Shown here piece by piece: positions 1 to 64,000 of a stretch of 64,000 bases of DNA. The notes beneath the pieces are model-generated. The model searched no databases, had not been told where the DNA came from, and saw only the letters and a list, made by a program, of their open reading frames with translations. The stretch comes from Verrucomicrobiota bacterium. Its GTDB lineage: Bacteria > Verrucomicrobiota > Verrucomicrobiia > Limisphaerales > UBA9464. The stretch is from contig JAFLEF010000028.1 of the NCBI GenBank assembly GCA_017309115.1, forward strand, positions 1-64,000, written 5' to 3'. Both the position numbers and the translations under genes were made by a program. Every line of letters begins with the position of its first letter. The stretch's first letter is position 1.

Positions 1-280
1 GAACCGGTCATAGCTCGCCGAGGGCGCCCCCAGTCAACTCAGTACCGCCACTTCGCACTCCAAGCCAGTTTCTTTCACCATTAGCCTCCTCACAGGAGGT
101 GGGCGCTGTTTTCCTGTTTTCCAGATTCACCCCTTCCTCATTTGTCCTCTCCTCGCGCGGGTGAAGTCTTGATGCGAGGGGCGCGGCTGAACCTCACACA
201 GGGGAAAGCGGTAAAAGGTCTGCCACACTCCATAGAGTTTCTCGATTGAACGGACGACAGCCCGGGTCAGTCTGCCGGGC
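1..280. repeat. Intergenic stretch with repeat fragments
   Basis: No gene is supported here. Bases 110-130 hold the motif ttttcctgttttccagatt, which recurs on one strand or the other near 36430, 39105, 39290 and 58380. Bases about 205-235 hold the 'gcggtaaaaggtctgcc..cactccatag' tail that recurs near 31190-31210 and 41400-41440. Both look like worn dispersed intergenic elements. The following gene starts at 281. Confidence 0.5.
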
Positions 281-976
281 ATGCGCAGGTTTCCAACGGT
301 TCCGAGTGGGCGACGTCCGGGGATGATCGGACTGGTGCTGTTTCTGACGGCGATGATGTCGGTCAGAGCAGCGGACGCTCCGGCAACCGGAGTCATCCCG
401 TACCGGACCATCGCCAAGTTGTTTGAGGCGTTCGCAGAGGTGAAACCGCAGGACAAATTGATCCTCAGCGTTCGCGTTATGCCGGCGGGCAAGACCCCGC
501 CCGCGCAGCCGATTCAACTCGAGATTCGGAGCAGCGCGGGGACGTTGCCCGTCAAACGAAACGCGGCGGGGGACTTGGAAGGCTTCCCGCTCACGGAGGA
601 ATTGCGGAAGGAGAATCCCGGAGTGGTGAGCAATCAGCCCAAGGGCACGCTGGTGCTGAAGACCGCCATTGGGATCCGCTACTCAGGTCAGAAATCTGAA
701 GCAGCCTCGTGGTATCGGGACGCCTTGGATCAGGCCAATGCCGCCTTGAAACAGCAGGGAGGTCGCTTCTCGCTCACGACCCCTACGTTGCGAACATTGG
801 TGCTGACGTTTGATCCGGGTTCGCGAGCCGTCGTGACGGTGCGAGCCGACGGGATTGAGAAGGAGTTTCGGGCCGACGAATTGGGCCGGGTGCGACTGGA
901 GGTCGGCCGGGATCTGGCCGCCGCCGAGGCGCGGATTCTGTTCCCCGAAGCGCCGCTTTCCATCACGGCCGAATAG
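281..976 (+). CDS. Secreted protein of unknown function
   Basis: This is a 231-residue protein with an N-terminal signal peptide: a basic start (MRR), a hydrophobic core MIGLVLFLTAMM and cleavage near SVRAAD. A second ATG at 323 would give the same signal peptide with a shorter n-region. The mature part is a mixed alpha/beta polypeptide with no cysteines and no motif that I recognise. It begins YRTIAKLFEAFAEV and ends in a strand-rich region, so an exported, possibly periplasmic protein is the safest reading. It is convergent with the gnd gene and ends just before a perfect hairpin. I do not recognise a family with certainty. Confidence 0.7.
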   Translation: MRRFPTVPSGRRPGMIGLVLFLTAMMSVRAADAPATGVIPYRTIAKLFEAFAEVKPQDKLILSVRVMPAGKTPPAQPIQLEIRSSAGTLPVKRNAAGDLEGFPLTEELRKENPGVVSNQPKGTLVLKTAIGIRYSGQKSEAASWYRDALDQANAALKQQGGRFSLTTPTLRTLVLTFDPGSRAVVTVRADGIEKEFRADELGRVRLEVGRDLAAAEARILFPEAPLSITAE

Positions 977-980
977 CAAT

Positions 981-1012
981 AACGCGGGCGAACCCGGAGG
1001 TCCGCCCGCGTT
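981..1012. terminator. Hairpin between convergent genes
   Basis: A perfect 10-bp stem (aacgcgggcg paired with cgcccgcgtt) with a 12-nt loop lies between two convergent stop codons at 976 and 1032. There is no strong T run on either side, so it is a probable bidirectional terminator rather than a proven one. Confidence 0.5.
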
Positions 1013-1031
1013 GGAAGAAAGCGGAAAACAA

Positions 1032-2504
1032 TCAGGCGTTGTACGTGCTCGAACTCACCCGGCCGCCCGTGCCGGTCCAGTTGGTGTGGAAGAATTCGCC
1101 GCGGGGTTTGTCCACGCGTTCGTAAGTGTGGGCGCCGAAGTAATCGCGTTGTGCTTGGAGCAGATTCGCCGGCAGACGCGGATTGCGGTAGCCGTCGAAG
1201 AAGGCCAGCGCGGTGCTGAAGGCCGGCACTGGAATGCCCTTCTTGACCGCCAGGGCGACGACGTTGCGCCAGCCCTTCTGACTGCGCTTGATCTCGCCGC
1301 GGAAGTAATCGTCGAGCAGCAGATTGGAGAGCTTCGGATTCTTGTCGTAGGCCTCCTTGATCTTGCCCAGGAAGCGCGACCGGATGATGCAGCCGCCGCG
1401 CCACATCAGAGCGATCCCGCCGTAGTTCAGGTCCCAGCCGTTCTCCTTGGCGGCCGCCCGCAGCAGCATGTAGCCCTGCGCGTAGCTGACGATCTTGGAG
1501 GCGTACAGAGCGCTCATGATGTCCTGGATGAGCGCCTTCTTCTTCACCGGATCCTTGGCCTGGGACAGCACGGGGCGCGGTCCCTTGAGCTTGCGGGCGG
1601 CCTTGACACGTTCGTCCTTCATGGCGCTGACGCAGCGGGAGAAGACCGCCTCGGCGATCAACGTCACGGGCTGGGCCAGGTTGGCGGAATCGATCACCGT
1701 CCACTTGCCGGTGCCCTTCTGGCCGGCGGCATCAAGAATTTTGTCCACCAGCGGGAGACCGTCTTCGTCCTTCTTGGCCAGGATGTGTCCGGTGATTTCG
1801 ATCAGGAAGCTGTCGAGTTCCCCGGTGTTCCACTCATTGAAGACGGCGGCCATTTCGTCGGCGCTCATGCCGAGTCCATCGCGCATCAGGCTGTAGGCCT
1901 CGCCGATCAGCTGCATGTCGCCGTACTCGATGCCGTTGTGGACCATCTTGACGTAATGTCCGGAGCCACCGCCGCCGACCCAGTCGCAGCAGGGGGTACC
2001 GCCGTCGACCTTGGCGGAGATGCCCTGAAAGATGTCCTTCACATGCGGCCAAGCGGCGGGGCTGCCACCGGGCATGATGCTGGGGCCGAAGCGGGCGCCT
2101 TCTTCGCCGCCGGAAACGCCGGTGCCGATGTAGAGCAGGCCTTTGGATTCCAGCAGTTTGACCCGGCGATTGGTGTCGCCGTAGAGGGAATTGCCGCCGT
2201 CGATCACGATGTCGCCGGCTTCCAGGTGCGGCAGGATTTGCTCAATGAACTCGTCCACGGGTGCGCCGGCCTTGACCATCATCATGATCCGCCGGGGTTT
2301 TTTGAGCTTGGCCACGAGTTCGGCGATGGAATGGGCGCCCTGGATTTGGGTGCCCTTCGCCTCGTTCGCGAGGAAGTCGTCCACCTTGGAGGTGGTGCGG
2401 TTGTAGGCCACGACGGTGAAGCCGTGGTCGTTCATGTTGAGAATCAGATTCTGGCCCATGACGGCCAGGCCGATCACTGCGATATCGCCGGTAGGAGTGC
2501 TCAT
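1032..2504 (-). CDS. gnd: 6-phosphogluconate dehydrogenase, decarboxylating
   Basis: This cytosolic enzyme of the oxidative pentose phosphate pathway converts 6-phosphogluconate and NADP+ to ribulose 5-phosphate, CO2 and NADPH. The 490-residue length is normal for the long homodimeric form. The N-terminus carries the Rossmann motif GLAVMG at residues 12-17. The substrate region reads VDGGNS-like (IDGGNSLYGDT, about 101-111) and SGGEEGAR (131-138). The catalytic segment is HYVKMVHNGIEYGDMQ, with Lys186 as general base and Glu193 as acid. The C-terminal substrate tail is RDYFGAHTYER. It is a single gene facing the secreted protein upstream in coordinates. A 558-residue frame open on the other strand is a codon-bias shadow. 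Confidence 0.97.
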   Translation of the reverse strand: MSTPTGDIAVIGLAVMGQNLILNMNDHGFTVVAYNRTTSKVDDFLANEAKGTQIQGAHSIAELVAKLKKPRRIMMMVKAGAPVDEFIEQILPHLEAGDIVIDGGNSLYGDTNRRVKLLESKGLLYIGTGVSGGEEGARFGPSIMPGGSPAAWPHVKDIFQGISAKVDGGTPCCDWVGGGGSGHYVKMVHNGIEYGDMQLIGEAYSLMRDGLGMSADEMAAVFNEWNTGELDSFLIEITGHILAKKDEDGLPLVDKILDAAGQKGTGKWTVIDSANLAQPVTLIAEAVFSRCVSAMKDERVKAARKLKGPRPVLSQAKDPVKKKALIQDIMSALYASKIVSYAQGYMLLRAAAKENGWDLNYGGIALMWRGGCIIRSRFLGKIKEAYDKNPKLSNLLLDDYFRGEIKRSQKGWRNVVALAVKKGIPVPAFSTALAFFDGYRNPRLPANLLQAQRDYFGAHTYERVDKPRGEFFHTNWTGTGGRVSSSTYNA

Positions 2505-3023
2505 GTGGACGGGCGGACGAGCCGCCGTTAACCGGGCGGGACGCTACCGGCCCGGGGATTCCCCAAGCCAGCGGGAATTTTTCGGGTTGGGGGTACCGCC
2601 TTTATGCGGCGGAGCGTTCGGCTGCTCCCAAGACGTTCGGACTCAGATACGGTCCAGGATTTCCAGGGACTACGGTTTGGGCGGGTATCTCCCGCTGAGA
2701 GGGCAAAAGACCAATCTGGAAAAACATGAATGAAAACAGGAAAAAGACGGGCGGGTGAGAGAGGGGAGAAAGAAGGGGGAGACTTGGGTGCCGGTGTTGG
2801 GATCGCGAAGCGTTTGGAGTGCGGCAGACCTCTGCCGCTTTGGGGCGGTTGGAGTGCGGGTAAGGGCAAGAGAAACTCCAAGCCCCAGCAGCCGAGACGA
2901 AAAGCGGTAGCTACGCAGGCTGCGCTTCCGCACTCCAAAGGTAGGGCTACGCTCTGGAGCGTCTCACCTGATGCGTTACGCTTTTGGCACCTGTCGGTGT
3001 GGAGGTGAGCGGAGCGAAATCGA
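2505..3023. repeat. Repeat-rich spacer (family B variant)
   Basis: No gene is supported. About 2804-2942 holds an inverted-repeat element: 'gcgaagcgtttggagtgcgg' on the left and 'ccgcactccaaag' on the right, with 'gacgaaaagcggtagct' inside. It is a diverged relative of the family B elements seen at 33.5, 33.8 and 55.3 kb. Bases 2718-2745 hold a worn copy of the 'ctggaaaacaggaa' motif. A 136-codon frame read through this spacer on the minus strand is repeat-derived. Confidence 0.6.
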
Positions 3024-3236
3024 TTACGGTCGCGGCCACTCCTCCGGCAGGGGAGGCAAGGTCCGGAGCTTGCGGAGCGCTTTCAATCGACGTCCCTTCG
3101 CGGCTGGAGCAGTGAGCATGAACCCATCCGGCGTGGGGGTGACTTCGTAGCACTTGGCGTTTACCGCGAGGGATCGCGGTAAGCGCAGTGCTTTGGATTT
3201 TCCCGCCTGGAAGACCGTTGCCGTGTGCGCGCTCAT
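3024..3236 (-). CDS. Orphan VapB-type antitoxin (AbrB/SpoVT fold)
   Basis: This 70-residue protein starts MSAHTATVFQAGKSKALRLPRSL, the characteristic swapped-hairpin DNA-binding segment of VapB antitoxins (ATVFQ.G.S.A.RLP). The C-terminal part (LRTLPPLPEEWPRP) resembles the toxin-wrapping tail of the family. VapB normally binds its own promoter and neutralises a PIN-domain RNase, VapC, encoded directly downstream. Here the downstream 500 bases on the same strand hold no PIN domain and are occupied by a family B repeat. The gene therefore looks orphaned, or its toxin was lost to repeat insertion. It lies 46 bp downstream of the beta-helix protein gene. Confidence 0.75.
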   Translation of the reverse strand: MSAHTATVFQAGKSKALRLPRSLAVNAKCYEVTPTPDGFMLTAPAAKGRRLKALRKLRTLPPLPEEWPRP

Positions 3237-3282
3237 GCGCCAACGCTGTAGCTGGCGCTGTCGTCGTCAAGCTTTGGACGAT

Positions 3283-5118
3283 TCAGGGACCGCGAAGCCG
3301 GAAGAAGGCGGCATTCCCGTTTAACGGGACGATGACCGGTGAGGTGGATCCCGCGGAGACCCAAGAGCCGCCCAGCGTGGAAGTGCTCTCCAAGGTGTAG
3401 CCGGGCTGGGTCCAGGTCAGAACCAAACCTTCGGGGGTCCGGGAGTACTGGAGCTGAGGGACGGCGGGCGAACCACTGACCGAGATCACATTGGAAGGAG
3501 GGCCGGTTTCGATGCCCGCTTCGCTGATCAGCGTACTCAATACCATCAGCCGAACCGGGTCTCCGGATGGGACCAGCGCTTGCAAATCGAACTGGAACTT
3601 TCCTTCGGCCGGATCCAAGTCGCCGGGGCCGTTGTCCACCCGAGTGCCGAGATAGGACCAGTCGTACGCACCATCCAGTGGCGGGTCCAAGGGACCGACC
3701 GGGGCTGTGGTGCGGTAGAAGTCCAGTTGAGCGGGTTGCAGGCCGCCGGCCCCGGGGCCGCTTAAGGGAACCGTACCTTTGACTTGGGCCAGGGTACTTT
3801 CGGCGGACAGCACAGGAGCCAGGTCGGTTTCTCTGCCCAGAACCAGGGCGAGTTGGGAATTCGCGAGGTCGGTGAAAAACGGACCAGCTTTCGAAGTCAG
3901 GCGGTTGCCCCGGAGACTGAAGAAGCCATTCGGGACGTAGCGGACCAGGAAATTGTCGTTGTGAGCGATCCAGTTGGTTTCCGTGGCGTCGCGCAGTCCG
4001 TCGAGGTTGGAGCCGATCTGGAACTGACCGGCCCGGGTGCGAATCAGTTTGTGCACGGGAAGGGCGGTGGTGCCATCGATCCCGATTCCGACTTGATTGC
4101 CGGCGAAGATGAAGGTCTCGGCGTTTCCATAGAGTTCCACGACATCGTCCTTCATGCCGCCGATGAGGTTGGCTTCCTCGGCGTCGGCCATGCCATCGCT
4201 GTTGGTGCCGACCCAGATCGTGCCGGTGAGATCGGCGCCTTCGATTGCGTCGCCTTCCAGTTCCGCCCGAATCTCCTCGGGTGGCAGAGAGACCCCGTCG
4301 GGCAGCACCCCGATGAAGTTTCCGGAGACCCGAATGTTGGCGGTTTCTTCGAACATCACGCCAATCGCATGGGCCACGATCACATTGAACTCGGCTCGGT
4401 CCTCGTTGCCGTCGCCGTTGGTGCCGAAGACGTGACCTCCCTCGGTTCCAAAGGCGGCGGTGGCCACTTCGCCGCCCGAGAGAATGGTCTGATCCGGGCT
4501 GATCCCGAACCAGCATCCGCTGATTTGTCCCCCGGCGGCGGAACCACTGAAATAAATGCCGTAGTTTTCCGAGGTCGTGCTGGCCAGAACGGAAAAGCCG
4601 CGCAGCCGGGCGTCGCGGGACTGGATCTGGAACGAGTAGTCCGGGGCACCCTGATCGCCGACTCCGGTCAGTTCCCGGGCATCGAGGATTAGCTTGAGCA
4701 CGGCGTTGTTGGGGGCGGTGATCGGATTGGAATTGGGTTGGGCGCCGGTCTGGGTGTAGCCATCAATCAGGACGCCATCGGCGAAGAGGACCGGGAATCC
4801 TCCGGGAGGTGCTTTGAGAACGGCCACCCCGGCACCGGGAATGTTGAACTGAATGATGTTTTGGCCTTCTTCCTCGGAATACTCCTCCACCCATTGGGAT
4901 TCCCCGACGGAGAGTGGCCGGTCCAATCGGGGCGCCTCGGGAGAACTGCTGAACTCGCCGTTCAGGAACAGAATGGCCTCGGGCAGGGTCAACTGGGCGT
5001 CAGGCGTGGTGTCGGTCTGGGCTGTCGTAACAGTCAGGCGAAAGGAGTGAGCGCTCACCCAGGCGGGGCCGGCGAGCAGGGCCAGAGGGAGGATCAGGCG
5101 GAGTGAGGTCGTCTTCAT
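3283..5118 (-). CDS. Secreted beta-helix-like protein with Verrucomicrobial C-terminal module
   Basis: A 611-residue exported protein. I place the start at the ATG at 5118 because MKTTSLRLILPLALLAGPAWVSAHS is a clean signal peptide; the frame is open further upstream. The body has short repeated units of the parallel beta-helix kind (ISGCWFGIS, IRVSGNFIGVLPDG, FIFAGNQVGIGIDG, FSLRGNRLTS), as in secreted pectate-lyase-fold proteins, but no catalytic triad is recognisable. The last 65 residues (LVLTWTQPGYTLESTSTLGGSW..FFRLRGP) match a C-terminal module common on exported Verrucomicrobia proteins. A strong terminator separates it from the cytochrome gene, so it has its own promoter. Adhesin or polysaccharide-binding roles are guesses. 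Confidence 0.75.
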   Translation of the reverse strand: MKTTSLRLILPLALLAGPAWVSAHSFRLTVTTAQTDTTPDAQLTLPEAILFLNGEFSSSPEAPRLDRPLSVGESQWVEEYSEEEGQNIIQFNIPGAGVAVLKAPPGGFPVLFADGVLIDGYTQTGAQPNSNPITAPNNAVLKLILDARELTGVGDQGAPDYSFQIQSRDARLRGFSVLASTTSENYGIYFSGSAAGGQISGCWFGISPDQTILSGGEVATAAFGTEGGHVFGTNGDGNEDRAEFNVIVAHAIGVMFEETANIRVSGNFIGVLPDGVSLPPEEIRAELEGDAIEGADLTGTIWVGTNSDGMADAEEANLIGGMKDDVVELYGNAETFIFAGNQVGIGIDGTTALPVHKLIRTRAGQFQIGSNLDGLRDATETNWIAHNDNFLVRYVPNGFFSLRGNRLTSKAGPFFTDLANSQLALVLGRETDLAPVLSAESTLAQVKGTVPLSGPGAGGLQPAQLDFYRTTAPVGPLDPPLDGAYDWSYLGTRVDNGPGDLDPAEGKFQFDLQALVPSGDPVRLMVLSTLISEAGIETGPPSNVISVSGSPAVPQLQYSRTPEGLVLTWTQPGYTLESTSTLGGSWVSAGSTSPVIVPLNGNAAFFRLRGP

Positions 5119-5167
5119 GGAACGTCTTTGAGAATCGATACGGAGCGGATGCGGATTCGGATGCCGG

Positions 5168-5198
5168 AAAAACGGGGAGCACCCGGAGGTGCTCCCCG
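5168..5198 (-). terminator. Intrinsic terminator after the cytochrome c gene
   Basis: On the minus strand a perfect 11-bp GC-rich stem (cggggagcacc/ggtgctccccg, loop of 4) at 5198-5173 is followed directly by five T residues. This is a textbook Rho-independent terminator. It closes the operon that ends with the cytochrome gene and isolates the beta-helix gene downstream. Confidence 0.85.
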
Positions 5199-5210
5199 TG
5201 GGCAGTGGGT

Positions 5211-5576
5211 TCAATCCGGCTTGTGCACGCTGTGACAGGCCTTGCAGTTCACCGCGGCCTTATATTGGTCGAGGGCGCCAGCTTTGCCGGCCTTCAGGGC
5301 CTTGGCGGAGTCGAGCAGGGCCACGGTCTTTTCCTGCCAGCTCTTCACGTCGCCCTTGGGCGGATCGTTGAGCGGGAGGGCGGTGTAATACAGGACCAGC
5401 AGGTCGAAGTCGGCCGCCGTGCCTTCGCCTTTGCTGACCTTCTTGGCCACGGCGTCATCGCCCTTGTGCAGGGCTTTCATGACTTCCTTCGTGGTGTACT
5501 TGGGAGCGTCCGCAGCGGTGGCCAGGAACGCGCTGCCGGCAATCAGGCCGGCGCTGAGGATCCAGGTTTTGATCAT
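5211..5576 (-). CDS. Periplasmic c-type cytochrome, C-terminal haem site
   Basis: A 121-residue exported protein. The start at 5576 (MIKTWILSAGLIAGSAFLATAADA) gives a good signal peptide. The single haem motif is at the extreme C-terminus: Cys111-Lys-Ala-Cys114-His115. A mostly helical body with the CxxCH at the end resembles four-helix cytochromes c (class II, cytochrome c-prime type), not class I. It likely carries electrons in the periplasm, but the partner is not visible. It lies 57 bp downstream of the MFS/spermidine synthase gene, on the same strand and before a strong terminator. Confidence 0.8.
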   Translation of the reverse strand: MIKTWILSAGLIAGSAFLATAADAPKYTTKEVMKALHKGDDAVAKKVSKGEGTAADFDLLVLYYTALPLNDPPKGDVKSWQEKTVALLDSAKALKAGKAGALDQYKAAVNCKACHSVHKPD

Positions 5577-5633
5577 GGTGTAGGAGCAGTGTTTGTGGGT
5601 GTGTATGTGGGAGGTGTGGAGCAACGAAGAGGG

Positions 5634-8138
5634 CTAGAATTGAAACGGCTTCACCCGCATCGGCCAGGCGGACCAGTCGGCGGCGGGATCGGCTCGCAGG
5701 GACGGCGGAAGGCGGGTTGGCAGTTGTGCTTCCAGGTTGGCCCGGACGGGAGCATTCACCTTGGCGGCGACTTCCAGGGTCAGGAAGAACTGCCCGGAAT
5801 CGTGGGCAGCCTGAAGTTCCTGAGGGATCGACGCAACACCCGCGCGCTGGACGTCCCGGAAATACTCCGCCGCCGGCACGCCGATGAACCAGGGGTGCTT
5901 GAGTCCCACGATGTTTTCGCCGGCGGACCATTCCAGGAGAGCGTTACCCAGGGTGTTGACGGGGCCACTGGGCGGAGGAGGCAGCGGGCCGAGGAGTGAC
6001 ATGGCGACTCCCTCCGCATGGCGCACCAGAGGATCGGTGACGTCGCGTCCGGTCTGACGCAACGTCGCGCAGCGTTCCGCCACCTGATTCCAATTCACGG
6101 CCGAGAGCGGTCGGCCGTCGGCAAAACCGCAGAGACCCACAATCGGGAGTTCCGTGTAGAAATCCCCGCGCAGCAGGAAAGCGTTGGTGAACTCCGTCTG
6201 AAACGTTCGGGCGATCAGGTCGTACTGAGAACGGGTGAGTTGGAAGAGCGGCAACCACTGACAGAAGAGTCCTCCGGGGGTGAGGGAACGGCGGACAGCG
6301 GCGAAGTGTTCCTGAGTGAACAGTCGTCCTTCGCCCGTTCGCCAGGGGAGGAACAGGTCGCCGATGACCACGTCGTAGTCCCCGGGGTGTTGCGTGATAC
6401 CCCAGCGGGCGTCTTCGATGGTGACCTGTACCCGGGGATCGGCAAAGACCCGGCGATTGAAGGGCGCGAAGTGGTCGCGGGCGAACCGGGCGGCGATTGG
6501 GCTAAGTTCGAAGGCGTCGATGCGTCCGAGTTGGGGATGGACGGCGGCTCCAGCCAGCGTGCTGCCGGTGGCGACCCCGAGCAGGGCCACTGATCGGGGC
6601 GAACCGTGTAGCAGCAAGGGCAAGTGGGCTTGGCGTTCCTGATTGGCCTGCGCGCGGGAGCCCCCGAGGGTGTAGGTGTTGTTGAAGATGATTCGCCAAT
6701 CGTGGTTGCCGGTGACGACGGTGGCGACCACGCCTTCCCGACCCAGCGCGACTTCCACCGGACGTTCGCCAGGGGCGGGACTAACCTGCGGCCAGCGACC
6801 CGAGACCCGGCCCAGAAACAGAATGACCAGCGCCGACGCCGCCACCGCACTCCACTGAATCCAGCGCTGGGCCATCGGCTGGGAGCGGCGGGCGACTTGT
6901 TTCAGAATCCAATACGCGGCTCCGGCGGCCAGCATCGTCCGCCACAGTCCGCCCACAGGCAGGAGCAACGCTGGAGTGAGTTCAGCTCCCAGCCAGCCGC
7001 CGAGACCATTCACCGCGAGCAGTTGGGCAACCTGGCGGGGTTCGGTCGCGTCCCGCAACAGCGCCGGGAAGAGCAGTCCAGACGTGAAGAAGACCGGCAG
7101 CAGGGTGAGGCTGGCCAGGATTCCAACGGCGGCGAAGTATCGCGGCGGAGGCAGTTCGTAGGCGATGATCTGCAAGCCCGGGCGAACACTGAGAAACAGG
7201 ATGGGTTCCAGCAGACAGGTGAAGGCTGCCAGTCCCAGTGCGAGCGGCAGGAGACGAGCGGTGCTGAGGCGCCAGGTTCCGACCAGAGCGGCTCCGGCAG
7301 TCAGAGCCAGCAGCACCGCCGACAGGACCACGGCGCTGGAGAAATGGGAGTTGATGGTGACTTGAGCGAACTGGTGTTGGCTGACCACTTCCAAGCTGAG
7401 CACCAGAAATCCGGAGGCAAAAGCGAGCCCCAGGGAGCCGGCGGGAGCGGAAGCGGTGTGGCGAGCGTGGGCGGTCGCGGGTACGGCTCGGGAGCGGGGG
7501 CGCCAGAGCAGGACCGTCAGGGCAATGGCGGCGTTGACGGAACACACCGCGAGTCCGGCCCCGACCAAACCCCACCGGGGTAGGGCGAAGAAAATGACCC
7601 CGGCGATTCCGAGAACACCGCCCAGAGTGTTGATCGCGTACAATCCTACGGCGGTGCGTTGCCCGTGGATGGCCGACAGCATGGCGGGTAGAACCACTCC
7701 CATGGCGAAGGCGGGTGGGGTGACCAGCAGCAGCGGAAGCAGGAGGCGAAGTCCGGGTCCCAGAATCGGCAGGGGTCGGAGAACGTCCGCCAAAGGAACG
7801 GCGAGCAACACTCCGACGCCCAACAGTGCGACGGCCAGTTCCGCCCCGACCAAGCGTCGCCATGCCGTCTCGGGTCGGGGTGGACGCAGGGCCGACCAGC
7901 CACTGCCCAACGCCAGCCCCACGAAGAACGCGCCGACGACCTTGGAGAAGGTGTCGGTACTGGCACCGAGGACGTCCACCAGGCGGCGCGTCCACAGGAT
8001 CTGATGCGCCAAACCTGCGGCGCCACTGGCGAACAGCAGCAGGAAGGCGAGCGTTTGGTCGCGACGCGCGGAAGCGACTTCCGGCGGGGCCGTCAGACCG
8101 GCCGGTGCTCGTTCAAGCTGGGAGACGGCGGCACTCAC
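5634..8138 (-). CDS. Fused membrane transporter-like/spermidine synthase-like protein
   Basis: An 834-residue inner-membrane protein. Residues about 28-430 contain roughly ten to twelve hydrophobic helices, beginning LAFLLLFASGAAGLAHQILWTRRL, the signature of the MFS-like half of fused spermidine synthases. After about residue 480 comes a soluble methyltransferase-fold domain (FNNTYTLGGSRAQANQ; GVATGSTLAGA in place of the usual GGGxG loop; DVVIGDLFLPWR; SLTPGGLFCQWLPLFQL). Family members are annotated as spermidine synthases, but the substrate is generally unproven. The ATGA overlap with the upstream gene shows translational coupling to the histidine-rich secreted protein. Confidence 0.85.
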   Translation of the reverse strand: MSAAVSQLERAPAGLTAPPEVASARRDQTLAFLLLFASGAAGLAHQILWTRRLVDVLGASTDTFSKVVGAFFVGLALGSGWSALRPPRPETAWRRLVGAELAVALLGVGVLLAVPLADVLRPLPILGPGLRLLLPLLLVTPPAFAMGVVLPAMLSAIHGQRTAVGLYAINTLGGVLGIAGVIFFALPRWGLVGAGLAVCSVNAAIALTVLLWRPRSRAVPATAHARHTASAPAGSLGLAFASGFLVLSLEVVSQHQFAQVTINSHFSSAVVLSAVLLALTAGAALVGTWRLSTARLLPLALGLAAFTCLLEPILFLSVRPGLQIIAYELPPPRYFAAVGILASLTLLPVFFTSGLLFPALLRDATEPRQVAQLLAVNGLGGWLGAELTPALLLPVGGLWRTMLAAGAAYWILKQVARRSQPMAQRWIQWSAVAASALVILFLGRVSGRWPQVSPAPGERPVEVALGREGVVATVVTGNHDWRIIFNNTYTLGGSRAQANQERQAHLPLLLHGSPRSVALLGVATGSTLAGAAVHPQLGRIDAFELSPIAARFARDHFAPFNRRVFADPRVQVTIEDARWGITQHPGDYDVVIGDLFLPWRTGEGRLFTQEHFAAVRRSLTPGGLFCQWLPLFQLTRSQYDLIARTFQTEFTNAFLLRGDFYTELPIVGLCGFADGRPLSAVNWNQVAERCATLRQTGRDVTDPLVRHAEGVAMSLLGPLPPPPSGPVNTLGNALLEWSAGENIVGLKHPWFIGVPAAEYFRDVQRAGVASIPQELQAAHDSGQFFLTLEVAAKVNAPVRANLEAQLPTRLPPSLRADPAADWSAWPMRVKPFQF

Positions 8139-8971
8139 TCGGATTCACGGCGCAGGCGGAAGTAGCGAACCGGATCGCTCGTGGCCGGGATGGTGACGGT
8201 CTTCAAATGATCGTTCCCGGGTTCCACCGGAGTGACGGCCGACCAAGTTCCGGCGAGACTGGTAGTGGCCTCCACGTGGTAATTGAAGCCGGATCGGGTG
8301 GCGTAAGTGAGCTGGAGTCCTTCGGGCGTTTCGGTGAGGGAACCGAGGGTGAGACCCGCCTGAAAGTAGAGGTGGAAGCGAGGTGACGGCGTGTGGAGCG
8401 GTCCGCCGTTACGACCGTTGGTGGAGGTGTCCACGAAGCGCAGTCCGATGCGGTAGAGTCCGGGCAGGGTCGCGCTGAACACCCGTCCGTGAACGTGTCC
8501 GTAGGGATCGGCTCCGGGGGAACCGTCGTTTTCGCTGACGGCAAAGCGGTTCACACCGTTGGTTGTGCCGACCGGGAGAGCGAAGGTCAGCGAGGGTGTG
8601 AGACCGGTGCCTTCCGTGGATTCCCAGAAACCGAACTCGCCGCCGGCGGGACCTTCAGCGCTTTCGACCACGGCTTCCACGCGGGTGCCGAGGGCGGGAT
8701 GAAAGGGGACTGGCCCGCCGAGATCAGGCGTGGCGGCCAGGCAGACGAAGGTGAGTTCACCTCGGAAACCGTGAGCCGAGGGAATTCCAATGGTCGGTTC
8801 GAGCGAGACCACATAACCCGATTCGGCGGCGAAGTTACCGGCGTTGACGAACAGCAGGGCGGCGTCCTGTTCGGGAGTGGCCGCACCGGCGGCGAGGTGT
8901 TCATGGGCCGATGCGGACGGAATCAGAGTCAGGAGACCGAGCAGGCTCCAGCGGAGCGGGGAAGGATTCAT
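8135..8971 (-). CDS. Secreted histidine-motif protein, All3515-like, FFRLR-type C-terminus
   Basis: A 278-residue exported protein starting at 8971 (MNPSPLRWSLLGLLTLIPSASAHEH); the frame is open to 9082, but without a signal peptide from there. It is clearly paralogous to the PEP-CTERM protein next door. Both have the sequence order H.H/HEHL, LLFVNAGNFAAESGYV, GPAGGEFGFWE, DPYGHVHGRVFSATLPGLYRIGLRFVDTS. The GHxHGRxF..T.PGxY segment resembles the surface-anchored HxHxxWxFT domain and the All3515 family, reported as Zur-repressed in cyanobacteria. No Zur-like palindrome is obvious upstream. The C-terminal 60 residues are the Verrucomicrobial FRLR module in place of PEP-CTERM. Its stop codon overlaps the start of the MFS/spermidine synthase gene. 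Confidence 0.7.
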   Translation of the reverse strand: MNPSPLRWSLLGLLTLIPSASAHEHLAAGAATPEQDAALLFVNAGNFAAESGYVVSLEPTIGIPSAHGFRGELTFVCLAATPDLGGPVPFHPALGTRVEAVVESAEGPAGGEFGFWESTEGTGLTPSLTFALPVGTTNGVNRFAVSENDGSPGADPYGHVHGRVFSATLPGLYRIGLRFVDTSTNGRNGGPLHTPSPRFHLYFQAGLTLGSLTETPEGLQLTYATRSGFNYHVEATTSLAGTWSAVTPVEPGNDHLKTVTIPATSDPVRYFRLRRESE

Positions 8972-9164
8972 TTGAAGGACGAATGGAGAATTCTTTTGAG
9001 CTTTGGCGGGAGCCGTTTGTACTGGAGCCGCCGCCAGGGAAGGCGGCGTGAATTTGGGTATGGGGCCAGGTGGTTGAGCCAAGAATCGAGGCGGTCGACG
9101 GAGATCGGTTCCGCCGCGATTCCTTCCGTCGCCTGCGTCCCCACACCCTTGATTGTTTAACGAG

Positions 9165-9875
9165 TTAGCGGCGGCGCCGGATCAGGAAGCCAAGGACGAC
9201 GGCTCCCGTGGCGGCGAGCGCCCAGGTCTGCGGTTCCGGAACCGCGGTGAAGCTGATCGTCAGGATGTCGCTGGGGCTTTGGATGGGTCCACCGCCCGCG
9301 CCATTGACCGAGGTATCGAACAATTGGAAGCCCACCGTGTATTCCCCCGGCGTGGTGGTGGTGAACCGGCGACCGTGCAGATGGCCGAAGGGATCACCAC
9401 CGGGCGTTCCGGCTCCATTGGAAGCATCGCTCAGGGCGACGAGGTCCGGCGTGCCGGAGTTGTAGCCGACCGTGTAGTTAAAGGTCGGGGAGGTTGCCCC
9501 CTCTTCCCAGAACTGGAAGGAACCACCGGCCGGACCGGTCACCGACACGATGCCGACTTGGACGAAAGATCCCAGAGCCGCTGAATTGGGATCAGCCACG
9601 TAGGGGATTCCTTGGGAGTCGGTACCGGACAGACCGTGAACCGACGTGAAGGTGATGCCACCTTCATAGAAGCCGGCGTAGTTTCCCGTGGTGGCGCCGT
9701 TGAGGACCTTGGTGTAACCCGAACTGGAAGCGAAGTTCGAGCCGTTGAGGAAACTCAGGGCATCGCCCTGGTTCTTGCCGAGCGCCCCGGAGTTGAGGTG
9801 CCCGTGTTGAGCGATCAGCGGCGTGGCCAGGAAAACCAGGCCAAGTCCGGTCGCGAGACGAGACGTATTGTTCAT
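9165..9875 (-). CDS. PEP-CTERM protein, All3515-like
   Basis: A 236-residue exported protein with an N-terminal signal peptide (MNNTSRLATGLGLVFLATPLIAQ) and a C-terminal sorting tail: VPEPQTWALAATGAVVLGFLIRRRR, that is PEP motif, hydrophobic helix and Arg cluster. Such tails are processed by exosortase, which is not in this window. The mature part contains QHGHLNSG, GPAGGSFQFWEEG and GHLHGRRFTTTTPGEYTVGF. These histidines could bind metal, as proposed for the All3515 family; that is an inference. It lies 26 bp after the prepilin gene and shares about the whole domain with the next gene downstream. Confidence 0.8.
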   Translation of the reverse strand: MNNTSRLATGLGLVFLATPLIAQHGHLNSGALGKNQGDALSFLNGSNFASSSGYTKVLNGATTGNYAGFYEGGITFTSVHGLSGTDSQGIPYVADPNSAALGSFVQVGIVSVTGPAGGSFQFWEEGATSPTFNYTVGYNSGTPDLVALSDASNGAGTPGGDPFGHLHGRRFTTTTPGEYTVGFQLFDTSVNGAGGGPIQSPSDILTISFTAVPEPQTWALAATGAVVLGFLIRRRR

Positions 9876-9901
9876 TCGTTGAGGACTGTGTGTGTGTGCG
9901 C

Positions 9902-10567
9902 TTAGGGGTTGGGTTTTCCACCGTCGGGCCGCAGAAAACGCGTGCCCGGTTGGGTGAGAGTGTTTCGCAGGCGAACCCAGGTCGTGCCGTCCACGTGGGC
10001 ATCGGCCAACAGGTAGTTGGCGGCGCGCCGATGACGTTCCACAGCGACTTGGCGGGCGAAGAGATTGGTGGTGACCACGCCACCCGGGGCGTCGGCGAAA
10101 TGAAAATGATCGGAGCCGTCGAAGTCGCCTCGGGCTTCGGCCAGGTGCAGGGTCTCCGACGGGGCGGGAATGGCAGTAAAGCGGGAAAAGTTGAGTTCCG
10201 TGGCGCCGTACGGATGCGGCGTCAGGAAGTCGTTAATGGCAAAACTGGTGATCCGAATGCGGTTGGTGTCGAGCGGGCAGCGGTAGACGTTGGTGAGTCC
10301 GTAGGCGGCCAGTTTGCCAATCCAGGAAGAACCTTGGTGGGCGGACTGGGGCAGGGCATCGTAGTTGTCCCCGGAATAGAGCGCGCAACCGATGCCGAGT
10401 TGCCGGAGGTTGGAGGCGCAGGCGGTTGCCTTGGCTCGCGCCTTCGCACTGGCCAGGGCAGGGAGCAGCATACTCGCCAGGATCGCAATGATGGCGATCA
10501 CGACAAGCAACTCGATCAGGGTGAACGCCTCGCGCGTTCGCTTCAGCCGGGGGCGAAGGGGTGACAC
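9902..10567 (-). CDS. Type II secretion/type IV pilin-like prepilin (GTG start)
   Basis: A 221-residue protein with the prepilin peptidase site and helix [33 protein letters not shown], typical of the very abundant PVC-group prepilin-like proteins. The tail contains an H-x-A-rich 'DAHVDG..W' segment ([17 protein letters not shown]), the usual C-terminal signature of these proteins. No ATG lies near the helix. The GTG at 10567 gives [21 protein letters not shown], the expected short basic leader; a TTG 15 bases further upstream is an alternative. The long frame reaching 11077 overlaps the preceding gene and is not credible. It may be a pseudopilin or a surface protein. Confidence 0.75.
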
Positions 10568-10802
10568 AAGCCAAAAGGCCAAACAACGGGTCCAAGGGCA
10601 ACAGATCGACGTCAGGACGGGACATCGAACCGGAGGCGAGCCTGCCTCGGGGTTAGGGAAAAGCGCTCCACCGGGATCGTGCGGGATGCAGGATCGGGCT
10701 CCGGCGGGGCCGGTGAGAATCCGACAGCGAGACTCGAAGGCGTGGCACCTCCTTGGTTGCCTACGAAATCGACATTCCGGCGAGCGGATCCCTCGGCCAA
10801 CG

Positions 10803-11177
10803 CTAAGCGAGGCGGGGTGGCGGGAGCGGAGGGCACTCCGACCTGGGCAGCCACGGCAAATCGGGTCGGGTGGGTGGGAGTTCCACCTGCTGGGGCAACA
10901 CCGAGACCATACTATCCGTGAGGGACGAGACTTCGAGGCCGGGGAGCTTGAGGGAAGCCGAAGGAGCCTTGTCGGCTGATTTTCCGGCTTCCACGACCTT
11001 GCACAGCTTGCAGGGATGTTGACCGTCGAAGGTGGTTTGAACGGCGACGGCAAACGAGGCGTCGCGCGTCCGCTCAATCAACATGGCCGTCCACGCCACC
11101 GATTGCAGCACGACCCAGTGCAGACCGAGCGTACAGCTCAGGAGCACGGCAGCTGCGTATTGGACGGACCGTTTCAT
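10803..11177 (-). CDS. Small membrane-anchored protein with CKLC motif
   Basis: A 124-residue protein with one N-terminal hydrophobic segment ([27 protein letters not shown]) followed by the segment [17 protein letters not shown]. The FDGxHPCxLC motif defines a small uncharacterised family in Verrucomicrobia and Proteobacteria. The paired cysteines suggest metal or redox chemistry, but no function is established. The C-terminus is proline-rich. It is the first gene of the minus-strand run that continues through the prepilin and the two histidine-rich proteins, which fits a shared metal-related theme without proving it. Confidence 0.65.
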
Positions 11178-11297
11178 TCCACTGGAGCCAAGCTACGGGC
11201 GGGACCAAGGCTTCGTCAATGGTTCGGCCGGTTCGGAGCGGTTTGGAGCGGGTCCTGGGGAGAATTTCCGAAAGGAGGTCCGGCGTTCAACGGATCT

Positions 11298-12053
11298 TCA
11301 GCGGGGCATTGGTTCCAGCGCTTCACTCAGAATCTCCCGGGGAATCTCAATGTAGCCGGTGAACGGACGATCCAGTTCGAGAATCAGGAACACGGCTCCG
11401 GCCACCGAAGCGGCGGCAATCAGCAGGGAGGTGATGGTCACGGGATTACTTGGCGCGAAAACCCCGAAGCTCAGGAAGATGAACGCGAGCCAGCAGATAA
11501 CCACGATCAGCAAGGGGTGGGCGACGGCGCTGCCCGTCTGTTCGAACAACAGCCAGCGGATTTGCCCGAGGTCGGTGAGTTGCTGAGTGGCGACGGTCCG
11601 CAGGTTCCGATGCAGGTCATCGGCCGGTTGGAGGGACTGGACTGATTGGTAGAGGACCTTGGCCTGTTCGACGTCGGGGCCGCGCAAGGAGCGGACATGC
11701 TCGGGGGTCTGCCAAAGTCGATGGACCCCTGCCGCCAGACTCTCGCGCAGGTGGTGTCGAGTTTCCTGGGCGTCGGGGCCATAGACTTCGAGGACCCGGT
11801 CGAGGAAGGCGGTTTTGGCGGCGAGTTGGATGAGACTGTTGCGTTGGGAGTCGTAGGAACCCTTGGCGGACGCGACCAGGAGTCCGAGGACCAGGGCGGT
11901 CATGGAGGCGACCAAGCCCATGGCCAGTTTGACGGTGTCCTTGGCCTCGGAGGACAGATGCTGGGTAGACATCCGGCTTCTGAGGAAGACGCCTACCAAC
12001 GCGCTCCCAAAGAGAGCCCCAAAGGCAACTAAAGCGACCGAGGTGGAATTCAT
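11298..12053 (-). CDS. DUF4239/bestrophin-like membrane protein
   Basis: A 251-residue membrane protein with a helix near the N-terminus (ALVAFGALFGSALVGVFL), a second after the conserved 'KLAMGLVASMTALVLGLLVASAKGSYD' segment, and two at the C-terminus (LLIVVICWLAFIFLSFGVFAP; ITSLLIAAASVAGAVFLILELD). The core VATMTALVLGLL.A.AK..YD and the C-terminal LD+PF.G pattern are characteristic of DUF4239 proteins. Their role is unknown; similarity to bestrophin-type channels has been suggested. The ATG at 12053 is the only sensible start. Confidence 0.8.
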   Translation of the reverse strand: MNSTSVALVAFGALFGSALVGVFLRSRMSTQHLSSEAKDTVKLAMGLVASMTALVLGLLVASAKGSYDSQRNSLIQLAAKTAFLDRVLEVYGPDAQETRHHLRESLAAGVHRLWQTPEHVRSLRGPDVEQAKVLYQSVQSLQPADDLHRNLRTVATQQLTDLGQIRWLLFEQTGSAVAHPLLIVVICWLAFIFLSFGVFAPSNPVTITSLLIAAASVAGAVFLILELDRPFTGYIEIPREILSEALEPMPR

Positions 12054-12517
12054 GCAACGTCGTCCGGAGACGGTTCAAGAAGACCAACTGCGGGAGGTCG
12101 CCGACAGAAAAATGTCCAAACGGATGAGCCACCGGTGGCGCCGTCCGGAGGACGGGGCAGTCGTCCGCGGTCGGGCGAGTCGTCCGCAAGCCCCCATTTC
12201 GGGACTCGGTTGTTGGGCTTTCCCGCATGGATTGCCTGGCACTCTATTTGAATCGCCATCCACAGGCTGACTTACAGATTGCCTGGCACTTGATAGACTG
12301 CGCGCAGGGTCCCCCCACAGATTGCCTGGTACTCCGTGACTCCCAGTTGGGAGCGGCCGGTCGGAGACAGATCACCTGGAACTCTGTCGCTGAGGCGTTG
12401 AGTCCACATCGGATCACCTAACTCTTTATGGAACCGCTCTGGTGGCGCAAGGGTCTCACGTTACTCGCTAAATGTGGCGATGGTGCGGGAGCCGAAGGTC
12501 GTGGTGGAATGCTGGGT
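12054..12517. repeat. Upstream half of the 'ATTGCCTGGCACT' repeat cluster
   Basis: Five degenerate copies of a short motif (consensus attgcctggcactct) start at 12231, 12278, 12321, 12371 and 12413, in the same orientation and 42-50 bases apart. Intervening bases are unrelated. They end just before a RAYT-type transposase and resume after it. Spacing and sequence are too irregular for a CRISPR array. Bases 12054-12225 hold no supported gene. Confidence 0.75.
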
Positions 12518-13555
12518 ATGCGGCAACCACGTTTTGATAAAGTTCCCGGACTGGGGACCCACCACTTCCACTGCACTTCCCGAGTAGTCAATCGAGAGGA
12601 AATCTTCGGCCCGGAAGAGCGGGAGTACTTTGTGATGCTGATGCGGGAGTACGAAACCTTTTGCGGAGTGCGCGTGCTGAACTACACCGTCCTCTCCAAC
12701 CATTTCCACCTGCTCTTGGAAGTGCCGCCCAAGCCGGAGAAACTACCGTCGGCCGATGAGCTCATTGAACGGCTTAAGGGCCTAACGTCGACGACCCTGA
12801 CCCCGAAGAAGGCCCGCCAACTGGTGGACGCATTCCGCCAAGCCAAAGATGAGGCCGGAGAACGGTCCTGGGTGGAACAGCAATGTCAGGGGTTGTGGAA
12901 CTTGAGCGAATACATGAAGCGGCTCAAACAGCGGCTGAGCCGGTGGTACAATCGAAGGAACCGGCGCAAGGGCACGTTATGGGAGGAGCGTTTTGACAGT
13001 GTTTTGACCCAGGGATGCCCGGAAGTGCTGCTGACCGTGTCCTTGTACATTGACCTGAATTCCTTTCGAGCCGGACTGGTGAAGGAACCGGAGAACTACC
13101 GCTGGAGTGGCTTAGGCGAAGCGATGGCGGGACAGCCGCTGGCACAGCAGGGGTTACGGAAAGTGATCACTGGCGCGGAGCGTTTGGGCGAGACCAGCGC
13201 CGAACTAACCGAGGCGTTGGAAGCGTACCGGTTGCAGTTGTACGTCCGGAACGAAGAAGGGCGGGAAGGAACTGATGCGGAGGGACGCCCCTTGCGTCGG
13301 GGTTTGCCCCAAGCGCAAGTGCTTGAAGTGTTGAAGAACAAAGGACGGGTGAACCTGGTGGACTACGTCCAGTTGAACATTCGATATTTCGTTGATGGAG
13401 GGGTATTGGGAACCCAGGTATTTGTGGAACAAGTGTTCCAAGCATTCCCTGACTGTTTTGGCCCCAAACGTCGCACGGGCGCCCGCCGGATGCGCGGACT
13501 CGCTCCCAAACTCTACACGTTGCGCGACCTTCAGATCGACCTGTTCAAGCCCTAG
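12518..13555 (+). CDS. REP-associated tyrosine transposase 1 (Y1/HUH, IS200-like)
   Basis: A 345-residue Y1_Tnp-family protein starting MRQPRFDKVPG; two in-frame ATGs upstream at 12428 and 12509 are less typical starts. The HUH metal site is NHFHLLLEVP (His62, His64). A helix with candidate catalytic tyrosines follows (SEYMKRLKQRLSRWYNRRNRRKGTLWEERF, Tyr132/Tyr144), then YIDLNSFRAGLV, the family's conserved end of the nuclease domain, then a 150-residue C-terminal extension. RAYTs are single-copy domesticated relatives of IS200/IS605 TnpA that act on palindromic REP sequences. This one is bracketed by copies of a short repeat, which supports the assignment. Its TAG stop lies inside the left terminal inverted repeat of an adjacent 186-bp element. 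Confidence 0.85.
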   Translation: MRQPRFDKVPGLGTHHFHCTSRVVNREEIFGPEEREYFVMLMREYETFCGVRVLNYTVLSNHFHLLLEVPPKPEKLPSADELIERLKGLTSTTLTPKKARQLVDAFRQAKDEAGERSWVEQQCQGLWNLSEYMKRLKQRLSRWYNRRNRRKGTLWEERFDSVLTQGCPEVLLTVSLYIDLNSFRAGLVKEPENYRWSGLGEAMAGQPLAQQGLRKVITGAERLGETSAELTEALEAYRLQLYVRNEEGREGTDAEGRPLRRGLPQAQVLEVLKNKGRVNLVDYVQLNIRYFVDGGVLGTQVFVEQVFQAFPDCFGPKRRTGARRMRGLAPKLYTLRDLQIDLFKP

Positions 13556-13736
13556 CCCGGATATTTCACACTCTTTCTGCTGCGGCTGGCTGCAAGCCTG
13601 TCTGGCGGCGTTGGCCTCGCATTCCTCGCCGGACAGTATGTCCCCATACAGCCCGGTTCGAAATCGCTTCGGCCGCCTTGCCAGACGGGCTTTCGCGGCG
13701 CCTCGCGACGAAAGCCTGTGAAATATCCGGGCTAGG
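13551..13736. mobile_element. MITE-like element with 20-bp perfect terminal inverted repeats
   Basis: The ends are exact inverted repeats: cctagcccggatatttcaca at 13551-13570 and its complement at 13717-13736. The 186-bp element encodes nothing credible and has internal palindromic GC-rich segments (gggctttcgcgg..cgcgacgaaagcc). The left repeat supplies the TAG stop codon of the transposase gene. No target-site duplication is evident by eye. Confidence 0.75.
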
Positions 13737-14556
13737 CTTGGTTCGGCGTACCCGCCGTTCTCTCGACTGGGAATGCCCTCGGTCCGCCGCCCACTGGCGA
13801 ACCGGGTTCCGTCGTGCGACCATTCCTCGTTGATCGTCGCGTTTTCGGCCAAGGGATGCTTGTCCGAGGACTAAAAAGTTCGTCTAAACCACACGGTTCC
13901 CTCGGCCGTCGTAGACCTTCTCACGACCCTCACGACCCGACATCCCGAAGCCCTTTGCATGAGCACCCGCTGAGGCCTCAGCGGGACTTCTTCATAAATT
14001 GCCTGGTACTCCCTTGGCTCTCCCGGCCTCTTCCCAAAAGAGTGTCTGTCACTTTGTGAAAAGGAGCCCGAACTCATGGATTGCCTGACACCCTATGGAA
14101 GGCGCCAGACCTTCGATCGACAGATTGCCTGGCACTTACCTGGCACTTACCTCTTACCTGCCAACTTATGGAGATACTCCGGCCAACCACAGGGTGTCAG
14201 GTGATTCATCGCCAGGAGGAATGACGCTCGAGGTCAAAATGGATTCCCTGGTACTTTGTGGGATGTGGGTCACCCCTGGCTTTGGCCGTTGCCGATAGAT
14301 TACCTAGATTAGATTACCTGGCGCTCTGTAGGGATCAGTTGAGGGTGGCGAAGATGATAGATTGCCTGGAACTAAGTGGGAAAGGCCTTGGCTTGCCGAG
14401 CTCGACGGAGTTCGACGGGTGGGGACAAGGAAGGCGACTCCCAGCTCGAAGATCCTCGCCCCAGCGGGTGGGTATGGTCCCAGTAGCCTTCAGGAGCCTG
14501 ATTTCCCAGAGATTTTTCCTCGCGCAGTAGCCTTGGCTCGCCTCTGCTATCCCTTC
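13737..14556. repeat. Downstream half of the 'ATTGCCTGGCACT' repeat cluster
   Basis: Degenerate copies of the same motif as upstream of the transposase start at 13998, 14080, 14124, 14243, 14299, 14313 and 14361. One inverted copy lies at 14191-14206 (aatcacctgacaccct on the minus strand). Small open frames here begin with TTG codons inside the motif and are not genes. The next gene starts at 14557. Confidence 0.75.
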
Positions 14557-15417
14557 ATGGCAATTCGCTGGGTCTTGGTCGTATGGATGGGGTGCTTCGC
14601 CGCTTGGGCGCAGGACGCCGATCCTACGGCTGTGGCCCGCGATCAGGCCGCGGCGGCCCTGAAGGCGGGCAACATGACCAATGCGATTTCGATTATCTCG
14701 GAAGCGCTGCGGAACCATCCCAAAGAAGCGCGGCTGTGGAACTTCCGAGCCCAGTTGCGGTCCCTGGCCGGTGATTCCTCCGGGGCGGTGACTGACCTGA
14801 CCGAAGGGCTGCGAATCAATCCGGAATCAGGCTTTCTGCATCAGGATCGGGCCATCGAACGGTTCAAGATGGGGCAACTGGCGGAGGCATTGGCGGATTT
14901 TGACCGGGCCAACGCGCTGAATCCGGAGATCGCCCCGTACAACTGGCAGCGGGGGATCGCCCTCTACTATGGCAAGCGCTACGGAGATGGGCGCAAACAG
15001 TTTGAACTCCATCGTTCAGTGAATCCCAACGACGTGGAGAATGCCGTCTGGCACTATCTGTGTGTGGCTCGGGGCGAAGGGACGAATGCGGCGGCCAAGG
15101 TCTTTATGGACATCGCCAGCGATTCCCGGGTGCCCATGGCGGAGATTCACGAATTGTTTGGTGGTGAAGCCCCGCCCTCCGAGGTCTGGGAAGCCGCCGA
15201 GGCCGTGACCGACAGCAAGGAAGAAGCCCGCAGTGCCCGCTTCTATGCCCATTTGTATCTGGGCCTTTACGCGGATCTGATGGGCCGGACCGATGAGGCC
15301 CGGGAACATTTGAAACAGGCGTCCGCTTTGACCGTTCCCCGCGATTTCATGGGCCATGTGGCCCGTTATCATCTTTCCCGTTTGGGCCCCGCCCCAACGG
15401 GTTCTCCGAAACCATGA
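14557..15417 (+). CDS. Exported TPR-repeat protein
   Basis: A 286-residue protein with a signal peptide (MAIRWVLVVWMGCFAAWAQDA) and about three canonical tetratricopeptide repeats in the N-terminal half (AAAALKAGNMTNAISIISEALRNHP; ARLWNFRAQLRSLAGDSSGAVTDLTEGLRINP; DRAIERFKMGQLAEALADFDRANALNP), with further helical repeats behind them. TPRs mediate protein-protein contacts, and no enzymatic motif is present. I start it at the ATG at 14557, since the longer frame begins in the repeat cluster. Its TGA overlaps the ATG of the following methyltransferase, so the two are translationally coupled. Confidence 0.85.
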   Translation: MAIRWVLVVWMGCFAAWAQDADPTAVARDQAAAALKAGNMTNAISIISEALRNHPKEARLWNFRAQLRSLAGDSSGAVTDLTEGLRINPESGFLHQDRAIERFKMGQLAEALADFDRANALNPEIAPYNWQRGIALYYGKRYGDGRKQFELHRSVNPNDVENAVWHYLCVARGEGTNAAAKVFMDIASDSRVPMAEIHELFGGEAPPSEVWEAAEAVTDSKEEARSARFYAHLYLGLYADLMGRTDEAREHLKQASALTVPRDFMGHVARYHLSRLGPAPTGSPKP

Positions 15418-17498
15418 CTCCCGTTCCTCCCGGTGATCCGGGAACTCCTGATTCGCGCCCGCCCAAGCGGGGCGAACCTTGGCCTAAACGATTTACCTTC
15501 ACGCCCGACGGTCGGATGCGCTTCGAAAAGGAGGGCGCTCCGCCGCCCCGCCGCTTCGACGATCGCCGACCCTATCCGCCCCGACCGGGCGGACCCGGAG
15601 GGCCTGGTGGACCGGGCTATGGTCGGCCCGGTGCCGGCCGGCCCTCGTACAACCGCCCGTCCGGCGACGGACGTTCGGACGGACCGCGACCCCCGTATCG
15701 AAGCAACGATCGTCCGCCAGGCGCCGGTGGACCCCGACCCTATCGCAACGACGGACCGCCCCGTCGGGAATGGGGTCCGCGTCCGGAGCCAGCCCGCTGG
15801 GACAATCAACGAGGCCCTGGTCCGGGTCCTGGTTCAGGGTTTCCTCCGCGCCGGAATGACGGATTTCGCCGGGATGACGGACCGAATCGCAATTTTGGCC
15901 CACGGCGGGATGACGGCCCGCGTTCCAACTTTGGGCCCCGTCGAGAGGACGGTCCCCGACCCGGCTTTGGTCCGCGTCGGGACGACGGACCGCGGCGAGA
16001 TGATCGCCCGAGTTTCGGTCCCCGGCGTGACGACGGTCCGCGTCGGGAGTTTCCGCCCCGGGGACCTCGGCCGCCGGGTGGATCGGATTTTCGGGGCCCG
16101 GGCGGCCCGGGACCGCGGCGCGACTTCGAGCGCGGCTCGCGCCCGCCGTTTGAGCGTCCTCGTCCGGCTGGATCCCGGGTGTTCGATGCTGGCTCCGGTC
16201 GCCGGGATCGGTTCGACGGCCCCCGCGGTCCTTTGCCACGTCCGCAATCGGGTCGGGAGGATCGGGAAAAACCCACGCCGGAACCCGAGACTCCGGCGAC
16301 CCGGATGGAACTGGCCGAGCGGATTCTCACCAAGGCCACGCCGACCATTCCGGCTGATTTGCTCCTGCGACAGACCCTCTCCCGGCGCAAGCAATTGAGC
16401 CGGGCCGACTCGGCGTGGATCAGTCGGGCGGTCTTCAGCTATTTCCGGTGGCGCCAGTGGCTCGATGAATCCCTGCCTCTCGCGGCCCAGTTGGAACAAG
16501 CCCTGGCCAAGTCCGACGACTTCGCCATCAATCCGGCGAACATTCCCGATGACGAACTCGTGCGAACCGTTCCGGCGTGGACGGGCGAGGTGCTGACCCT
16601 AACTCCGGAATGGCTGCGCTCCTTGCAGGCCGAACCCGTGTTGTGGTTGCGGGCGCGCGCGGCGTTTCTGACCGAGGTGACTTCGACACTGACGCCCTGT
16701 GAGGCGGCGCCGTCCCCGGCCTTCACGACGGCGTTGCGCTACGACGGTCAGGAAGACCTATTCCGCCATGACCTGTTCCAGGCGGGAGCGTTTGAGATTC
16801 AGGATCTCGCGTCGCAGGCCGTGGGCGTGATCTGCGCTCCGCAACCGGGCGAAACCTGGTGGGACGCCTGCGCGGGTGAAGGTGGCAAGACTCTGCATTT
16901 GTCCGATCTGATGGAGGGCAAAGGCCTCGTCTGGGCCAGCGATCGGGCCGAATGGCGGTTGCAGCGGCTCAAACAGCGGGCCGGTCGGGCGGGCTGTTTC
17001 AACTATCGCAGCGTGCTGTGGAACGGCGGAGCCAAGCCACCGACCAAGACGATCTTTGACGGAGTGCTCGTGGATGCGCCGTGTTCGGGGCTCGGCACCT
17101 GGGGCCGCAATCCGCACGCCCGCTGGACCGCCCGTCCGGAAGACGTCAGTGAATTGGCCGTTGTCCAGAAGGACCTGCTGCATCACGTAACCGGATCGAT
17201 TCGTCCCGGCGGCAAGTTGGTGTATGCCGTGTGCACACTGAGCCGCGCCGAGACGGTGGAGGTGGCGGATGCTTTTGCCGCCGCGCATCCCGAGTTCGAA
17301 CCGTGTCCGTTCGCCAATCCCTTCGCGCCCACCGCGGCCCCGACGGATCGGCTGACGTTGTGGCCGCAGGAAACTGGCGGCAACGGCATGTTCATCGCCG
17401 CCTGGCGTCGTCGGACGGACGCGGTCGCCACAACTCCGGAATCTTCAGAAGCTCCGACGGCGGAAGCGGAAGCTCCGGACACCTCCAATCCCTCCTGA
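15414..17498 (+). CDS. RsmB/NOP2-type RNA m5C methyltransferase with long RGG/RDD-rich N-terminal extension
   Basis: A 694-residue protein. Residues 1 to about 300 are a low-complexity tail of Arg, Gly, Pro and Asp with repeated units like GPRRDDGPR and FGPRRDDG. This composition is typical of disordered RNA-binding regions. The rest is a SAM-dependent cytosine-C5 RNA methyltransferase: an N-terminal helical part (ERILTKATPTIPADLLLRQTL), SAM loop DACAGEGGKT, motif IV DAPCSGLGTWG with Cys557, and motif VI VCTLSRAE with the catalytic Cys607. Family members methylate 16S rRNA or tRNA in the cytosol; the exact target is unknown. The tail is much longer than in ordinary RsmB. It is coupled by ATGA to the TPR gene and followed by tatD after 21 bp. 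Confidence 0.88.
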   Translation: MTPVPPGDPGTPDSRPPKRGEPWPKRFTFTPDGRMRFEKEGAPPPRRFDDRRPYPPRPGGPGGPGGPGYGRPGAGRPSYNRPSGDGRSDGPRPPYRSNDRPPGAGGPRPYRNDGPPRREWGPRPEPARWDNQRGPGPGPGSGFPPRRNDGFRRDDGPNRNFGPRRDDGPRSNFGPRREDGPRPGFGPRRDDGPRRDDRPSFGPRRDDGPRREFPPRGPRPPGGSDFRGPGGPGPRRDFERGSRPPFERPRPAGSRVFDAGSGRRDRFDGPRGPLPRPQSGREDREKPTPEPETPATRMELAERILTKATPTIPADLLLRQTLSRRKQLSRADSAWISRAVFSYFRWRQWLDESLPLAAQLEQALAKSDDFAINPANIPDDELVRTVPAWTGEVLTLTPEWLRSLQAEPVLWLRARAAFLTEVTSTLTPCEAAPSPAFTTALRYDGQEDLFRHDLFQAGAFEIQDLASQAVGVICAPQPGETWWDACAGEGGKTLHLSDLMEGKGLVWASDRAEWRLQRLKQRAGRAGCFNYRSVLWNGGAKPPTKTIFDGVLVDAPCSGLGTWGRNPHARWTARPEDVSELAVVQKDLLHHVTGSIRPGGKLVYAVCTLSRAETVEVADAFAAAHPEFEPCPFANPFAPTAAPTDRLTLWPQETGGNGMFIAAWRRRTDAVATTPESSEAPTAEAEAPDTSNPS

Positions 17499-17519
17499 GC
17501 CCCGGCGATCCTGGCGCGC

Positions 17520-18329
17520 ATGGCCGTCTTTTTCGACACTCACGCTCACCTCGACTTCCCGGACTTTGCGGCAGATTTGCCCGCGGTCCTGGAACGGGCG
17601 CGCCTGGCGGGAATTGAGCGGATTATCTCGATCGGCACGGACCTAGCCGCCAGCCGTCGCGCGGTGGCGTTGGCGGAGGCTCACCCGGAAATCTACGCCG
17701 TGGTGGGCTGGCATCCCGGTCATGCCGAGGAAGCACCGGAAGATTTTCGCGACGAACTCCGCACCCTCGCCCGGCATCCCAAAGTGGTGGCTCTGGGCGA
17801 GTGCGGTCTGGATTTCTATCGGTTGCCCACCCGGATGAAGACGGGAACGGCTGAAGACGATCTGCGAATTCAGCAGCGGCAGGCCGTGGTGTTTGGTCAG
17901 CAGTTGGAGGTGGCGGCGGAGTTGGGTCTCAACGTGGTCATTCACACCCGGGACTCCTTCGTCGAGACGTGGAAGCAGTTTGCGCCCTATGCGGATCGGG
18001 TTCGGGCGGTGTTCCATTGTTTCGTCGGGACTCCGGAGGAAGTGCGCACGGTGGTCGCCGCGGGCTCGTTGGTCAGCTTCACCGGCATCACCACCTTCAA
18101 GAACGGCGGCAACGTTCGGGAAGCGTTGGCGGCCACGCCACTGGATCGCTTCATGCTCGAGACGGATTGCCCGTTCCTCGCGCCGCTCCCGTATCGGGGC
18201 AAACGCTGCGAACCAGCCTACGTGCGGGATCTCGCCCAAGTGGTGGCCGATCTAAAACAGGTCAGCCTCGACACCCTGAGCGAAGTGACCTGCGCCACGG
18301 CCCGGCAATTCTTTCCGAAGCTGCGGTGA
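17520..18329 (+). CDS. tatD: TatD-family metal-dependent DNase/hydrolase
   Basis: A 269-residue TIM-barrel metallohydrolase of the usual family length. Metal ligands are visible in order: FDTHAHLDF (His8, His10), LGECGLDFYR (Glu), VIHTRD (His), FHCFVGT (His) and LETDCPFLAP (Asp). The PLPYRGKRCEPAYV segment after the last motif is typical. TatD proteins are cytosolic 3'-5' exonucleases linked to DNA repair or quality control. It is the third gene of a likely operon with the TPR and methyltransferase genes. Confidence 0.93.
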   Translation: MAVFFDTHAHLDFPDFAADLPAVLERARLAGIERIISIGTDLAASRRAVALAEAHPEIYAVVGWHPGHAEEAPEDFRDELRTLARHPKVVALGECGLDFYRLPTRMKTGTAEDDLRIQQRQAVVFGQQLEVAAELGLNVVIHTRDSFVETWKQFAPYADRVRAVFHCFVGTPEEVRTVVAAGSLVSFTGITTFKNGGNVREALAATPLDRFMLETDCPFLAPLPYRGKRCEPAYVRDLAQVVADLKQVSLDTLSEVTCATARQFFPKLR

Positions 18330-18384
18330 ACCCGCGCTGAAACTCGGTTGAGTTTCCGGGCTGACCCGAACGTCGGAACGGAAC

Positions 18385-19692
18385 ATGATTCCCCCGATGA
18401 ACTCGAAGCGAACTTCCGTTCCCCGGCGCCGTTTTCTGCAATCCTCCGGTGCCCTCGCGACGTTGCTGGCCCTGGGTCGGGCGCCTGCGGTGTTGTCCGC
18501 GGACTCACCGGCAGGAACGGTTCGCGTGGGCGTGATGGGGCTGGGACGTGGACGCGATCATGTGGCGGCGTATCTGCAGTTGCCCAACGTCGAAATCGCT
18601 TACGTTTGCGATGTCGATGAACGACGCTTGGCTCCGGCGGTGAAGTCGATTCGCGAGCGAACCGGTCGCGAACCCAAGGCGATCCGCGACTTCCGAACGA
18701 TGCTGGACGATCCCGCGCTGGATGCCGTGTCGATCGCGACTCCGAACTTCTGGCACGCGCCGGCCACGATTCTCGCCTGTTCCGCCGGCAAGCACGTCTA
18801 TGTGGAAAAACCCGGCAGCCACAACGGCCGCGAAGGTGAACTGATGGTCGCGGCGGCGCGCAAGCATCGCCGAGTGGTGCAGATGGGCAATCAACGACGC
18901 AGTCTGCCGGAGGTGCAGGAGGCAATGCAGCGTCTGCGCGAAGGCGAGATTGGGCCGGTGCGGTTTGCCCGCTGCTGGTACAGCAATGCCCGGGACACGA
19001 TCGGCCGGGGTCAGCCCGCTCCGGTTCCGGAATGGCTCGACTACACCTTGTGGCAGGGGCCGCTGCCGGAGCGTCCGTTTGTGGACAACCTCGTTCACTA
19101 CAACTGGCACTGGCGTTGGTTCTGGGGCGGCGGCGAACTGGCCAACAACGGCATTCACGCCCTCGACATCGCCCGCTGGGGACTCGGGGTGGAACATCCC
19201 CGGCGCGTCACGGTGAATGGCGGCCGTTACCATTTCCAGGATGACCAGGAAACGCCGGACACCACGATTGCGACCTTCGACTTCGGTACGTGTGGCGCTA
19301 GTTGGGATGCCAGCAGTTGTTTGCCGCGGACCGAGGAGAAACTACCGTTCGTGGCGTTCTACGGCGACCGCGGGGTGCTCAAACTGGATGGCGGTTCCAA
19401 CTATCAGATCGTGGATCCGAATGGGAAGGAACTGCGCGCCGTGAAGGGCAAATTCTCGGATGTGCCGCACTTCGCCAACTTCATCGCGGCCATCCGGGAG
19501 GAAGCGAAACTGAACTCCGAAATTGCCGTGGGCCAGACCAGCACTCGGCTGTGTCATCTGGGTAATATTGCTTGGCGAACCACCACGGATCTCGCCGTCG
19601 ACCCGGCCACGGGGCAGATCCTGGAGCCCACCCGCGAGATGCGCCGGATGTGGACTCGGGAATATCGCCGCGGCTGGGAACCCAAGGTCTGA
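18385..19692 (+). CDS. TAT-exported Gfo/Idh/MocA-family oxidoreductase
   Basis: A 435-residue protein (431 if started at the second ATG at 18397). It has a twin-arginine signal SVPRRRFLQSSGALATLLALGRAPAVLSA, then a Rossmann domain (VRVGVMGLGRGRDH, YVCDVDERR) and the family's EKP motif (HVYVEKPGSHN). The C-terminal half has HYNWHWRWFWGGGELANNGIHALDIARWGLG with the conserved histidine. Members oxidise or reduce sugars and inositols using tightly bound NAD(P). Exported copies are abundant in Verrucomicrobia and Planctomycetes and probably act on polysaccharide-derived sugars. Substrate unknown. Confidence 0.9.
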   Translation: MIPPMNSKRTSVPRRRFLQSSGALATLLALGRAPAVLSADSPAGTVRVGVMGLGRGRDHVAAYLQLPNVEIAYVCDVDERRLAPAVKSIRERTGREPKAIRDFRTMLDDPALDAVSIATPNFWHAPATILACSAGKHVYVEKPGSHNGREGELMVAAARKHRRVVQMGNQRRSLPEVQEAMQRLREGEIGPVRFARCWYSNARDTIGRGQPAPVPEWLDYTLWQGPLPERPFVDNLVHYNWHWRWFWGGGELANNGIHALDIARWGLGVEHPRRVTVNGGRYHFQDDQETPDTTIATFDFGTCGASWDASSCLPRTEEKLPFVAFYGDRGVLKLDGGSNYQIVDPNGKELRAVKGKFSDVPHFANFIAAIREEAKLNSEIAVGQTSTRLCHLGNIAWRTTTDLAVDPATGQILEPTREMRRMWTREYRRGWEPKV

Positions 19693-19693
19693 A

Positions 19694-21739
19694 CTACCGC
19701 TTGGCGAAGGACTCGATCCACCGGAGCAACTGCGCTTCGTTGGCGGGTTCCTTGGAGATCTCCAGCGCGTCAGCTTTGCCCAGCGCCGTGTAGGTGGCCT
19801 TGAGCCAATCCGTGGTGAAGCGCTCGCCGGTCTCGTGCACCCAGATTGGCTTGGGCGCCGCCAGGGACGCCGCACCATCGAAGCCACCCAGCAGATGAAA
19901 CCCGGGCAGAAACAGCTCCGGACTAATCAACTTCTGGTCGTCGGTGGGATCGAAATTGTTGGCCTCGGCGATAATGCCATCGGCCGCTCGCGCCGCCAGC
20001 AGCGCCCATAAACCCGCTTCGCCGTCGCCGATGAGAATGACTTTGCGCGGACGAATCACCTGCCGGGCGTACTGCACGGCGGTCAGAATGTCCTGCACGC
20101 GTTCCTGCAGAATGGTTCGGTTGTAGGTGTTGAAGAAGTTGGTGAACGGTGAACGGCTCAGCACCGCCGGATCCTTCTGCGGACCGGTCTGGTAGGCATC
20201 AAACGCAAGCACGGGAATGTCGAGGTTGAGCAGATTGGCGGCAAACCGTTCGCGCGCTCCACCGGGACCCACCGCCGCGCGTCCGTCGGGATGCACCAGG
20301 ACCACGGCGGCGCGGGGCCACTCGATATCGGGCATCAGCAGACGCTTCTCCAGTCGGTCTCCTTTTCCTGCGCGGCCAAAAGCCCCTTCGATGATCATTC
20401 CGGTTCTTTCGGAGCCGTCGAGGGCGAGGGCGCGCATCCAGGTCGTGTACATCATCCGGGTGAAGTTGGTGTGGGTGGGCAGATCCGTGGGTTTAAGCGC
20501 TTCCACATCTTTGCGCCGTTGCTTGATCCATTGCGCGGTGAAGTCGGCTTCGTCGAGTGCGTCGGCAGGAAACTGTCCGTCGGGAAACACGCGCAAGCGA
20601 TCCAACGGCGGCATGGTGAACGGCTGTTCGACAACGGGTGGGCCATTGGTCTTGCCAAAGAACCAGCGATTGACCCAGCCGTACATCGCTTCGCGCGAGG
20701 TCTGATTGAAATTGTGCCCAAAGTCGAAGCGGACGGCGCCGAACCGATCCGGGAATCCGGCCAGTTGATAAACCTTCGCCACGTCGGGGGCCTCCACCTC
20801 CATCGTGGTCCTGGTCCAATCGCCGGTAGCGGCAATCAGGAACTGCGGTCGGGGTGAAGCCGCCGCCGCGAGATCCACGTTGTACAGCTGCACCCGCAGG
20901 CCGGGACAGTTCTCGCAAAAGCAGCCGCCCTGCATGGTGTGCGAGACCATCACAGCGGGCACGGTCAGCTTCACCCGATCATCCACCGCCGCGAGCATGA
21001 AGGACTGGGTTCCGCCGCCCGACGCTCCGGTCGCGCCGACCCGATTGCGGTCCACGTCCGGCAGGGACAGGAGAAAATCCAGCGCGCGAATGCCGAACCA
21101 CACCTGCTGACCCATCAGACTGAAGTTCCACAGCTGATTGGTCGGATTGCGGAACAGCGCGACGTGATTGTCGTAAAACTTGGGCTGGATGAGGGTGCGA
21201 TCCGGATGACGGGGCGAAAACTGGGACGTGTCGTTGTAGCCGATCATGTCGTAGCTGAAGACGATCACGCCCATTCGGGCCAACTGAATGCAGCGGCCAG
21301 GCACGCTGGCGGTGTCGGTGTTTTCCAACCGGCCTTCGGTCCAGTGACCGTGCGGACACAGCATGGCTGGGAAGGGTCCCTTCTTTCCGAGGGGCCGGTA
21401 GAGATTGCCGGCCAAGTAGACGCCTGGGAACGGTTGTAGGTGGACCTTCTCCACGGAGAACCCGTCGCCTTCGAATTTCTCGGTGATCCGCACATTGAGC
21501 CCGGGCTTTGCCGGCAGCGGCCAAAGTCCGGAACTGAGCAGGGCTTGGGAGCGGATTTCCCAGAGGCGTGAGTTCCACTGGGCCTGATTGGTTGGGGCGG
21601 TGAAGGTTCGGGGCGTGTTGAGGTCCCGCACGACCTGGGCTCGTTGGTCGGTGGCCGGCAGCTGAGTCTGGGCCTGAACGACCATCCATCCCACCGAACC
21701 CATCAGGAGTCCGCACCATCCAGCAAACACTGCGCGCAT
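19694..21739 (-). CDS. Secreted two-domain alpha/beta hydrolase (acetyl-xylan-esterase-like)
   Basis: A 681-residue exported protein starting MRAVFAGWCGLLMGSVGWMVVQAQ. The frame also opens at a TTG nine bases upstream. The first alpha/beta hydrolase domain has the nucleophile elbow GASGGG with Ser240, an oxyanion-type PHGHW segment (AMLCPHGHW) and the C-rich loop GGCFCENCPGLR seen in this family. A second hydrolase-like domain (ILIGDGEAGLWALLAARAADG) has an elbow lacking the serine (GDGEAG), so it is probably non-catalytic. Family proteins deacetylate hemicellulose or cleave other esters outside the cytoplasm. It is convergent with the Gfo/Idh gene, with their stop codons 2 bp apart. Confidence 0.82.
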   Translation of the reverse strand: MRAVFAGWCGLLMGSVGWMVVQAQTQLPATDQRAQVVRDLNTPRTFTAPTNQAQWNSRLWEIRSQALLSSGLWPLPAKPGLNVRITEKFEGDGFSVEKVHLQPFPGVYLAGNLYRPLGKKGPFPAMLCPHGHWTEGRLENTDTASVPGRCIQLARMGVIVFSYDMIGYNDTSQFSPRHPDRTLIQPKFYDNHVALFRNPTNQLWNFSLMGQQVWFGIRALDFLLSLPDVDRNRVGATGASGGGTQSFMLAAVDDRVKLTVPAVMVSHTMQGGCFCENCPGLRVQLYNVDLAAAASPRPQFLIAATGDWTRTTMEVEAPDVAKVYQLAGFPDRFGAVRFDFGHNFNQTSREAMYGWVNRWFFGKTNGPPVVEQPFTMPPLDRLRVFPDGQFPADALDEADFTAQWIKQRRKDVEALKPTDLPTHTNFTRMMYTTWMRALALDGSERTGMIIEGAFGRAGKGDRLEKRLLMPDIEWPRAAVVLVHPDGRAAVGPGGARERFAANLLNLDIPVLAFDAYQTGPQKDPAVLSRSPFTNFFNTYNRTILQERVQDILTAVQYARQVIRPRKVILIGDGEAGLWALLAARAADGIIAEANNFDPTDDQKLISPELFLPGFHLLGGFDGAASLAAPKPIWVHETGERFTTDWLKATYTALGKADALEISKEPANEAQLLRWIESFAKR

Positions 21740-22134
21740 ACGGGACAATCTACCGGACCCGAGTGCCTGGGTGCAATTGGGGAAGGGGCGGGGAAAAGCT
21801 GAGAGCTGAGAGCTGAGAGCTGAGAGCTGAGAGCTGAGAGGTCGGAAGGGAAAATAAAGGTGGGGCGACGCTCTGCGGAGCCGTCCGCGTGTGGACTGGT
21901 GGTGGGGAAATTCGCTGCGACGCGAATGAATCAGCGGGATGGGTTTGAACGGTAGGATGGACCGCCGGGCCGTCCCCGTGTTCCGAGCGCAGCGCTGGAA
22001 TACGGCCCTTGTTGGTCAGCGTTGGAAGTCGTGCGCCCGTTATCCGGGTCATTCGCGTCGCAGCGAATTTCCCCATCACCAGTCCACGGACGTACGGCTC
22101 CGCAGAGCGTCGCCCCACCTTCTCTTCCGACCTC
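21740..22134. repeat. Composite inverted repeat: heptamer tracts plus two opposed family A elements
   Basis: From the left: six GCTGAGA units at 21798-21839, then a family A left half (ggtggggcgacgctctgcgg..) from about 21870. An internal block follows at about 21953-22020 (gggccgtccccgtgttccgag..ggaatacggccc), which recurs at 58255-58330. An inverted family A half lies at about 22064-22122, and the complementary heptamer tract ctctcagctctcagc runs from about 22128 into the cyclase gene. The whole is a 350-bp near-palindromic composite in front of the esterase gene. Confidence 0.75.
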
Positions 22135-24900
22135 TCAGCTCTCAGCTCTCAGCTTGTTCCAGCGGTGAACCAGATACGGAACGACCGGATGGGAGACGCC
22201 TTTGACGCGGACGGCGGGTCGGGGCGTCATCTCGAATTCCGGCCCGGCGGCTTCGTGCACTTCCTGGCTGACCACGACTTCGCCCCCTCCGGCCTGGGTT
22301 TGCAGCCGAGCGGCGACTACCACCGTGTGCCCCAGCGCGGTGAAGTTCACCTGACGTTCCGGATTTCCCACCAGGCCCACCACCGCCTCGCCCACGTGCA
22401 TCGAAATCCCCACTTGGAGAGACTTGTCTCCGCCGCTGGAGCGGTCGGCCGACAGCGCCAGCACCGCGTCCCGCATGGCCAGCGCGGCGCGCACCGCCTG
22501 AGCCACGCCGACTCCACGGTCCACGCGGAACAGAGCCATCAACCCGTCCCCGGTGTACTTGTCCAGAATGCCCCCGTGCTGGTGCAGCGCTTCGGTCATC
22601 ACCTCCAGATACGCGTTCACCACGGTCATCACGTCCTCCGGGGAATGTCCTTCGGCGAACTGCGTGAATCCCCGGACGTCGGCGAACAACACGGTCACCC
22701 GTTCGCGCTGACCCCCGGTGCCCAGTCGCGTCTCGGCCGGCGCGAGCAATTCGTCGACGACTTCCGAGGCAACGAACCGATCCAGCAGGAAGCGGTTCCG
22801 TTCCTTGGCGGAACGTTCCAGATTGAAGGTCAGTTGCGTGACCAGCAGAAAGGCGAGCGTGGCCGCCGCACTGGGAAACACTGGATCCAACCAAGTCCCG
22901 CCGCTCAGCCACAGGATGCTGACGCTGTACGCCGCCAGCGCCACCAGGAGCAGACGCCAGCTGGCCTTGATCGGATTTCGTCGCACCACCCAGCGTCCCA
23001 CGGTGAGTGCGCACAGCAGGGCCCACGCGGCTTGGATGCCCTGACCCGCCGGATGAATGAAGTACGATCCCAAAAGCGTGCGCACCCCATAGGCGGTCAG
23101 TTCCATTGGTTCCAGGGCACCCCACGGACTGGCGACGGACATCGAGCGCAGCGGCTGTAGAAAGACCACCTTGTCGCGGAAGAATTCTTCGGGCGATCGC
23201 CAGGTACCGCGGCCCTCGGCGGAAGGTTCGTAAACGGCTTCGCGGTTGAGGACGCCGGAATAGCTGACCCGCGCAAAGTCGCGTTGGCGGGTGGCGGTAA
23301 CGAAGTCCAGGAGGAGTCGCCCGGGCTCGGCATCCAACACCGGGTAGGATCGGTCGAGCACGCGAATCGTACCGTCCGCGGGTACGCTGGCGATCCACTG
23401 GGTGGAGCCGAGGAGCGAACCCGCGAGCAGGACGGCGCCGCAGGGCAGTTCCCCGGGATCGGTGCGCAGTGGCAAGGCAGGAAGCGCGGCGATCTGCCAG
23501 GGAGCGAAGCGGGTGCTACCGACTTCGCGGGCCGAGGACTGCAAGGCGTTGAAACCTTCCCCGGCCACACCGGAGGGCCGGTTGGTGGGAAACAGATCGA
23601 AGTTCAGGACTGAACGGGACGGCGCGAGCAGCACCACATTGCTGGACTGTTCCAGAGTCCGGGCGAGGTCGGGCAAGTCCCGGCGAACGCGTTCCTGTTC
23701 CGCCGAGTCTTGCGGTGGCACCACCCGGGCTTCGACGGGACTGACCAGCGCAGTTCCGACCAGGGGCGTGGGCAGGACCACCCGCCGGACGCCGAGGGCG
23801 GTGAGCTGGCGGATCAGGTCGGCGTGGACCGCCGCTTCCGATTCGGTGGTGGTCGCCCGGCGCACTGTGGGGTTGTCCCATTCCAGCAGCACGATTCCCC
23901 GGGTGCTTTCCGGAGGGGACATTTGAATGCGGTACTCGCCGGAGTCGGACGCGGCCTTCGGTTCGTTGGCCGCCGCCGCGACGTTGAACTGAATTCGTCC
24001 GGGGTTGGCGGCGTTCAGCAGTTGGACCGCGGCCAGCAGTGCCGATGCCTGAAGCGGTGCGAGGAGCTTGAGGGAGGACAGCATCCACGCCAGCAGGAAG
24101 CCGACGAAGGCCAGGGTTTCCCCGCGCAGATCGATTCGTTTGCCGGAGGCGCGTTGCCAGACGAACCACCTGGCCAGCAGGGAATCCACGCGTTGGGCCA
24201 ACGTTTGCCCGCCCCACGCCCGGGCCCAGCGATGCAGCATCCAGGTTCCCGCCGGAATGCTGGCGAGACAAGCGGTGATCCAGGACGCGGACGTGGAGAA
24301 AATTCCGGAGAAGGCCAGGAAACTTGCGATCAGGCTGACGGCCCACCAGGCCCGGATTCCCAGCCGCACGTAGCTTCCCTGGGGAAGATCCCGCCGCGCC
24401 TGGAAGGCTGCCAGTGCGGTGCCGACCGCGCTGACGATCAGCGAGGCCACGAACAATACGGGCAGCACCACAAAGAGCGAGAAGCCGTAAATGATTCCAG
24501 ACGGCAGCCATTGGCCGGTAACCTCGGCCAAGACCGGTTCAATCGTGGAGCGGAACAGCAGGGTCAGCAGCAGGGCTGGCCAGAAGGCCCACCGCACCAG
24601 TGTTCCTCGTTCGCGCCACAGGGCCCGTGGGTGCAGCAAAGCCCAGAACCCCGCCCACAACACCAGCAGTCCGTTGGCCGCGACCCACAGTTCGGTGATG
24701 GGCTCCTGGGTGTCGGACCAAGCCCACAGCAGGATGAAGCCGGCCAGAAGTCCGAGAGCACCTCCGCGAGTCTGCCTGGACGTCCAGCCTCGGCGGAGCA
24801 GAGGTCCAAGCCAACCGGAGGCCTGATCGGGCGGAATCGGCGGCGGCGGCTCGATTCGCGGCGGTTGGGGTGATTCCGGTTGGGATGGAGGGCTGGACAC
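22135..24900 (-). CDS. CHASE2-type membrane adenylate/guanylate cyclase
   Basis: A 921-residue protein with a GTG start (no ATG is available near the N-terminus). The N-terminal 290 residues hold about six membrane helices. Residues about 300-610 form an extracytoplasmic CHASE2-like sensor (GIVLLEWDNPTVRRATTTESEAAVHADLIRQLTALGVRRVVLP). Three more helices follow, then a class III cyclase domain. Metal ligands are present: FADVRGFT (Asp741) and KYTGDGL (Asp785), with the adenine-type Lys. The transition-state Asn of the usual VNxAAR is replaced by Val861 (TVVVAAR); Arg865 is kept. Activity may therefore be altered. The last codons and stop are read from a GCTGAGA tract. Confidence 0.85.
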   Translation of the reverse strand: MSSPPSQPESPQPPRIEPPPPIPPDQASGWLGPLLRRGWTSRQTRGGALGLLAGFILLWAWSDTQEPITELWVAANGLLVLWAGFWALLHPRALWRERGTLVRWAFWPALLLTLLFRSTIEPVLAEVTGQWLPSGIIYGFSLFVVLPVLFVASLIVSAVGTALAAFQARRDLPQGSYVRLGIRAWWAVSLIASFLAFSGIFSTSASWITACLASIPAGTWMLHRWARAWGGQTLAQRVDSLLARWFVWQRASGKRIDLRGETLAFVGFLLAWMLSSLKLLAPLQASALLAAVQLLNAANPGRIQFNVAAAANEPKAASDSGEYRIQMSPPESTRGIVLLEWDNPTVRRATTTESEAAVHADLIRQLTALGVRRVVLPTPLVGTALVSPVEARVVPPQDSAEQERVRRDLPDLARTLEQSSNVVLLAPSRSVLNFDLFPTNRPSGVAGEGFNALQSSAREVGSTRFAPWQIAALPALPLRTDPGELPCGAVLLAGSLLGSTQWIASVPADGTIRVLDRSYPVLDAEPGRLLLDFVTATRQRDFARVSYSGVLNREAVYEPSAEGRGTWRSPEEFFRDKVVFLQPLRSMSVASPWGALEPMELTAYGVRTLLGSYFIHPAGQGIQAAWALLCALTVGRWVVRRNPIKASWRLLLVALAAYSVSILWLSGGTWLDPVFPSAAATLAFLLVTQLTFNLERSAKERNRFLLDRFVASEVVDELLAPAETRLGTGGQRERVTVLFADVRGFTQFAEGHSPEDVMTVVNAYLEVMTEALHQHGGILDKYTGDGLMALFRVDRGVGVAQAVRAALAMRDAVLALSADRSSGGDKSLQVGISMHVGEAVVGLVGNPERQVNFTALGHTVVVAARLQTQAGGGEVVVSQEVHEAAGPEFEMTPRPAVRVKGVSHPVVPYLVHRWNKLRAES

Positions 24901-25032
24901 CGGGATGAGGGTTTCGAACGAACTCGGACTGTCGGCACGCTACGGCTGACCGGCCCGGACGGTGAAGTGCGATTTGCCGATGAGGGTGGGAAACTCCGCT
25001 TTGCGCTCGCTCCGGGAATCGAACTTCCGACA

Positions 25033-25767
25033 ATGGACCTCATGCAGCGTTCCTGGTGGCAAGCGTGGGTGGTGGGTCTGGCGTTCCTGGGAGTTTCCTG
25101 GCTTCGGGCGGCGGATCCGGCACCGAAGGCGTTCATTGATGGCGAGGGACCGGGTTGGCGGACGCTGGGTGAAGCCGACTTCGTGAACGTCAATTGCGCC
25201 ACCAACACTTGGACGTGGAAGGGCGCGCTCGCTCAGTGCACGGGCCAACCCGTGGGGGTCATCCGGTCTCGCCATTCCCTGACCAACCTGGAACTGGTGG
25301 TTGAGTGGCGGCATCTGCGGGACGCTGGCAATTCCGGGGTGTTCCTCTGGGCTACCGAGCGGTCCATCCGCCAATTGGAAGCCGGCAACGGCCGGTTGCC
25401 CGAAGGAATCGAGGTTCAGGTTCTGGATCACGGGTACACCGCCCAGTACGAGCGGGACCACAAGAAGAAGGCCGACTGGTTCACCACCAACGGCGACGTT
25501 TTTCCGACGGGTCAGGCCAAGATGAAGCCGTTCCCGCCGGTGGCTCCGGATGGTCAGCGCAGTTTCCCGCGCAAGAATCTCAGCCGCGGTGTGGGCGAGT
25601 GGAATCACTACTACGTGCGGGCGATCAATGGCGAGGTCCGGCTGTGGGTAAACGGTGAGGAAGTTTCGGGTGGCACCGGCTGTCAGCCGGCGTTCGGCTA
25701 CCTTTGCCTGGAGTCCGAGGGTTCCCCAGTCGAGTTCCGCAACCTGCGCATCCGCGAGCTGCCCTGA
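25033..25767 (+). CDS. Exported DUF1080 (3-keto-disaccharide hydrolase-type) protein
   Basis: A 244-residue protein starting MDLMQRSWWQAWVVGLAFLGVSWLRAADP, a signal peptide; ATG at 25042 is an alternative. The longer frame from 24880 overlaps the divergent cyclase start. The DUF1080 concanavalin-like core is clear: RSRHSLTNLELVVEWRHLRDAGNSGVFLWA, GIEVQVLDHGY, GEWNHYYVRAINGEVRLWVNGEEVSGG, GYLCLESEGSPVEFRNLRIREL. Family members bind or hydrolyse oxidised disaccharides and are abundant in this phylum. A tandem repeat block starts four bases after its stop. Confidence 0.9.
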   Translation: MDLMQRSWWQAWVVGLAFLGVSWLRAADPAPKAFIDGEGPGWRTLGEADFVNVNCATNTWTWKGALAQCTGQPVGVIRSRHSLTNLELVVEWRHLRDAGNSGVFLWATERSIRQLEAGNGRLPEGIEVQVLDHGYTAQYERDHKKKADWFTTNGDVFPTGQAKMKPFPPVAPDGQRSFPRKNLSRGVGEWNHYYVRAINGEVRLWVNGEEVSGGTGCQPAFGYLCLESEGSPVEFRNLRIRELP

Positions 25768-25770
25768 GTT

Positions 25771-26545
25771 GGGGAGGCTAACCGCAGATTAAACGCCGAT
25801 TCTCACAGATTTCCTCGGAGGTCGGGTGGCTGACGCTGGAGGTCGGTCAAGGCGGTGGGAGCACCCCAGGGCGGGTCTCTCTTCCGAAAAGAATCTGCGT
25901 CAATCTGTGCTTAATCTGCGGTTCAACTCTGCCCTCGGAGGAACGCAGAGCGGGGTGTCCAGAAGGGGGGAGGCTAACCGCAGATTAAACGCCGATTCTC
26001 GCAGATTTCTTCGGAAGTCGGATGGTTGACGTAGGGGACCGGCCAGAGCGGTGAGAGCACTCCAGAGCGGGTCTCCCTTCCGAAAAGAATCTGCGTAAAT
26101 CTGCGCTTAAGCTGCGGTTCAACTCTGCCCCTCGGAGGAACGCAGAGCGGGTGTCCAGAGGGGGGAGGCTAACCGCAGATTAAACGCCGATTCTCGCAGA
26201 TTTCTTCGGAGGTCGGGTGGTTGACGTTGGAGGCCGGCCAAAGCGGTGGGAGCACCCCAGGGCGGGTCTCTCTTCCGAAAAGAATCTGCGTAAATCTGCG
26301 CTTAATCTGCGGTTCAAACCTGCCCCTCGGAGGAACGCAGAGCGGGGTGACCAGAGGGGGAGGTTAACCGCAGATTAAACGCCGATTTTCGCAGATTTCC
26401 TCGGAGGTCGGGTGGTTGACGTTGGAGGCCGGCCAGAGCGGTGGGAGCACTCCAGAGCGGGTCTCCCTTCCGAAAAGAATCTGCGTCAATCTGTGCTTAA
26501 TCTGCGGTTCAACTCTGCCCTTCGGAGGAACGCAGAGCGGGGAGG
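25771..26545. repeat. 195-bp tandem repeat, four copies
   Basis: Copies start at 25771, 25967, 26162 and 26357 (period 195-196). Each begins ggggaggctaaccgcagatt and ends cgcagagcgggg. Within each copy the left arm (aaccgcagattaaacgccga) and right arm (cttaatctgcggtt) are inverted repeats about 30 bases long around an 85-base centre. Copies differ by scattered substitutions. A run-through frame on the plus strand reaches the next gene but is not coding. Bases 26546-26610 hold nothing recognisable other than the next gene's leader. Confidence 0.9.
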
Positions 26546-26610
26546 TGGGTTCGGCCAAAGGTTTCCGCTGCCAGTCCGCGCCGGTTTCCGGTAATCCTTG
26601 CGCGTCATCT

Positions 26611-29600
26611 ATGTCGAATCGCAAAGCCGCTGCCGTCCCTGCCGAACCGGCCCGTCGGGTTTTTGGGAAACTCATGGCCGCCAACCGGTCCGAGATCGCC
26701 GTCCGCATCTTCCGCGCCGGCACCGAACTCGGCCTGCGCACGGTCGCTATTTACGCCCAGGAAGACCGCTTCTGCATCCATCGCTTCAAGGCCGATGAAT
26801 CCTATCAGGTGGGTCAGGGCAAGGGCCCGGTGGCCGCCTATCTTGACATCGAAAGCATCGTCGCCATCGCCAAGGCCAAAGGCGTTGATGCCATCCATCC
26901 CGGTTACGGCTTCCTGAGCGAGAATCCCGAGTTCGCCCGCGCCTGCGCCCGCGCCGGAGTCACCTTCGTCGGACCGCGCCCGGAAATCCTGGAAATGATG
27001 GGCGACAAGACTGCCGCCCGCGCTGTGGCCGAACGCCTGGGCGTGCCCACGCTCCCAGGCACCAAGGAACCCCTGGCGGACCGCGCCGCCGCTCTAAAGG
27101 CCGCCAAGTCCATCGGCTTTCCGCTCATCATCAAGGCAGCCTTCGGCGGCGGTGGACGCGGCATGCGGGTGGTGAAGAAGGAATCGGAACTGGCCCAGTT
27201 GCTCGACGAAGCGCAGGGCGAAGCCGGACGCGCCTTCGGCAATCCGGCCGTGTTTCTCGAGAAGTACATTCCGCGCGCCAAACACATTGAGGTGCAAATC
27301 CTCGGCGATCAGTACGGCAACGTCATCCACCTCTACGAACGCGACTGCTCCGTTCAACGCCGACATCAGAAGGTGATTGAAGTCGCTCCGAGCTTTGGTC
27401 TGCCCGAGAACATCATTCGCGAATTGTGCGACGCCGCCGCCCGGATCGCCCGCGACATCCGCTACGACAACGCCGGCACCATCGAGTTTCTCTACGACCT
27501 GGATCAGCACGAGTGGTTCTTCATCGAGATGAATCCGCGCATCCAGGTGGAGCATACGGTGACCGAGGTGCTCACCGGACTCGACCTAGTCCGCGCGCAG
27601 ATCCTGATCGCCCAGGGGCACCCGCTGCACTCCCGCGAAGTCGGCATGCCCGCGCAGAATCAGATTCCGCGCAATGGCTACGCGATCCAGTGCCGCGTCA
27701 CCACCGAGGATCCCGAGAACAAGTTCATGCCCGACTACGGCAAGCTGCTCGCCTACCGCTCCCCCGGTGGCTTCGGCATCCGGTTGGACGGAGCAATGGG
27801 CTATTCCGGCGCGGTCATCACGCCCTTCTACGACTCCATGCTCGTGAAGGTCATCGCCTCCGGTCAGAACTACGAAATCGCGATGGACCGCATGCATCGC
27901 GCGCTCTCGGAGTTCCGGATTCGCGGCGTGAAGACCAACATTCCGTTCCTCGAGAACGTGATTCAGCACCGGGATTTCCGCACCGGCCAGGCGACCACGA
28001 CGCTCATCGACACCACGCCCGAACTCTTCACGTTCAAGAGCCGGAAGGATCGCGCGACCAAGCTGCTCAACTTCCTGGGCAACGTCATCGTCAACGGCAA
28101 TCCCCACGCGAAGGGTTATCTGCCCAAGGCGGTGATCACGCCGGCTCCGGTGCCGGCCTCGGCGCTACCCGGTGCGCCCCTGCCGCAGGGAACGCGGGAT
28201 CTGTTGCTCAAACTGGGAGCCCGGAAATTCGCCGAGTGGACGCTGCAGCAGAAGCGTCTGCTCGTGACCGATACGACGTTCCGCGACGCGCACCAGTCCC
28301 TCATGGCTACGCGCGTTCGGACCTACGACATGCTGGCGTGCGCCGATGCCCTGGCGCATCGGTTGGGCGATGCGAAGACGGGTCTCTTCTCCCTCGAGAT
28401 GTGGGGCGGCGCGACCTTCGACACCGCCATGCGCTTCCTCAACGAGGATCCGTGGGAACGGCTTCGTCAGTTGCGTGCGCGCATTCCGAATGTGTGTTTC
28501 CAGATGCTCTTCCGCGGCTCCAACGCGGTGGGGTATTCCAACTATCCCGACAACGTCGTCGCCGGATTCGTGAAGCACGCCGCCCAGTCGGGCATGGATA
28601 TCTTCCGCATCTTCGATTCGCTCAACTACACGCCCAATCTGCGCGTGGCCATGGAGGCCGTTCAGGGCACCCACGCCATCTGCGAAGCGGCGATCTGCTA
28701 CACCGGCGACATTCTCGATGAGCGGCGCGACAAGTACTCGTTGAAGTACTACGTCAACCTGGCGAAGGAACTGGAGAAGATGGGCGCCCATTTCCTGGCC
28801 ATCAAAGATATGGCCGGTCTGTGCCGTCCGCTGGCGGCGCGTAAGCTGGTCAAGGCGCTCAAGGAAGAGCTGGGCATTCCGGTGCACTTTCACACGCACG
28901 ACACCGCCGGCGTACAGGCCGCGGCCATTCTCAATGCGTCCGAAGCTGGAGTGGATGTCGTGGATCTCGCGTTCGCCGCGATGTCCGGCAGCACGTCGCA
29001 GCCCAACCTGAATTCCGTGGTAGCGTCGCTGCAGCACACGCCGCGCGACACCAAGCTGGATCCCGGAACGCTCGGGGAATTCTCCGACTACTGGGAACGG
29101 GTTCGCGAAGTGTATGCGCCCTTCGACACCGCGCCCAAGACGGGTTCGGCCGAGGTGTATTTGCACGAAATGCCGGGCGGTCAGTACACCAACCTGCGGG
29201 AACAGGCCGCCAGCATGGGCGTGCTGCACCGCTGGCCGGAAATCGCGCGGATGTACGCCGAGGTCAACCAGCTCTTCGGCGATATCGTGAAGGTCACGCC
29301 CTCCAGCAAGGTCGTCGGCGACATGGCGCTCTTCCTCTTCAGTCGCGGCATCAAGACCTCCGACGTCGTGAATCTCGACCCGGGTTCCACGCCGTTCCCG
29401 GAAAGTGTGCTCGACATGCTCAGCGGCGGTCTGGGCTGGCCCCAGGGAGGCTGGCCGAAGGACGTTCAACGCGTGATTCTCGGCGAGAAGCGGGCCGCCG
29501 AAGCGCAGAAGAATTTTGACAAGGGCGTCGTGCCGGGAGCGATCGCCACCCCGGCCAACTTCGACAAGATCCGCAAGGAACTCGCCGAGAAATTGAAGCG

Positions 29601-30141
29601 CGAGGTCACCGACGACGATCTGTTCAGTCACTTGATGTATCCGCAGGTCTTTGCCGATTTCTCCAAGCACCTCCGCGAGTTCAGCGATGTCAGCGTGCTG
29701 CCGACCTCGGCCTTCTTCTACGGCCTGCGCCGGGGCGAGGAAATCGCGGCGAGCATTGAAGAGGGCAAGACGCTGATCATCCGTCTGATCAACGTGAGCG
29801 ATCCGGACAAGGACGGTCGCCGGACGGTCAATTTCGAACTGAACGGCATCACCCGCGAAGCACAGATCAACGACAAGAAAGTGGCGCCGCAGACCCGCAG
29901 CCGCACCAAGGCGGATCTGGCCGATTTGCAGCAGGTCGGGGCGCCGATTCCGGGTCTGGTGGCAGCGATTGCCGTCTCGGTGGGGCAGAAGGTCAGCAAG
30001 GGCGACAAGCTCCTGATGATGGAAGCCATGAAGATGCAGACCACCGTCACGGCCGCGGTCGATGGCGTGGTGAGCGAGTTGCTCGTCCAGGTGGGCGAGA
30101 CGGTGGAAAGCAAGGATCTGCTCCTGAAACTGCGATCCTGA
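26611..30141 (+). CDS. pyc: Pyruvate carboxylase
   Basis: This 1176-residue cytosolic biotin enzyme makes oxaloacetate from pyruvate, ATP and bicarbonate to refill the TCA cycle. The start at 26611 (MSNRKAAAVPAEPARRVFGKLMAANR) gives the normal length; the longer frame runs through the tandem repeats. Biotin carboxylase domain: GFLSENPEFA, FGGGGRGMRVV (ATP loop), RDCSVQRRHQKVIE and EMNPRIQVEHTVTE. Carboxyltransferase domain from about residue 545: DTTFRDAHQSLMATRVRT, FEMWGGATFD-like LEMWGGATFDTA, FHTHDTAG. The C-terminal biotinyl domain has EAMKM with Lys1141. All three domains are on one chain, as in alpha4-type enzymes. Confidence 0.98.
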   Translation: MSNRKAAAVPAEPARRVFGKLMAANRSEIAVRIFRAGTELGLRTVAIYAQEDRFCIHRFKADESYQVGQGKGPVAAYLDIESIVAIAKAKGVDAIHPGYGFLSENPEFARACARAGVTFVGPRPEILEMMGDKTAARAVAERLGVPTLPGTKEPLADRAAALKAAKSIGFPLIIKAAFGGGGRGMRVVKKESELAQLLDEAQGEAGRAFGNPAVFLEKYIPRAKHIEVQILGDQYGNVIHLYERDCSVQRRHQKVIEVAPSFGLPENIIRELCDAAARIARDIRYDNAGTIEFLYDLDQHEWFFIEMNPRIQVEHTVTEVLTGLDLVRAQILIAQGHPLHSREVGMPAQNQIPRNGYAIQCRVTTEDPENKFMPDYGKLLAYRSPGGFGIRLDGAMGYSGAVITPFYDSMLVKVIASGQNYEIAMDRMHRALSEFRIRGVKTNIPFLENVIQHRDFRTGQATTTLIDTTPELFTFKSRKDRATKLLNFLGNVIVNGNPHAKGYLPKAVITPAPVPASALPGAPLPQGTRDLLLKLGARKFAEWTLQQKRLLVTDTTFRDAHQSLMATRVRTYDMLACADALAHRLGDAKTGLFSLEMWGGATFDTAMRFLNEDPWERLRQLRARIPNVCFQMLFRGSNAVGYSNYPDNVVAGFVKHAAQSGMDIFRIFDSLNYTPNLRVAMEAVQGTHAICEAAICYTGDILDERRDKYSLKYYVNLAKELEKMGAHFLAIKDMAGLCRPLAARKLVKALKEELGIPVHFHTHDTAGVQAAAILNASEAGVDVVDLAFAAMSGSTSQPNLNSVVASLQHTPRDTKLDPGTLGEFSDYWERVREVYAPFDTAPKTGSAEVYLHEMPGGQYTNLREQAASMGVLHRWPEIARMYAEVNQLFGDIVKVTPSSKVVGDMALFLFSRGIKTSDVVNLDPGSTPFPESVLDMLSGGLGWPQGGWPKDVQRVILGEKRAAEAQKNFDKGVVPGAIATPANFDKIRKELAEKLKREVTDDDLFSHLMYPQVFADFSKHLREFSDVSVLPTSAFFYGLRRGEEIAASIEEGKTLIIRLINVSDPDKDGRRTVNFELNGITREAQINDKKVAPQTRSRTKADLADLQQVGAPIPGLVAAIAVSVGQKVSKGDKLLMMEAMKMQTTVTAAVDGVVSELLVQVGETVESKDLLLKLRS

Positions 30142-30173
30142 TCCACGGGCCGCGCGGAGCAGAGGAGTTGATC

Positions 30174-31064
30174 ATGATTCGTTCCGCCTTTCTGGGCTTC
30201 GGGATCCTCCTGGGCGGGAGTTGGCTCGCCGCCCAGGAATCCGCCCTGCCTCTGGGGTGGGAACGGATCTCCCTTCCGCCGTTGCGCGTGGCGGGTCAAC
30301 CGGCCCGGGCTCACACCCAGGGACTGGAGACCGTGGGAGACGATTTCTGGGTCACGGCCCGACGAGACGATGTGACCCCACGAACCGCGCTCCTGTTGCG
30401 CACGTCGCGAACGGCGTCAGCGTGGGACGCTTGGGAACTGCCCCGGCCCGAGGTCGCGCTGGATCATCCGGGAGGACTGCAAAGTGATGGCCAGCGGCTG
30501 TGGATTCCACTGTCCGGGAGCCGTCGGGACATTCGTTCGCTCATCCAGGCTTATCGGCTGACGGACCTGGTTCCCGGTGCGCCGGCCCGACCGGAGCGGG
30601 AGTTTCCGGTGGCGGATCACATCGGAGCCTTGGCGGTGGATCGCTTGGGTCACCTCTGGGGTGCCAGTTGGGACACCGTCACGGTGCGGGAGTGGGATGA
30701 AACCGGCGTTCTGAAATCCACCTGGAGTGCGGAGCGAATGCGCGCCTTGGGGCTGGGCTTCGCAGGGGCAGGCTCCGGACTGACCGTGCAGGATTGGAAG
30801 TGGCTCGGCGGGGAGATCTACGCCACGGGACTTTGGAAGTCGGAGGCGAAGACTGCGGCTCCGGCGAGTCGGCTCCTTCGGTTTTCGGTGGAGTCGGGAC
30901 CGAGCCAGTCGGGTCAACTCACCGTCCTCCCGTTACTCGACGGAGTGGAAGCCGCGCGGGAAGGAATGTCCCTGCGCGACGGCATTCTCCGGGTGCTGCC
31001 GGGCGATCTGGGTGCCACGAATGTCCTCTACCAGATCCCGGTCACGAGTCTCGGCAAGCGGTAA
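30174..31064 (+). CDS. Secreted beta-propeller-like protein, DUF6454-like
   Basis: A 296-residue exported protein (MIRSAFLGFGILLGGSWLAAQES). The ATG at 30174 has an excellent ribosome-binding site, agaggag at 30161-30167, favouring it over the TTG six bases earlier. Repeated W/D segments (HTQGLETVGDDFWVTARRDD, DHPGGLQSDGQRLWIPLSGS, HIGALAVDRLGHLWGASWD) suggest a beta-propeller and resemble DUF6454 proteins. The family link is tentative and the function unknown. It lies 32 bp after pyc and may be co-transcribed. Confidence 0.65.
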   Translation: MIRSAFLGFGILLGGSWLAAQESALPLGWERISLPPLRVAGQPARAHTQGLETVGDDFWVTARRDDVTPRTALLLRTSRTASAWDAWELPRPEVALDHPGGLQSDGQRLWIPLSGSRRDIRSLIQAYRLTDLVPGAPARPEREFPVADHIGALAVDRLGHLWGASWDTVTVREWDETGVLKSTWSAERMRALGLGFAGAGSGLTVQDWKWLGGEIYATGLWKSEAKTAAPASRLLRFSVESGPSQSGQLTVLPLLDGVEAAREGMSLRDGILRVLPGDLGATNVLYQIPVTSLGKR

Positions 31065-31249
31065 GCGCGAAGCGTTTGGAGTGCGGTAGCCATGTTAGCC
31101 ATGCTACCGCTTTCCCATTTTCCTCAGCCGCGGGAGGAGTGCTGACGCGCCGGATGCTGCTGGCGCCTCGCCCGTGGGAAAGCGGCAGAAAGTCTGCCCG
31201 CACTCCATACGCTTTTCCTTACCTCTTACCGCTTACCCCTTACCAGCCC
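31065..31249. repeat. Family B-type repeat remnant
   Basis: Bases 31070-31210 carry gcgaagcgtttggagtgcgg, an internal palindrome around tagccatgttagccatgcta, and gcggcagaaagtctgcccgc..actccat on the right. It separates two convergent genes and can fold extensively, so it may also end transcription. Confidence 0.6.
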
Positions 31250-31651
31250 TCACCCTTCCGACCACGGGGTCATCACACGGACGTGTCGTCCGTCGGGATC
31301 CGTCAGGGTGAGGAATATGGTGTGTTCGAAGGGACGGGGCGCATGCAACGGCGTGATTCCGAGTTGGGCGAGGTGTTTCACGAAGGCCTCCATCGCCGGG
31401 ACGGTGAAACAGAGTTGCAGGGAGTCGTAGCCGGTGGCAGGCGGTTCCTGGAGATCCACCCGGGGTTGAATGGTGAAGTAAACGCTCCCGAGCGGGCAGG
31501 CATAGTGAGTGTGCCGACCGTCATGCCGTTCGGCTTGCAACGGCAGGTTCAGAACGCCCCGATAGAACTGGGCCGTCCGGTCCGCGTCGGAAGCGAGCAA
31601 CAGCACCACACCCAAACCAGCTGACGGCGCTGAGGGAGGATTCGTGTTCAT
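31250..31651 (-). CDS. VOC-superfamily (glyoxalase/dioxygenase-like) protein
   Basis: A 133-residue protein starting MNTNPPSAPSAGLGVVLLLASDADRTAQFYRGVLNLPL. It shows one beta-alpha-beta-beta-beta module pair of the vicinal-oxygen-chelate fold (FYRGVLNLPLQAERHDGRHTHYA; AFVKHLAQLGITPLHAPRPFEHTIFLTLTDPDGRHVRVMTP). The DPDG..V end is the standard signature. Metal-dependent lyase, antibiotic-resistance or dioxygenase roles are all possible; substrate unknown. It lies 47 bp downstream of the DUF3024 gene on the same strand. Confidence 0.8.
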   Translation of the reverse strand: MNTNPPSAPSAGLGVVLLLASDADRTAQFYRGVLNLPLQAERHDGRHTHYACPLGSVYFTIQPRVDLQEPPATGYDSLQLCFTVPAMEAFVKHLAQLGITPLHAPRPFEHTIFLTLTDPDGRHVRVMTPWSEG

Positions 31652-31698
31652 GAGGGGCGAGGAATGGAGTTGCAGGCCGACAGGGGAGGTTCCCGAGC

Positions 31699-32049
31699 TC
31701 AGCCCAGGAAGCAACAGAGCTGGTCTTCGTCGACGATGCGCAATGCTTCGGCGAGGGTTTTGACTTCGGGCCGGGGAATATAGCCGTGCCATTTTCCATC
31801 GGCGCGTTTCCAGTACAGACGCCACAGTTTCTTGGTCCGCACGAAGGTCAGTTTGGCAATGGACTCTTCGGCAAAAACGCCGGGCTGCTGGTACATCGGG
31901 CGGACCAGGAACAGTTCAATGGAATGTCCCAGAATGCGTTGTCCTTCCCGGACCTGACCGCGCAGGCGGACCGGCGGCCGTCGATGCGACCAGAACTTTT
32001 TCTCAAGAACGTCCAAATGCTCGGAGAGCTCGCGATCGGTGAAGGCCAT
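31699..32049 (-). CDS. DUF3024-like small protein
   Basis: A 116-residue soluble protein starting at the ATG at 32049 (MAFTDRELSEHLDVLEKKFWSHRRPP); an ATG-free extension of five codons is also open. The C-terminal half has LTFVRTKKLWRLYWKRADGKWHGYIPRPEVKTLAEALRIVDED, matching the conserved W.LYW+RAD.KWH.Y pattern of DUF3024. The function is unknown. It forms a two-gene unit with the VOC protein. Confidence 0.7.
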   Translation of the reverse strand: MAFTDRELSEHLDVLEKKFWSHRRPPVRLRGQVREGQRILGHSIELFLVRPMYQQPGVFAEESIAKLTFVRTKKLWRLYWKRADGKWHGYIPRPEVKTLAEALRIVDEDQLCCFLG

Positions 32050-32407
32050 GATGAGGAGAGCCAAGGCTCGGGTGGAGACTTCACCACTTCACCGTCTGCC
32101 GACAAGTCTGGAGGGGCGGTGGAAAGCTGAGAGCTGAGAGCTGAGAGCTGAGAGGTCGGAAGGTAGGGCGACGCTCTGCGGAGTCGTGCGCGTGTGGACT
32201 GGCGACGCGTGAATTCGCCGATGCGCTTAGGAAGGCGCGAAGCGTTTGGACTGCGCCAGCCCTCTGGCGCTTTGGGGCGCGTGAATGGCGGGTGAGGTGA
32301 GGGATGACTGGCGCCTCAGCTCTCTGCATACCGCTTCCCGCTTCCCGCTTACCGCTTCCCCCGAATCAGGGCTTGCCGCTGATGTGTTCCGGGAGGGAAA
32401 TGGAGGC
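32050..32407. repeat. Heptamer tract, family A left half and family B left half
   Basis: GCTGAGA units lie at about 32126-32153, followed by ggtcggaa. A family A left half (tagggcgacgctctgcggag) starts at about 32164, and a truncated family B element starts at 32237 (gcgaagcgtttggactgcgccagccctctggcgc). The order tract-A-B matches the composites at 33.4, 33.75 and 55.25 kb. Possible ribosome-binding purines for the next gene lie at 32391-32397. Confidence 0.75.
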
Positions 32408-33379
32408 ATGTTGTGGCGGGTACTGGGAATTCTGACGTTGGCGATGAACACCATGGGTTTGCGGGCGGCGGAACTTCGCCTGGGAATGATCGGTCTGGAT
32501 ACGTCCCACGTGACGGCGTTCACCGAGATCATCAACAACCCGGCGGCCAAGGATCACGTGCCCGGAGCCCGGGTTGTGGCTGGGTTTAAAGGCGGCAGTC
32601 CCGACATCGAGTCCAGTTGGTCGCGGGTGGATGGCTACACCAAGACGCTTCAGGAGAAGTACGGGGTGAAGATTTACGACACGATTGAGGAGTTGTGTCA
32701 GAACGTGGATGCCGTGCTGCTTGAAAGCGTCGATGGCCGGCCACATTTGGCGCAGGCCCGTCCGGTGATCGCCGCCGGTAAACCGCTCTACATCGACAAG
32801 CCGATTGCTGGCACGCTGCCGGAAGTGCTGGAGCTGTTCCGTCTGGCCGAGGCGGCCAAGGTGCCGGTGTTCTCGGCCTCGTCACTGCGCTTCGGATCCA
32901 ACACGCTGGCGGTTCGCAATGGTTCCATTGGAGTCGTGACGAATGCGGTCACGTCCAGTCCGGCCCACTTGGAGAAAACGCATCCCGATCTGTTTTGGTA
33001 CGGCGTGCATGGGGTGGAATCGCTCTTCACTGTGATGGGCACCGGATGTGTCAGCGTCCGACGCGGCACGACGCCTCAGGGTGAGATTGAAGTGATTGGC
33101 ACCTGGAAGGGCGGGCGGACGGGAACCTTCCGCGAAGGCAAGGGTTACAGTGGGCTGGCGCAGGGAACCAAGGGCAGTTCGCCAGTGGGTTCCTACGATG
33201 GTTACGCTCCGTTGGTGGCGGCGATTGTGCCGTTCCTCAAGACGGGCGTTTCTCCGGTGAAGCCGGAGGAGACTATTGAGATTTTCGCGTTCATGGAAGC
33301 GGCTGACGAAAGCAAGCGCCGCGGCGGAGCCGAGGTCACCCTGGCTGAGGTATTGGCGAAGGCGGGGAAGCGAAATTAG
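32408..33379 (+). CDS. Secreted Gfo/Idh/MocA-family oxidoreductase
   Basis: A 323-residue protein starting MLWRVLGILTLAMNTMGLRAAELRLGMIGLDTSHV. It has a Sec-type signal peptide instead of the TAT signal of the 18.4 kb paralogue. The Rossmann entry is LRLGMIGLDTSH. The EKP position reads YIDKPIAG, and the C-terminal beta domain contains HLEKTHPDLFWYGVHGVESLFTVMG. It is shorter than the TAT-type enzymes and lacks the GxGxxG glycines (GLDTSH), so its cofactor binding may be modified. It probably takes part in extracytoplasmic sugar metabolism. The TAG stop shares its last base with a GCTGAGA tract. Confidence 0.82.
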   Translation: MLWRVLGILTLAMNTMGLRAAELRLGMIGLDTSHVTAFTEIINNPAAKDHVPGARVVAGFKGGSPDIESSWSRVDGYTKTLQEKYGVKIYDTIEELCQNVDAVLLESVDGRPHLAQARPVIAAGKPLYIDKPIAGTLPEVLELFRLAEAAKVPVFSASSLRFGSNTLAVRNGSIGVVTNAVTSSPAHLEKTHPDLFWYGVHGVESLFTVMGTGCVSVRRGTTPQGEIEVIGTWKGGRTGTFREGKGYSGLAQGTKGSSPVGSYDGYAPLVAAIVPFLKTGVSPVKPEETIEIFAFMEAADESKRRGGAEVTLAEVLAKAGKRN

Positions 33380-34048
33380 CTGAGAGCTGAGTGCTGAGAG
33401 CTGAGAGGTCGGAAAGGAAAAGATGGTAGGGCGACGCTCTGCGGAGCCGTCCGTGTGTGGACTGGTGACGCGTGAATTCGCTGCGGCGCTTAGGAAGGCG
33501 CGAAGCGTTTGGACTGCGCCAACCCTCTGGCGCTTTGGGCGCGTAACTGGCGGGTGAGGTTGTCGATGCACTGACGCGTCAGCAGCCGTGGCGAAAAGCG
33601 GTAGCTCGCTGCGCTCCGCGACCGCAGTCCAAGACGCTTCGCGAGGGCGACGCGGGTGGGGAAACAGGACCGACAGGGTGTATGGCGCGAACGGCTCGGC
33701 GGAGCCTCGCCCCACCGGGGGAAAGCTGAGAGCTGAGAGCTGAGAGGTCGGAAGGTAGGGCGACGCTCTGCGGAGCCGTCCGTGTGTGGACTGGTGACGC
33801 GTGAATTCGCTGCGGCGCTTAGGAAGGCGCGAAGCGTTTGGACTGCGCCAACCCTCTGGCGCTTTGGGCGCGTAACTGGCGGGTGAGGTTGTCGATGCAC
33901 TGACGCGTCAGCAGCCGTGGCGAAAAGCGGTAGCTCGCTGCGCTCCGCGACCGCAGTCCAAGACGCTTCGCGAGGGCGACGCGGGTGGGGAAACAGGACC
34001 GACAGGGTGTATGGCGCGAACGGCTCGGTGGAACCTCGCCCTACCGGC
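33380..34048. repeat. Duplicated composite: family B nested inside family A, two copies 329 bp apart
   Basis: Copy 1 spans 33425-33716 and copy 2 33754-34046, nearly identical. Each has a family A left half, a complete family B element (33500-33642 and 33829-33971; ends gcgaagcgtttggactgcg and cgcagtccaagacgcttcgc), then a family A right half (gaacggctcgg..gagcctcgccc). GCTGAGA tracts precede both copies (33379-33412 and about 33724-33748). This is evidence that B inserted into A, followed by a recent segmental duplication. Confidence 0.88.
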
Positions 34049-34789
34049 TCATCCCGCGAGGGAACGAAAGCGGCGTACGCGCTGTTCGTCAGCGACCGAG
34101 AGAGAATACTCCGAGGCGGCCAGGGTCCGGCCCATCGGGATGCGGGTGTTGCGGAATTCCATGCGGCTGTCGCGGGTGGCGCTGGCCGAGACGTGGAACT
34201 CGCGCGCCGGACATTCCCGCAGGATACGCGGCAGATTGCGCTCGGTAATGCCCCCGCCCGGCACCACGCCAATGCGATCACCGGCCTGACGCGTCAGTTC
34301 GGTCAGCAGTTCCAATCCTTCCAGCACAGACTTCTCCTGACCCGACGTCAGGACCCGTTCGCAGCCAAGTTCGATTAGTGTTTCCAGGGAGGAGCGAGCG
34401 TCCCGGGTCATGTCGAAGGCCCGGTGAAAGGTCACCGGCAGCGGACGCGCCAAGGCGATCAATTCCTTGGAACGTTCGACGTCAATGGTGCCGTCCGGCA
34501 GCAACAGACCGAACACGATCAGGTCCGCACCGCGCGCCTTGAGGGCGAGCAGATCCCGCCGCATGACTTCGAACTCGGCGGGCGTGGCGTGGAAGTCGCC
34601 GGCGCGGGGACGCACCATCGCGGCGATCGGAATGCGCAGGCGTTCGCGGGTCACTTCCATCAGACCCAGGCTGGGTGTGAGTCCGCCTTCGCCGAGAGCG
34701 GAACAGAGTTCGATGCGGTCGGCGCCTCCCAACTGGGCGGCTTCGGCCGATTCCACGGAGTCAACGCAGACTTCAAATCGCAAGGACAT
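34049..34789 (-). CDS. cutC: CutC-family protein
   Basis: A 246-residue TIM-barrel protein of normal CutC length, starting MSLRFEVCVDSVESAEAAQLGGADRIELCSALGEGGLTPS, the family signature. Further conserved blocks are AMVRPRAGDF, GLLLPDGTIDVE, TFHRAFDM, LGCERVLTSGQ, GVVPGGGITERNLPRIL and EFHVSAS. It was historically linked to copper homeostasis, but the biochemical role is unproven. It lies 20 bp behind the DMFase-like gene and is likely co-transcribed. The frame is open far upstream, but only because it runs through the preceding gene. Confidence 0.93.
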   Translation of the reverse strand: MSLRFEVCVDSVESAEAAQLGGADRIELCSALGEGGLTPSLGLMEVTRERLRIPIAAMVRPRAGDFHATPAEFEVMRRDLLALKARGADLIVFGLLLPDGTIDVERSKELIALARPLPVTFHRAFDMTRDARSSLETLIELGCERVLTSGQEKSVLEGLELLTELTRQAGDRIGVVPGGGITERNLPRILRECPAREFHVSASATRDSRMEFRNTRIPMGRTLAASEYSLSVADEQRVRRFRSLAG

Positions 34790-34809
34790 GGCGCGGGAAA
34801 CGGTAAAAC

Positions 34810-36321
34810 TCAGGCCAGGGCGTGGGCGAGCAGGTTCCGGGTGATCTGTTGAACTCGCGCGTCGGGACCCTGCGGCGAGGTGTACACGCTGGGTCGAAGA
34901 TATCCGGGCGGGGCGCTGAGGCCGTCGGCCCACCAAATGGTGGCGGCATTGAACACGTAGTTGCCCTTGGGACCGGGATACACCGTCGCGGTGTAGATGC
35001 CGCCGTTGAGTTTTCCCGGGGCGTCCTGGGTGGGACCGGTGGCGACAATTTCGAGTCCGGGAATGGGCGCCGGATCGCCATGCCATTCCCAGCCCACCAG
35101 ACCGGGAATGCCGTCCCCGCGGCGCATTCCTGTGTCGGCGAAGATCCAGTGATCGGGCGCGGCGCAGATCCAATCGGCGCCGCCGGTGACCGGTCCGGTG
35201 CTGTGCGCGCCGACCAGTTCGTTGGCGTAGGGACGCTCGTGCGGCAGCGAATCCATGGAGACGAAGTCGCGGGTGCCGTGCGGCGGACCAAAGACGCCGG
35301 TTCGCTCGAAGACCCGGTCCGGCCGACCCTGTGCGTCAGGCGACAATTGAATTCGTCCACAGCAGGTGTTGCCGGAAAGAAAGGCGACGCTCACGCCCTG
35401 ATTCACCGCGTTCTGCACGTTGCGGAACATCTCGGGCGTCCAGTATTCGTCGTGTCCCACCGACAGGAACCCGCGCGCCCGCAGCAGGCCGGACGGATTC
35501 CGGTGGGTGTCCTGATTCGAAATGTACGTGAGGTCGTAGCCTTCCTTTTCGAGCCAGAAGGCGAGGGGGAATTCCCACAGCAGGAATTCGCCGGAACCCT
35601 GCGACAACGGGGCGTCGAAGATCTGACAGTATCGTCCGTAGGGCCGGTTGAAGGAAATCTCCACGTTGCCGCCCCAGTACCACTCGTTCTTGCCGTCGTC
35701 GTAGAGGGAGAACTGGGTCGGCCAGCGATTGTAGGCCTGCCAAGTGTGATCACTGCACTGGAAGAGGAAGTCAGCCCGCCGTTGATCGCGAACGATAAAG
35801 GTCACGTAGCTTTGCCAGCCGTCCTTTTCGGAGGTGAGTTTGCCGAGGTACACACCGCTGACCCAGTCGTCTGGAATACGAATCTGCGCGGACGGCTCCC
35901 AGGCGCAGTCCCGGCGACGTTTGGGGCCGATGGGCGGATCTGGTTGCGTGACGCCGGGCAGAGGACCGAGTTCCTGCACCTTGCGGGCGCCCAGTCCGCC
36001 GTACCAGCCGAGCCGGTAGATCTCCACCCGGAAAGGCGAAGCAGGCTGGGTGCTCACGAACAGCGTGAGTTCATCGCCGGCGCGGACCGACGTGTGCGAG
36101 CAGTAACCTTCGATCCACGGACAGCGCCATTTGGTCTTCGGATCCACGCCGGTCTTGGTGAGTTGCCAATCGGGCGAACCCGGGCGGGCGTTTTCCCGGA
36201 CGATGGGATTGGGTCCGCCGGATTTGCGGTCCGTGGCACAACCGGCGACGGCGGTGACGGCACCGGAGGCGGCCAACTGTTTGAGAAACGTGCGGCGATT
36301 GGCGGCGGCCTCCGGAGTCAT
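34810..36321 (-). CDS. TAT-signal protein with N,N-dimethylformamidase beta-subunit-like domain
   Basis: A 503-residue protein with a twin-arginine leader (NRRTFLKQLAASGAVTAVAGCATD) that also contains a lipobox-like VAGC. It may be an exported lipoprotein. The body matches the C-terminal domain of the DMFase large subunit: PFRVEIYRLGWYGGLGARKV, SGVYLGKLTSE, YDLTYISNQDTHRNP, GFLSVGHDEYWTPEMFRNVQNAVNQGVSVAFLSGN. The GHDEYWT motif contains the acidic and His residues of the metal site. True DMFase activity is unlikely to be certain without a small subunit, and none is adjacent. It is followed by cutC after 20 bp. Confidence 0.78.
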   Translation of the reverse strand: MTPEAAANRRTFLKQLAASGAVTAVAGCATDRKSGGPNPIVRENARPGSPDWQLTKTGVDPKTKWRCPWIEGYCSHTSVRAGDELTLFVSTQPASPFRVEIYRLGWYGGLGARKVQELGPLPGVTQPDPPIGPKRRRDCAWEPSAQIRIPDDWVSGVYLGKLTSEKDGWQSYVTFIVRDQRRADFLFQCSDHTWQAYNRWPTQFSLYDDGKNEWYWGGNVEISFNRPYGRYCQIFDAPLSQGSGEFLLWEFPLAFWLEKEGYDLTYISNQDTHRNPSGLLRARGFLSVGHDEYWTPEMFRNVQNAVNQGVSVAFLSGNTCCGRIQLSPDAQGRPDRVFERTGVFGPPHGTRDFVSMDSLPHERPYANELVGAHSTGPVTGGADWICAAPDHWIFADTGMRRGDGIPGLVGWEWHGDPAPIPGLEIVATGPTQDAPGKLNGGIYTATVYPGPKGNYVFNAATIWWADGLSAPPGYLRPSVYTSPQGPDARVQQITRNLLAHALA

Positions 36322-36701
36322 GGCGGTGAGTCTGCCACGCGATCGGACTTGGCGTCACGCGGCGGACGTCTGAAACCGTCGGATAAGTGTGGTGTGCTGC
36401 CGCATTCCGGGGAGGAAGAAGGGAGGGATCTGGAATACAGGAAAACAGGAAGGGAACAAGGACCGGCAGAGGGGTAGGTGCGATTGGATGGGAGCTGAGC
36501 CGGAACTCAGACCAGCCGCTGGAATTCACGCGAAAGGAAAAGGGTAGAATCGGATTCAGAGAGTCGCGGTCATTTAGGTTTTTCCGATTATTCGCTCCGC
36601 AATTCCAACGGTTTGATCCTCCCGCGAAGCATTCCGTTGTCGACTGGGTCGTTCCCGGTTTTCGGCGTGCGCTCCGGGCTGGTCTCGCCTACTTTCCGTC
36701 T
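36322..36701. repeat. Spacer with 'ctggaa-acaggaa' repeat
   Basis: Bases 36428-36460 hold gatctggaatacaggaaaacaggaaggg, followed by a stretch (gattggatgggagctgagcc..) that recurs near 39150-39210. No gene is supported. Promoter elements for the DUF433 gene presumably lie in 36540-36700 but none is clear enough to call. Confidence 0.5.
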
Positions 36702-36932
36702 ATGAAGAGGTTCACTCGGATCACTCGCGATCCCACGGTCATGGGAGGAAAGCCCTGTATTCGGGGGATTCGGGTGACAGTCGGTGCGCTGGTTGGTCTC
36801 GTTGCCGCCGGACATACCTGGGAAGAAATCCTTCGGCTCTATCCCTACCTCACCACCGCCGATATTCAGGAAGCCTTGTCGTATGCTGCCTGGAGGGTGG
36901 AGGAACTCGAAATGCCCTTGCCGATGGCGTGA
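36702..36932 (+). CDS. DUF433 antitoxin
   Basis: A 76-residue protein, MKRFTRITRDPTVMGGKPCIRGIRVTVGALVGLVAAGHTWEEILRLYPYLTTADIQEALSYAAWR. The MGGKPCIRGIRVTV start and the EILRLYPYLTTADIQEAL helix are the classic DUF433 antitoxin signature (DNA-binding, wHTH-like). These proteins pair with DUF5615 PIN-like toxins. The toxin gene overlaps this stop codon by GTGA, as in the usual operon. The long frame from 36387 is not coding upstream of 36702. Confidence 0.92.
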   Translation: MKRFTRITRDPTVMGGKPCIRGIRVTVGALVGLVAAGHTWEEILRLYPYLTTADIQEALSYAAWRVEELEMPLPMA

Positions 36933-37222
36933 GGCTGCTCATCGACATGAATTTATCACCCGTGTGGGTGAGTTACTTGAGTGGGCAGGGAATTGAGTCT
37001 GTTCACTGGTCGGCAGTCGGAGCGGCCAACGCACCGGACGCGGAAGTTATGGAATGGGCCCGCGAGCATGGATGCGTCGTTTCAGATCGCGAGTTCGAAT
37101 TCTGCCTATTTGACTACCGGATGGGACGTGGGAAAGAACGGCATACCCATGCGCTTACCAGCATCTCCAGCACGCTAAGCGATCATCGAGTATCTGGTTG
37201 CGAATCGCGTCAACCTGACTGA
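36929..37222 (+). pseudogene. DUF5615 PIN-like toxin, frameshifted and truncated
   Basis: Starts at GTG 36929, overlapping the antitoxin stop. Residues 1-58 match DUF5615 well (MRLLIDMNLSPVWVSYLSGQGIESVHWSAVGAANAPDAEVMEWAREHGCVVSDREFEF). From about 37103 the frame yields unrelated sequence. The +1 frame reads (F)SAYLTTGWDVGKNGIPMRL, resembling the family's F.A.LA.TG....P... continuation, so a one-base deletion near 37103-37106 is likely. Even in the corrected frame a TAA at 37176 ends the protein early. The toxin is therefore probably inactive, unless this is a sequencing error. Confidence 0.7.
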
Positions 37223-37223
37223 G

Positions 37224-37628
37224 TTGCCGCGAAACGAAAGGACCGAGGTCTGCCGCCGATGGCTTGAGCACTTCGCGTCCCGGGTGAAACGCCAGGAGGG
37301 AAGCTGGATCTACCGCGGATACAAATGGCACGGCTTCAGTTACGGCATCGAGCCCTGTCGTTCGGGTGGCGCCGCCTGGGACGCTTACCGCGACACCAAA
37401 GGTAAGTTTTTCCTCTTCGATGAGGGTGAGAACTATGGGTACTTGTGTCAGACTTTGTCTCCGTTCAGACCGGACCTGTCCCAGGTTCGCGCCGACAGTT
37501 ACCTCACAGCAGTGACCTTCGCCTGGACCATGGTGTTCACCCACGAGCAGCCGGAGATCGGTCCATTTTTTGCCGAAGCGGATCCTCGCGAGATCGGAAG
37601 TCAGGCGAGACGTCCCGAAGCGAAGTGA
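37224..37628 (+). CDS. Uncharacterised protein, DUF4275-like
   Basis: A frame of 134 residues from a TTG at 37224. The coding-like sequence already begins just after the TAA at 37176 (IIEYLVANRVNLTELPRNER) with no better start codon. The C-terminal segment YLTAVTFAWTMVFTHEQPEIGPFFAEAD resembles the FxWTxVxTHE..GPFF end of DUF4275 proteins, and KWHGFSYGIEP fits the WxxFSY part. Assignment is tentative. The gene may be a 5'-damaged fragment, since the frame continues in register with the corrected toxin frame across the TAA. Confidence 0.45.
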   Translation: MPRNERTEVCRRWLEHFASRVKRQEGSWIYRGYKWHGFSYGIEPCRSGGAAWDAYRDTKGKFFLFDEGENYGYLCQTLSPFRPDLSQVRADSYLTAVTFAWTMVFTHEQPEIGPFFAEADPREIGSQARRPEAK

Positions 37629-37790
37629 GGATCCTCCGCGACGGGTTCCAGAGATTGAGTTTTGGACTGAAGATGAAGCGTTTCAGCGCTGGAATTCGGA
37701 TTGCCAGACGATTCGCGATTTACGCGGTCAGGGGACCACGGTACGAACAGGCTTCCGGCGAATGGGCAGTCGGGAATCAGAAAGATCCGA

Positions 37791-38357
37791 ATGGGAACAC
37801 GTCTCAAATGGGCGGTCGGGGGGCTGTTCGTGGTCGCGACGATCGTCTTCGTGTTACCGGCTGTTCAGGTTTGTCGGGACTGGGCGTTCATCGATCGCCA
37901 TAGCGGGTCGCGAAAAGGATACCGCGAGTGGCCCCTGGGTTGGCGCACCGGTCAGTGGTACCAGGATTCGGCCATTGAGCGGTTCATGCGCTCACACTAC
38001 CCGGCTGAGTTTCAACAGGACTGGGTCAGCTATGCCGGCACCGGTCGGAACGCCTTTGGCCGCGGGATCCTGTATGGCCACGGACGACCGGGGAGAATTT
38101 TGCAGCCCCAGCCAGAGTGGATTCGTGATTTTTGTCGAGGGAGGTCTGATTCGGAACTGCGTCATCTATATGACGTTTTGGCGAGCGCGGAACCGGTGGC
38201 AATTCAGAAACTGGTGGATGAAATCATCGAATCAGCGCTTTCGGCGAAGGAATCCCAGCCGGTGGGCCCAACGAAGGGAAGGCAGTCTATTCCTCCTGAC
38301 GGGAACCCAACACTTCCTGCTTCGAATTTCCCCGGTGAACCGAAGCTCCGGAAATGA
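37791..38357 (+). CDS. Membrane-anchored protein of unknown function
   Basis: A 188-residue protein starting MGTRLKWAVGGLFVVATIVFVLPAVQVCRDW, with a single N-terminal transmembrane or signal segment. The mature part is basic and Trp/Arg-rich (GYREWPLGWRTGQWYQDSAIERFMRSHYP), without a recognised domain. Its TGA overlaps the ATG of the next gene, so the two are coupled. The preceding 160 bases contain an open frame in another register that I could not match to a family. Confidence 0.6.
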   Translation: MGTRLKWAVGGLFVVATIVFVLPAVQVCRDWAFIDRHSGSRKGYREWPLGWRTGQWYQDSAIERFMRSHYPAEFQQDWVSYAGTGRNAFGRGILYGHGRPGRILQPQPEWIRDFCRGRSDSELRHLYDVLASAEPVAIQKLVDEIIESALSAKESQPVGPTKGRQSIPPDGNPTLPASNFPGEPKLRK

Positions 38358-38998
38358 AACGCTTTTTGGCAATCGCAGTGGGCTTGGCCGTTGCCGGGAC
38401 GGTGGCGATCTCCTTCTTCTCCGAGGAAAGCCATCCGGAGTTCGGACTCATCCGGAGCACGCAATGGAGTGAACCGCATTCGCCCAGCCGCTTCATGGGC
38501 CTCGTGTTGGAGGTTACGGATACCTTCTGGGAGCTTCTCAACGGCGCTCCTCCGCCCACCGGGAAACGGGAACACCTGCACATCGGTTCGAATCAGCTCG
38601 AGTGGTCCCTCATGAGCACGGAGCTGAAGTCGGGGTGGCTCTATTTTCACCAGCCAGAGTCGCACGTGTTGCCCAACGAGTATATCTGGGAATTTGCTCC
38701 GTGCGCTCGGGTGAATCTGGCCGACGTCACGAAGGCGGATTTGGGTCAGGCGCAATTCGTCCGGGCCCTTGAAACCAACAAAATCCGGGCGGCCTTTGAT
38801 TCCGATTCCTGGGTGGAGACCAACGCCCGGTTGACCGTGGAAGGACGGACGATCCCCGTGCGGGAGGGACAAATCGTCCTCGCGCGCCTGCTGAGCGCGC
38901 CCCAAACCATCTACGTCCTCAAGTTCAAGAATCAGGTGGGTGCGGGCACCTGGGGAGGCATTGGGGTTGATTACGTTCAGGGGGAGGTACGACCATGA
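38354..38998 (+). CDS. Exported or membrane-anchored protein of unknown function
   Basis: A 214-residue protein with an N-terminal hydrophobic segment (MKRFLAIAVGLAVAGTVAISFF). The rest is a soluble beta-rich polypeptide (HIGSNQLEWSLMSTELKSGWLYFHQPESHVLPNEYIWEF). No motif is recognised. It overlaps the upstream gene by ATGA, suggesting that the two products act together. Confidence 0.6.
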   Translation: MKRFLAIAVGLAVAGTVAISFFSEESHPEFGLIRSTQWSEPHSPSRFMGLVLEVTDTFWELLNGAPPPTGKREHLHIGSNQLEWSLMSTELKSGWLYFHQPESHVLPNEYIWEFAPCARVNLADVTKADLGQAQFVRALETNKIRAAFDSDSWVETNARLTVEGRTIPVREGQIVLARLLSAPQTIYVLKFKNQVGAGTWGGIGVDYVQGEVRP

Positions 38999-39525
38999 AT
39001 CCGCTATGGAGTGCGGGCAGACTTTCCGCCGCTTTCCCATCCCCCGGGGCACGTGGTGGCGTTGACGCGTGATTCGTTGCCGGGCCCTCGGAGACTGAAT
39101 GGATAAATCTGGAAAACAGGAAAACAGGAAGGGAACCAGGACAGGGACAAGGTGTGATTACTTGGGAGCTAAGCCAGAGCGATGCAGTTGGAACCGCCAA
39201 TTCACGCGAATGGGAGGAGCCAGAATCGAATTCAGCAAAAGTGTGCCGCACTCCATAGAAGTGCCCTTCATTCCCTGGGTCTTTTTCCTGTTTTCCTGTT
39301 TTCCAGATTTGCCCCTTTGCCGTTCTTCCCATCCCCCGACGCGGGTGGATGTGGTGGAACTCCCTCCGCGTAAGGTCGAGGTGGAGCCTCCGCCGCCTGA
39401 AGGCGGGACTCCGAACGGGAACTCGGAACGAAGACGGGACTCTGAAGTACGGTGGTGGACGCGTGATGTGCTGGAAGGGAAAGGGCGGGCTCGCCCGGGG
39501 GCGGGTCTTTTTGCAGGCTGGGCCG
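38999..39525. repeat. Repeat-derived spacer before the kinase-MurQ gene
   Basis: Bases 39108-39135 hold tctggaaaacaggaaaacagg. About 39150-39250 parallels 36470-36540. Bases 39284-39310 hold the complementary ttttcctgttttcctgttttcc, and about 39360-39430 hold another dispersed segment (gtggagcctccgccgcctga). Open frames here are repeat-derived. Confidence 0.5.
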
Positions 39526-41346
39526 ATGACGGTGCCGGAACTTTATCTGGGCTTGGAATGCGGGGGGACGCGGACGGTGGCTTTGGTCGCCGACGGGCAG
39601 GGTCAGTTGGTCGCGCGGGTGGAGGGCGGGCCGTGCAATCTTCGCTTGGTCAGTGATGCGGAACTCGAGGAGCGGTTTCGGGATCTCGCCGGGAAACTTC
39701 CCGCTCCGGTGGCGGTGGGAATTGGCATGGCCGGAGTGCGCGATGCCACGGACTGCGCCCGGATCGAACGAATTCTTGAGAAGGTTTGGCCCGGTCTTCC
39801 GCGGTTGGCGGATCACGATCTGGAGTCGGCTTGGATGACGGTCGAAGACGACACGGGTTCCGAATCGGAACCTCGGGTGGTGGTGCTGAGCGGAACCGGT
39901 TCCTGCTGCTACGGCCGGGATTCCCACGGGCACATCGCCAAGGTCGGCGGCTGGGGCCATTTGCTGGGGGATCGCGGAAGTGCCTACGACATCGCCTTCC
40001 GCGCCCTGCGCACCGCGGCTCACGAATACGACCACACCGAAGTCTGGGGACCCTTTGGTCAGCGGGCGCTGCGGGAACTGCAGTTGAACGAACCCAATGA
40101 TCTGATTGCCTGGCTGCAGTCGGCCAGCAAGACGGCGGTGGCCGCGCTGGCACCGCAGGTGTTCGCTGCGGCCGCCGAAGGGGATTCCGGAGCGCGCCGG
40201 GTGCTGAAGGACACTGCCGATATTCTCGCCCGCGACGCCTTGGCCTGTGCCCGGCGGTTGGTCAAGGGGCGCGGGCCAGTGCAGTTCATCCTGGCGGGAA
40301 GTGTTTTGCTGAAGCAGCCCGGATTGGTTCGCGCGGTGGCCCGGCAAATTCGGGCCGAACGTCCCGGGTCCCGGGTGGTGCCGTTGCCCCGGGAATCTGT
40401 CTGGGGGGCGGTGGCGATGGCGCGCGCGGCTCGGCGAGGTCGGCCGGGGTCGGTGGTGGCGAGCGCGTCGGAGAAGCCGGCTCAGCGGGAGCTTCGCCCT
40501 ACCGGGTTGGTTCCGGCCACTCGAGAGTTGTCGCCCACCGAACAGCGCAATCCGCGCTCGATGGAGCTGGACCGACTTCCGCTGGGGGAGGCCATTGAGC
40601 TCATGCTGACCGAGGATGCTGGTATTCTGGAAGCGATTCGGGCGCATCGGTCAGCCTTGGAACGGCTCATTCAGCGGTCGGTTCGCACGTTCCGGGCGGG
40701 CGGACGGTTGTTCTACGTCGGTGCCGGCACCAGTGGCCGGCTGGGCGTGCTGGATGCCAGTGAGTGTCCGCCCACGTTTCGCACGCCGCCGGAGTGGGTG
40801 CAGGGCATCATGGCCGGCGGGGAGAAGGCGCTGCATTCGGCGGTGGAAGGGGCTGAGGACGATCCCGAGGCGGGATCCCGCGCGGTTCAGTTCCGGGGTG
40901 TGGGACCGAAGGATCTGGTGGTCGGCATTGCGGCGAGTGGACGCACCCCGTTCGTGTGGGGCGCACTGGCCGAGGCTCGGCGCCGGGGGGCGGTGACGGG
41001 ACTGATTTGCTTCAATCCCCACTTGGTGTTTGCCCGGGGTCAGAAGCCGGATCACGTGCTGGCGGTGGACGTCGGGCCGGAAGTCCTGACTGGGTCCACC
41101 CGGCTCAAGGCGGGCACGGCGACCAAGCTGATCCTGAACCTGCTGACCACGCTGACGTTTGTGCGGTTGGGCAAGGTGGTGGGCAATCTGATGGTCGATC
41201 TGAACCCTTCGAACGTGAAGTTGCGCGACCGGGCCTGCCGGATCGTGATGGAGCTCACCCACCTGGATCGGCCGCGGGCCGAAGCGGAACTGGCGCGGGC
41301 CAAGTGGTCGGTGGGGGAAGTGGTGCGTCGTTTTCGGCGGGCGTAG
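39526..41346 (+). CDS. Fused N-acetylhexosamine kinase / MurNAc 6-phosphate etherase
   Basis: A 606-residue bifunctional protein. I start it at ATG 39526 (MTVPELYLGLECGGTRTVAL); the frame is open upstream through repeats. Residues 1 to about 300 are a BadF/BcrA-type sugar kinase: phosphate loop LECGGTRT, LSGTGSCCYG, VGGWGHLLGDRGSAYDI. After a linker of about 40 residues comes a full MurQ domain: TEQRNPRSMELDRL, FYVGAGTSGRLGVLDASECPPTF, AGGEKALHSAVEGAEDD, GIAASGRTPFV, LKAGTATKLILNLLTT. MurQ turns MurNAc 6-phosphate into GlcNAc 6-phosphate and lactate. Kinases of this type phosphorylate MurNAc or GlcNAc, so the chain joins two consecutive peptidoglycan-recycling steps. Confidence 0.9.
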   Translation: MTVPELYLGLECGGTRTVALVADGQGQLVARVEGGPCNLRLVSDAELEERFRDLAGKLPAPVAVGIGMAGVRDATDCARIERILEKVWPGLPRLADHDLESAWMTVEDDTGSESEPRVVVLSGTGSCCYGRDSHGHIAKVGGWGHLLGDRGSAYDIAFRALRTAAHEYDHTEVWGPFGQRALRELQLNEPNDLIAWLQSASKTAVAALAPQVFAAAAEGDSGARRVLKDTADILARDALACARRLVKGRGPVQFILAGSVLLKQPGLVRAVARQIRAERPGSRVVPLPRESVWGAVAMARAARRGRPGSVVASASEKPAQRELRPTGLVPATRELSPTEQRNPRSMELDRLPLGEAIELMLTEDAGILEAIRAHRSALERLIQRSVRTFRAGGRLFYVGAGTSGRLGVLDASECPPTFRTPPEWVQGIMAGGEKALHSAVEGAEDDPEAGSRAVQFRGVGPKDLVVGIAASGRTPFVWGALAEARRRGAVTGLICFNPHLVFARGQKPDHVLAVDVGPEVLTGSTRLKAGTATKLILNLLTTLTFVRLGKVVGNLMVDLNPSNVKLRDRACRIVMELTHLDRPRAEAELARAKWSVGEVVRRFRRA

Positions 41347-41503
41347 CGAGTAGCGGAATCCAGTTGGGGTGCGAGTTCACCCCTAGCGGGGGATGGGAAA
41401 GCGGTAAAAAGTTAAAAAAAGTTTACCTCACTCCATAGGCTTCGCCCCAGGCAAAGGTTTGACTGGCCGGGCGGCGTGGGGTCCGTAGCCTGCGCGGATA
41501 CGG

Positions 41504-42946
41504 ATGGACGCTACTCGTTTGCAGCTCTTCAACACGCTCACCCGCCGGGTGGAGCCGTTTGAACCCCTGTTCCCGGATCAGACCAAGGACGGTCGCCCGG
41601 TCGTGGGCATGTACTGCTGCGGACCCACGGTCTACGACTTCGGTCACATTGGAAACTTTCGCACCTTCGTGTTTGCTGACCTGGTTCGCCGCTACCTCGA
41701 GTTCCGGGGTTACGCGGTGAACCACGTGATGAACATCACGGACGTCGAGGACAAGATCATCCGCCGCGTTCAGGAGACCGGCCAATCCCTGCGCGAATTC
41801 ACTGGGCATTATGAACGCGAGTTCATTCGGGACCTGCAGACCTTGTTGTGCCGGGTGCCGACGCAGACGCCTCGGGCGACGGAGCACATCGCCGACATCA
41901 TTGCGCTGATCCAGCGGTTGGAGTCGCGCGGTCTGGCGTATCGGGCGCCGGATGGCTCGGTGTACTTCAGCATTCAGAAGTATCAGGGCTGCGGCTGCCG
42001 GTATGGTCAGTTGGTCAACTTGAACTTCGACGCCATGCGCGTCGGGGAGCGGGTGGCCGAGGACGAATACGACAAGGAATCCGTGGCCGACTTCGCCCTG
42101 TGGAAGGCGCGGGTGCCGGAGGACGGTGAGATCTTCTGGGAGAGTCCCTGGGGGCCGGGCCGGCCGGGCTGGCACATCGAGTGCAGCGCCATGAGCATGG
42201 CGTTGCTCGGGCCGAGCTTTGATCTGCATTTGGGCGGTGAAGACCTGGTGTTCCCGCATCATGAAGACGAAATCGCGCAGAGCGAAGGCGCGGGTCTGCA
42301 GGCTCCGGGCCGGCCGTTTGTGAAGCACTGGGTCCATGCCTCGCATCTGCTGGTGGAGGGCAAGAAGATGAGCAAGTCGCTCGGAAACTTCTTCACCGTG
42401 CGGGATCTGCTGGCGAAAGGCTACACGGGCCGGGAGATCCGTCAGCTGCTGCTCAGCGCCCATTATCGGGAAACCTTCAACTTCACGATGGACGGACTCG
42501 ACGGAGCCCGCACTGCTCTGGCGCGCATTGATGAATGCGTGGCGAAGTTGACCGAAGTGGCGGGCGGCGCGGCGCCGGGACCGGAGTCCTCTTCATTGGT
42601 GCGGGCATTCGTGACGGCGTTGGATGACGACCTGAATGTCTCGCGGGCCTGGGCGGCGGTCTTCGATTGGGTTCGGGAAACCAATCGAGCGCTGGCGGGT
42701 CAGCAGCTGTCGCCGGTTCAAGCAGCCACGGCCCTGGCGGCGTGGCAGCAGGTGGATCAGGTGCTGGGACTCGGCGCCAAATCCACCAGCGACGTACCGG
42801 CGGAGATCGTGGCCCTGGCGGAGGAACGCGCGGCGGCCAAGAAGGCGCGCGATTTTGCCCGGGCGGATGCCTTGCGGAAGGAGCTCAAGGATCGGGGCTG
42901 GGTCGTGGAAGACACGCCCAAGGGTCCCAAGCTCAAGCCGGCGTAA
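41504..42946 (+). CDS. cysS: Cysteinyl-tRNA synthetase
   Basis: A 480-residue class I aminoacyl-tRNA synthetase. The HIGH motif is HIGN at residues 48-51 ([16 protein letters not shown]) and KMSKS is at 288-292. Zinc ligands include Cys39 (MYCCGPTVY), Cys in WHIECSAM and the [10 protein letters not shown] pair. The C-terminal DALR-type helical domain ends in [30 protein letters not shown], typical of CysS. The 157 bases before it carry only a fragment of the 'gcggtaaaaagtt..actccata' repeat. Confidence 0.98.
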
Positions 42947-43038
42947 GTTGCGAAGGGACGGGCTGGGGCGCGGAAACGGCGAGCCACCGGGAGACGGTAC
43001 GGTGGCCTCCGTGTTCCCACCCGCCCGCCCGTTGTTCC

Positions 43039-43872
43039 ATGTTCCAGACGCAGTCCATCACCGATTTTGCAGATCCCCGGCTCGCTCCCTTCCGGTCGAT
43101 GCGGGCGCAGTTCGATCATCTGCACGACGGCGTTTTCGTGGCGGAAGGTGAGAAGGTGGTGCGCCGGCTTCTGGAATCGAGCTGCGAAATCGTGTCGGTG
43201 TTGCTGCCGCCCAAGTGGCAGGCCGAGTACGAGCCGTTGCTCGCGGTCCGGCCGGAGAACATTGAGTTGTTTGTGGCCGACCGGGAGGTGCTCACGAAGC
43301 TGACGGGATTCTCCACCTATCAGGGGCTCCTGGGGCTGGCTCGGGTGACGGCTCCTGTGACTTTGGCGGACCTGAACCGGCTGCCCGAGCCGCGACTACT
43401 GGTGGCGCTGGACGGACTGACCAATGCCGAGAACGTCGGAACGGTGGTTCGCAATCTGGTGGCCCTGGGCGGGCAGGCGTTGGTGGTGGGGGAGACTTCG
43501 GCGCATCCGTATCTGCGGCGGGCAGTGCGGAGTTCCATGGGCGGGATTTTCAAGGTGCCGTACACGGTTTCCTCTGGGTTGGTGGAGTCTCTGGCGGAGC
43601 TCCGATCGAGTGGCGTGCGCTGTGTGGCGGCGCATCCGCACACGGAACAGCGCTGGCTCTGGGACGTCGATTTCACCCGGCCCACCTGCCTGGTGTTGGG
43701 TGCGGAAGGGGAGGGAATTCGCCCCGAAGTGTTGTCGGCGTGTGACGAGGTGGTGGCCCTGCCCATGTCCAACGGCGTGGATTCGCTCAACGTGGCCAAC
43801 GCGGCAGCCGTGTTTTTGGCGGAGGTGCAGAGGCAGAGGGGAAAGCTGAGAGCTGAGGGAAAGACCAGTTGA
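43039..43872 (+). CDS. TrmH/SpoU-family RNA 2'-O-methyltransferase
   Basis: A 277-residue protein from ATG 43039. It has an N-terminal RNA-binding part (HLHDGVFVAEGEKVVRRLLES) and a SPOUT domain with the three family motifs: LDGLTNAENVGTVVRNLVALGG, VLGAEGEGIRPEVLSACDEVVALPMSNGVDSLNVANAAAVFL. Members methylate ribose in rRNA or tRNA; the target is unknown. The last dozen residues (RGKLRAEGKTS) and the TGA are read out of a GCTGAGA/GTTGAGA tract, so the native C-terminus appears to have been replaced by repeat sequence. Confidence 0.9.
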   Translation: MFQTQSITDFADPRLAPFRSMRAQFDHLHDGVFVAEGEKVVRRLLESSCEIVSVLLPPKWQAEYEPLLAVRPENIELFVADREVLTKLTGFSTYQGLLGLARVTAPVTLADLNRLPEPRLLVALDGLTNAENVGTVVRNLVALGGQALVVGETSAHPYLRRAVRSSMGGIFKVPYTVSSGLVESLAELRSSGVRCVAAHPHTEQRWLWDVDFTRPTCLVLGAEGEGIRPEVLSACDEVVALPMSNGVDSLNVANAAAVFLAEVQRQRGKLRAEGKTS

Positions 43873-44395
43873 GAGTTGAGAGTTGAAAGTTGAGAGACCG
43901 GAATGGGAAGCATGGTGGGGCGACGCTCTGCGGAGCCGTGCGTGTGTGGAGTAGTGACGCGGTGATTCGCGGGGACGCGCACGGCTCCGCGGAGCATCGC
44001 CCCACCGGGGGAAGGAGCTGAGAGGCGGAGGGGCAGAGGGGGAGAAAGTGGGAGGGGGAGACTTGGGTGACCGGGCCGGAGAGTTCGCGAAGCGTTTGGA
44101 CTGCGCCAGCCCTCTGGGGGTAGTAGGTCGAATGGTCGGCGCGGGAACGGTCCGTTGGAAACCTGGCCCTACCGCGCTTCGCTTCCTTACCGCTTGCCGC
44201 CTGGCGTTCCCGGTGAAGTGACACGTAGGGAGTCCAGACGCGCACGGCTCGGGCGGAGCCTCGCCCCACCGGGGGGCGGTTTGGTCTCTCAACTCTCAAC
44301 GTTCAACTCTCAACTGCCCCGCAATCCGCAAGGAGATTCAGCCCTGCATTGACGGGGCAGGGCTGGCTTTCCCACACTCCCCGTCTATTTCCGTC
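43873..44395. repeat. Heptamer variant tract and family A/B elements
   Basis: GTTGAGA-type units run to about 43897. A complete family A element lies at 43914-44010, a family B left fragment at about 44090-44116, a family A right half at about 44240-44275 and complementary heptamer units at 44287-44315. A 9-bp stem (44339-44347 with 44357-44365) sits 30 bp before acs and could be a terminator or leader structure. Confidence 0.7.
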
Positions 44396-46405
<2,010 letters not shown>

Positions 46406-46956
46406 GGAAAAGCTGAGAGCTGAGAGCTGAGAGCTGAGAGGTCGGAAGGAAAAACCGGTAGGGCGACGCTTTGCGGAGCCGTGCGTGTGTGGACTGGTGA
46501 CGCGGGAATTTGCGGTGACGCGAACGGCTCGGGCGGAGCCTCGCCCCACCGGGGCGGAAGGCTGCGGTTGATAGGGCGACGCTCTGCGGAGCCGTGCGTG
46601 TGTGGACTGGTGACGCGGCAATTTGCTACGCTTTGCGGAGCCGTGCGTGGGTGGACTGGTGACGTGGGAATTCGCTGCGACGTGAACGGCTCGGACGGAG
46701 CCTCGCCCCACCGGGGCGGAGGGCTACGGTCGGTAGGGCGACGCTCTGCGGAGCCGTGCGTGGGTGGACTGGTGACGCGGTAATTCGCTGCGACGCGAAC
46801 GGCTCGGGCGGAGCCTCGCCCCACCGGGGCGGGAGGCTACGGTTGGTAGGGCGACGCTCTGCGGAGCCGTGCGTGTGTGGACTGGTGACGCGGCAATTCG
46901 CTGCGACGCGAACGGCTCGGGCGGAGCCTCGCCCCACCGGGGTGGGAGGGTGAGGC
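46406..46956. repeat. Family A repeat array, left part (5 units)
   Basis: After a GCTGAGA tract (46412-46440), family A units start at 46457, 46570, about 46628 (5'-truncated), 46732 and 46845. A full unit is about 100 bp: a left arm ggtagggcgacgctctgcgg..agccgtgcg and a right arm cgaacggctcgg..gagcctcgccccacc that are imperfect inverted repeats, separated by a 35-base centre. The last unit ends 14 bases before the transposase stop. Confidence 0.9.
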
Positions 46957-47424
46957 TCACCACCCTACTTCCGGGAATACATCTCCTTGATAGGGCCAGG
47001 CTGAACGCTCTGTGACCAGTCCGGCTCGGACCGGGTTCTCCAGTACGTAACGCCATTTCTGACCGTGTTGTTCGTGATTGCGCAGTCGGTGGTGAAAGAC
47101 GCCTGACTGCCACTGCCAATCGGCATGTCCATGTCTCTTGCGGAAATCACTCTTCCAGTACCGGACCCAGCTTTCCACGGAACGGTTTGGATGATGTGCA
47201 GCCGCGAGGCAATGGAGGTGGTCGGGCATCAGAACATATCGTCCCACCAGCCAGTCGGTCGCCTGCGCCCAGGTGGATCGGAGGAGCTCATGAGCTTCTT
47301 CACAGGCAAGCCATTGGCGACGGGCCCGAGTGCAGATGGTCAACAGAAGTAGCGTGGGTTCACCCGTTCTCGTTAGTACGACTGGGTTCGGCCGCTCTCG
47401 CGAAGGGAAGAATGGATCAGCCAT
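46957..47424 (-). CDS. REP-associated tyrosine transposase 2 (Y1/HUH)
   Basis: A 155-residue protein from ATG 47424 (MADPFFPSRERPNP). It has the RAYT architecture: LLLLTICTRARRQWLA, the HUH site YVLMPDHLHCLAA (His69, His71), a helix with a candidate catalytic tyrosine (SWVRYWKSDFRKR, Tyr89), WQWQSGVFHHRLRNHEQHGQKWRYVLENPVRAGLV, the family's C-terminal signature. It is unrelated in detail to RAYT 1. Longer frames on this strand are extended through repeats. It sits in the middle of a 12-unit family A array, so it is the natural candidate for the enzyme that acts on these palindromes. Confidence 0.88.
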   Translation of the reverse strand: MADPFFPSRERPNPVVLTRTGEPTLLLLTICTRARRQWLACEEAHELLRSTWAQATDWLVGRYVLMPDHLHCLAAAHHPNRSVESWVRYWKSDFRKRHGHADWQWQSGVFHHRLRNHEQHGQKWRYVLENPVRAGLVTERSAWPYQGDVFPEVGW

Positions 47425-48308
47425 CGGCTCATTATGGCGCAACGGATCTGCACCGTTATCCCTAAATGTATGGAGCAGGCACTCAGGCTTCGCAGACCTC
47501 TCTTGGGTAGGGCGACGCTCTGCGGGGTCGTACGTGGGTGGACGGATGACGCAGGAATTCGCCGGGGCGCGAACGGCTCGGGCGGAGCCTCGCCCCACCG
47601 GGGCGGAAGGCTGCGGTTGGTAGGGCGACGCTCCGCGGAGCCGTGCGTGTGTGGACTGGTGACGCGGGAATTCGCTGCGACGCGAACGGCTCGGTGGAAC
47701 CTCGCCCCACCGGGGTGGGAGAGGCTACGGTTGGTAGGGCGACGCTCCGCGGAGCCGTGCGTGTGTGGACTGGTGACGCGGGAATTCGCTGCGACGCGAA
47801 CGGCTCGGGCGAAGCCTCGCCCCACCGGGGTGGGAAAGGCTACGGTTGGAAGGGCGACGCTCCGCGGAGCCGTGCGTGGGTGGACTGGTGACGCGGGAAT
47901 TTGCTGCGACGCGAACGGCTCGGGTGGAACCTCGCCCCACCGGGGTGGGAGAGGATGCGGTTGGTAGGGCGACGCTCTGCGGAGCCGTGCGTGTGTGGAC
48001 TGGTGACGCGGGAATTTGCTGCGACGCGAACGGCTCGGGCGGAGCCTCGCCCCACCGGGGTGGGAGAGGCTGCGGTTGGTAGGGCGACGCTCTGCGGAGC
48101 CGTACGTGGGTGGACGGGTGACGTGGGAATTTGCTGCGACGCGAACGGCTCGGGCGGAGCCTCGCCCCACCGGGGTGGGAGAGGCTGCGGTTGGTAGGGC
48201 GACGCTCTGCGGAGCCGTACGTGGGTGGACGGGTGACGTGGGAATTTGCTGCGACGCGAACGGCTCGGGTGGAACCTCGCCCCACCGGAGACTGTCACGC
48301 CGCCGAAC
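47425..48308. repeat. Family A repeat array, right part (7 units)
   Basis: Units start at 47506, 47619, 47733, 47848, 47963, 48078 and 48193, a regular period of 113-115 bp, all in one orientation. The last ends near 48288, 20 bases from the stop of the next gene. Copies differ at scattered positions (aattcgctgcg or aatttgctgcg centres; ggcggagcc, ggtggaacc or gcgaagcc in the right arm). Every small frame read here on either strand is repeat sequence. Confidence 0.92.
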
Positions 48309-49400
48309 TCAGGGATTGAGCGACTTGATGACCTCGTTCCCTTTCATCGAGATCTTCGTGATCGCGGTCGCATCGAGGGGCATTTTCATGAGGTCCACGG
48401 AACGGATCTGACTGTTCTCGTAAGTCCGGAAATAGAACCGCCGGGCCTGGGAGTTAATGGCGCTGGTCCAGAGCGTGTAGTCGGCTGTGACATTGCCCTT
48501 CGCGTCCTTCTCGGCATCCCGGGCGGCGCCCTTCGGAATGTCGAAGTTGTTCAGAATGTGAAACGCTTGGAGGATGGCCTCCTCGCCAGTGGCGGAAGGA
48601 AACACCGAGGTGCTGTAAGCGACAGCGCGGACAAAGCGGGACGGCGGCGTGAAGTCGCCGGGCAATCCCAACATACCGGTGCCCTGACCAAACCCGACCA
48701 GCGTCACGCTGCCCACCTTGACCGGCGGACGGTTCACCATCGAAAAGTTCACATAGTTGCGCAGATTGGTCATGTGCCAGTCGTAGGTCGGGGAATTGGT
48801 CATCACCCCCAGCGGGTTGTCATGCACGTGGAGTTTTCCATCGACGTACTCGATGACGATGCTGGTGCCGGTCTCGTCCTGGACGACGTAGTGGGCCGGG
48901 GGGGTGAATCCCCAGGCCGGAAAGACCACGTCGGCCACGACCACATCGGCGATGTTCTGCCGCACTTCCTGAACCGTGGCGAAGTTCTCCAAGATCCAAG
49001 AGCCAAGTTCCCATGGCGCCAAGGTGCGGTCGGCCTTGGCTGGATCGAATTTCTCGTAGCCGGCAGACGTGGGGAAGTAGAACAGCCCGACGGTCATGCC
49101 CTTTTCGTTCACCCCGTCAAAAATGAAGGGCAGGCCTACTCCATTGGCTCCCAGCGAGGCATACTTGGACTTCCATTTCAGGCCAGTGGCGCCCTGCGGG
49201 GTGGTGCCAGTCCGGGAGAAGTTACGGGGAATCATCAGAACCTCAGACTCCAGATCGAGACCGAACTCCAGGGTGCGCGCGCGGATGACCGTGCCGTCTT
49301 GGGCGATCAGGCGGATTCCCGTGCAGGCTTCGGAGTCCGGAGCGAGCGGAAGGGACGTGGCGAGGGCAAGTGCAAGCAGCAGGCGGGACAGCGGTTTCAT
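48309..49400 (-). CDS. Linear amide C-N hydrolase (choloylglycine hydrolase/penicillin V acylase family)
   Basis: A 363-residue Ntn hydrolase. The signal peptide MKPLSRLLLALALATSLPLAPDSEA ends directly before Cys26 (CTGIRL), which becomes the N-terminal nucleophile after cleavage. Other family marks are RARTLEFGLDLESE (Arg), PFIFDGVNEKGMTVGLFYFP, NSPTYDWHMTNLRNY and the DYTLWTSAINSQARRFYFRTYEN segment. Exported family members cleave bile-salt-like, penicillin V-like or N-acyl homoserine lactone amides; the last is plausible for an environmental species but unproven. The stop lies 20 bases from the end of the repeat array. Confidence 0.9.
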   Translation of the reverse strand: MKPLSRLLLALALATSLPLAPDSEACTGIRLIAQDGTVIRARTLEFGLDLESEVLMIPRNFSRTGTTPQGATGLKWKSKYASLGANGVGLPFIFDGVNEKGMTVGLFYFPTSAGYEKFDPAKADRTLAPWELGSWILENFATVQEVRQNIADVVVADVVFPAWGFTPPAHYVVQDETGTSIVIEYVDGKLHVHDNPLGVMTNSPTYDWHMTNLRNYVNFSMVNRPPVKVGSVTLVGFGQGTGMLGLPGDFTPPSRFVRAVAYSTSVFPSATGEEAILQAFHILNNFDIPKGAARDAEKDAKGNVTADYTLWTSAINSQARRFYFRTYENSQIRSVDLMKMPLDATAITKISMKGNEVIKSLNP

Positions 49401-49586
49401 AACGGTAAGGAGGATGTGGACCGGGGAAGTGATCGAACCGAGATTCGTCCAGGCCGGGCCGGTTGAGGTCGTTTGGTTCGGATCGAATGATTCCAGAGAG
49501 AGGTCTGGTTTGTCGAGCCTGCGGCGGCCGGGCGGGTTCCCTCGGTTCGAGGTTTCGAATCGGCGTTAATGTGATTAGAGTTCGCC

Positions 49587-51764
49587 ATGCGGAGTTGCAC
49601 TCGTCTTGGCCAACTGGTTCTCGGGATCTTCTGGATCACTTGGATTGGGTTGGGGGCAGAGTCTCCGCCCACTGCTTTGAATTCTTCGCCTGCCGCTGTT
49701 GCCGCCTCAATTCCCACGCCTCCCCGTGCCGCCACCCGGGACCACTGGTCCACCTGGCACGGAGAACGGGTGAACGATCCCTGGTTTTGGCTGCGGGAGA
49801 AGACCAACCCCGAAGTGATCCGGTATTTGGAGGCCGAGAATGCCTACACCGAGGCCTCCACGGCAGACGTTAAAGCCTTTGGGGAACAGTTGTATCGGGA
49901 GGCTCTGGGCCGGATCCAGCAGACCGACCTGAGCGTTCCCTTGCGGCGGGGCCAGTTCTATTACTACTCCCGCACTCAGGAAGGTCGGCAGTATTCCGTC
50001 CTTTGTCGGAAACCCGCTGACGCCTCGGGAAACCTGGATTCCCAGGCGCCGGAACAGGTCCTGCTGGACCTCAATCAACTGGCGGAGGGAAAGACCTTTC
50101 TGTCGTTGGGCAGCTTCGAAATCAGCGATGACGCGACGCAGTTGCTCTACAGCACCGACGTCACCGGGTTTCGGCAGTACAGCTTGTTTCACAAGAATCT
50201 CGCCTCAGGGAAGACAAGCGGCCCGTGGGCGGAGCGGGTGGATGGCGTGCAGTGGGCGGCTGACGGCCAGACGGTGTTTTATGTCATCGAGGAGCCCGTG
50301 ACCAAGCGTAGCCACCAATTGTGGCGCCGGCGCAGTCTGGAGGCTCAGCCGGAGTTGGTCTGGGAGGAGAAGGATGAGTTGTACGGCTTGAGTCTGAGCC
50401 GGACCAAGGATCGCCAGTTCCTCATTTGCTCCAGCACAAGCACGGACACGTGGGAGCAACGGATTCTGCCAGCCCACACGCCGCAGGCGGAATTCCAAGT
50501 CGTTCTGCCCCGGGAGAAAGGTCACAAGTACGATCTCGAGCACCGCGCGGGACTGTTTTATATCCGCTCCAATCAGAACGCGAAAAACTTCCGAGTGGTC
50601 ACCGCTCCCGTCGCTACGCCCAACCGTTGGACCGAGTTGGTTCCGCACCGTCCAGACGTGCTTCTGGAAGGGTTGGAGTTGTTCGCCAACCATCTGGTCA
50701 TTCAGGAACAGCGCGAAGCCCTGACCGTACTGCGGATTCAGGATTCCCGGACCGGCGCCTGGCGCGAAGTCACTTTTCCCGAAACCGTTTATGCGGCCGG
50801 CGCGACGGGCACTCCGGAGTTTGGTGCCGCCGCGTTTCGGCTCTCGTACCAGTCGATGATCACCCCCGCGAGTGTCTATGACTGCGATCTGACCACCGGC
50901 AAGTTGACCCTGCTGAAACGGACCGAAGTTCTGGGAGGCTACGATCCCAGCGCCTACGTCACCGAACGTCGGTGGGTAACGGCCCGGGATGGCGTTAAGG
51001 TACCGCTGTCCCTGATGTATCGTCGGGGCACGGAGCTAGATGGAACCGCTCCCTGTTTTCTCTACGGGTACGGCTCCTATGGGATCGGCATGGACGCGAG
51101 CTTCTCGGTCGAACGTCTATCGCTCGTCGATCGCGGCTTGGTGTATGTCATTGCCCACATTCGCGGTGGCAACGAACTGGGCGAGTCCTGGCACGACGAG
51201 GGCATGCTCCTGAAAAAGAAGAACACCTTCCACGACTTCATCGATTGCGCCGAAGCACTGGGATCCAAGCGTTGGGTGGACCCCAAGCGGATCGTCATTG
51301 AGGGCGGGAGCGCCGGGGGCCTGCTGGTCGGCGCCGTGGTCAATCTTCGTCCGGACCTTTTTCGAGCGGCGCACGCGGCCGTGCCCTTCATGGACGTGAT
51401 GAATACGATGATGGACGCCAGTCTGCCACTGACCGTGGGCGAGTATCTCGAGTGGGGCGATCCTAACAACAAGACCTACTTTGACTACATGCGGTCCTAC
51501 AGTCCGTACGACAACCTGCGCGCGACGAACTATCCGGCGATGCTAGTCACCACCAGTCTCAACGACAGTCAGGTGATGTATTGGGAACCGGCCAAGTATG
51601 TGGCCAAGTTGCGGACCCTGAAGACGGATCAGAATCCGTTGCATCTGAAATGCAACATGGGCGCCGGACATGGCGGGGCGAGTGGCCGTTACGACCGGCT
51701 TAAGGAGCACGCTTTCGAGCACGCGTGGTTGCTGACCCAGTTGGGAATCCGTCAACTGCAGTGA
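49587..51764 (+). CDS. ptrB: Oligopeptidase B-like prolyl oligopeptidase family peptidase (S9A)
   Basis: A 725-residue serine peptidase with an N-terminal signal peptide (LGQLVLGIFWITWIGLGAES), so probably periplasmic, unlike classic cytosolic PtrB. A beta-propeller of about 400 residues (DHWSTWHGERVNDPWFWLREKTNP; FYYYSRTQEGRQY) precedes the hydrolase domain. That domain has YGYGSYG, HIRGGNELGESWHDEG and the nucleophile EGGSAGG with Ser575, with Asp in SLNDSQVMYWEPAKY and His in MGAGHGGASGR. Oligopeptidase B cleaves small peptides after basic residues. It is divergent from the Ntn hydrolase gene. Confidence 0.93.
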   Translation: MRSCTRLGQLVLGIFWITWIGLGAESPPTALNSSPAAVAASIPTPPRAATRDHWSTWHGERVNDPWFWLREKTNPEVIRYLEAENAYTEASTADVKAFGEQLYREALGRIQQTDLSVPLRRGQFYYYSRTQEGRQYSVLCRKPADASGNLDSQAPEQVLLDLNQLAEGKTFLSLGSFEISDDATQLLYSTDVTGFRQYSLFHKNLASGKTSGPWAERVDGVQWAADGQTVFYVIEEPVTKRSHQLWRRRSLEAQPELVWEEKDELYGLSLSRTKDRQFLICSSTSTDTWEQRILPAHTPQAEFQVVLPREKGHKYDLEHRAGLFYIRSNQNAKNFRVVTAPVATPNRWTELVPHRPDVLLEGLELFANHLVIQEQREALTVLRIQDSRTGAWREVTFPETVYAAGATGTPEFGAAAFRLSYQSMITPASVYDCDLTTGKLTLLKRTEVLGGYDPSAYVTERRWVTARDGVKVPLSLMYRRGTELDGTAPCFLYGYGSYGIGMDASFSVERLSLVDRGLVYVIAHIRGGNELGESWHDEGMLLKKKNTFHDFIDCAEALGSKRWVDPKRIVIEGGSAGGLLVGAVVNLRPDLFRAAHAAVPFMDVMNTMMDASLPLTVGEYLEWGDPNNKTYFDYMRSYSPYDNLRATNYPAMLVTTSLNDSQVMYWEPAKYVAKLRTLKTDQNPLHLKCNMGAGHGGASGRYDRLKEHAFEHAWLLTQLGIRQLQ

Positions 51765-51950
51765 GGGCGGAGTGCTGCGGTTCGCTGCGTTTGCAATGCA
51801 ACGGCAGTTGACTGAGGAGCCGTCGGGTGGGGCCAGCGGACGGGAAGCGTCGGCCGAGGAATGGTCTAGGTCCCACGGCAGGAGTGGGTTTCCGGGTTCC
51901 TCTGAATCGGTTTGGGAGGGTGGCACTCTTCCCGCTTTCGGGGCGGTGGA

Positions 51951-52751
51951 GTGCGCGTTTTTCGAACATGGATGTTGGGAGTCCTGATGTGGGCTGGAGT
52001 TGAGTCGGCCTGGGCCACCTTCATTAATCCCCTCGGCGGCGGCAACGGGCGCGAACTCTCGCTGCAGACCATTCTCGACCAGCGACGATCCACGGCGGGG
52101 CAGGTGCCGTTTGACGTGGATGACGATCAGCGTTTGGACGACACCCTATGGGAGTTTTCCAGCGGCCGCTCCTGGGCCACGGTGGTCATCGAGATCGCCA
52201 GCTACGCCGACGGCAATCGGTTCGGACTGTACGATCCGCTGGATCCCAATCGTCGGGTGGAGGTGTTCAACGGCGCGGCCATCGGCGGATCCCGGACCGA
52301 GATTGAACTGCTGAAGACCGCGGGCGGGTATGAAGTTCGAATCAATGGTCAGGCCCGTCAGACGTTTGGTTCCGACGACTTCGGATTTTACCTGACCAGC
52401 AAGGTGAACCGGACGTTCTTTTCCGATCCAGCGCTCAATCCGGATGTCTTTCCGCGGCCACCGAACAAGAACGAGCCGGTCGACCATCTGGTTTCCTATA
52501 CCGGTCGAGCCGGGCAAACCTTGCAGGTCGGGAACCAATCCTTGAGCTGGGGTGCGCAGGATGCGGTGTTGGCGTGGGAGGATCTCTTCAACGGTGGAGA
52601 CCGCGACTACAACGACTTGGTGTTGTTGGTGCAGAATGTTCATCCGCGGGATCCGGATCCGGTTACAGTTCCTGACGGGGGCAGCTCGGTGGTTCTTTTG
52701 GCCATTGGGCTGGCGGCCGTGCTGGGAGTTCGGCGCGGCCGGTGGAAGTGA
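51951..52751 (+). CDS. DUF4114-domain protein with VPDSG-type C-terminal sorting signal
   Basis: A 266-residue exported protein. A GTG at 51951 gives a basic n-region and signal peptide (MRVFRTWMLGVLMWAGVESAWA) and has a purine-rich ggtgga before it; ATG 51972 is the alternative. The body ends in WEDLFNGGDRDYNDLVLLVQNV, the calcium-binding-like DUF4114 core. The tail VPDGGSSVVLLAIGLAAVLGVRRGRWK is a VPDSG-CTERM-like signal with Gly in place of Ser4. It should be processed by an exosortase-like enzyme, not found here. A surface protein role is likely. Confidence 0.82.
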   Translation: MRVFRTWMLGVLMWAGVESAWATFINPLGGGNGRELSLQTILDQRRSTAGQVPFDVDDDQRLDDTLWEFSSGRSWATVVIEIASYADGNRFGLYDPLDPNRRVEVFNGAAIGGSRTEIELLKTAGGYEVRINGQARQTFGSDDFGFYLTSKVNRTFFSDPALNPDVFPRPPNKNEPVDHLVSYTGRAGQTLQVGNQSLSWGAQDAVLAWEDLFNGGDRDYNDLVLLVQNVHPRDPDPVTVPDGGSSVVLLAIGLAAVLGVRRGRWK

Positions 52752-52951
52752 AGGTTCGGAACGGGTGGCCGGGGGGCTACCCGGGGTTCAGCCCGTCGGT
52801 TTTCCGAGTAGTGGGTAAGGTTCGGACCGGCGGACGACATTTCCCGGTGCTGCGCGCTTGCTGATGGGGAAGGTCCGGGGAAACTTCCTCCGCTCAAGGG
52901 ATCTGACCCGCTGGTCCGCGGCTGGCGCAGATCCTTTGCTGGCACCACTTC

Positions 52952-55243
52952 ATGACCCTCACCCGCAAACGTGCGTTTCTCGGGATGCCGTTGGCGGCGG
53001 CGCTGGTGGTGTCGTTGGTGGGTTGGTGGAGTCATGGTGTGCTGCGCCGGACCTTGGAGGCACGCTTGCAAGGCGAACTTCAGACGGTCTTGAACGCGAA
53101 CGTCGCCGCGCTGGATATCTGGGTCAGTTCGCAAAGCCGCTTAGCGCAAGTGTTGGCCGATGACCCGGAGCTTCGGCAAGCGACGGCGGCGGTCCTGGCC
53201 GAGGCCGGAACGGGGCCCGCCCAACGCGACCGGAGGTCAGGTCGGTCGGCTCCCGAGTTGGAACTGCAGCGGGTGATCGACGAACGACTCAAGCCGTCGG
53301 GGTTTGGGGCCGCACTGTTGCTTTCCACCAATCTGCAAGTGGTCGCCGGATCCCAACGGACCCGCACTCGCATGGGGGAAGTGTTTGAGTACGAGCACGC
53401 GTCCCGGGTGCGGGAGGCTCTGACCCAGGGTCGGCCGGTGATGATCACTCCCTTTAAGGCGGGGTTTGCCCGTGGTCCCCGGGGACGGGTCAATCCTCGG
53501 CTCTACGACTCCGGTGTCTCGGCACCGCCCCAGTTCCCTGGGGAATTCCGGGGTGGAGGTGGTCCGCGGACGAATCGTAATCGGGGCCTTGGTGGAGATC
53601 CGGCGGCCAATCGACTGGGCCCGGTGGGAGCCCGACCACCCGACGGTGATCTGAACCTCATGGAATGGGTGGTACCGGTGACCTCGAAGGAGGGTGTGAA
53701 CCAGGCGGCGCTCATCCTCGTGCAGCGTCCGGAAGAAGAATTCACCCGGGTTCTATCTGTGGCGCGCCCCGGAGAAACCGGGGAGACGTTTGCTTTTGAT
53801 CCCGCCGGCCGGCTCATTTCGGGAAGTCGATTCGATGATCAGTTAAAACAGTTGGGACTGCTCACGAACGCGCCGGGGGTCAGTTCCCCCCTGAATCTAG
53901 AGCTGAAGGATCCAGGCCGTGACTTGACTGAGGTGCCCTTGGCTGAATCGGCGTCTGCAGCTCGGGACAAGCTTCCTCTGATGGGCATGGTCGCGCAGGC
54001 CGTGGCGGGTGAATCTGGAAGTACGGTGACCCCTGTTCGCGATTATCGGGGCGTCCCGGTGGTTGGGGCGTGGCGCTGGTTGCCGGAACATGAGTTCGGC
54101 GTGGTGACCAAGATCGATGCCGCGGAAGCCTTCCGACCGCTGCGCGTGCTACGCTGGATCATTTTCACCTTGGTGGGTTTGCTGGGCCTGGCCACGCTGG
54201 TCATGCTGGTGTCGAGTTACCGTAATTCGGTGTTGAAGCGGCGTTTCAACGAGGCGCAATTGAAGGCCCGGCAACTGGGTCAGTACACGCTGCTGGAACG
54301 GATTGGTGAAGGCGCCATGGGCGTGGTGTACCGGGCGGACCACGCCCTGCTGCGGCGAGATACGGCGGTCAAGCTGCTGCTGCCCAACCGGGCGGATTCC
54401 GATCTGATCCATCAGTTCGAGCGTGAGGTTCAGCTGACCTGCCGTCTGACCCATCCCAATACGATCCAGATTTACGACTACGGTCGAACCGACGACGGCA
54501 TCTTCTACTACGCGATGGAACTACTGCGCGGAATGACGCTGTATGAACTCATCGAACGGCATGGTCCGCAGCCCGAGGAGCGGGTTATTCATTTCCTGAT
54601 CCAGGTCTGTGAATCGCTCCGGGAGGCTCATCGTTCCGGGCTCATTCACCGCGACATCAAGCCGGCCAACCTGTTCCTGTGCGAACGCGGCGGCGTCCCG
54701 GACACGGTGAAGGTGCTGGATTTCGGATTGGTCCGACGCCTCGTGGAAGGAGCGGTGCGGGAAGGTCGGGTCAGCGGACCGGATTCGCGATTTCTCGGCA
54801 CCCCGGACTACATGGCGCCGGAGACGATTCGGGAGCCGGGTTTCGGAGATGCTCGCACTGATATCTACGCGGTGGGGGCGGTGGGATATGAGCTGCTCGC
54901 GGGCGAGCCGGTGTTTTCCGGGGAAACTCCGAAGGAAGTGTTCGATCAGCAGGAGCGCATCGTTCCGGAACCGCTGTCGCGTCGGGTGCCGGGAGGAGTG
55001 AGTCCGGCCTTGGAAGCGTTGATTCTCCGGTGTCTGGAGAAGGATCCGGAGCAACGTCCGCAGTCGATGACGGAAGTCCTCGTGGCGTTACGGAACTGTC
55101 CCCTAGCCACGGCGTGGACCCTGGAGCGGCGGGTGGCTTGGTGGACGCGGTATGGCGTTCCCGAGCATCCCCCGGAATCAACGGTTGGGGTGACGGTCAG
55201 TCAGAAAACGCTCAAGATCGATTTCGCGGCGAGGGAGGGATGA
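52952..55243 (+). CDS. Membrane Ser/Thr protein kinase with N-terminal extracytoplasmic sensor
   Basis: A 763-residue protein. An N-terminal membrane helix (AAALVVSLVGWWSHGVL) is followed by about 360 extracytoplasmic residues resembling a double-Cache sensor, with a Gly/Pro/Arg-rich insert (about residues 180-225). A second helix starts at about Trp402 (WIIFTLVGLLGLATLVMLV), and the kinase domain starts at Tyr445: GEGAMGVVY, AVKLLL, HRDIKPANLF (Asp568), DFGLVRR, GTPDYMAPE and DIYAVGAVGYELLAGEPVFSG. All catalytic residues are intact. The order sensor-TM-kinase is the reverse of PknB-like kinases and similar to chemoreceptor or histidine-kinase layout. Its ligand and substrates are unknown. 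Confidence 0.9.
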   Translation: MTLTRKRAFLGMPLAAALVVSLVGWWSHGVLRRTLEARLQGELQTVLNANVAALDIWVSSQSRLAQVLADDPELRQATAAVLAEAGTGPAQRDRRSGRSAPELELQRVIDERLKPSGFGAALLLSTNLQVVAGSQRTRTRMGEVFEYEHASRVREALTQGRPVMITPFKAGFARGPRGRVNPRLYDSGVSAPPQFPGEFRGGGGPRTNRNRGLGGDPAANRLGPVGARPPDGDLNLMEWVVPVTSKEGVNQAALILVQRPEEEFTRVLSVARPGETGETFAFDPAGRLISGSRFDDQLKQLGLLTNAPGVSSPLNLELKDPGRDLTEVPLAESASAARDKLPLMGMVAQAVAGESGSTVTPVRDYRGVPVVGAWRWLPEHEFGVVTKIDAAEAFRPLRVLRWIIFTLVGLLGLATLVMLVSSYRNSVLKRRFNEAQLKARQLGQYTLLERIGEGAMGVVYRADHALLRRDTAVKLLLPNRADSDLIHQFEREVQLTCRLTHPNTIQIYDYGRTDDGIFYYAMELLRGMTLYELIERHGPQPEERVIHFLIQVCESLREAHRSGLIHRDIKPANLFLCERGGVPDTVKVLDFGLVRRLVEGAVREGRVSGPDSRFLGTPDYMAPETIREPGFGDARTDIYAVGAVGYELLAGEPVFSGETPKEVFDQQERIVPEPLSRRVPGGVSPALEALILRCLEKDPEQRPQSMTEVLVALRNCPLATAWTLERRVAWWTRYGVPEHPPESTVGVTVSQKTLKIDFAAREG

Positions 55244-55870
55244 GGACCCGGTGGGGCGACGCTCCGCGGAGCCGTGTGTGTGGAGTGGTGACGCGGCGAT
55301 TCGCCAAGCGGACCGGAAGGCGCGAAGCGTTTGGACTGCGCCAGCCCTCTGGCGCTTTGGGGCGCGTGAGGGGTGATTGCGGATTGTGGATGAACTGACG
55401 CGACAGCAGCCGTGACGAAAAGCGGTAGCTCGCTGCGCTCCGCGACCGCAGTCCAAGACGCTCCGCGCACCACTTCGCCGTCTCTCAACTCTCAACTTGG
55501 CTCCGGTAGGGCGACGCTCTGCGGAGCCGTGCGGGTGTGGAGTGGTGACGTGGCAATTCGCCGAGACGCGAACGGCTCGGGCGGAGCCTCGCCCCACCGG
55601 GGGAAAGAGCTGAGAGCTGAGAGCTGAGAGCTGAGAGGTCGGAACGGGGAAGCGCGAGGCGGCAAGCGGTAAGGAAAGCGAAGCGTGGTAGGGCGACGCT
55701 CTGCGGAGCCGTGCGGGTGTGGAGTGGTGACGCGGCAATTCGCCGAGACGCGAACGGCTCGGGCGGAGCCTCGCCCCACCGGGGGAATCAGCTGAGAGCT
55801 GAGATTCGGATGCGGATTGGATTCTGCGCTGGCTTGCGAGCCGGCGCCCGATAGCCTCCCTCCCCTGTTT
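55244..55870. repeat. Mixed repeat region: family A, B and heptamer tracts
   Basis: A family A left half lies at 55250-55315, a complete family B element at 55322-55466, complete family A elements at 55505-55601 and 55687-55784, and GCTGAGA tracts at about 55605-55635 and 55791-55805. The two full A copies are nearly identical and 182 bp apart. No gene is supported. Confidence 0.88.
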
Positions 55871-58024
55871 ATGGCAAAAGCGAAGACGGCCCCCGCTCCC
55901 GTGGTTGAGAGCCGTTACTTCAATCGGGAATTGAGTTGGCTGGAGTTCAACCAGCGCGTCTTGGACGAGGCCTTGGACGTCTCCAATCCGTTGCTGGAAC
56001 GACTCAAGTTCTTCTGCATCGTGAACTCCAATCTAGACGAGTTCTTCGAGGTTCGGGTGGCCGGATTGAAACAGACCATCGCCGAAGGGATTGTGGAACG
56101 AACTCCGGATGGACTCAACGCGACGCAGACCTTGGCCCAGGTCCGGCAACGGGTGAAACGTCTGGTGGACGAGGCCAACCGCTGCTGGCGCGAGGAACTG
56201 GTCCCCGGACTGGCCCGACACCACATCCGGTTCCTAGATCCTTCCGAGACGGAGGAGCCGGACCAGGCGTGGCTGGAGAGTCATTACCGCGAGAAAGTGT
56301 CGCCGGTGCTGACGCCGCTGGCGGTGGATCCCTCCCATCCGTTTCCGCAGCTGCTCAACAAGTCGCTCAACCTCATCGTCCGCCTGCACGGTCAGTTTCA
56401 CGGTCAGTTGCGCCGCTGGCTGGCGGTGGTGCAGGTACCCCGGGGACTGCCCCGGATTGTCACCCTGCCGCGCACTGATGGGCGCCGGGACTTCGTGTTC
56501 CTGAGCCATCTGATTGGTCACTACTTGGGCGATCTGTTCCCTGGCATGGCGCTCGAGGGATGCTGGAGCTTCCGGGTGACCCGCAACAGCGAGCTCTACA
56601 TCGACGAGGAGGAGGTTCCGAACCTGCTGCGCGCGGTGGAACACGAGCTCGATAAACGGAAACGCGGTGCAGCGGTTCGCCTGGAAGTGTCGGCCGATTG
56701 CCCGGAGGAGGTTCGCACGGAGTTGCTCAGTCATGTGGGGCTGCATCCCGACGACCTCTATGTGGTCGACGGCCCGGTGAATCCCACTCGCCTGATGGCT
56801 ATTCTCGACGGCGACTATTCTCCGGAACTAAAGGACCGTCCGTTCTTCGGCCCTCCGACACCCACGCTCCGACCTGAGGAGAATCTGTTCGAGGCCGTCC
56901 GGGAGCGGGATGTGCTGATGCATCATCCCTACGACAGCTTCAACACCGTGGTGGAGTTTCTGGAGAAGGCGGCGGCGGATCCCAAGGTGCTGGCCATCAA
57001 ACAGACCTTGTACCGCACCGGCGGCGATCCGCGCATCGTCGGTGCGTTGATGAATGCCGTGAAGAACGGCAAGCAGGTCACGGCGGTGGTCGAACTCAAA
57101 GCGCGTTTCGACGAAGCCAACAACATCCGCTGGGCGCGGGCGTTGGAGGAGGCCGGCGTGCACGTCATTTACGGAATCTTCGGCTACAAGGTGCACTGCA
57201 AGGTGGCGCTGGTGGTGCGGGCCGATGACGATGGCATTCGCCGCTACGTTCATCTCGGAACCGGCAACTACAATCCGAGCACAGCGCGGTTGTACACGGA
57301 TCTGAGTCTGCTGACCTGTCGGCCGGAATTCGGCGCCGACGCGACGGACCTGTTCAATCTGCTCACCGGGATTTGCCGTCCGCAACCGATGCGCCGTCTG
57401 TTGGTGGCGCCGCATCAGATGCTCAACCGGATTCTGGAATTGATCGACCGGGAAACCGGACATGCTCTCGCCGGGTTGCCGGCGCGCATCGTGGCCAAGA
57501 TGAACGCGCTGGTGGATACCCAGGTCATCGACGCGCTGTACAAGGCGTCGGCGGCCGGCGTGGAGGTGGATCTGATCATTCGCGGCATTTGCTGTCTGCG
57601 TCCGGGGGTTCCGGGCTTGAGCGAACACATTCGCGTTCGCAGCATTGTGGACCGGTTTCTGGAACACGCCCGGGTTTGGTACTTCGACAACGCGCATCGT
57701 CCGGAAGTGTTCGTGGGCAGTGCGGACTGGATGCCGCGTAATCTGCATCGGCGCATTGAAGTGGTGTTCCCGGTGGAAGACGGTCGCCTGCGGGACCGGA
57801 TTATCGAGGATCTGTTGGAAACGGAACTGGTGGACAACACGAAGGCGCGTCAGCTGCGTCCGGATGGTTCCTACTGGATTCCCCCGCGGGTGAAGGGAGC
57901 GAAAGTGCGTCGCGCCCAGAGTGAATTCATGGCCCGGGCGGAAGCCGCCAAGAAGGGGTCGACCAAGGAGCGGTTCCGCAATCCGAAGGACAAACTCCTC
58001 CCGAAGCCGCGTCCGCAGGGGTGA
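55871..58024 (+). CDS. ppk1: Polyphosphate kinase 1
   Basis: A 717-residue enzyme that reversibly builds polyphosphate from ATP. I start at ATG 55871 (MAKAKTAPAPVVESRYFNRELSWLEFNQRVL). N and head domains: NRELSWLEFNQRVLDEA, FFCIVNSNLDEFFEVRVAGLKQ. Catalytic C1 domain: HPYDSFNTVVEFLEKAAADPKVLAIKQTLYRTGGD and GYKVHCKVALVVR, with His442 as the phosphorylated residue. C2: HIRVRSIVDRFLEHARVWYF and VGSADWMPRNLHRRIEV. Length is normal. The stop is followed within 10 bases by a GCTGAGA tract. Confidence 0.97.
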   Translation: MAKAKTAPAPVVESRYFNRELSWLEFNQRVLDEALDVSNPLLERLKFFCIVNSNLDEFFEVRVAGLKQTIAEGIVERTPDGLNATQTLAQVRQRVKRLVDEANRCWREELVPGLARHHIRFLDPSETEEPDQAWLESHYREKVSPVLTPLAVDPSHPFPQLLNKSLNLIVRLHGQFHGQLRRWLAVVQVPRGLPRIVTLPRTDGRRDFVFLSHLIGHYLGDLFPGMALEGCWSFRVTRNSELYIDEEEVPNLLRAVEHELDKRKRGAAVRLEVSADCPEEVRTELLSHVGLHPDDLYVVDGPVNPTRLMAILDGDYSPELKDRPFFGPPTPTLRPEENLFEAVRERDVLMHHPYDSFNTVVEFLEKAAADPKVLAIKQTLYRTGGDPRIVGALMNAVKNGKQVTAVVELKARFDEANNIRWARALEEAGVHVIYGIFGYKVHCKVALVVRADDDGIRRYVHLGTGNYNPSTARLYTDLSLLTCRPEFGADATDLFNLLTGICRPQPMRRLLVAPHQMLNRILELIDRETGHALAGLPARIVAKMNALVDTQVIDALYKASAAGVEVDLIIRGICCLRPGVPGLSEHIRVRSIVDRFLEHARVWYFDNAHRPEVFVGSADWMPRNLHRRIEVVFPVEDGRLRDRIIEDLLETELVDNTKARQLRPDGSYWIPPRVKGAKVRRAQSEFMARAEAAKKGSTKERFRNPKDKLLPKPRPQG

Positions 58025-58723
58025 CTGAATTAGCTGAGAGCTGAGAGCAAAGGCGGGTTGAGAGTTGAAAGTTGAGAGTTGAGAGACCCAAAGCCGGGGA
58101 ATGGGTGTGCCTTGGGCAAACAAACCAACGCTGCAGCAGCAGTCGCAACTGCCCCGTTTTTGCCTTTTTCTCTCAACTCTCAATTGGTTTGTGGGTTGAG
58201 AGCTGAGAAATAAGTGCCGGTAGGGCGACGCTCTGCGGAGCCGTCTTTATCGTTGGGGTGGCCCGCTGGGCCGTCCCCGTATTCCGAGCTCCGCGCCGGA
58301 ATACGGCCCTCGCTGGTCAGCGGTGAACGTCGTGGGCTGCAACTGTGATGGGCGACGTGAAGAACCGGAAGGGGGATGAATCTGGAAAGCAGGAAAACAG
58401 GAAGGGGAACGGAAGAGGGGGCGAAAGTGCGACGGGGAGACTTGGAGAGGCGGTATAGGGAGTCGCGAAGCGTTTGGAGTGCGGTCGCGAAACGCAGTGG
58501 AGCTACCGCTTTTCGTCCCGGCGAGTGGCGCGTCGAACAGCCCCATCCGTTCACCCGCCATCAACACGCTAACAAATATTCGAAGATCTCCCGCGGAGGG
58601 CGCGGAGGCCGCGGAGTCAGAATCGGAATCGTCGAATCGAACGAAGAACTGGGTATCGACGGGACGAATGCTCATGCGGCCGAACGTTCTGGCTCACCGA
58701 GCCCGCGCCACTGGCGTTCGCTA
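58025..58723. repeat. Repeat region: heptamer tracts, family A/B fragments
   Basis: GCTGAGA units lie at about 58033-58050, GTTGAGA variants at 58058-58088 and complementary units near 58168-58185. A family A left end is at 58218-58243, followed by the block gggccgtccccgtattccgag..ggaatacggccc (58268-58312) shared with 21.95-22.02 kb. A ctggaaagcaggaaaacagg motif is at 58381-58400 and a family B-like piece at about 58464-58530. A 201-codon plus-strand frame is built from these repeats plus antisense of the next gene. Confidence 0.75.
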
Positions 58724-59134
58724 TCAATCGCCAGTGCCATTGCGGGGTTCGGTGGGTTCGGTGCATCCGGCTTGATCGTCTCTATACTCTTCTCGCTGGC
58801 GCTGCCACCTGACACGAAGTCCCCAAAGCAAAAGCAACCACAACGGCACAACAAACGCTGGATGTCGGATAACTCGCGCAACCGAATCCCCAATGGAAGC
58901 TGGGACCAAACGATCGCACGCGACGATGAGTGGAATAAAAACAGCCAAGCCGCCGATCATTACCCAGAGCTCACGGCCTGAAATGGGACGATGAAATTCA
59001 AAACGAGGCTTGGCTAAAGCTGTTGCAAAACAAAAGCTACCGACGGCGCCAGGAAATCCCGCCAGAAGGAGAAAACTTCCTATGCTTACCAGCACCGCCG
59101 CAGCTGCAAAGCGAAGATGGAAGGATGCCTTCAT
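58724..59134 (-). CDS. Small integral membrane protein of unknown function
   Basis: A 136-residue protein from ATG 59134 (MKASFHLRFAAAAVLVSIGSFLLLAGFPGAVGSFCF). It has about four hydrophobic segments: two at the N-terminus, LWVMIGGLAVFIPLIV, and FVVPLWLLLLWGLRVRWQRQREE at the C-terminus, which ends in a charged tail. No catalytic motif is present. It is the last gene of a packed minus-strand cluster. Confidence 0.65.
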   Translation of the reverse strand: MKASFHLRFAAAAVLVSIGSFLLLAGFPGAVGSFCFATALAKPRFEFHRPISGRELWVMIGGLAVFIPLIVACDRLVPASIGDSVARVIRHPAFVVPLWLLLLWGLRVRWQRQREEYRDDQAGCTEPTEPRNGTGD

Positions 59135-59263
59135 GGTGGGTTCAGGCCGAACGAAGCGGCTCAGACACGCTCGGCCACGGTTGTGCGAACGGGAACGGGA
59201 GTGCACCGAGCCACTGAAGTGATCCTCTGGGTAGCCTCGCCCACCAGAGTCTTCGAATCGCTT

Positions 59264-59912
59264 TCATATCGGCGGGATCCTCCACTGCACGAATGCGATC
59301 AAAACGAAGGCAGCGATGAGGATGAGCGGGATCGAAATCCAGATAATCGGTAGGAATCTGCCATCGGACGGTCGAGTGGGCCAATCCCCACGTACGAATC
59401 CGAGTCGGACACCGAAGCGTCCTCGTGCTTCCAGGTTCCACAGAAATCCGGCGGCGACGTAGATGATCGGTGACAACATCAGATTACTCCACCAACGGGT
59501 CGTGTAGCTGCCATCCCGCAGAAGTAAGTAGCCATCGTAAAACCAGCTGCTCGAAAACAACATCAGTCCTGCGGCGACGACTAGGTATCGTAGAGGACGC
59601 CGGCCAGTCAGCACCTGATAGACCATGCCCAGGCACCAAGGCGCAGTGAGAAAGGTAAGTACTGACATCCCACCCCCCAGTGATCACATCCCAAGTCTCG
59701 TCGTCGGTAAAGCGACCGGCGAAGGTGACGAAGAGGAAGGCTGGGAGGAAGATCGCCAGCTTCCATGGCATCGTGAGATAGGCCCGGTACCGCTGCAATT
59801 CGTCCCATACCCGTTCCCGGTCGTTCACCAGAATTCCGACTCCGACGAGACAAAAGCCAATCCACCCCGCTACGTACCAGAGCAGACGTGGATCATCCGT
59901 GTGGGTGATCAT
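59264..59912 (-). pseudogene. Membrane protein split by a +1 frameshift in a G6 run
   Basis: The frame from ATG 59912 reads MITHTDDPRLLWYVAGWIGFCLVGVGILVNDRERVWDELQRY..FTDDETWDVITGG and then loses sense. The downstream frame ends at 59264 and reads SVLTFLTAPWCLGMVYQVLTGRRPLRYLVVAAGLMLFSSSWFYDG..SIPLILIAAFVLIAFVQWRIPPI, clearly the missing half. The join is at a run of six G (minus strand, near 59676-59681); five G would restore one frame of about 215 residues with about six membrane helices. It is either a real inactivating or phase-variable indel or a sequencing error. Function unknown. Confidence 0.75.
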
Positions 59913-60341
59913 TGGTCGGGGTCCGTGCAGGACTCCAAACGGACTGCCAATTCGGGTGGAACCTGGGCGAATCGGGTGGAGATCACGTCGCGAATGGCCT
60001 CCTTCAGCGCCTCATTCTGGCCGGCCTGCAGACCATCTTGGTGACCTTCCAGCCGGCCATTTTTGATGGCCCTCCTGACGGACCCTCGGGAGTCCTTCTT
60101 GCATTGCGAAACGTTCGAAGCTGGTGACAAGGGGCATGATCGTCTCTGGTTGTAGTTTCTGCAGTTCCTGACGAAAGGAGTGTTCCTGGGGTGGCGACAA
60201 CGGCAAGAGCCAATCCGTGAGTCGGAGCAACCGGTACAGGGTCTCCCGGCCATAATCGTCGCGATTCAGGTGCCGCAGCAATTCCAGCTTCCCTCGGCAA
60301 CGATGAGGTGAGCCATAGTCAGTCAACAATCGGAACCACAA
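59909..60341 (-). pseudogene. Remnant of an Rpn/PDDEXK-family transposase-like protein
   Basis: The first frame (from about 60341) contains RGKLELLRHLNRDDYGRETLYRLLRLTDWLLPLSPPQEHSFRQELQKL..PLVTSFERFAMQEG. A second frame ending at 59909 contains NGRLEGHQDGLQAGQNEALKEAIRDVISTRFAQVPPELAVRLESCTDPD. Together they give the typical C-terminal half of Rpn (recombination-promoting nuclease) proteins. The frames are separated by one base at an A5 run near 60072-60076. The N-terminal nuclease domain is absent; that space is taken by the gene at 60319-61074. The last TGA overlaps the ATG of the next gene. Confidence 0.7.
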
Positions 60342-61074
60342 CCTCCCGTGCGAAGCGCAGCTCTGAACCAGGGGGTGCTCCGAGTTTCCGAAGTGACTTC
60401 TTCGTCAACTCCAACGCTTCATCGAGGTCAGCCAACCGAATCTCAATATCCACATACGCAACCTGAAATCTGTCGTTCAACTGCGAGCCGCCGCCGGTGA
60501 CTTCGCCGAGGCCACGCTCCTCCAAAACCGCTGCCAACGGGTCTTCATACTTCTCGCCGCGCTCCATCGGTTCGACGCTGTCGAGAATCTTGGCGATGAC
60601 CATGTGCGGATAGGAAGAATCCTCCAGCTCTGATGCAGGAGCGGCACCCTCGCTCTCGTCCGAATCCGCTGCCTCGCTTGCGGCATCTACGGCTGCGTTC
60701 GTAGCCGGTGCGGGACTCCAACCATCAAAGCGGCAACCGAACTGGTTGCCGGCGTCGCACATGTAGCCGACCCAGCCGAGAATCATGCCCAACTCGAAAC
60801 CAACCTCTGCGCTCTTTCCGCTGAGAATCCATGTGCCGTCGCACTGCTTGATGGTGATCTCGTCCTCTGCTTGTTCATGGATGTAGTCCTCAAGTGACTG
60901 CGCGACCTCCTGGGAAGGACACTCGAAGGAGTAAGCCAAGGCTGAATCGTTGCCCTCCTCCAGACCGCCGAGAAGAGCCTTCTCATACTCGCCTCGCGTG
61001 ATCTGAAGCTGCCAAACGAAGTTCTCCAGCAATTCGCGGGTGAACGTCTTGTAGATGTCTGTTGGTTTCGACAT
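60319..61074 (-). CDS. RraB-like protein of unknown function
   Basis: A 251-residue soluble acidic protein starting MSKPTDIYKTFTRELLENFVWQLQ. Residues about 35-125 (GNDSALAYSFECPSQEVAQSLEDYIHE..LGMILGWVGYMCDAGNQFGCRFDGWSP) resemble the RraB fold, which ends in a G..YDGW element; RraB modulates RNase E. A low-complexity acidic Ala/Ser/Glu linker follows, then a C-terminal alpha/beta part (VAYVDIEIRLADLDEALELTKKSLRKLGAPPGSELRF). The RraB link is by eye and tentative. It overlaps the Rpn remnant by 23 bases. Confidence 0.55.
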   Translation of the reverse strand: MSKPTDIYKTFTRELLENFVWQLQITRGEYEKALLGGLEEGNDSALAYSFECPSQEVAQSLEDYIHEQAEDEITIKQCDGTWILSGKSAEVGFELGMILGWVGYMCDAGNQFGCRFDGWSPAPATNAAVDAASEAADSDESEGAAPASELEDSSYPHMVIAKILDSVEPMERGEKYEDPLAAVLEERGLGEVTGGGSQLNDRFQVAYVDIEIRLADLDEALELTKKSLRKLGAPPGSELRFAREVVVPIVD

Positions 61075-61127
61075 GTGTGTGGTGTGTGGTGCGGTGCGTG
61101 GTGCGTGATGTGGCTGAACGATTCAAT

Positions 61128-61673
61128 TTACCGATGGCGGTCCTTCCCCGACAGCTGAGTTACCGAAGACGTTGCAGGGCCGCCATTCGGTGCCGTGCTG
61201 GGGTTGGCTCGCCTTAACCTGTCGGCCTTCCTTTGGCACTCATCGGGTCCCTCTTCGGCTCGAAAGTCACTGACGAGCGTGGCAACTGAAGGCCACACGA
61301 CGCGGAGAGCGTGAAAGGCACGGTTGCGAGTCTCCTGCAGGGGTGACCCGAGCTGCTCAATAACCAACGACAGATGGTTGCTCAAGTTTTCACCACGCGC
61401 TCCAAGTTCCAGCAAGACGCCGGTTGGGTTCGCCAATTCCGGGTCCCGAAGACTCCGCCGCAATTGCTCTGTCGTCTTGCGCTTCAGAGGATCCCGATCC
61501 AGCCACCACAGCGGTAGGAGGATCAAAAGCCGAGCGGCCCAAAATCCGACCCCTCCACACAATGCGGCCCCCACCATTCCGGGAATAGTGCCAAACCGAG
61601 ATCCGACCGCGTGACCAGCGAGCAGCCCAATCGTAAGTCCGCCGATGGGAGCGAGATCGAAGAGTGTGGTCAT
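61128..61673 (-). CDS. Membrane protein of unknown function with a helical cytosolic tail
   Basis: A 181-residue protein from ATG 61673 (MTTLFDLAPIGGLTIGLLAGHAVGSRFG); a gcgagg purine stretch lies upstream. Two membrane helices (PIGGLTIGLLAGHAVG; GMVGAALCGGVGFWAARLLILLPLWW) precede a charged helical region (LKRKTTEQLRRSLRDPELANPTGVLLELGARGENLSNHLSLVIEQL) with a HEAT-like rhythm. The longer upstream frame is antisense to its neighbour's reading and unlikely. No known family recognised. Confidence 0.6.
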   Translation of the reverse strand: MTTLFDLAPIGGLTIGLLAGHAVGSRFGTIPGMVGAALCGGVGFWAARLLILLPLWWLDRDPLKRKTTEQLRRSLRDPELANPTGVLLELGARGENLSNHLSLVIEQLGSPLQETRNRAFHALRVVWPSVATLVSDFRAEEGPDECQRKADRLRRANPSTAPNGGPATSSVTQLSGKDRHR

Positions 61674-61693
61674 AGCCTCGCCAACGTCAGAGC

Positions 61694-62146
61694 TCACGGA
61701 CCCGGCGCCTGTGGCGTCCGATTTGAAACCGAGTCGCTGCCGCCGCGTTCGGTCCAGCGATCTGGTTGGCGGTGAGTCGTGCCACGCCAAAAAAATGACG
61801 CCGCCGTGGCCAGAAGGCCGCCGAGTGCCAATCCTGGCATCAAGGGGAAGGACATCTCCGACCACGCGAGCCGCTTCATCTGGAACTGAACTGGGCTCCA
61901 GAACCAGAGATAGAACGCGAGGCCAAGAACCGTAAACAACACCGACCCAATCAGCCGACTCCGCCTTTCCAAGCAAAGGCAACCCAGGAAGACACCGGCA
62001 AAACCACTGACGACGGGGGTGAGGCGCCCGGCAAAACTTGCCGTTGAAAAGAAGCCCGCCATGGCAGCGGTTAGCGCTACCAACAATCCGGCAGCGTATC
62101 GTCCGCTGAGTGCGACGAATCGTTTATGATTTCCCAAGGGCTTCAT
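61694..62146 (-). CDS. Small polytopic membrane protein of unknown function
   Basis: A 150-residue protein from ATG 62146 with about four hydrophobic segments (YAAGLLVALTAAMAGFF; LTPVVSGFAGVFLGCL; LIGSVLFTVLGLAFYLWFW; LMPGLALGGLLATAASFFW) and a polar C-terminal tail. No motif is recognised. It lies 20 bp upstream of the next membrane protein gene on the same strand, so they are probably co-transcribed. Confidence 0.6.
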   Translation of the reverse strand: MKPLGNHKRFVALSGRYAAGLLVALTAAMAGFFSTASFAGRLTPVVSGFAGVFLGCLCLERRSRLIGSVLFTVLGLAFYLWFWSPVQFQMKRLAWSEMSFPLMPGLALGGLLATAASFFWRGTTHRQPDRWTERGGSDSVSNRTPQAPGP

Positions 62147-62201
62147 GTGACAGACCAGTCAGTGGCGTTAGACCGAGGCCCGACCGAGAGGGCGGCCTCC
62201 G

Positions 62202-62408
62202 TCAGGGGTTGGGTGAAATAGGTCGTCGTGAAGCGGTCTTGTTGCCAAGGCAGAGAAACAACGCTCCAGCCCGCAGGAGGCGCAGCGACAATGTTGCTGC
62301 GAGCAACCTGTGCGTCATAGCGGCGCGCTGGGGGCTCAACGGAGCGACCAACGCTGGAGCGATGAATGCGAGAACGCACCCGAGTAGGAGCAGTGATTTT
62401 CGGCTCAT
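62202..62408 (-). CDS. Possible small membrane protein (68 residues)
   Basis: From ATG 62408 the frame reads MSRKSLLLLGCVLAFIAPALVAPLSPQRAAM..LLAATLSLRLLRAGALFLCL. A basic start plus two hydrophobic stretches suggest a small membrane protein. No homologue family is recognised. It is supported mainly by its position between other small membrane proteins on the same strand. Confidence 0.4.
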   Translation of the reverse strand: MSRKSLLLLGCVLAFIAPALVAPLSPQRAAMTHRLLAATLSLRLLRAGALFLCLGNKTASRRPISPNP

Positions 62409-62436
62409 GTTTTCAGGAAACGCGACATTCGTGGTT

Positions 62437-62604
62437 TCATACAGCAATGGCCGGCACAGCCCACACTATAAGTCCTATCAGCGCATAGAGTCCTGCACCA
62501 ATCAAGAGACGCCGACGAAAAAATCGCTCGGGAACTTCGGGACGGAATACAAAGGCAACGGGCCAGCGCATGGATGCAAGTAGGTCTTTTGGCTGCTCGT
62601 TCAT
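62437..62604 (-). CDS. Possible small single-pass membrane protein (55 residues)
   Basis: From ATG 62604 to TGA 62437 the frame encodes MNEQPKDLLASMRWPVAFVF..RFFRRRLLIGAGLYALIGLIVWAVPAIAV. It has a polar N-terminus, an Arg cluster and a C-terminal hydrophobic helix, a plausible positive-inside single-pass protein. It would be the first gene of the minus-strand cluster that runs down to 58.7 kb. Confidence 0.45.
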   Translation of the reverse strand: MNEQPKDLLASMRWPVAFVFRPEVPERFFRRRLLIGAGLYALIGLIVWAVPAIAV

Positions 62605-63336
62605 GTGGTCAGGCGCTCAATGTCGCCGAGAACCGGCTCACCGACGCCGCGCCGCGGATGCTGGATTGGAACACGAGTGCTCTCGCGGCTTTCGAGTGCA
62701 GCCGGCGGCTTGAACTTCTGATGCGTCACTCGGCGGGACGAAAAGCGGTAGCTCCACTGCGTTGCGCGACCGCAGTCCAAACGCTTCGCGAGACTCCACC
62801 TGTTCCGAACTCCACGGACGAAAGGTCAGGCCAAGCGTGGGGGGGATGGCGCCTTCTGCCGTCGGCGGCTACGGGCGGGGGCGTGGACGGCTCGGTGGAA
62901 CCTCGCCCTAGCGGGCAGCGAAGGGGTAAGCGGTAAGGGGGAAGTTCAGGGATTCGTGCGCTTCGTTCTTCGTTCGATTCGTGGTTTCCATTCTGACTCC
63001 GCGTCCTCCGTGTCCTCCGCAGGAAACCTTCGGAAGATTTAGCGCCTTGATGGCGGGTGGGCGGTGGGCTGTTCGATGCGTCACTCGGCGAGACGAAAAG
63101 CGGTAGCTCCACTGCGTTGCGCGACCGCAGTCCAAACGCTTCGCGAGACTCCACGTGTTCCGAACTCCACGGACGAAAGGTCAGGCCAAGTGTGGGGGAA
63201 TGGCGCCTCCTGCCGTCGGCGGCGACGGGGCCCTCGCCCTACCGGGCGGTCCTGCGGTTTGTTGATATTCTGTTGATGTCGGGGGCGGGGCTATTGATTA
63301 CCGCGTTGGCGGGGGAGGGCCAAAGCTGGGGGCGTT
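62605..63336. repeat. Duplicated family B-type segment before the kdp genes
   Basis: Two near-identical segments start at 62721 and 63076 (offset 355), each about 150 bp: atgcgtcactcggcg.gacgaaaagcggtagctcc, the family B right arm (cgcgaccgcagtccaaacgcttcgcgag), then ctccac.tgttccgaactccacgg and atggcgcc. The interval carries a family A right-half trace (gacggctcggtggaacctcgccct, about 62888-62911). No gene is supported; the kdp promoter presumably lies in 63250-63336. Confidence 0.75.
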
Positions 63337-63420
63337 ATGTACGACCTGCTTCTGGTCCTGGGATTGATCGGCTTCTTTGGCGCGGCTGCCGGATACGCCT
63401 CCTGGTGCGGCAAACTCTGA
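63337..63420 (+). CDS. 27-residue membrane peptide upstream of kdpF
   Basis: MYDLLLVLGLIGFFGAA plus AGYASWCGKL: one membrane helix with a polar Cys/Lys end. Small proteins of this type (MxDLLLxLxxxxFFxLxxxYxxxCxxL) are found immediately before kdpF in several phyla and are usually unannotated. It lies six bases before kdpF on the same strand. Its role in the Kdp complex is unknown. Confidence 0.7.
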   Translation: MYDLLLVLGLIGFFGAAAGYASWCGKL

Positions 63421-63426
63421 ACGACC

Positions 63427-63510
63427 ATGGAAACTATTCTCGTCGGGCTCCTGGCTCTGGGCCTCCTCGTCTACCTCTTTGTGGCGATGGTGTATCCGGA
63501 GAAATTCTAA
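63427..63510 (+). CDS. kdpF: KdpF, small subunit of the K+-transporting ATPase
   Basis: METILVGLLALGLLVYLFVAMVYPEKF, 27 residues. The LGLLVYLFVAM(V)YPEKF core is the KdpF signature, a single helix that stabilises the KdpFABC complex in the inner membrane. kdpA starts 12 bases downstream. Confidence 0.93.
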   Translation: METILVGLLALGLLVYLFVAMVYPEKF

Positions 63511-63522
63511 CCCCACAGTGCG

Positions 63523-64000
63523 ATGACTCCCTCGGCTTGGATGGAATTCGCCCTCTTCCTGGGGCTTCTGACGGTCCTCACCAAACCGGTGGGACTTTAT
63601 CTGGGACAGGTGCTTGACCCTCGGGGTCGGACTTGGCTCGACCCGGTGCTGAAACCTCTGGAACGGCTGACCTATCGCGTACTCGGGGTGAGGCCGGATC
63701 AGGAGCAGGACTGGAAGCAGTACACCCTGGCGCTGCTCCTGTTCAGTTTGGTGGGCTGCCTGTTTACCTACATCCTGCTTCGGTGTCAGGCGTGGCTGCC
63801 CTTGAATCCGCAGGCGTTGGGCGCGTTGAGCGAACACCTCGCATTCAACACAGCCGTAAGTTTCACCACCAACACCAACTGGCAGAGTTATGGCGGCGAA
63901 GGAACGCTGTCGTACTGGTCGCAGATGGTGGCGCTGGTGCTCCACAATTTCGCCTCGGCGGCGACGGGAATTGCGATCGCGGGGGCGTTGGTGCGGTCGG
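63523..64000 (+). CDS. kdpA: KdpA, K+-binding channel subunit (cut by window end)
   Basis: The frame from ATG 63523 remains open to the window edge (about 159 residues of roughly 560-600). It begins MTPSAWMEFALFLGLLTVLTKPVGLYLGQVLDP, as KdpA does. The first selectivity-filter repeat is visible: AFNTAVSFTTNTNWQSYGGE, then LSYWSQMVALVLHNFASAATGIAIA. KdpA is the high-affinity K+ translocating subunit of the KdpFABC P-type ATPase, induced under K+ limitation. kdpB, kdpC and the KdpDE regulators presumably follow outside the window. Confidence 0.95.
   Translation, partial: MTPSAWMEFALFLGLLTVLTKPVGLYLGQVLDPRGRTWLDPVLKPLERLTYRVLGVRPDQEQDWKQYTLALLLFSLVGCLFTYILLRCQAWLPLNPQALGALSEHLAFNTAVSFTTNTNWQSYGGEGTLSYWSQMVALVLHNFASAATGIAIAGALVRS

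Follow-up and report, generated by a model that had tools for sequence, protein, structure and literature searches.

What is a RAYT-type transposase gene doing in the middle of a long and regular array of repeats, and does the array belong to it? The question is raised by positions 46406-48308 of the window, the 64,000-nucleotide stretch of Verrucomicrobiota DNA analysed here, where the gap between two convergent genes contains 12 units of one repeat, family A, together with one RAYT gene. All 12 units lie on the + strand, 5 to the left of the gene and 7 to its right, at a spacing of 113-115 bp except for unit 2, which is cut to 54 nt. TRF reports a period of 113 at 46628-46950 and a period of 115, in 6.8 copies, at 47506-48288. 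The initial annotation had described just such a set of one-way units, mostly 113-115 bp apart and disposed 5/7 around a gene for 155 amino acids, and its counts and positions are right. The features are as follows.

44396..46405, + strand, acetate--CoA ligase gene, left neighbour, convergent
46411..46440, + strand, heptamer tract (AGCTGAG)4 found by TRF, adjoining unit 1
46458..46550, + strand, family A REPIN unit 1
46571..46625, + strand, unit 2, a stump with the left arm and part of the centre, lacking the right arm
46626..46712, + strand, unit 3, lacking the left tag
46733..46825, + strand, unit 4
46846..46938, + strand, unit 5, the last before the RAYT gene
46960..47424, - strand, RAYT gene, 155 aa, intact, with H69-L-H71 (HUH) and Y126; stop codon at 46957-46959
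47507..47599, + strand, unit 6, the first past the RAYT gene and the most divergent (0.84-0.90 to the others)
47620..47711, + strand, unit 7
47734..47826, + strand, unit 8
47849..47941, + strand, unit 9
47964..48056, + strand, unit 10, the query unit
48079..48171, + strand, unit 11
48194..48286, + strand, unit 12
48309..49400, - strand, choloylglycine hydrolase family (CBAH) gene, right neighbour, convergent

That the gene encodes a RAYT, as had been read from the letters alone, is supported by profile searches. The protein matches the NCBIfam model REP_Tyr_transpos (NF047646) with an E-value of 1.3e-20, at 73.8 bits against a curated cut-off of 80, and Pfam Y1_Tnp (PF01797) weakly, at 19.7 bits against a cut-off of 23. 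A profile built from its homologues finds the E. coli protein TnpA_REP (4er8) at 7.6e-21, and H69, H71 and Y126 are invariant in a 17-row alignment of these homologues.

Each family A unit consists of two palindromic REPs tagged with GTAG/GTGG and placed in inverted order, which makes it a REPIN. The left arm reads GTAGGGCGACGCTCTGCGGAGCCG, and the right arm, read on the other strand, GGTGGGGCGAGGCTCCGCCCGAGCCG. Inverted arms around a centre had been proposed from the start and this layout is retained, with a centre of 42 nt rather than 35 by the arm cuts used here, a length that depends on where the cut is placed. Since unit 2 is a stump and unit 3 has no left tag, 10 of the 12 units are complete; these share a mean identity of 0.925 (0.928 across the gene, 0.953 on the left side and 0.918 on the right). 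The REP doublets are tandemly repeated in the array, a BIME-2-like layout. The intact arms nearest to the gene, at 46914 (-) and 47508 (+), are mutually inverted with their tags facing it, whereas RAYTs usually carry an outward REP pair.

The folding of a single-stranded unit, which the initial annotation had put forward as a check, came out strongly: one unit forms a single long imperfect hairpin with a z-score of -3.24 under DNA parameters and -3.76 under RNA parameters, and none of 200 shuffles folded as well. Such folding, together with a site between convergent 3' ends, described as a common place for REPs (PMC3733652), would suit an array maintained for some service to the host where the two genes meet, such as ending transcription or binding gyrase, with the RAYT as a passenger. 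We nevertheless consider this quite improbable: no promoter or terminator-like site was found in a scan of 46300-48400, Rfam matched nothing in 44000-50000, and the excess of arrays at RAYTs reported below would be left unexplained. As for the neighbouring genes, the sole match to acs or choloylglycine hydrolase among 109 RAYT loci (L046-L074 and L095-L174), many of them with short flanks, was an AMP-binding protein of 24% identity at L158.

Family A extends far beyond the locus. The source genome (G000) is a draft of 7.53 Mb in 111 contigs and is 95.3% complete; the left-arm pattern, allowing at most 2 mismatches, occurs at 449 places in it and at none for a backwards-read control, and the right-arm pattern at 112 places as against 3 in the control. 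Together with the folding, these counts show that the units are no product of chance. The RAYT gene, with 5 + 7 units around it, therefore sits between copies of a genome-abundant REP. Among 58 relatives the left arm is found at most 19 times (G034), and the four relatives of the same genus have 0, 0, 3 and 0 copies. In 1,093,782 nt of the source genome, sampled without looking for matches and leaving out contigs previously picked for them, so that the numbers may run low, there were 99 half-sites against 5 in the reversed control. The same sample holds 24 complete units, which form 20 clusters (17 of these consisting of one unit), a dispersed REPIN population. Within the window, all ten places at which further copies had been listed were found, as was one more at 62.9 kb. 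In 384,817 nt chosen mostly for matches, the biggest clusters hold 7 units (the right side of the RAYT array) and 5 units (contig C108), which makes the RAYT array the largest in the 1.48 Mb examined.

Is the RAYT in the array the one that belongs to these repeats? A scan of genome contigs gave 328 candidates, of which 80 RAYT loci were kept, largely from Verrucomicrobiota and Planctomycetes with a few other phyla. Over 71 of these loci, genes whose proteins are closer in identity to the RAYT studied here have a higher best A-arm score within 300 nt (rho 0.55, p 5.5e-7, kinship ignored), in comparison with 0.02 for reversed arms and 0.005 for far flanks. A score of at least 16 was reached by 10 of the 15 homologues at 47% identity or more, by 3 of 19 at 43-46% and by 6 of 37 at 35-42%, and by no control. 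Homologues lying beside unrelated repeats had been named initially as the finding that would speak against the pairing, and what we see instead is A-like repeats that track identity. At the 54% identical homologue L097, the RAYT stands between two direct A-type REPINs, with one more REP past its stop codon.

Copy number follows the RAYT less closely. The proposal that the two go together is supported in that at least 15 A-type copies were present in 8 of the 15 relatives whose RAYT scores 80 bits or higher, as against 4 of the 43 others (Fisher p 0.001, with kinship ignored, a looser arm pattern for the relatives and an 80-bit cut set after the search scores were known). Against it stand the remaining 7 of the 15 carriers, which have fewer than 15 A-type arms, and four exceptions, G005, G016, G029 and G046, which hold 77-181 A-type arms with no close RAYT found; these four might be explained if their RAYT had been lost, if the draft is incomplete or if a different RAYT is involved. 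Across 49 other genomes (50 of the 80 loci), RAYT identity also correlates with A copies per Mb (rho 0.41, p 0.003, kinship ignored). The genome-wide copies and the A-like REPs that track protein identity indicate, in spite of the four exceptional relatives, that family A is very probably the cognate repeat of this RAYT, the two forming a REPtron.

The source genome offers other candidates for the role, as seven further Y1/RAYT-like loci were found in it, and two A half-sites in inverted order, 1391 nt apart, surround the RAYT-like gene on C38. Family A could accordingly belong to another RAYT, the gene at our locus merely having come to lie inside an A array. Against this, the loci on C37, C38, C97 and C23 are adjoined by other repeats, and A-like REPs are frequent neighbours of homologues that share at least 47% identity with the RAYT studied here (the 10 of 15 above). 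We regard such a mismatch as very improbable.

Several further observations concern the repeats of this genome. The RAYT-like genes on C37, C38, C97 and C23 (L039, L036, L038 and L031) stand beside different repeat families, and some of their repeats are tandem, with periods of 109, 141 and 353 bp. A further, longer Y1_Tnp protein (open frame of 377 aa) is encoded at 12560-13108 of the window, and similar ones occur on C50 and C22. On contig C108 (L093:57-1009), five tandem units of 216 bp each join an A REPIN to what seems to be the family found beside the C37 RAYT, forming a two-family composite; at 33427-34047 of the window, two direct copies about 329 nt apart have A-unit arms parted by an insert that resembles the repeats beside the C38 RAYT. 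Heptamer tracts, (AGCTGAG)n, adjoin many A sites, for example at L076, L077, L085 and L087, and in the 1.09 Mb sample 26 of 54 heptamer runs lay within 150 nt of an A half-site, against 2.67 expected.

How, then, did the array arise? We compared the linkers between units in 14 multi-unit clusters from 404,817 nt of the source genome, two of these clusters being the halves of the RAYT array. Within a cluster the linkers resemble one another (mean 0.87 and median 0.92 over 29 pairs, of which the right side of the RAYT array contributes 15), apart from two low pairs (0.12 and 0.18) in which the lengths differ much, whereas linkers from different clusters are unlike (mean 0.35, median 0.34, 377 pairs). 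Units share one orientation in all 14 clusters. Because linkers are alike within and unlike between clusters, and because each cluster keeps one orientation, local amplification of a unit together with its own flank fits better than repeated insertion. Units on opposite sides of the gene resemble each other as much as units on one side do, and one linker is common to both sides; the gene therefore splits a single array. The other arrays, whose linkers are specific to their loci, were not copied from the RAYT array as arrays. The suggestion that the RAYT array serves as a reservoir of the others accordingly found no support and was dropped.

Taken together, we consider it highly probable that the locus is a REPtron, comprising a RAYT gene and its cognate REPIN family, that this family has spread through the genome, and that tandem amplification was local, with the gene splitting one array. 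In such a scheme the RAYT, a single-strand endonuclease of the Y1 HUH type, would recognise REP hairpins that carry a GTRG tag, and it would have spread family A REPINs through the source genome. A REPIN with a short piece of its flank would then have been amplified locally, here and at other sites, to give a tandem array of one orientation, and the RAYT gene would split one such array. The parts of the locus, the genome-wide copies, the REP-RAYT similarity trend and the locus-specific linkers are legible in the DNA itself. For the recognition, cleavage and mobilisation of family A by this RAYT, we infer from the known family that they probably take place.

The agent of the amplification is less clear. 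Direct repeats could have given rise to the array by homologous recombination or by replication slippage, the RAYT having delivered the first REPIN only, and this would be compatible with the REPtron reading. The locus-specific linkers and the single orientation per cluster are in keeping with it, as are arrays without an adjoining RAYT, such as those on C66 and C108, and the loss of five units from a tandem REPIN cluster of E. coli during mutation accumulation (PMC8049555). The linker of the RAYT array, however, was not found in its outer flanks, where plain duplication of a unit with its flank would leave it. More generally, the match of the linker to the cluster's own flank ranked first of 27 in 4 of the 14 clusters, and the halves of the RAYT array ranked 2nd and 18th. 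A second point against general recombination is an excess of equal-period, two-sided arrays at RAYTs, and we judge the case for it to be about evenly balanced.

This excess emerged from a survey of flanks at the named RAYT loci, 10 of the 80 having been dropped for a short flank and control flanks being available for 42 of the other 70. One short repeat occurs on both sides within 1 kb at 60 of the 70 loci, a count made without a far-flank control. At least three copies were present at 53 of the 70 loci against 5 of 42 far-flank controls, and at least five copies at 22 of 70 against 1 of 42 (p 0.0002). At 11 of 76 loci, the RAYT array described here included, the gene is flanked left and right by direct arrays with the same period, as against none of 41 far flanks (p 0.008). 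The 76 are the 70 named loci plus six added with their repeats already known (five from the source genome, and G047); without the six the count is 8 of 70 against 0 of 41 (p 0.025), and leaving out the array described here it is 10 of 75 (p 0.014). Two of the 11, L106 and L148, are doubtful, as their repeats lie at a distance from the gene or in sequence that looks coding. Four examples are clear. In G047 (L058:744-2581), an independent RAYT lies mid-array between 7 and 5 units of 97 bp, and another (L172:2593-3830) between 3 and 4 units of 93 bp; the C37 RAYT of the source genome has 3 and 4 units of 108-109 bp, and the L133 RAYT 3 and 2 units of 87 bp. When single periods were compared among the 11 loci, 3 of 55 pairs beat all 100 shuffles and none of the three includes family A, so that the layout recurs with mostly unrelated repeats. 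We also considered direct REPs around RAYTs as a rule and rejected it, since of 49 loci 23 have their nearest copies in direct order and 26 in inverted order.

That equal-period arrays recur at RAYTs, with repeats that for the most part are unrelated, is what one might expect if the RAYT itself makes the array, cutting direct REP tags to release a one-period circle that is copied by rolling circle and rejoined, as Nunvar 2010 (PMC2817692) proposes. In that paper, rayt 3' ends are reported caught between REPs in four BIMEs, and in our array the linker is similar to the sequence immediately beyond the stop codon of the RAYT, with 17 identical positions around one 4-nt gap. The likeness is not unique, as the linker matches an unrelated flank (L078) equally well (28, against 27 for the RAYT 3' flank), and arrays without an adjoining RAYT also speak against an enzyme-made array; we find this origin rather unlikely. 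Rolling or strand-switch amplification, as suggested in the initial annotation, may have been at work. A broader and more speculative form is that the RAYTs of Verrucomicrobiota and related bacteria surround their own genes with REPIN arrays of one period, actively building and maintaining them by cutting direct REP tags and re-inserting one-period circles. The array would then be an enzyme product that recurs with mostly unrelated repeats; this seems unlikely. In the literature available to us, the movement of REPs and REPINs by RAYTs has been inferred more than watched. The source genome, in which several RAYT-like genes adjoin different repeat families, and the equal-period arrays flanking RAYTs elsewhere provide clean material for deciding between the enzyme and general recombination as maker of the arrays.

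The arrangement is real, and represents a large case of a layout known in other bacteria. The initial annotation had called a regular array around a RAYT unusual, a view that does not hold: such arrays have been published (PMC2817692, PMC3116915), and equal-period ones stand at the 11 of 76 loci, two of them doubtful, counted above. The locus is a genuine large REPtron of known type with an unusually long array, and it extends the known layout to such an array in a little-studied phylum. Our literature search, with most subscription papers beyond its reach, found no publication on this array.

The closest comparison is with the E. coli REPtron, yafM (TnpA_REP) and BIME-2, as treated in the accessible part of Nunvar 2010 (PMC2817692), where BIME-2 lies on both sides of rayt, one RAYT in three has a direct association with BIMEs, RAYTs and REPs coevolve, RAYT-driven rolling-circle growth is proposed, and the homologues fitting the authors' criteria come from gammaproteobacteria only. 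Both systems have REP doublets in tandem to either side of the gene, cognate REPs in high copy number and RAYT-REP coevolution. The REP and RAYT sequences differ, and here 12 units run in one orientation with the nearest tags facing the gene. By motifs, compared without a tree, the protein resembles TnpA_Y1 subclass 2.5 (RAYT group 3; PMC6006769) in DHLH, in WQ and in a length of about 151 aa, but it has YVLENP (YVxxNP) where YI[VI]ANP is given for the subclass, whose hosts, as listed in the sections available, are xanthomonads and pseudomonads. The GTAG repeats of Di Nocera 2013 (PMC3733652), which occur in the PVC superphylum, are likewise GTAG-tagged palindromes in tandem clusters with flanking DNA, although the accessible part of that article does not describe family A or its genome. 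In Pseudomonas fluorescens SBW25 (Bertels and Rainey 2011, PMC3116915, as far as that text is accessible), tandem clusters of REPINs with their flanks lie one beside each of three RAYTs, as the array lies beside the RAYT here; the largest of them holds four REPINs, in comparison with the 12 units around the gene at our locus.
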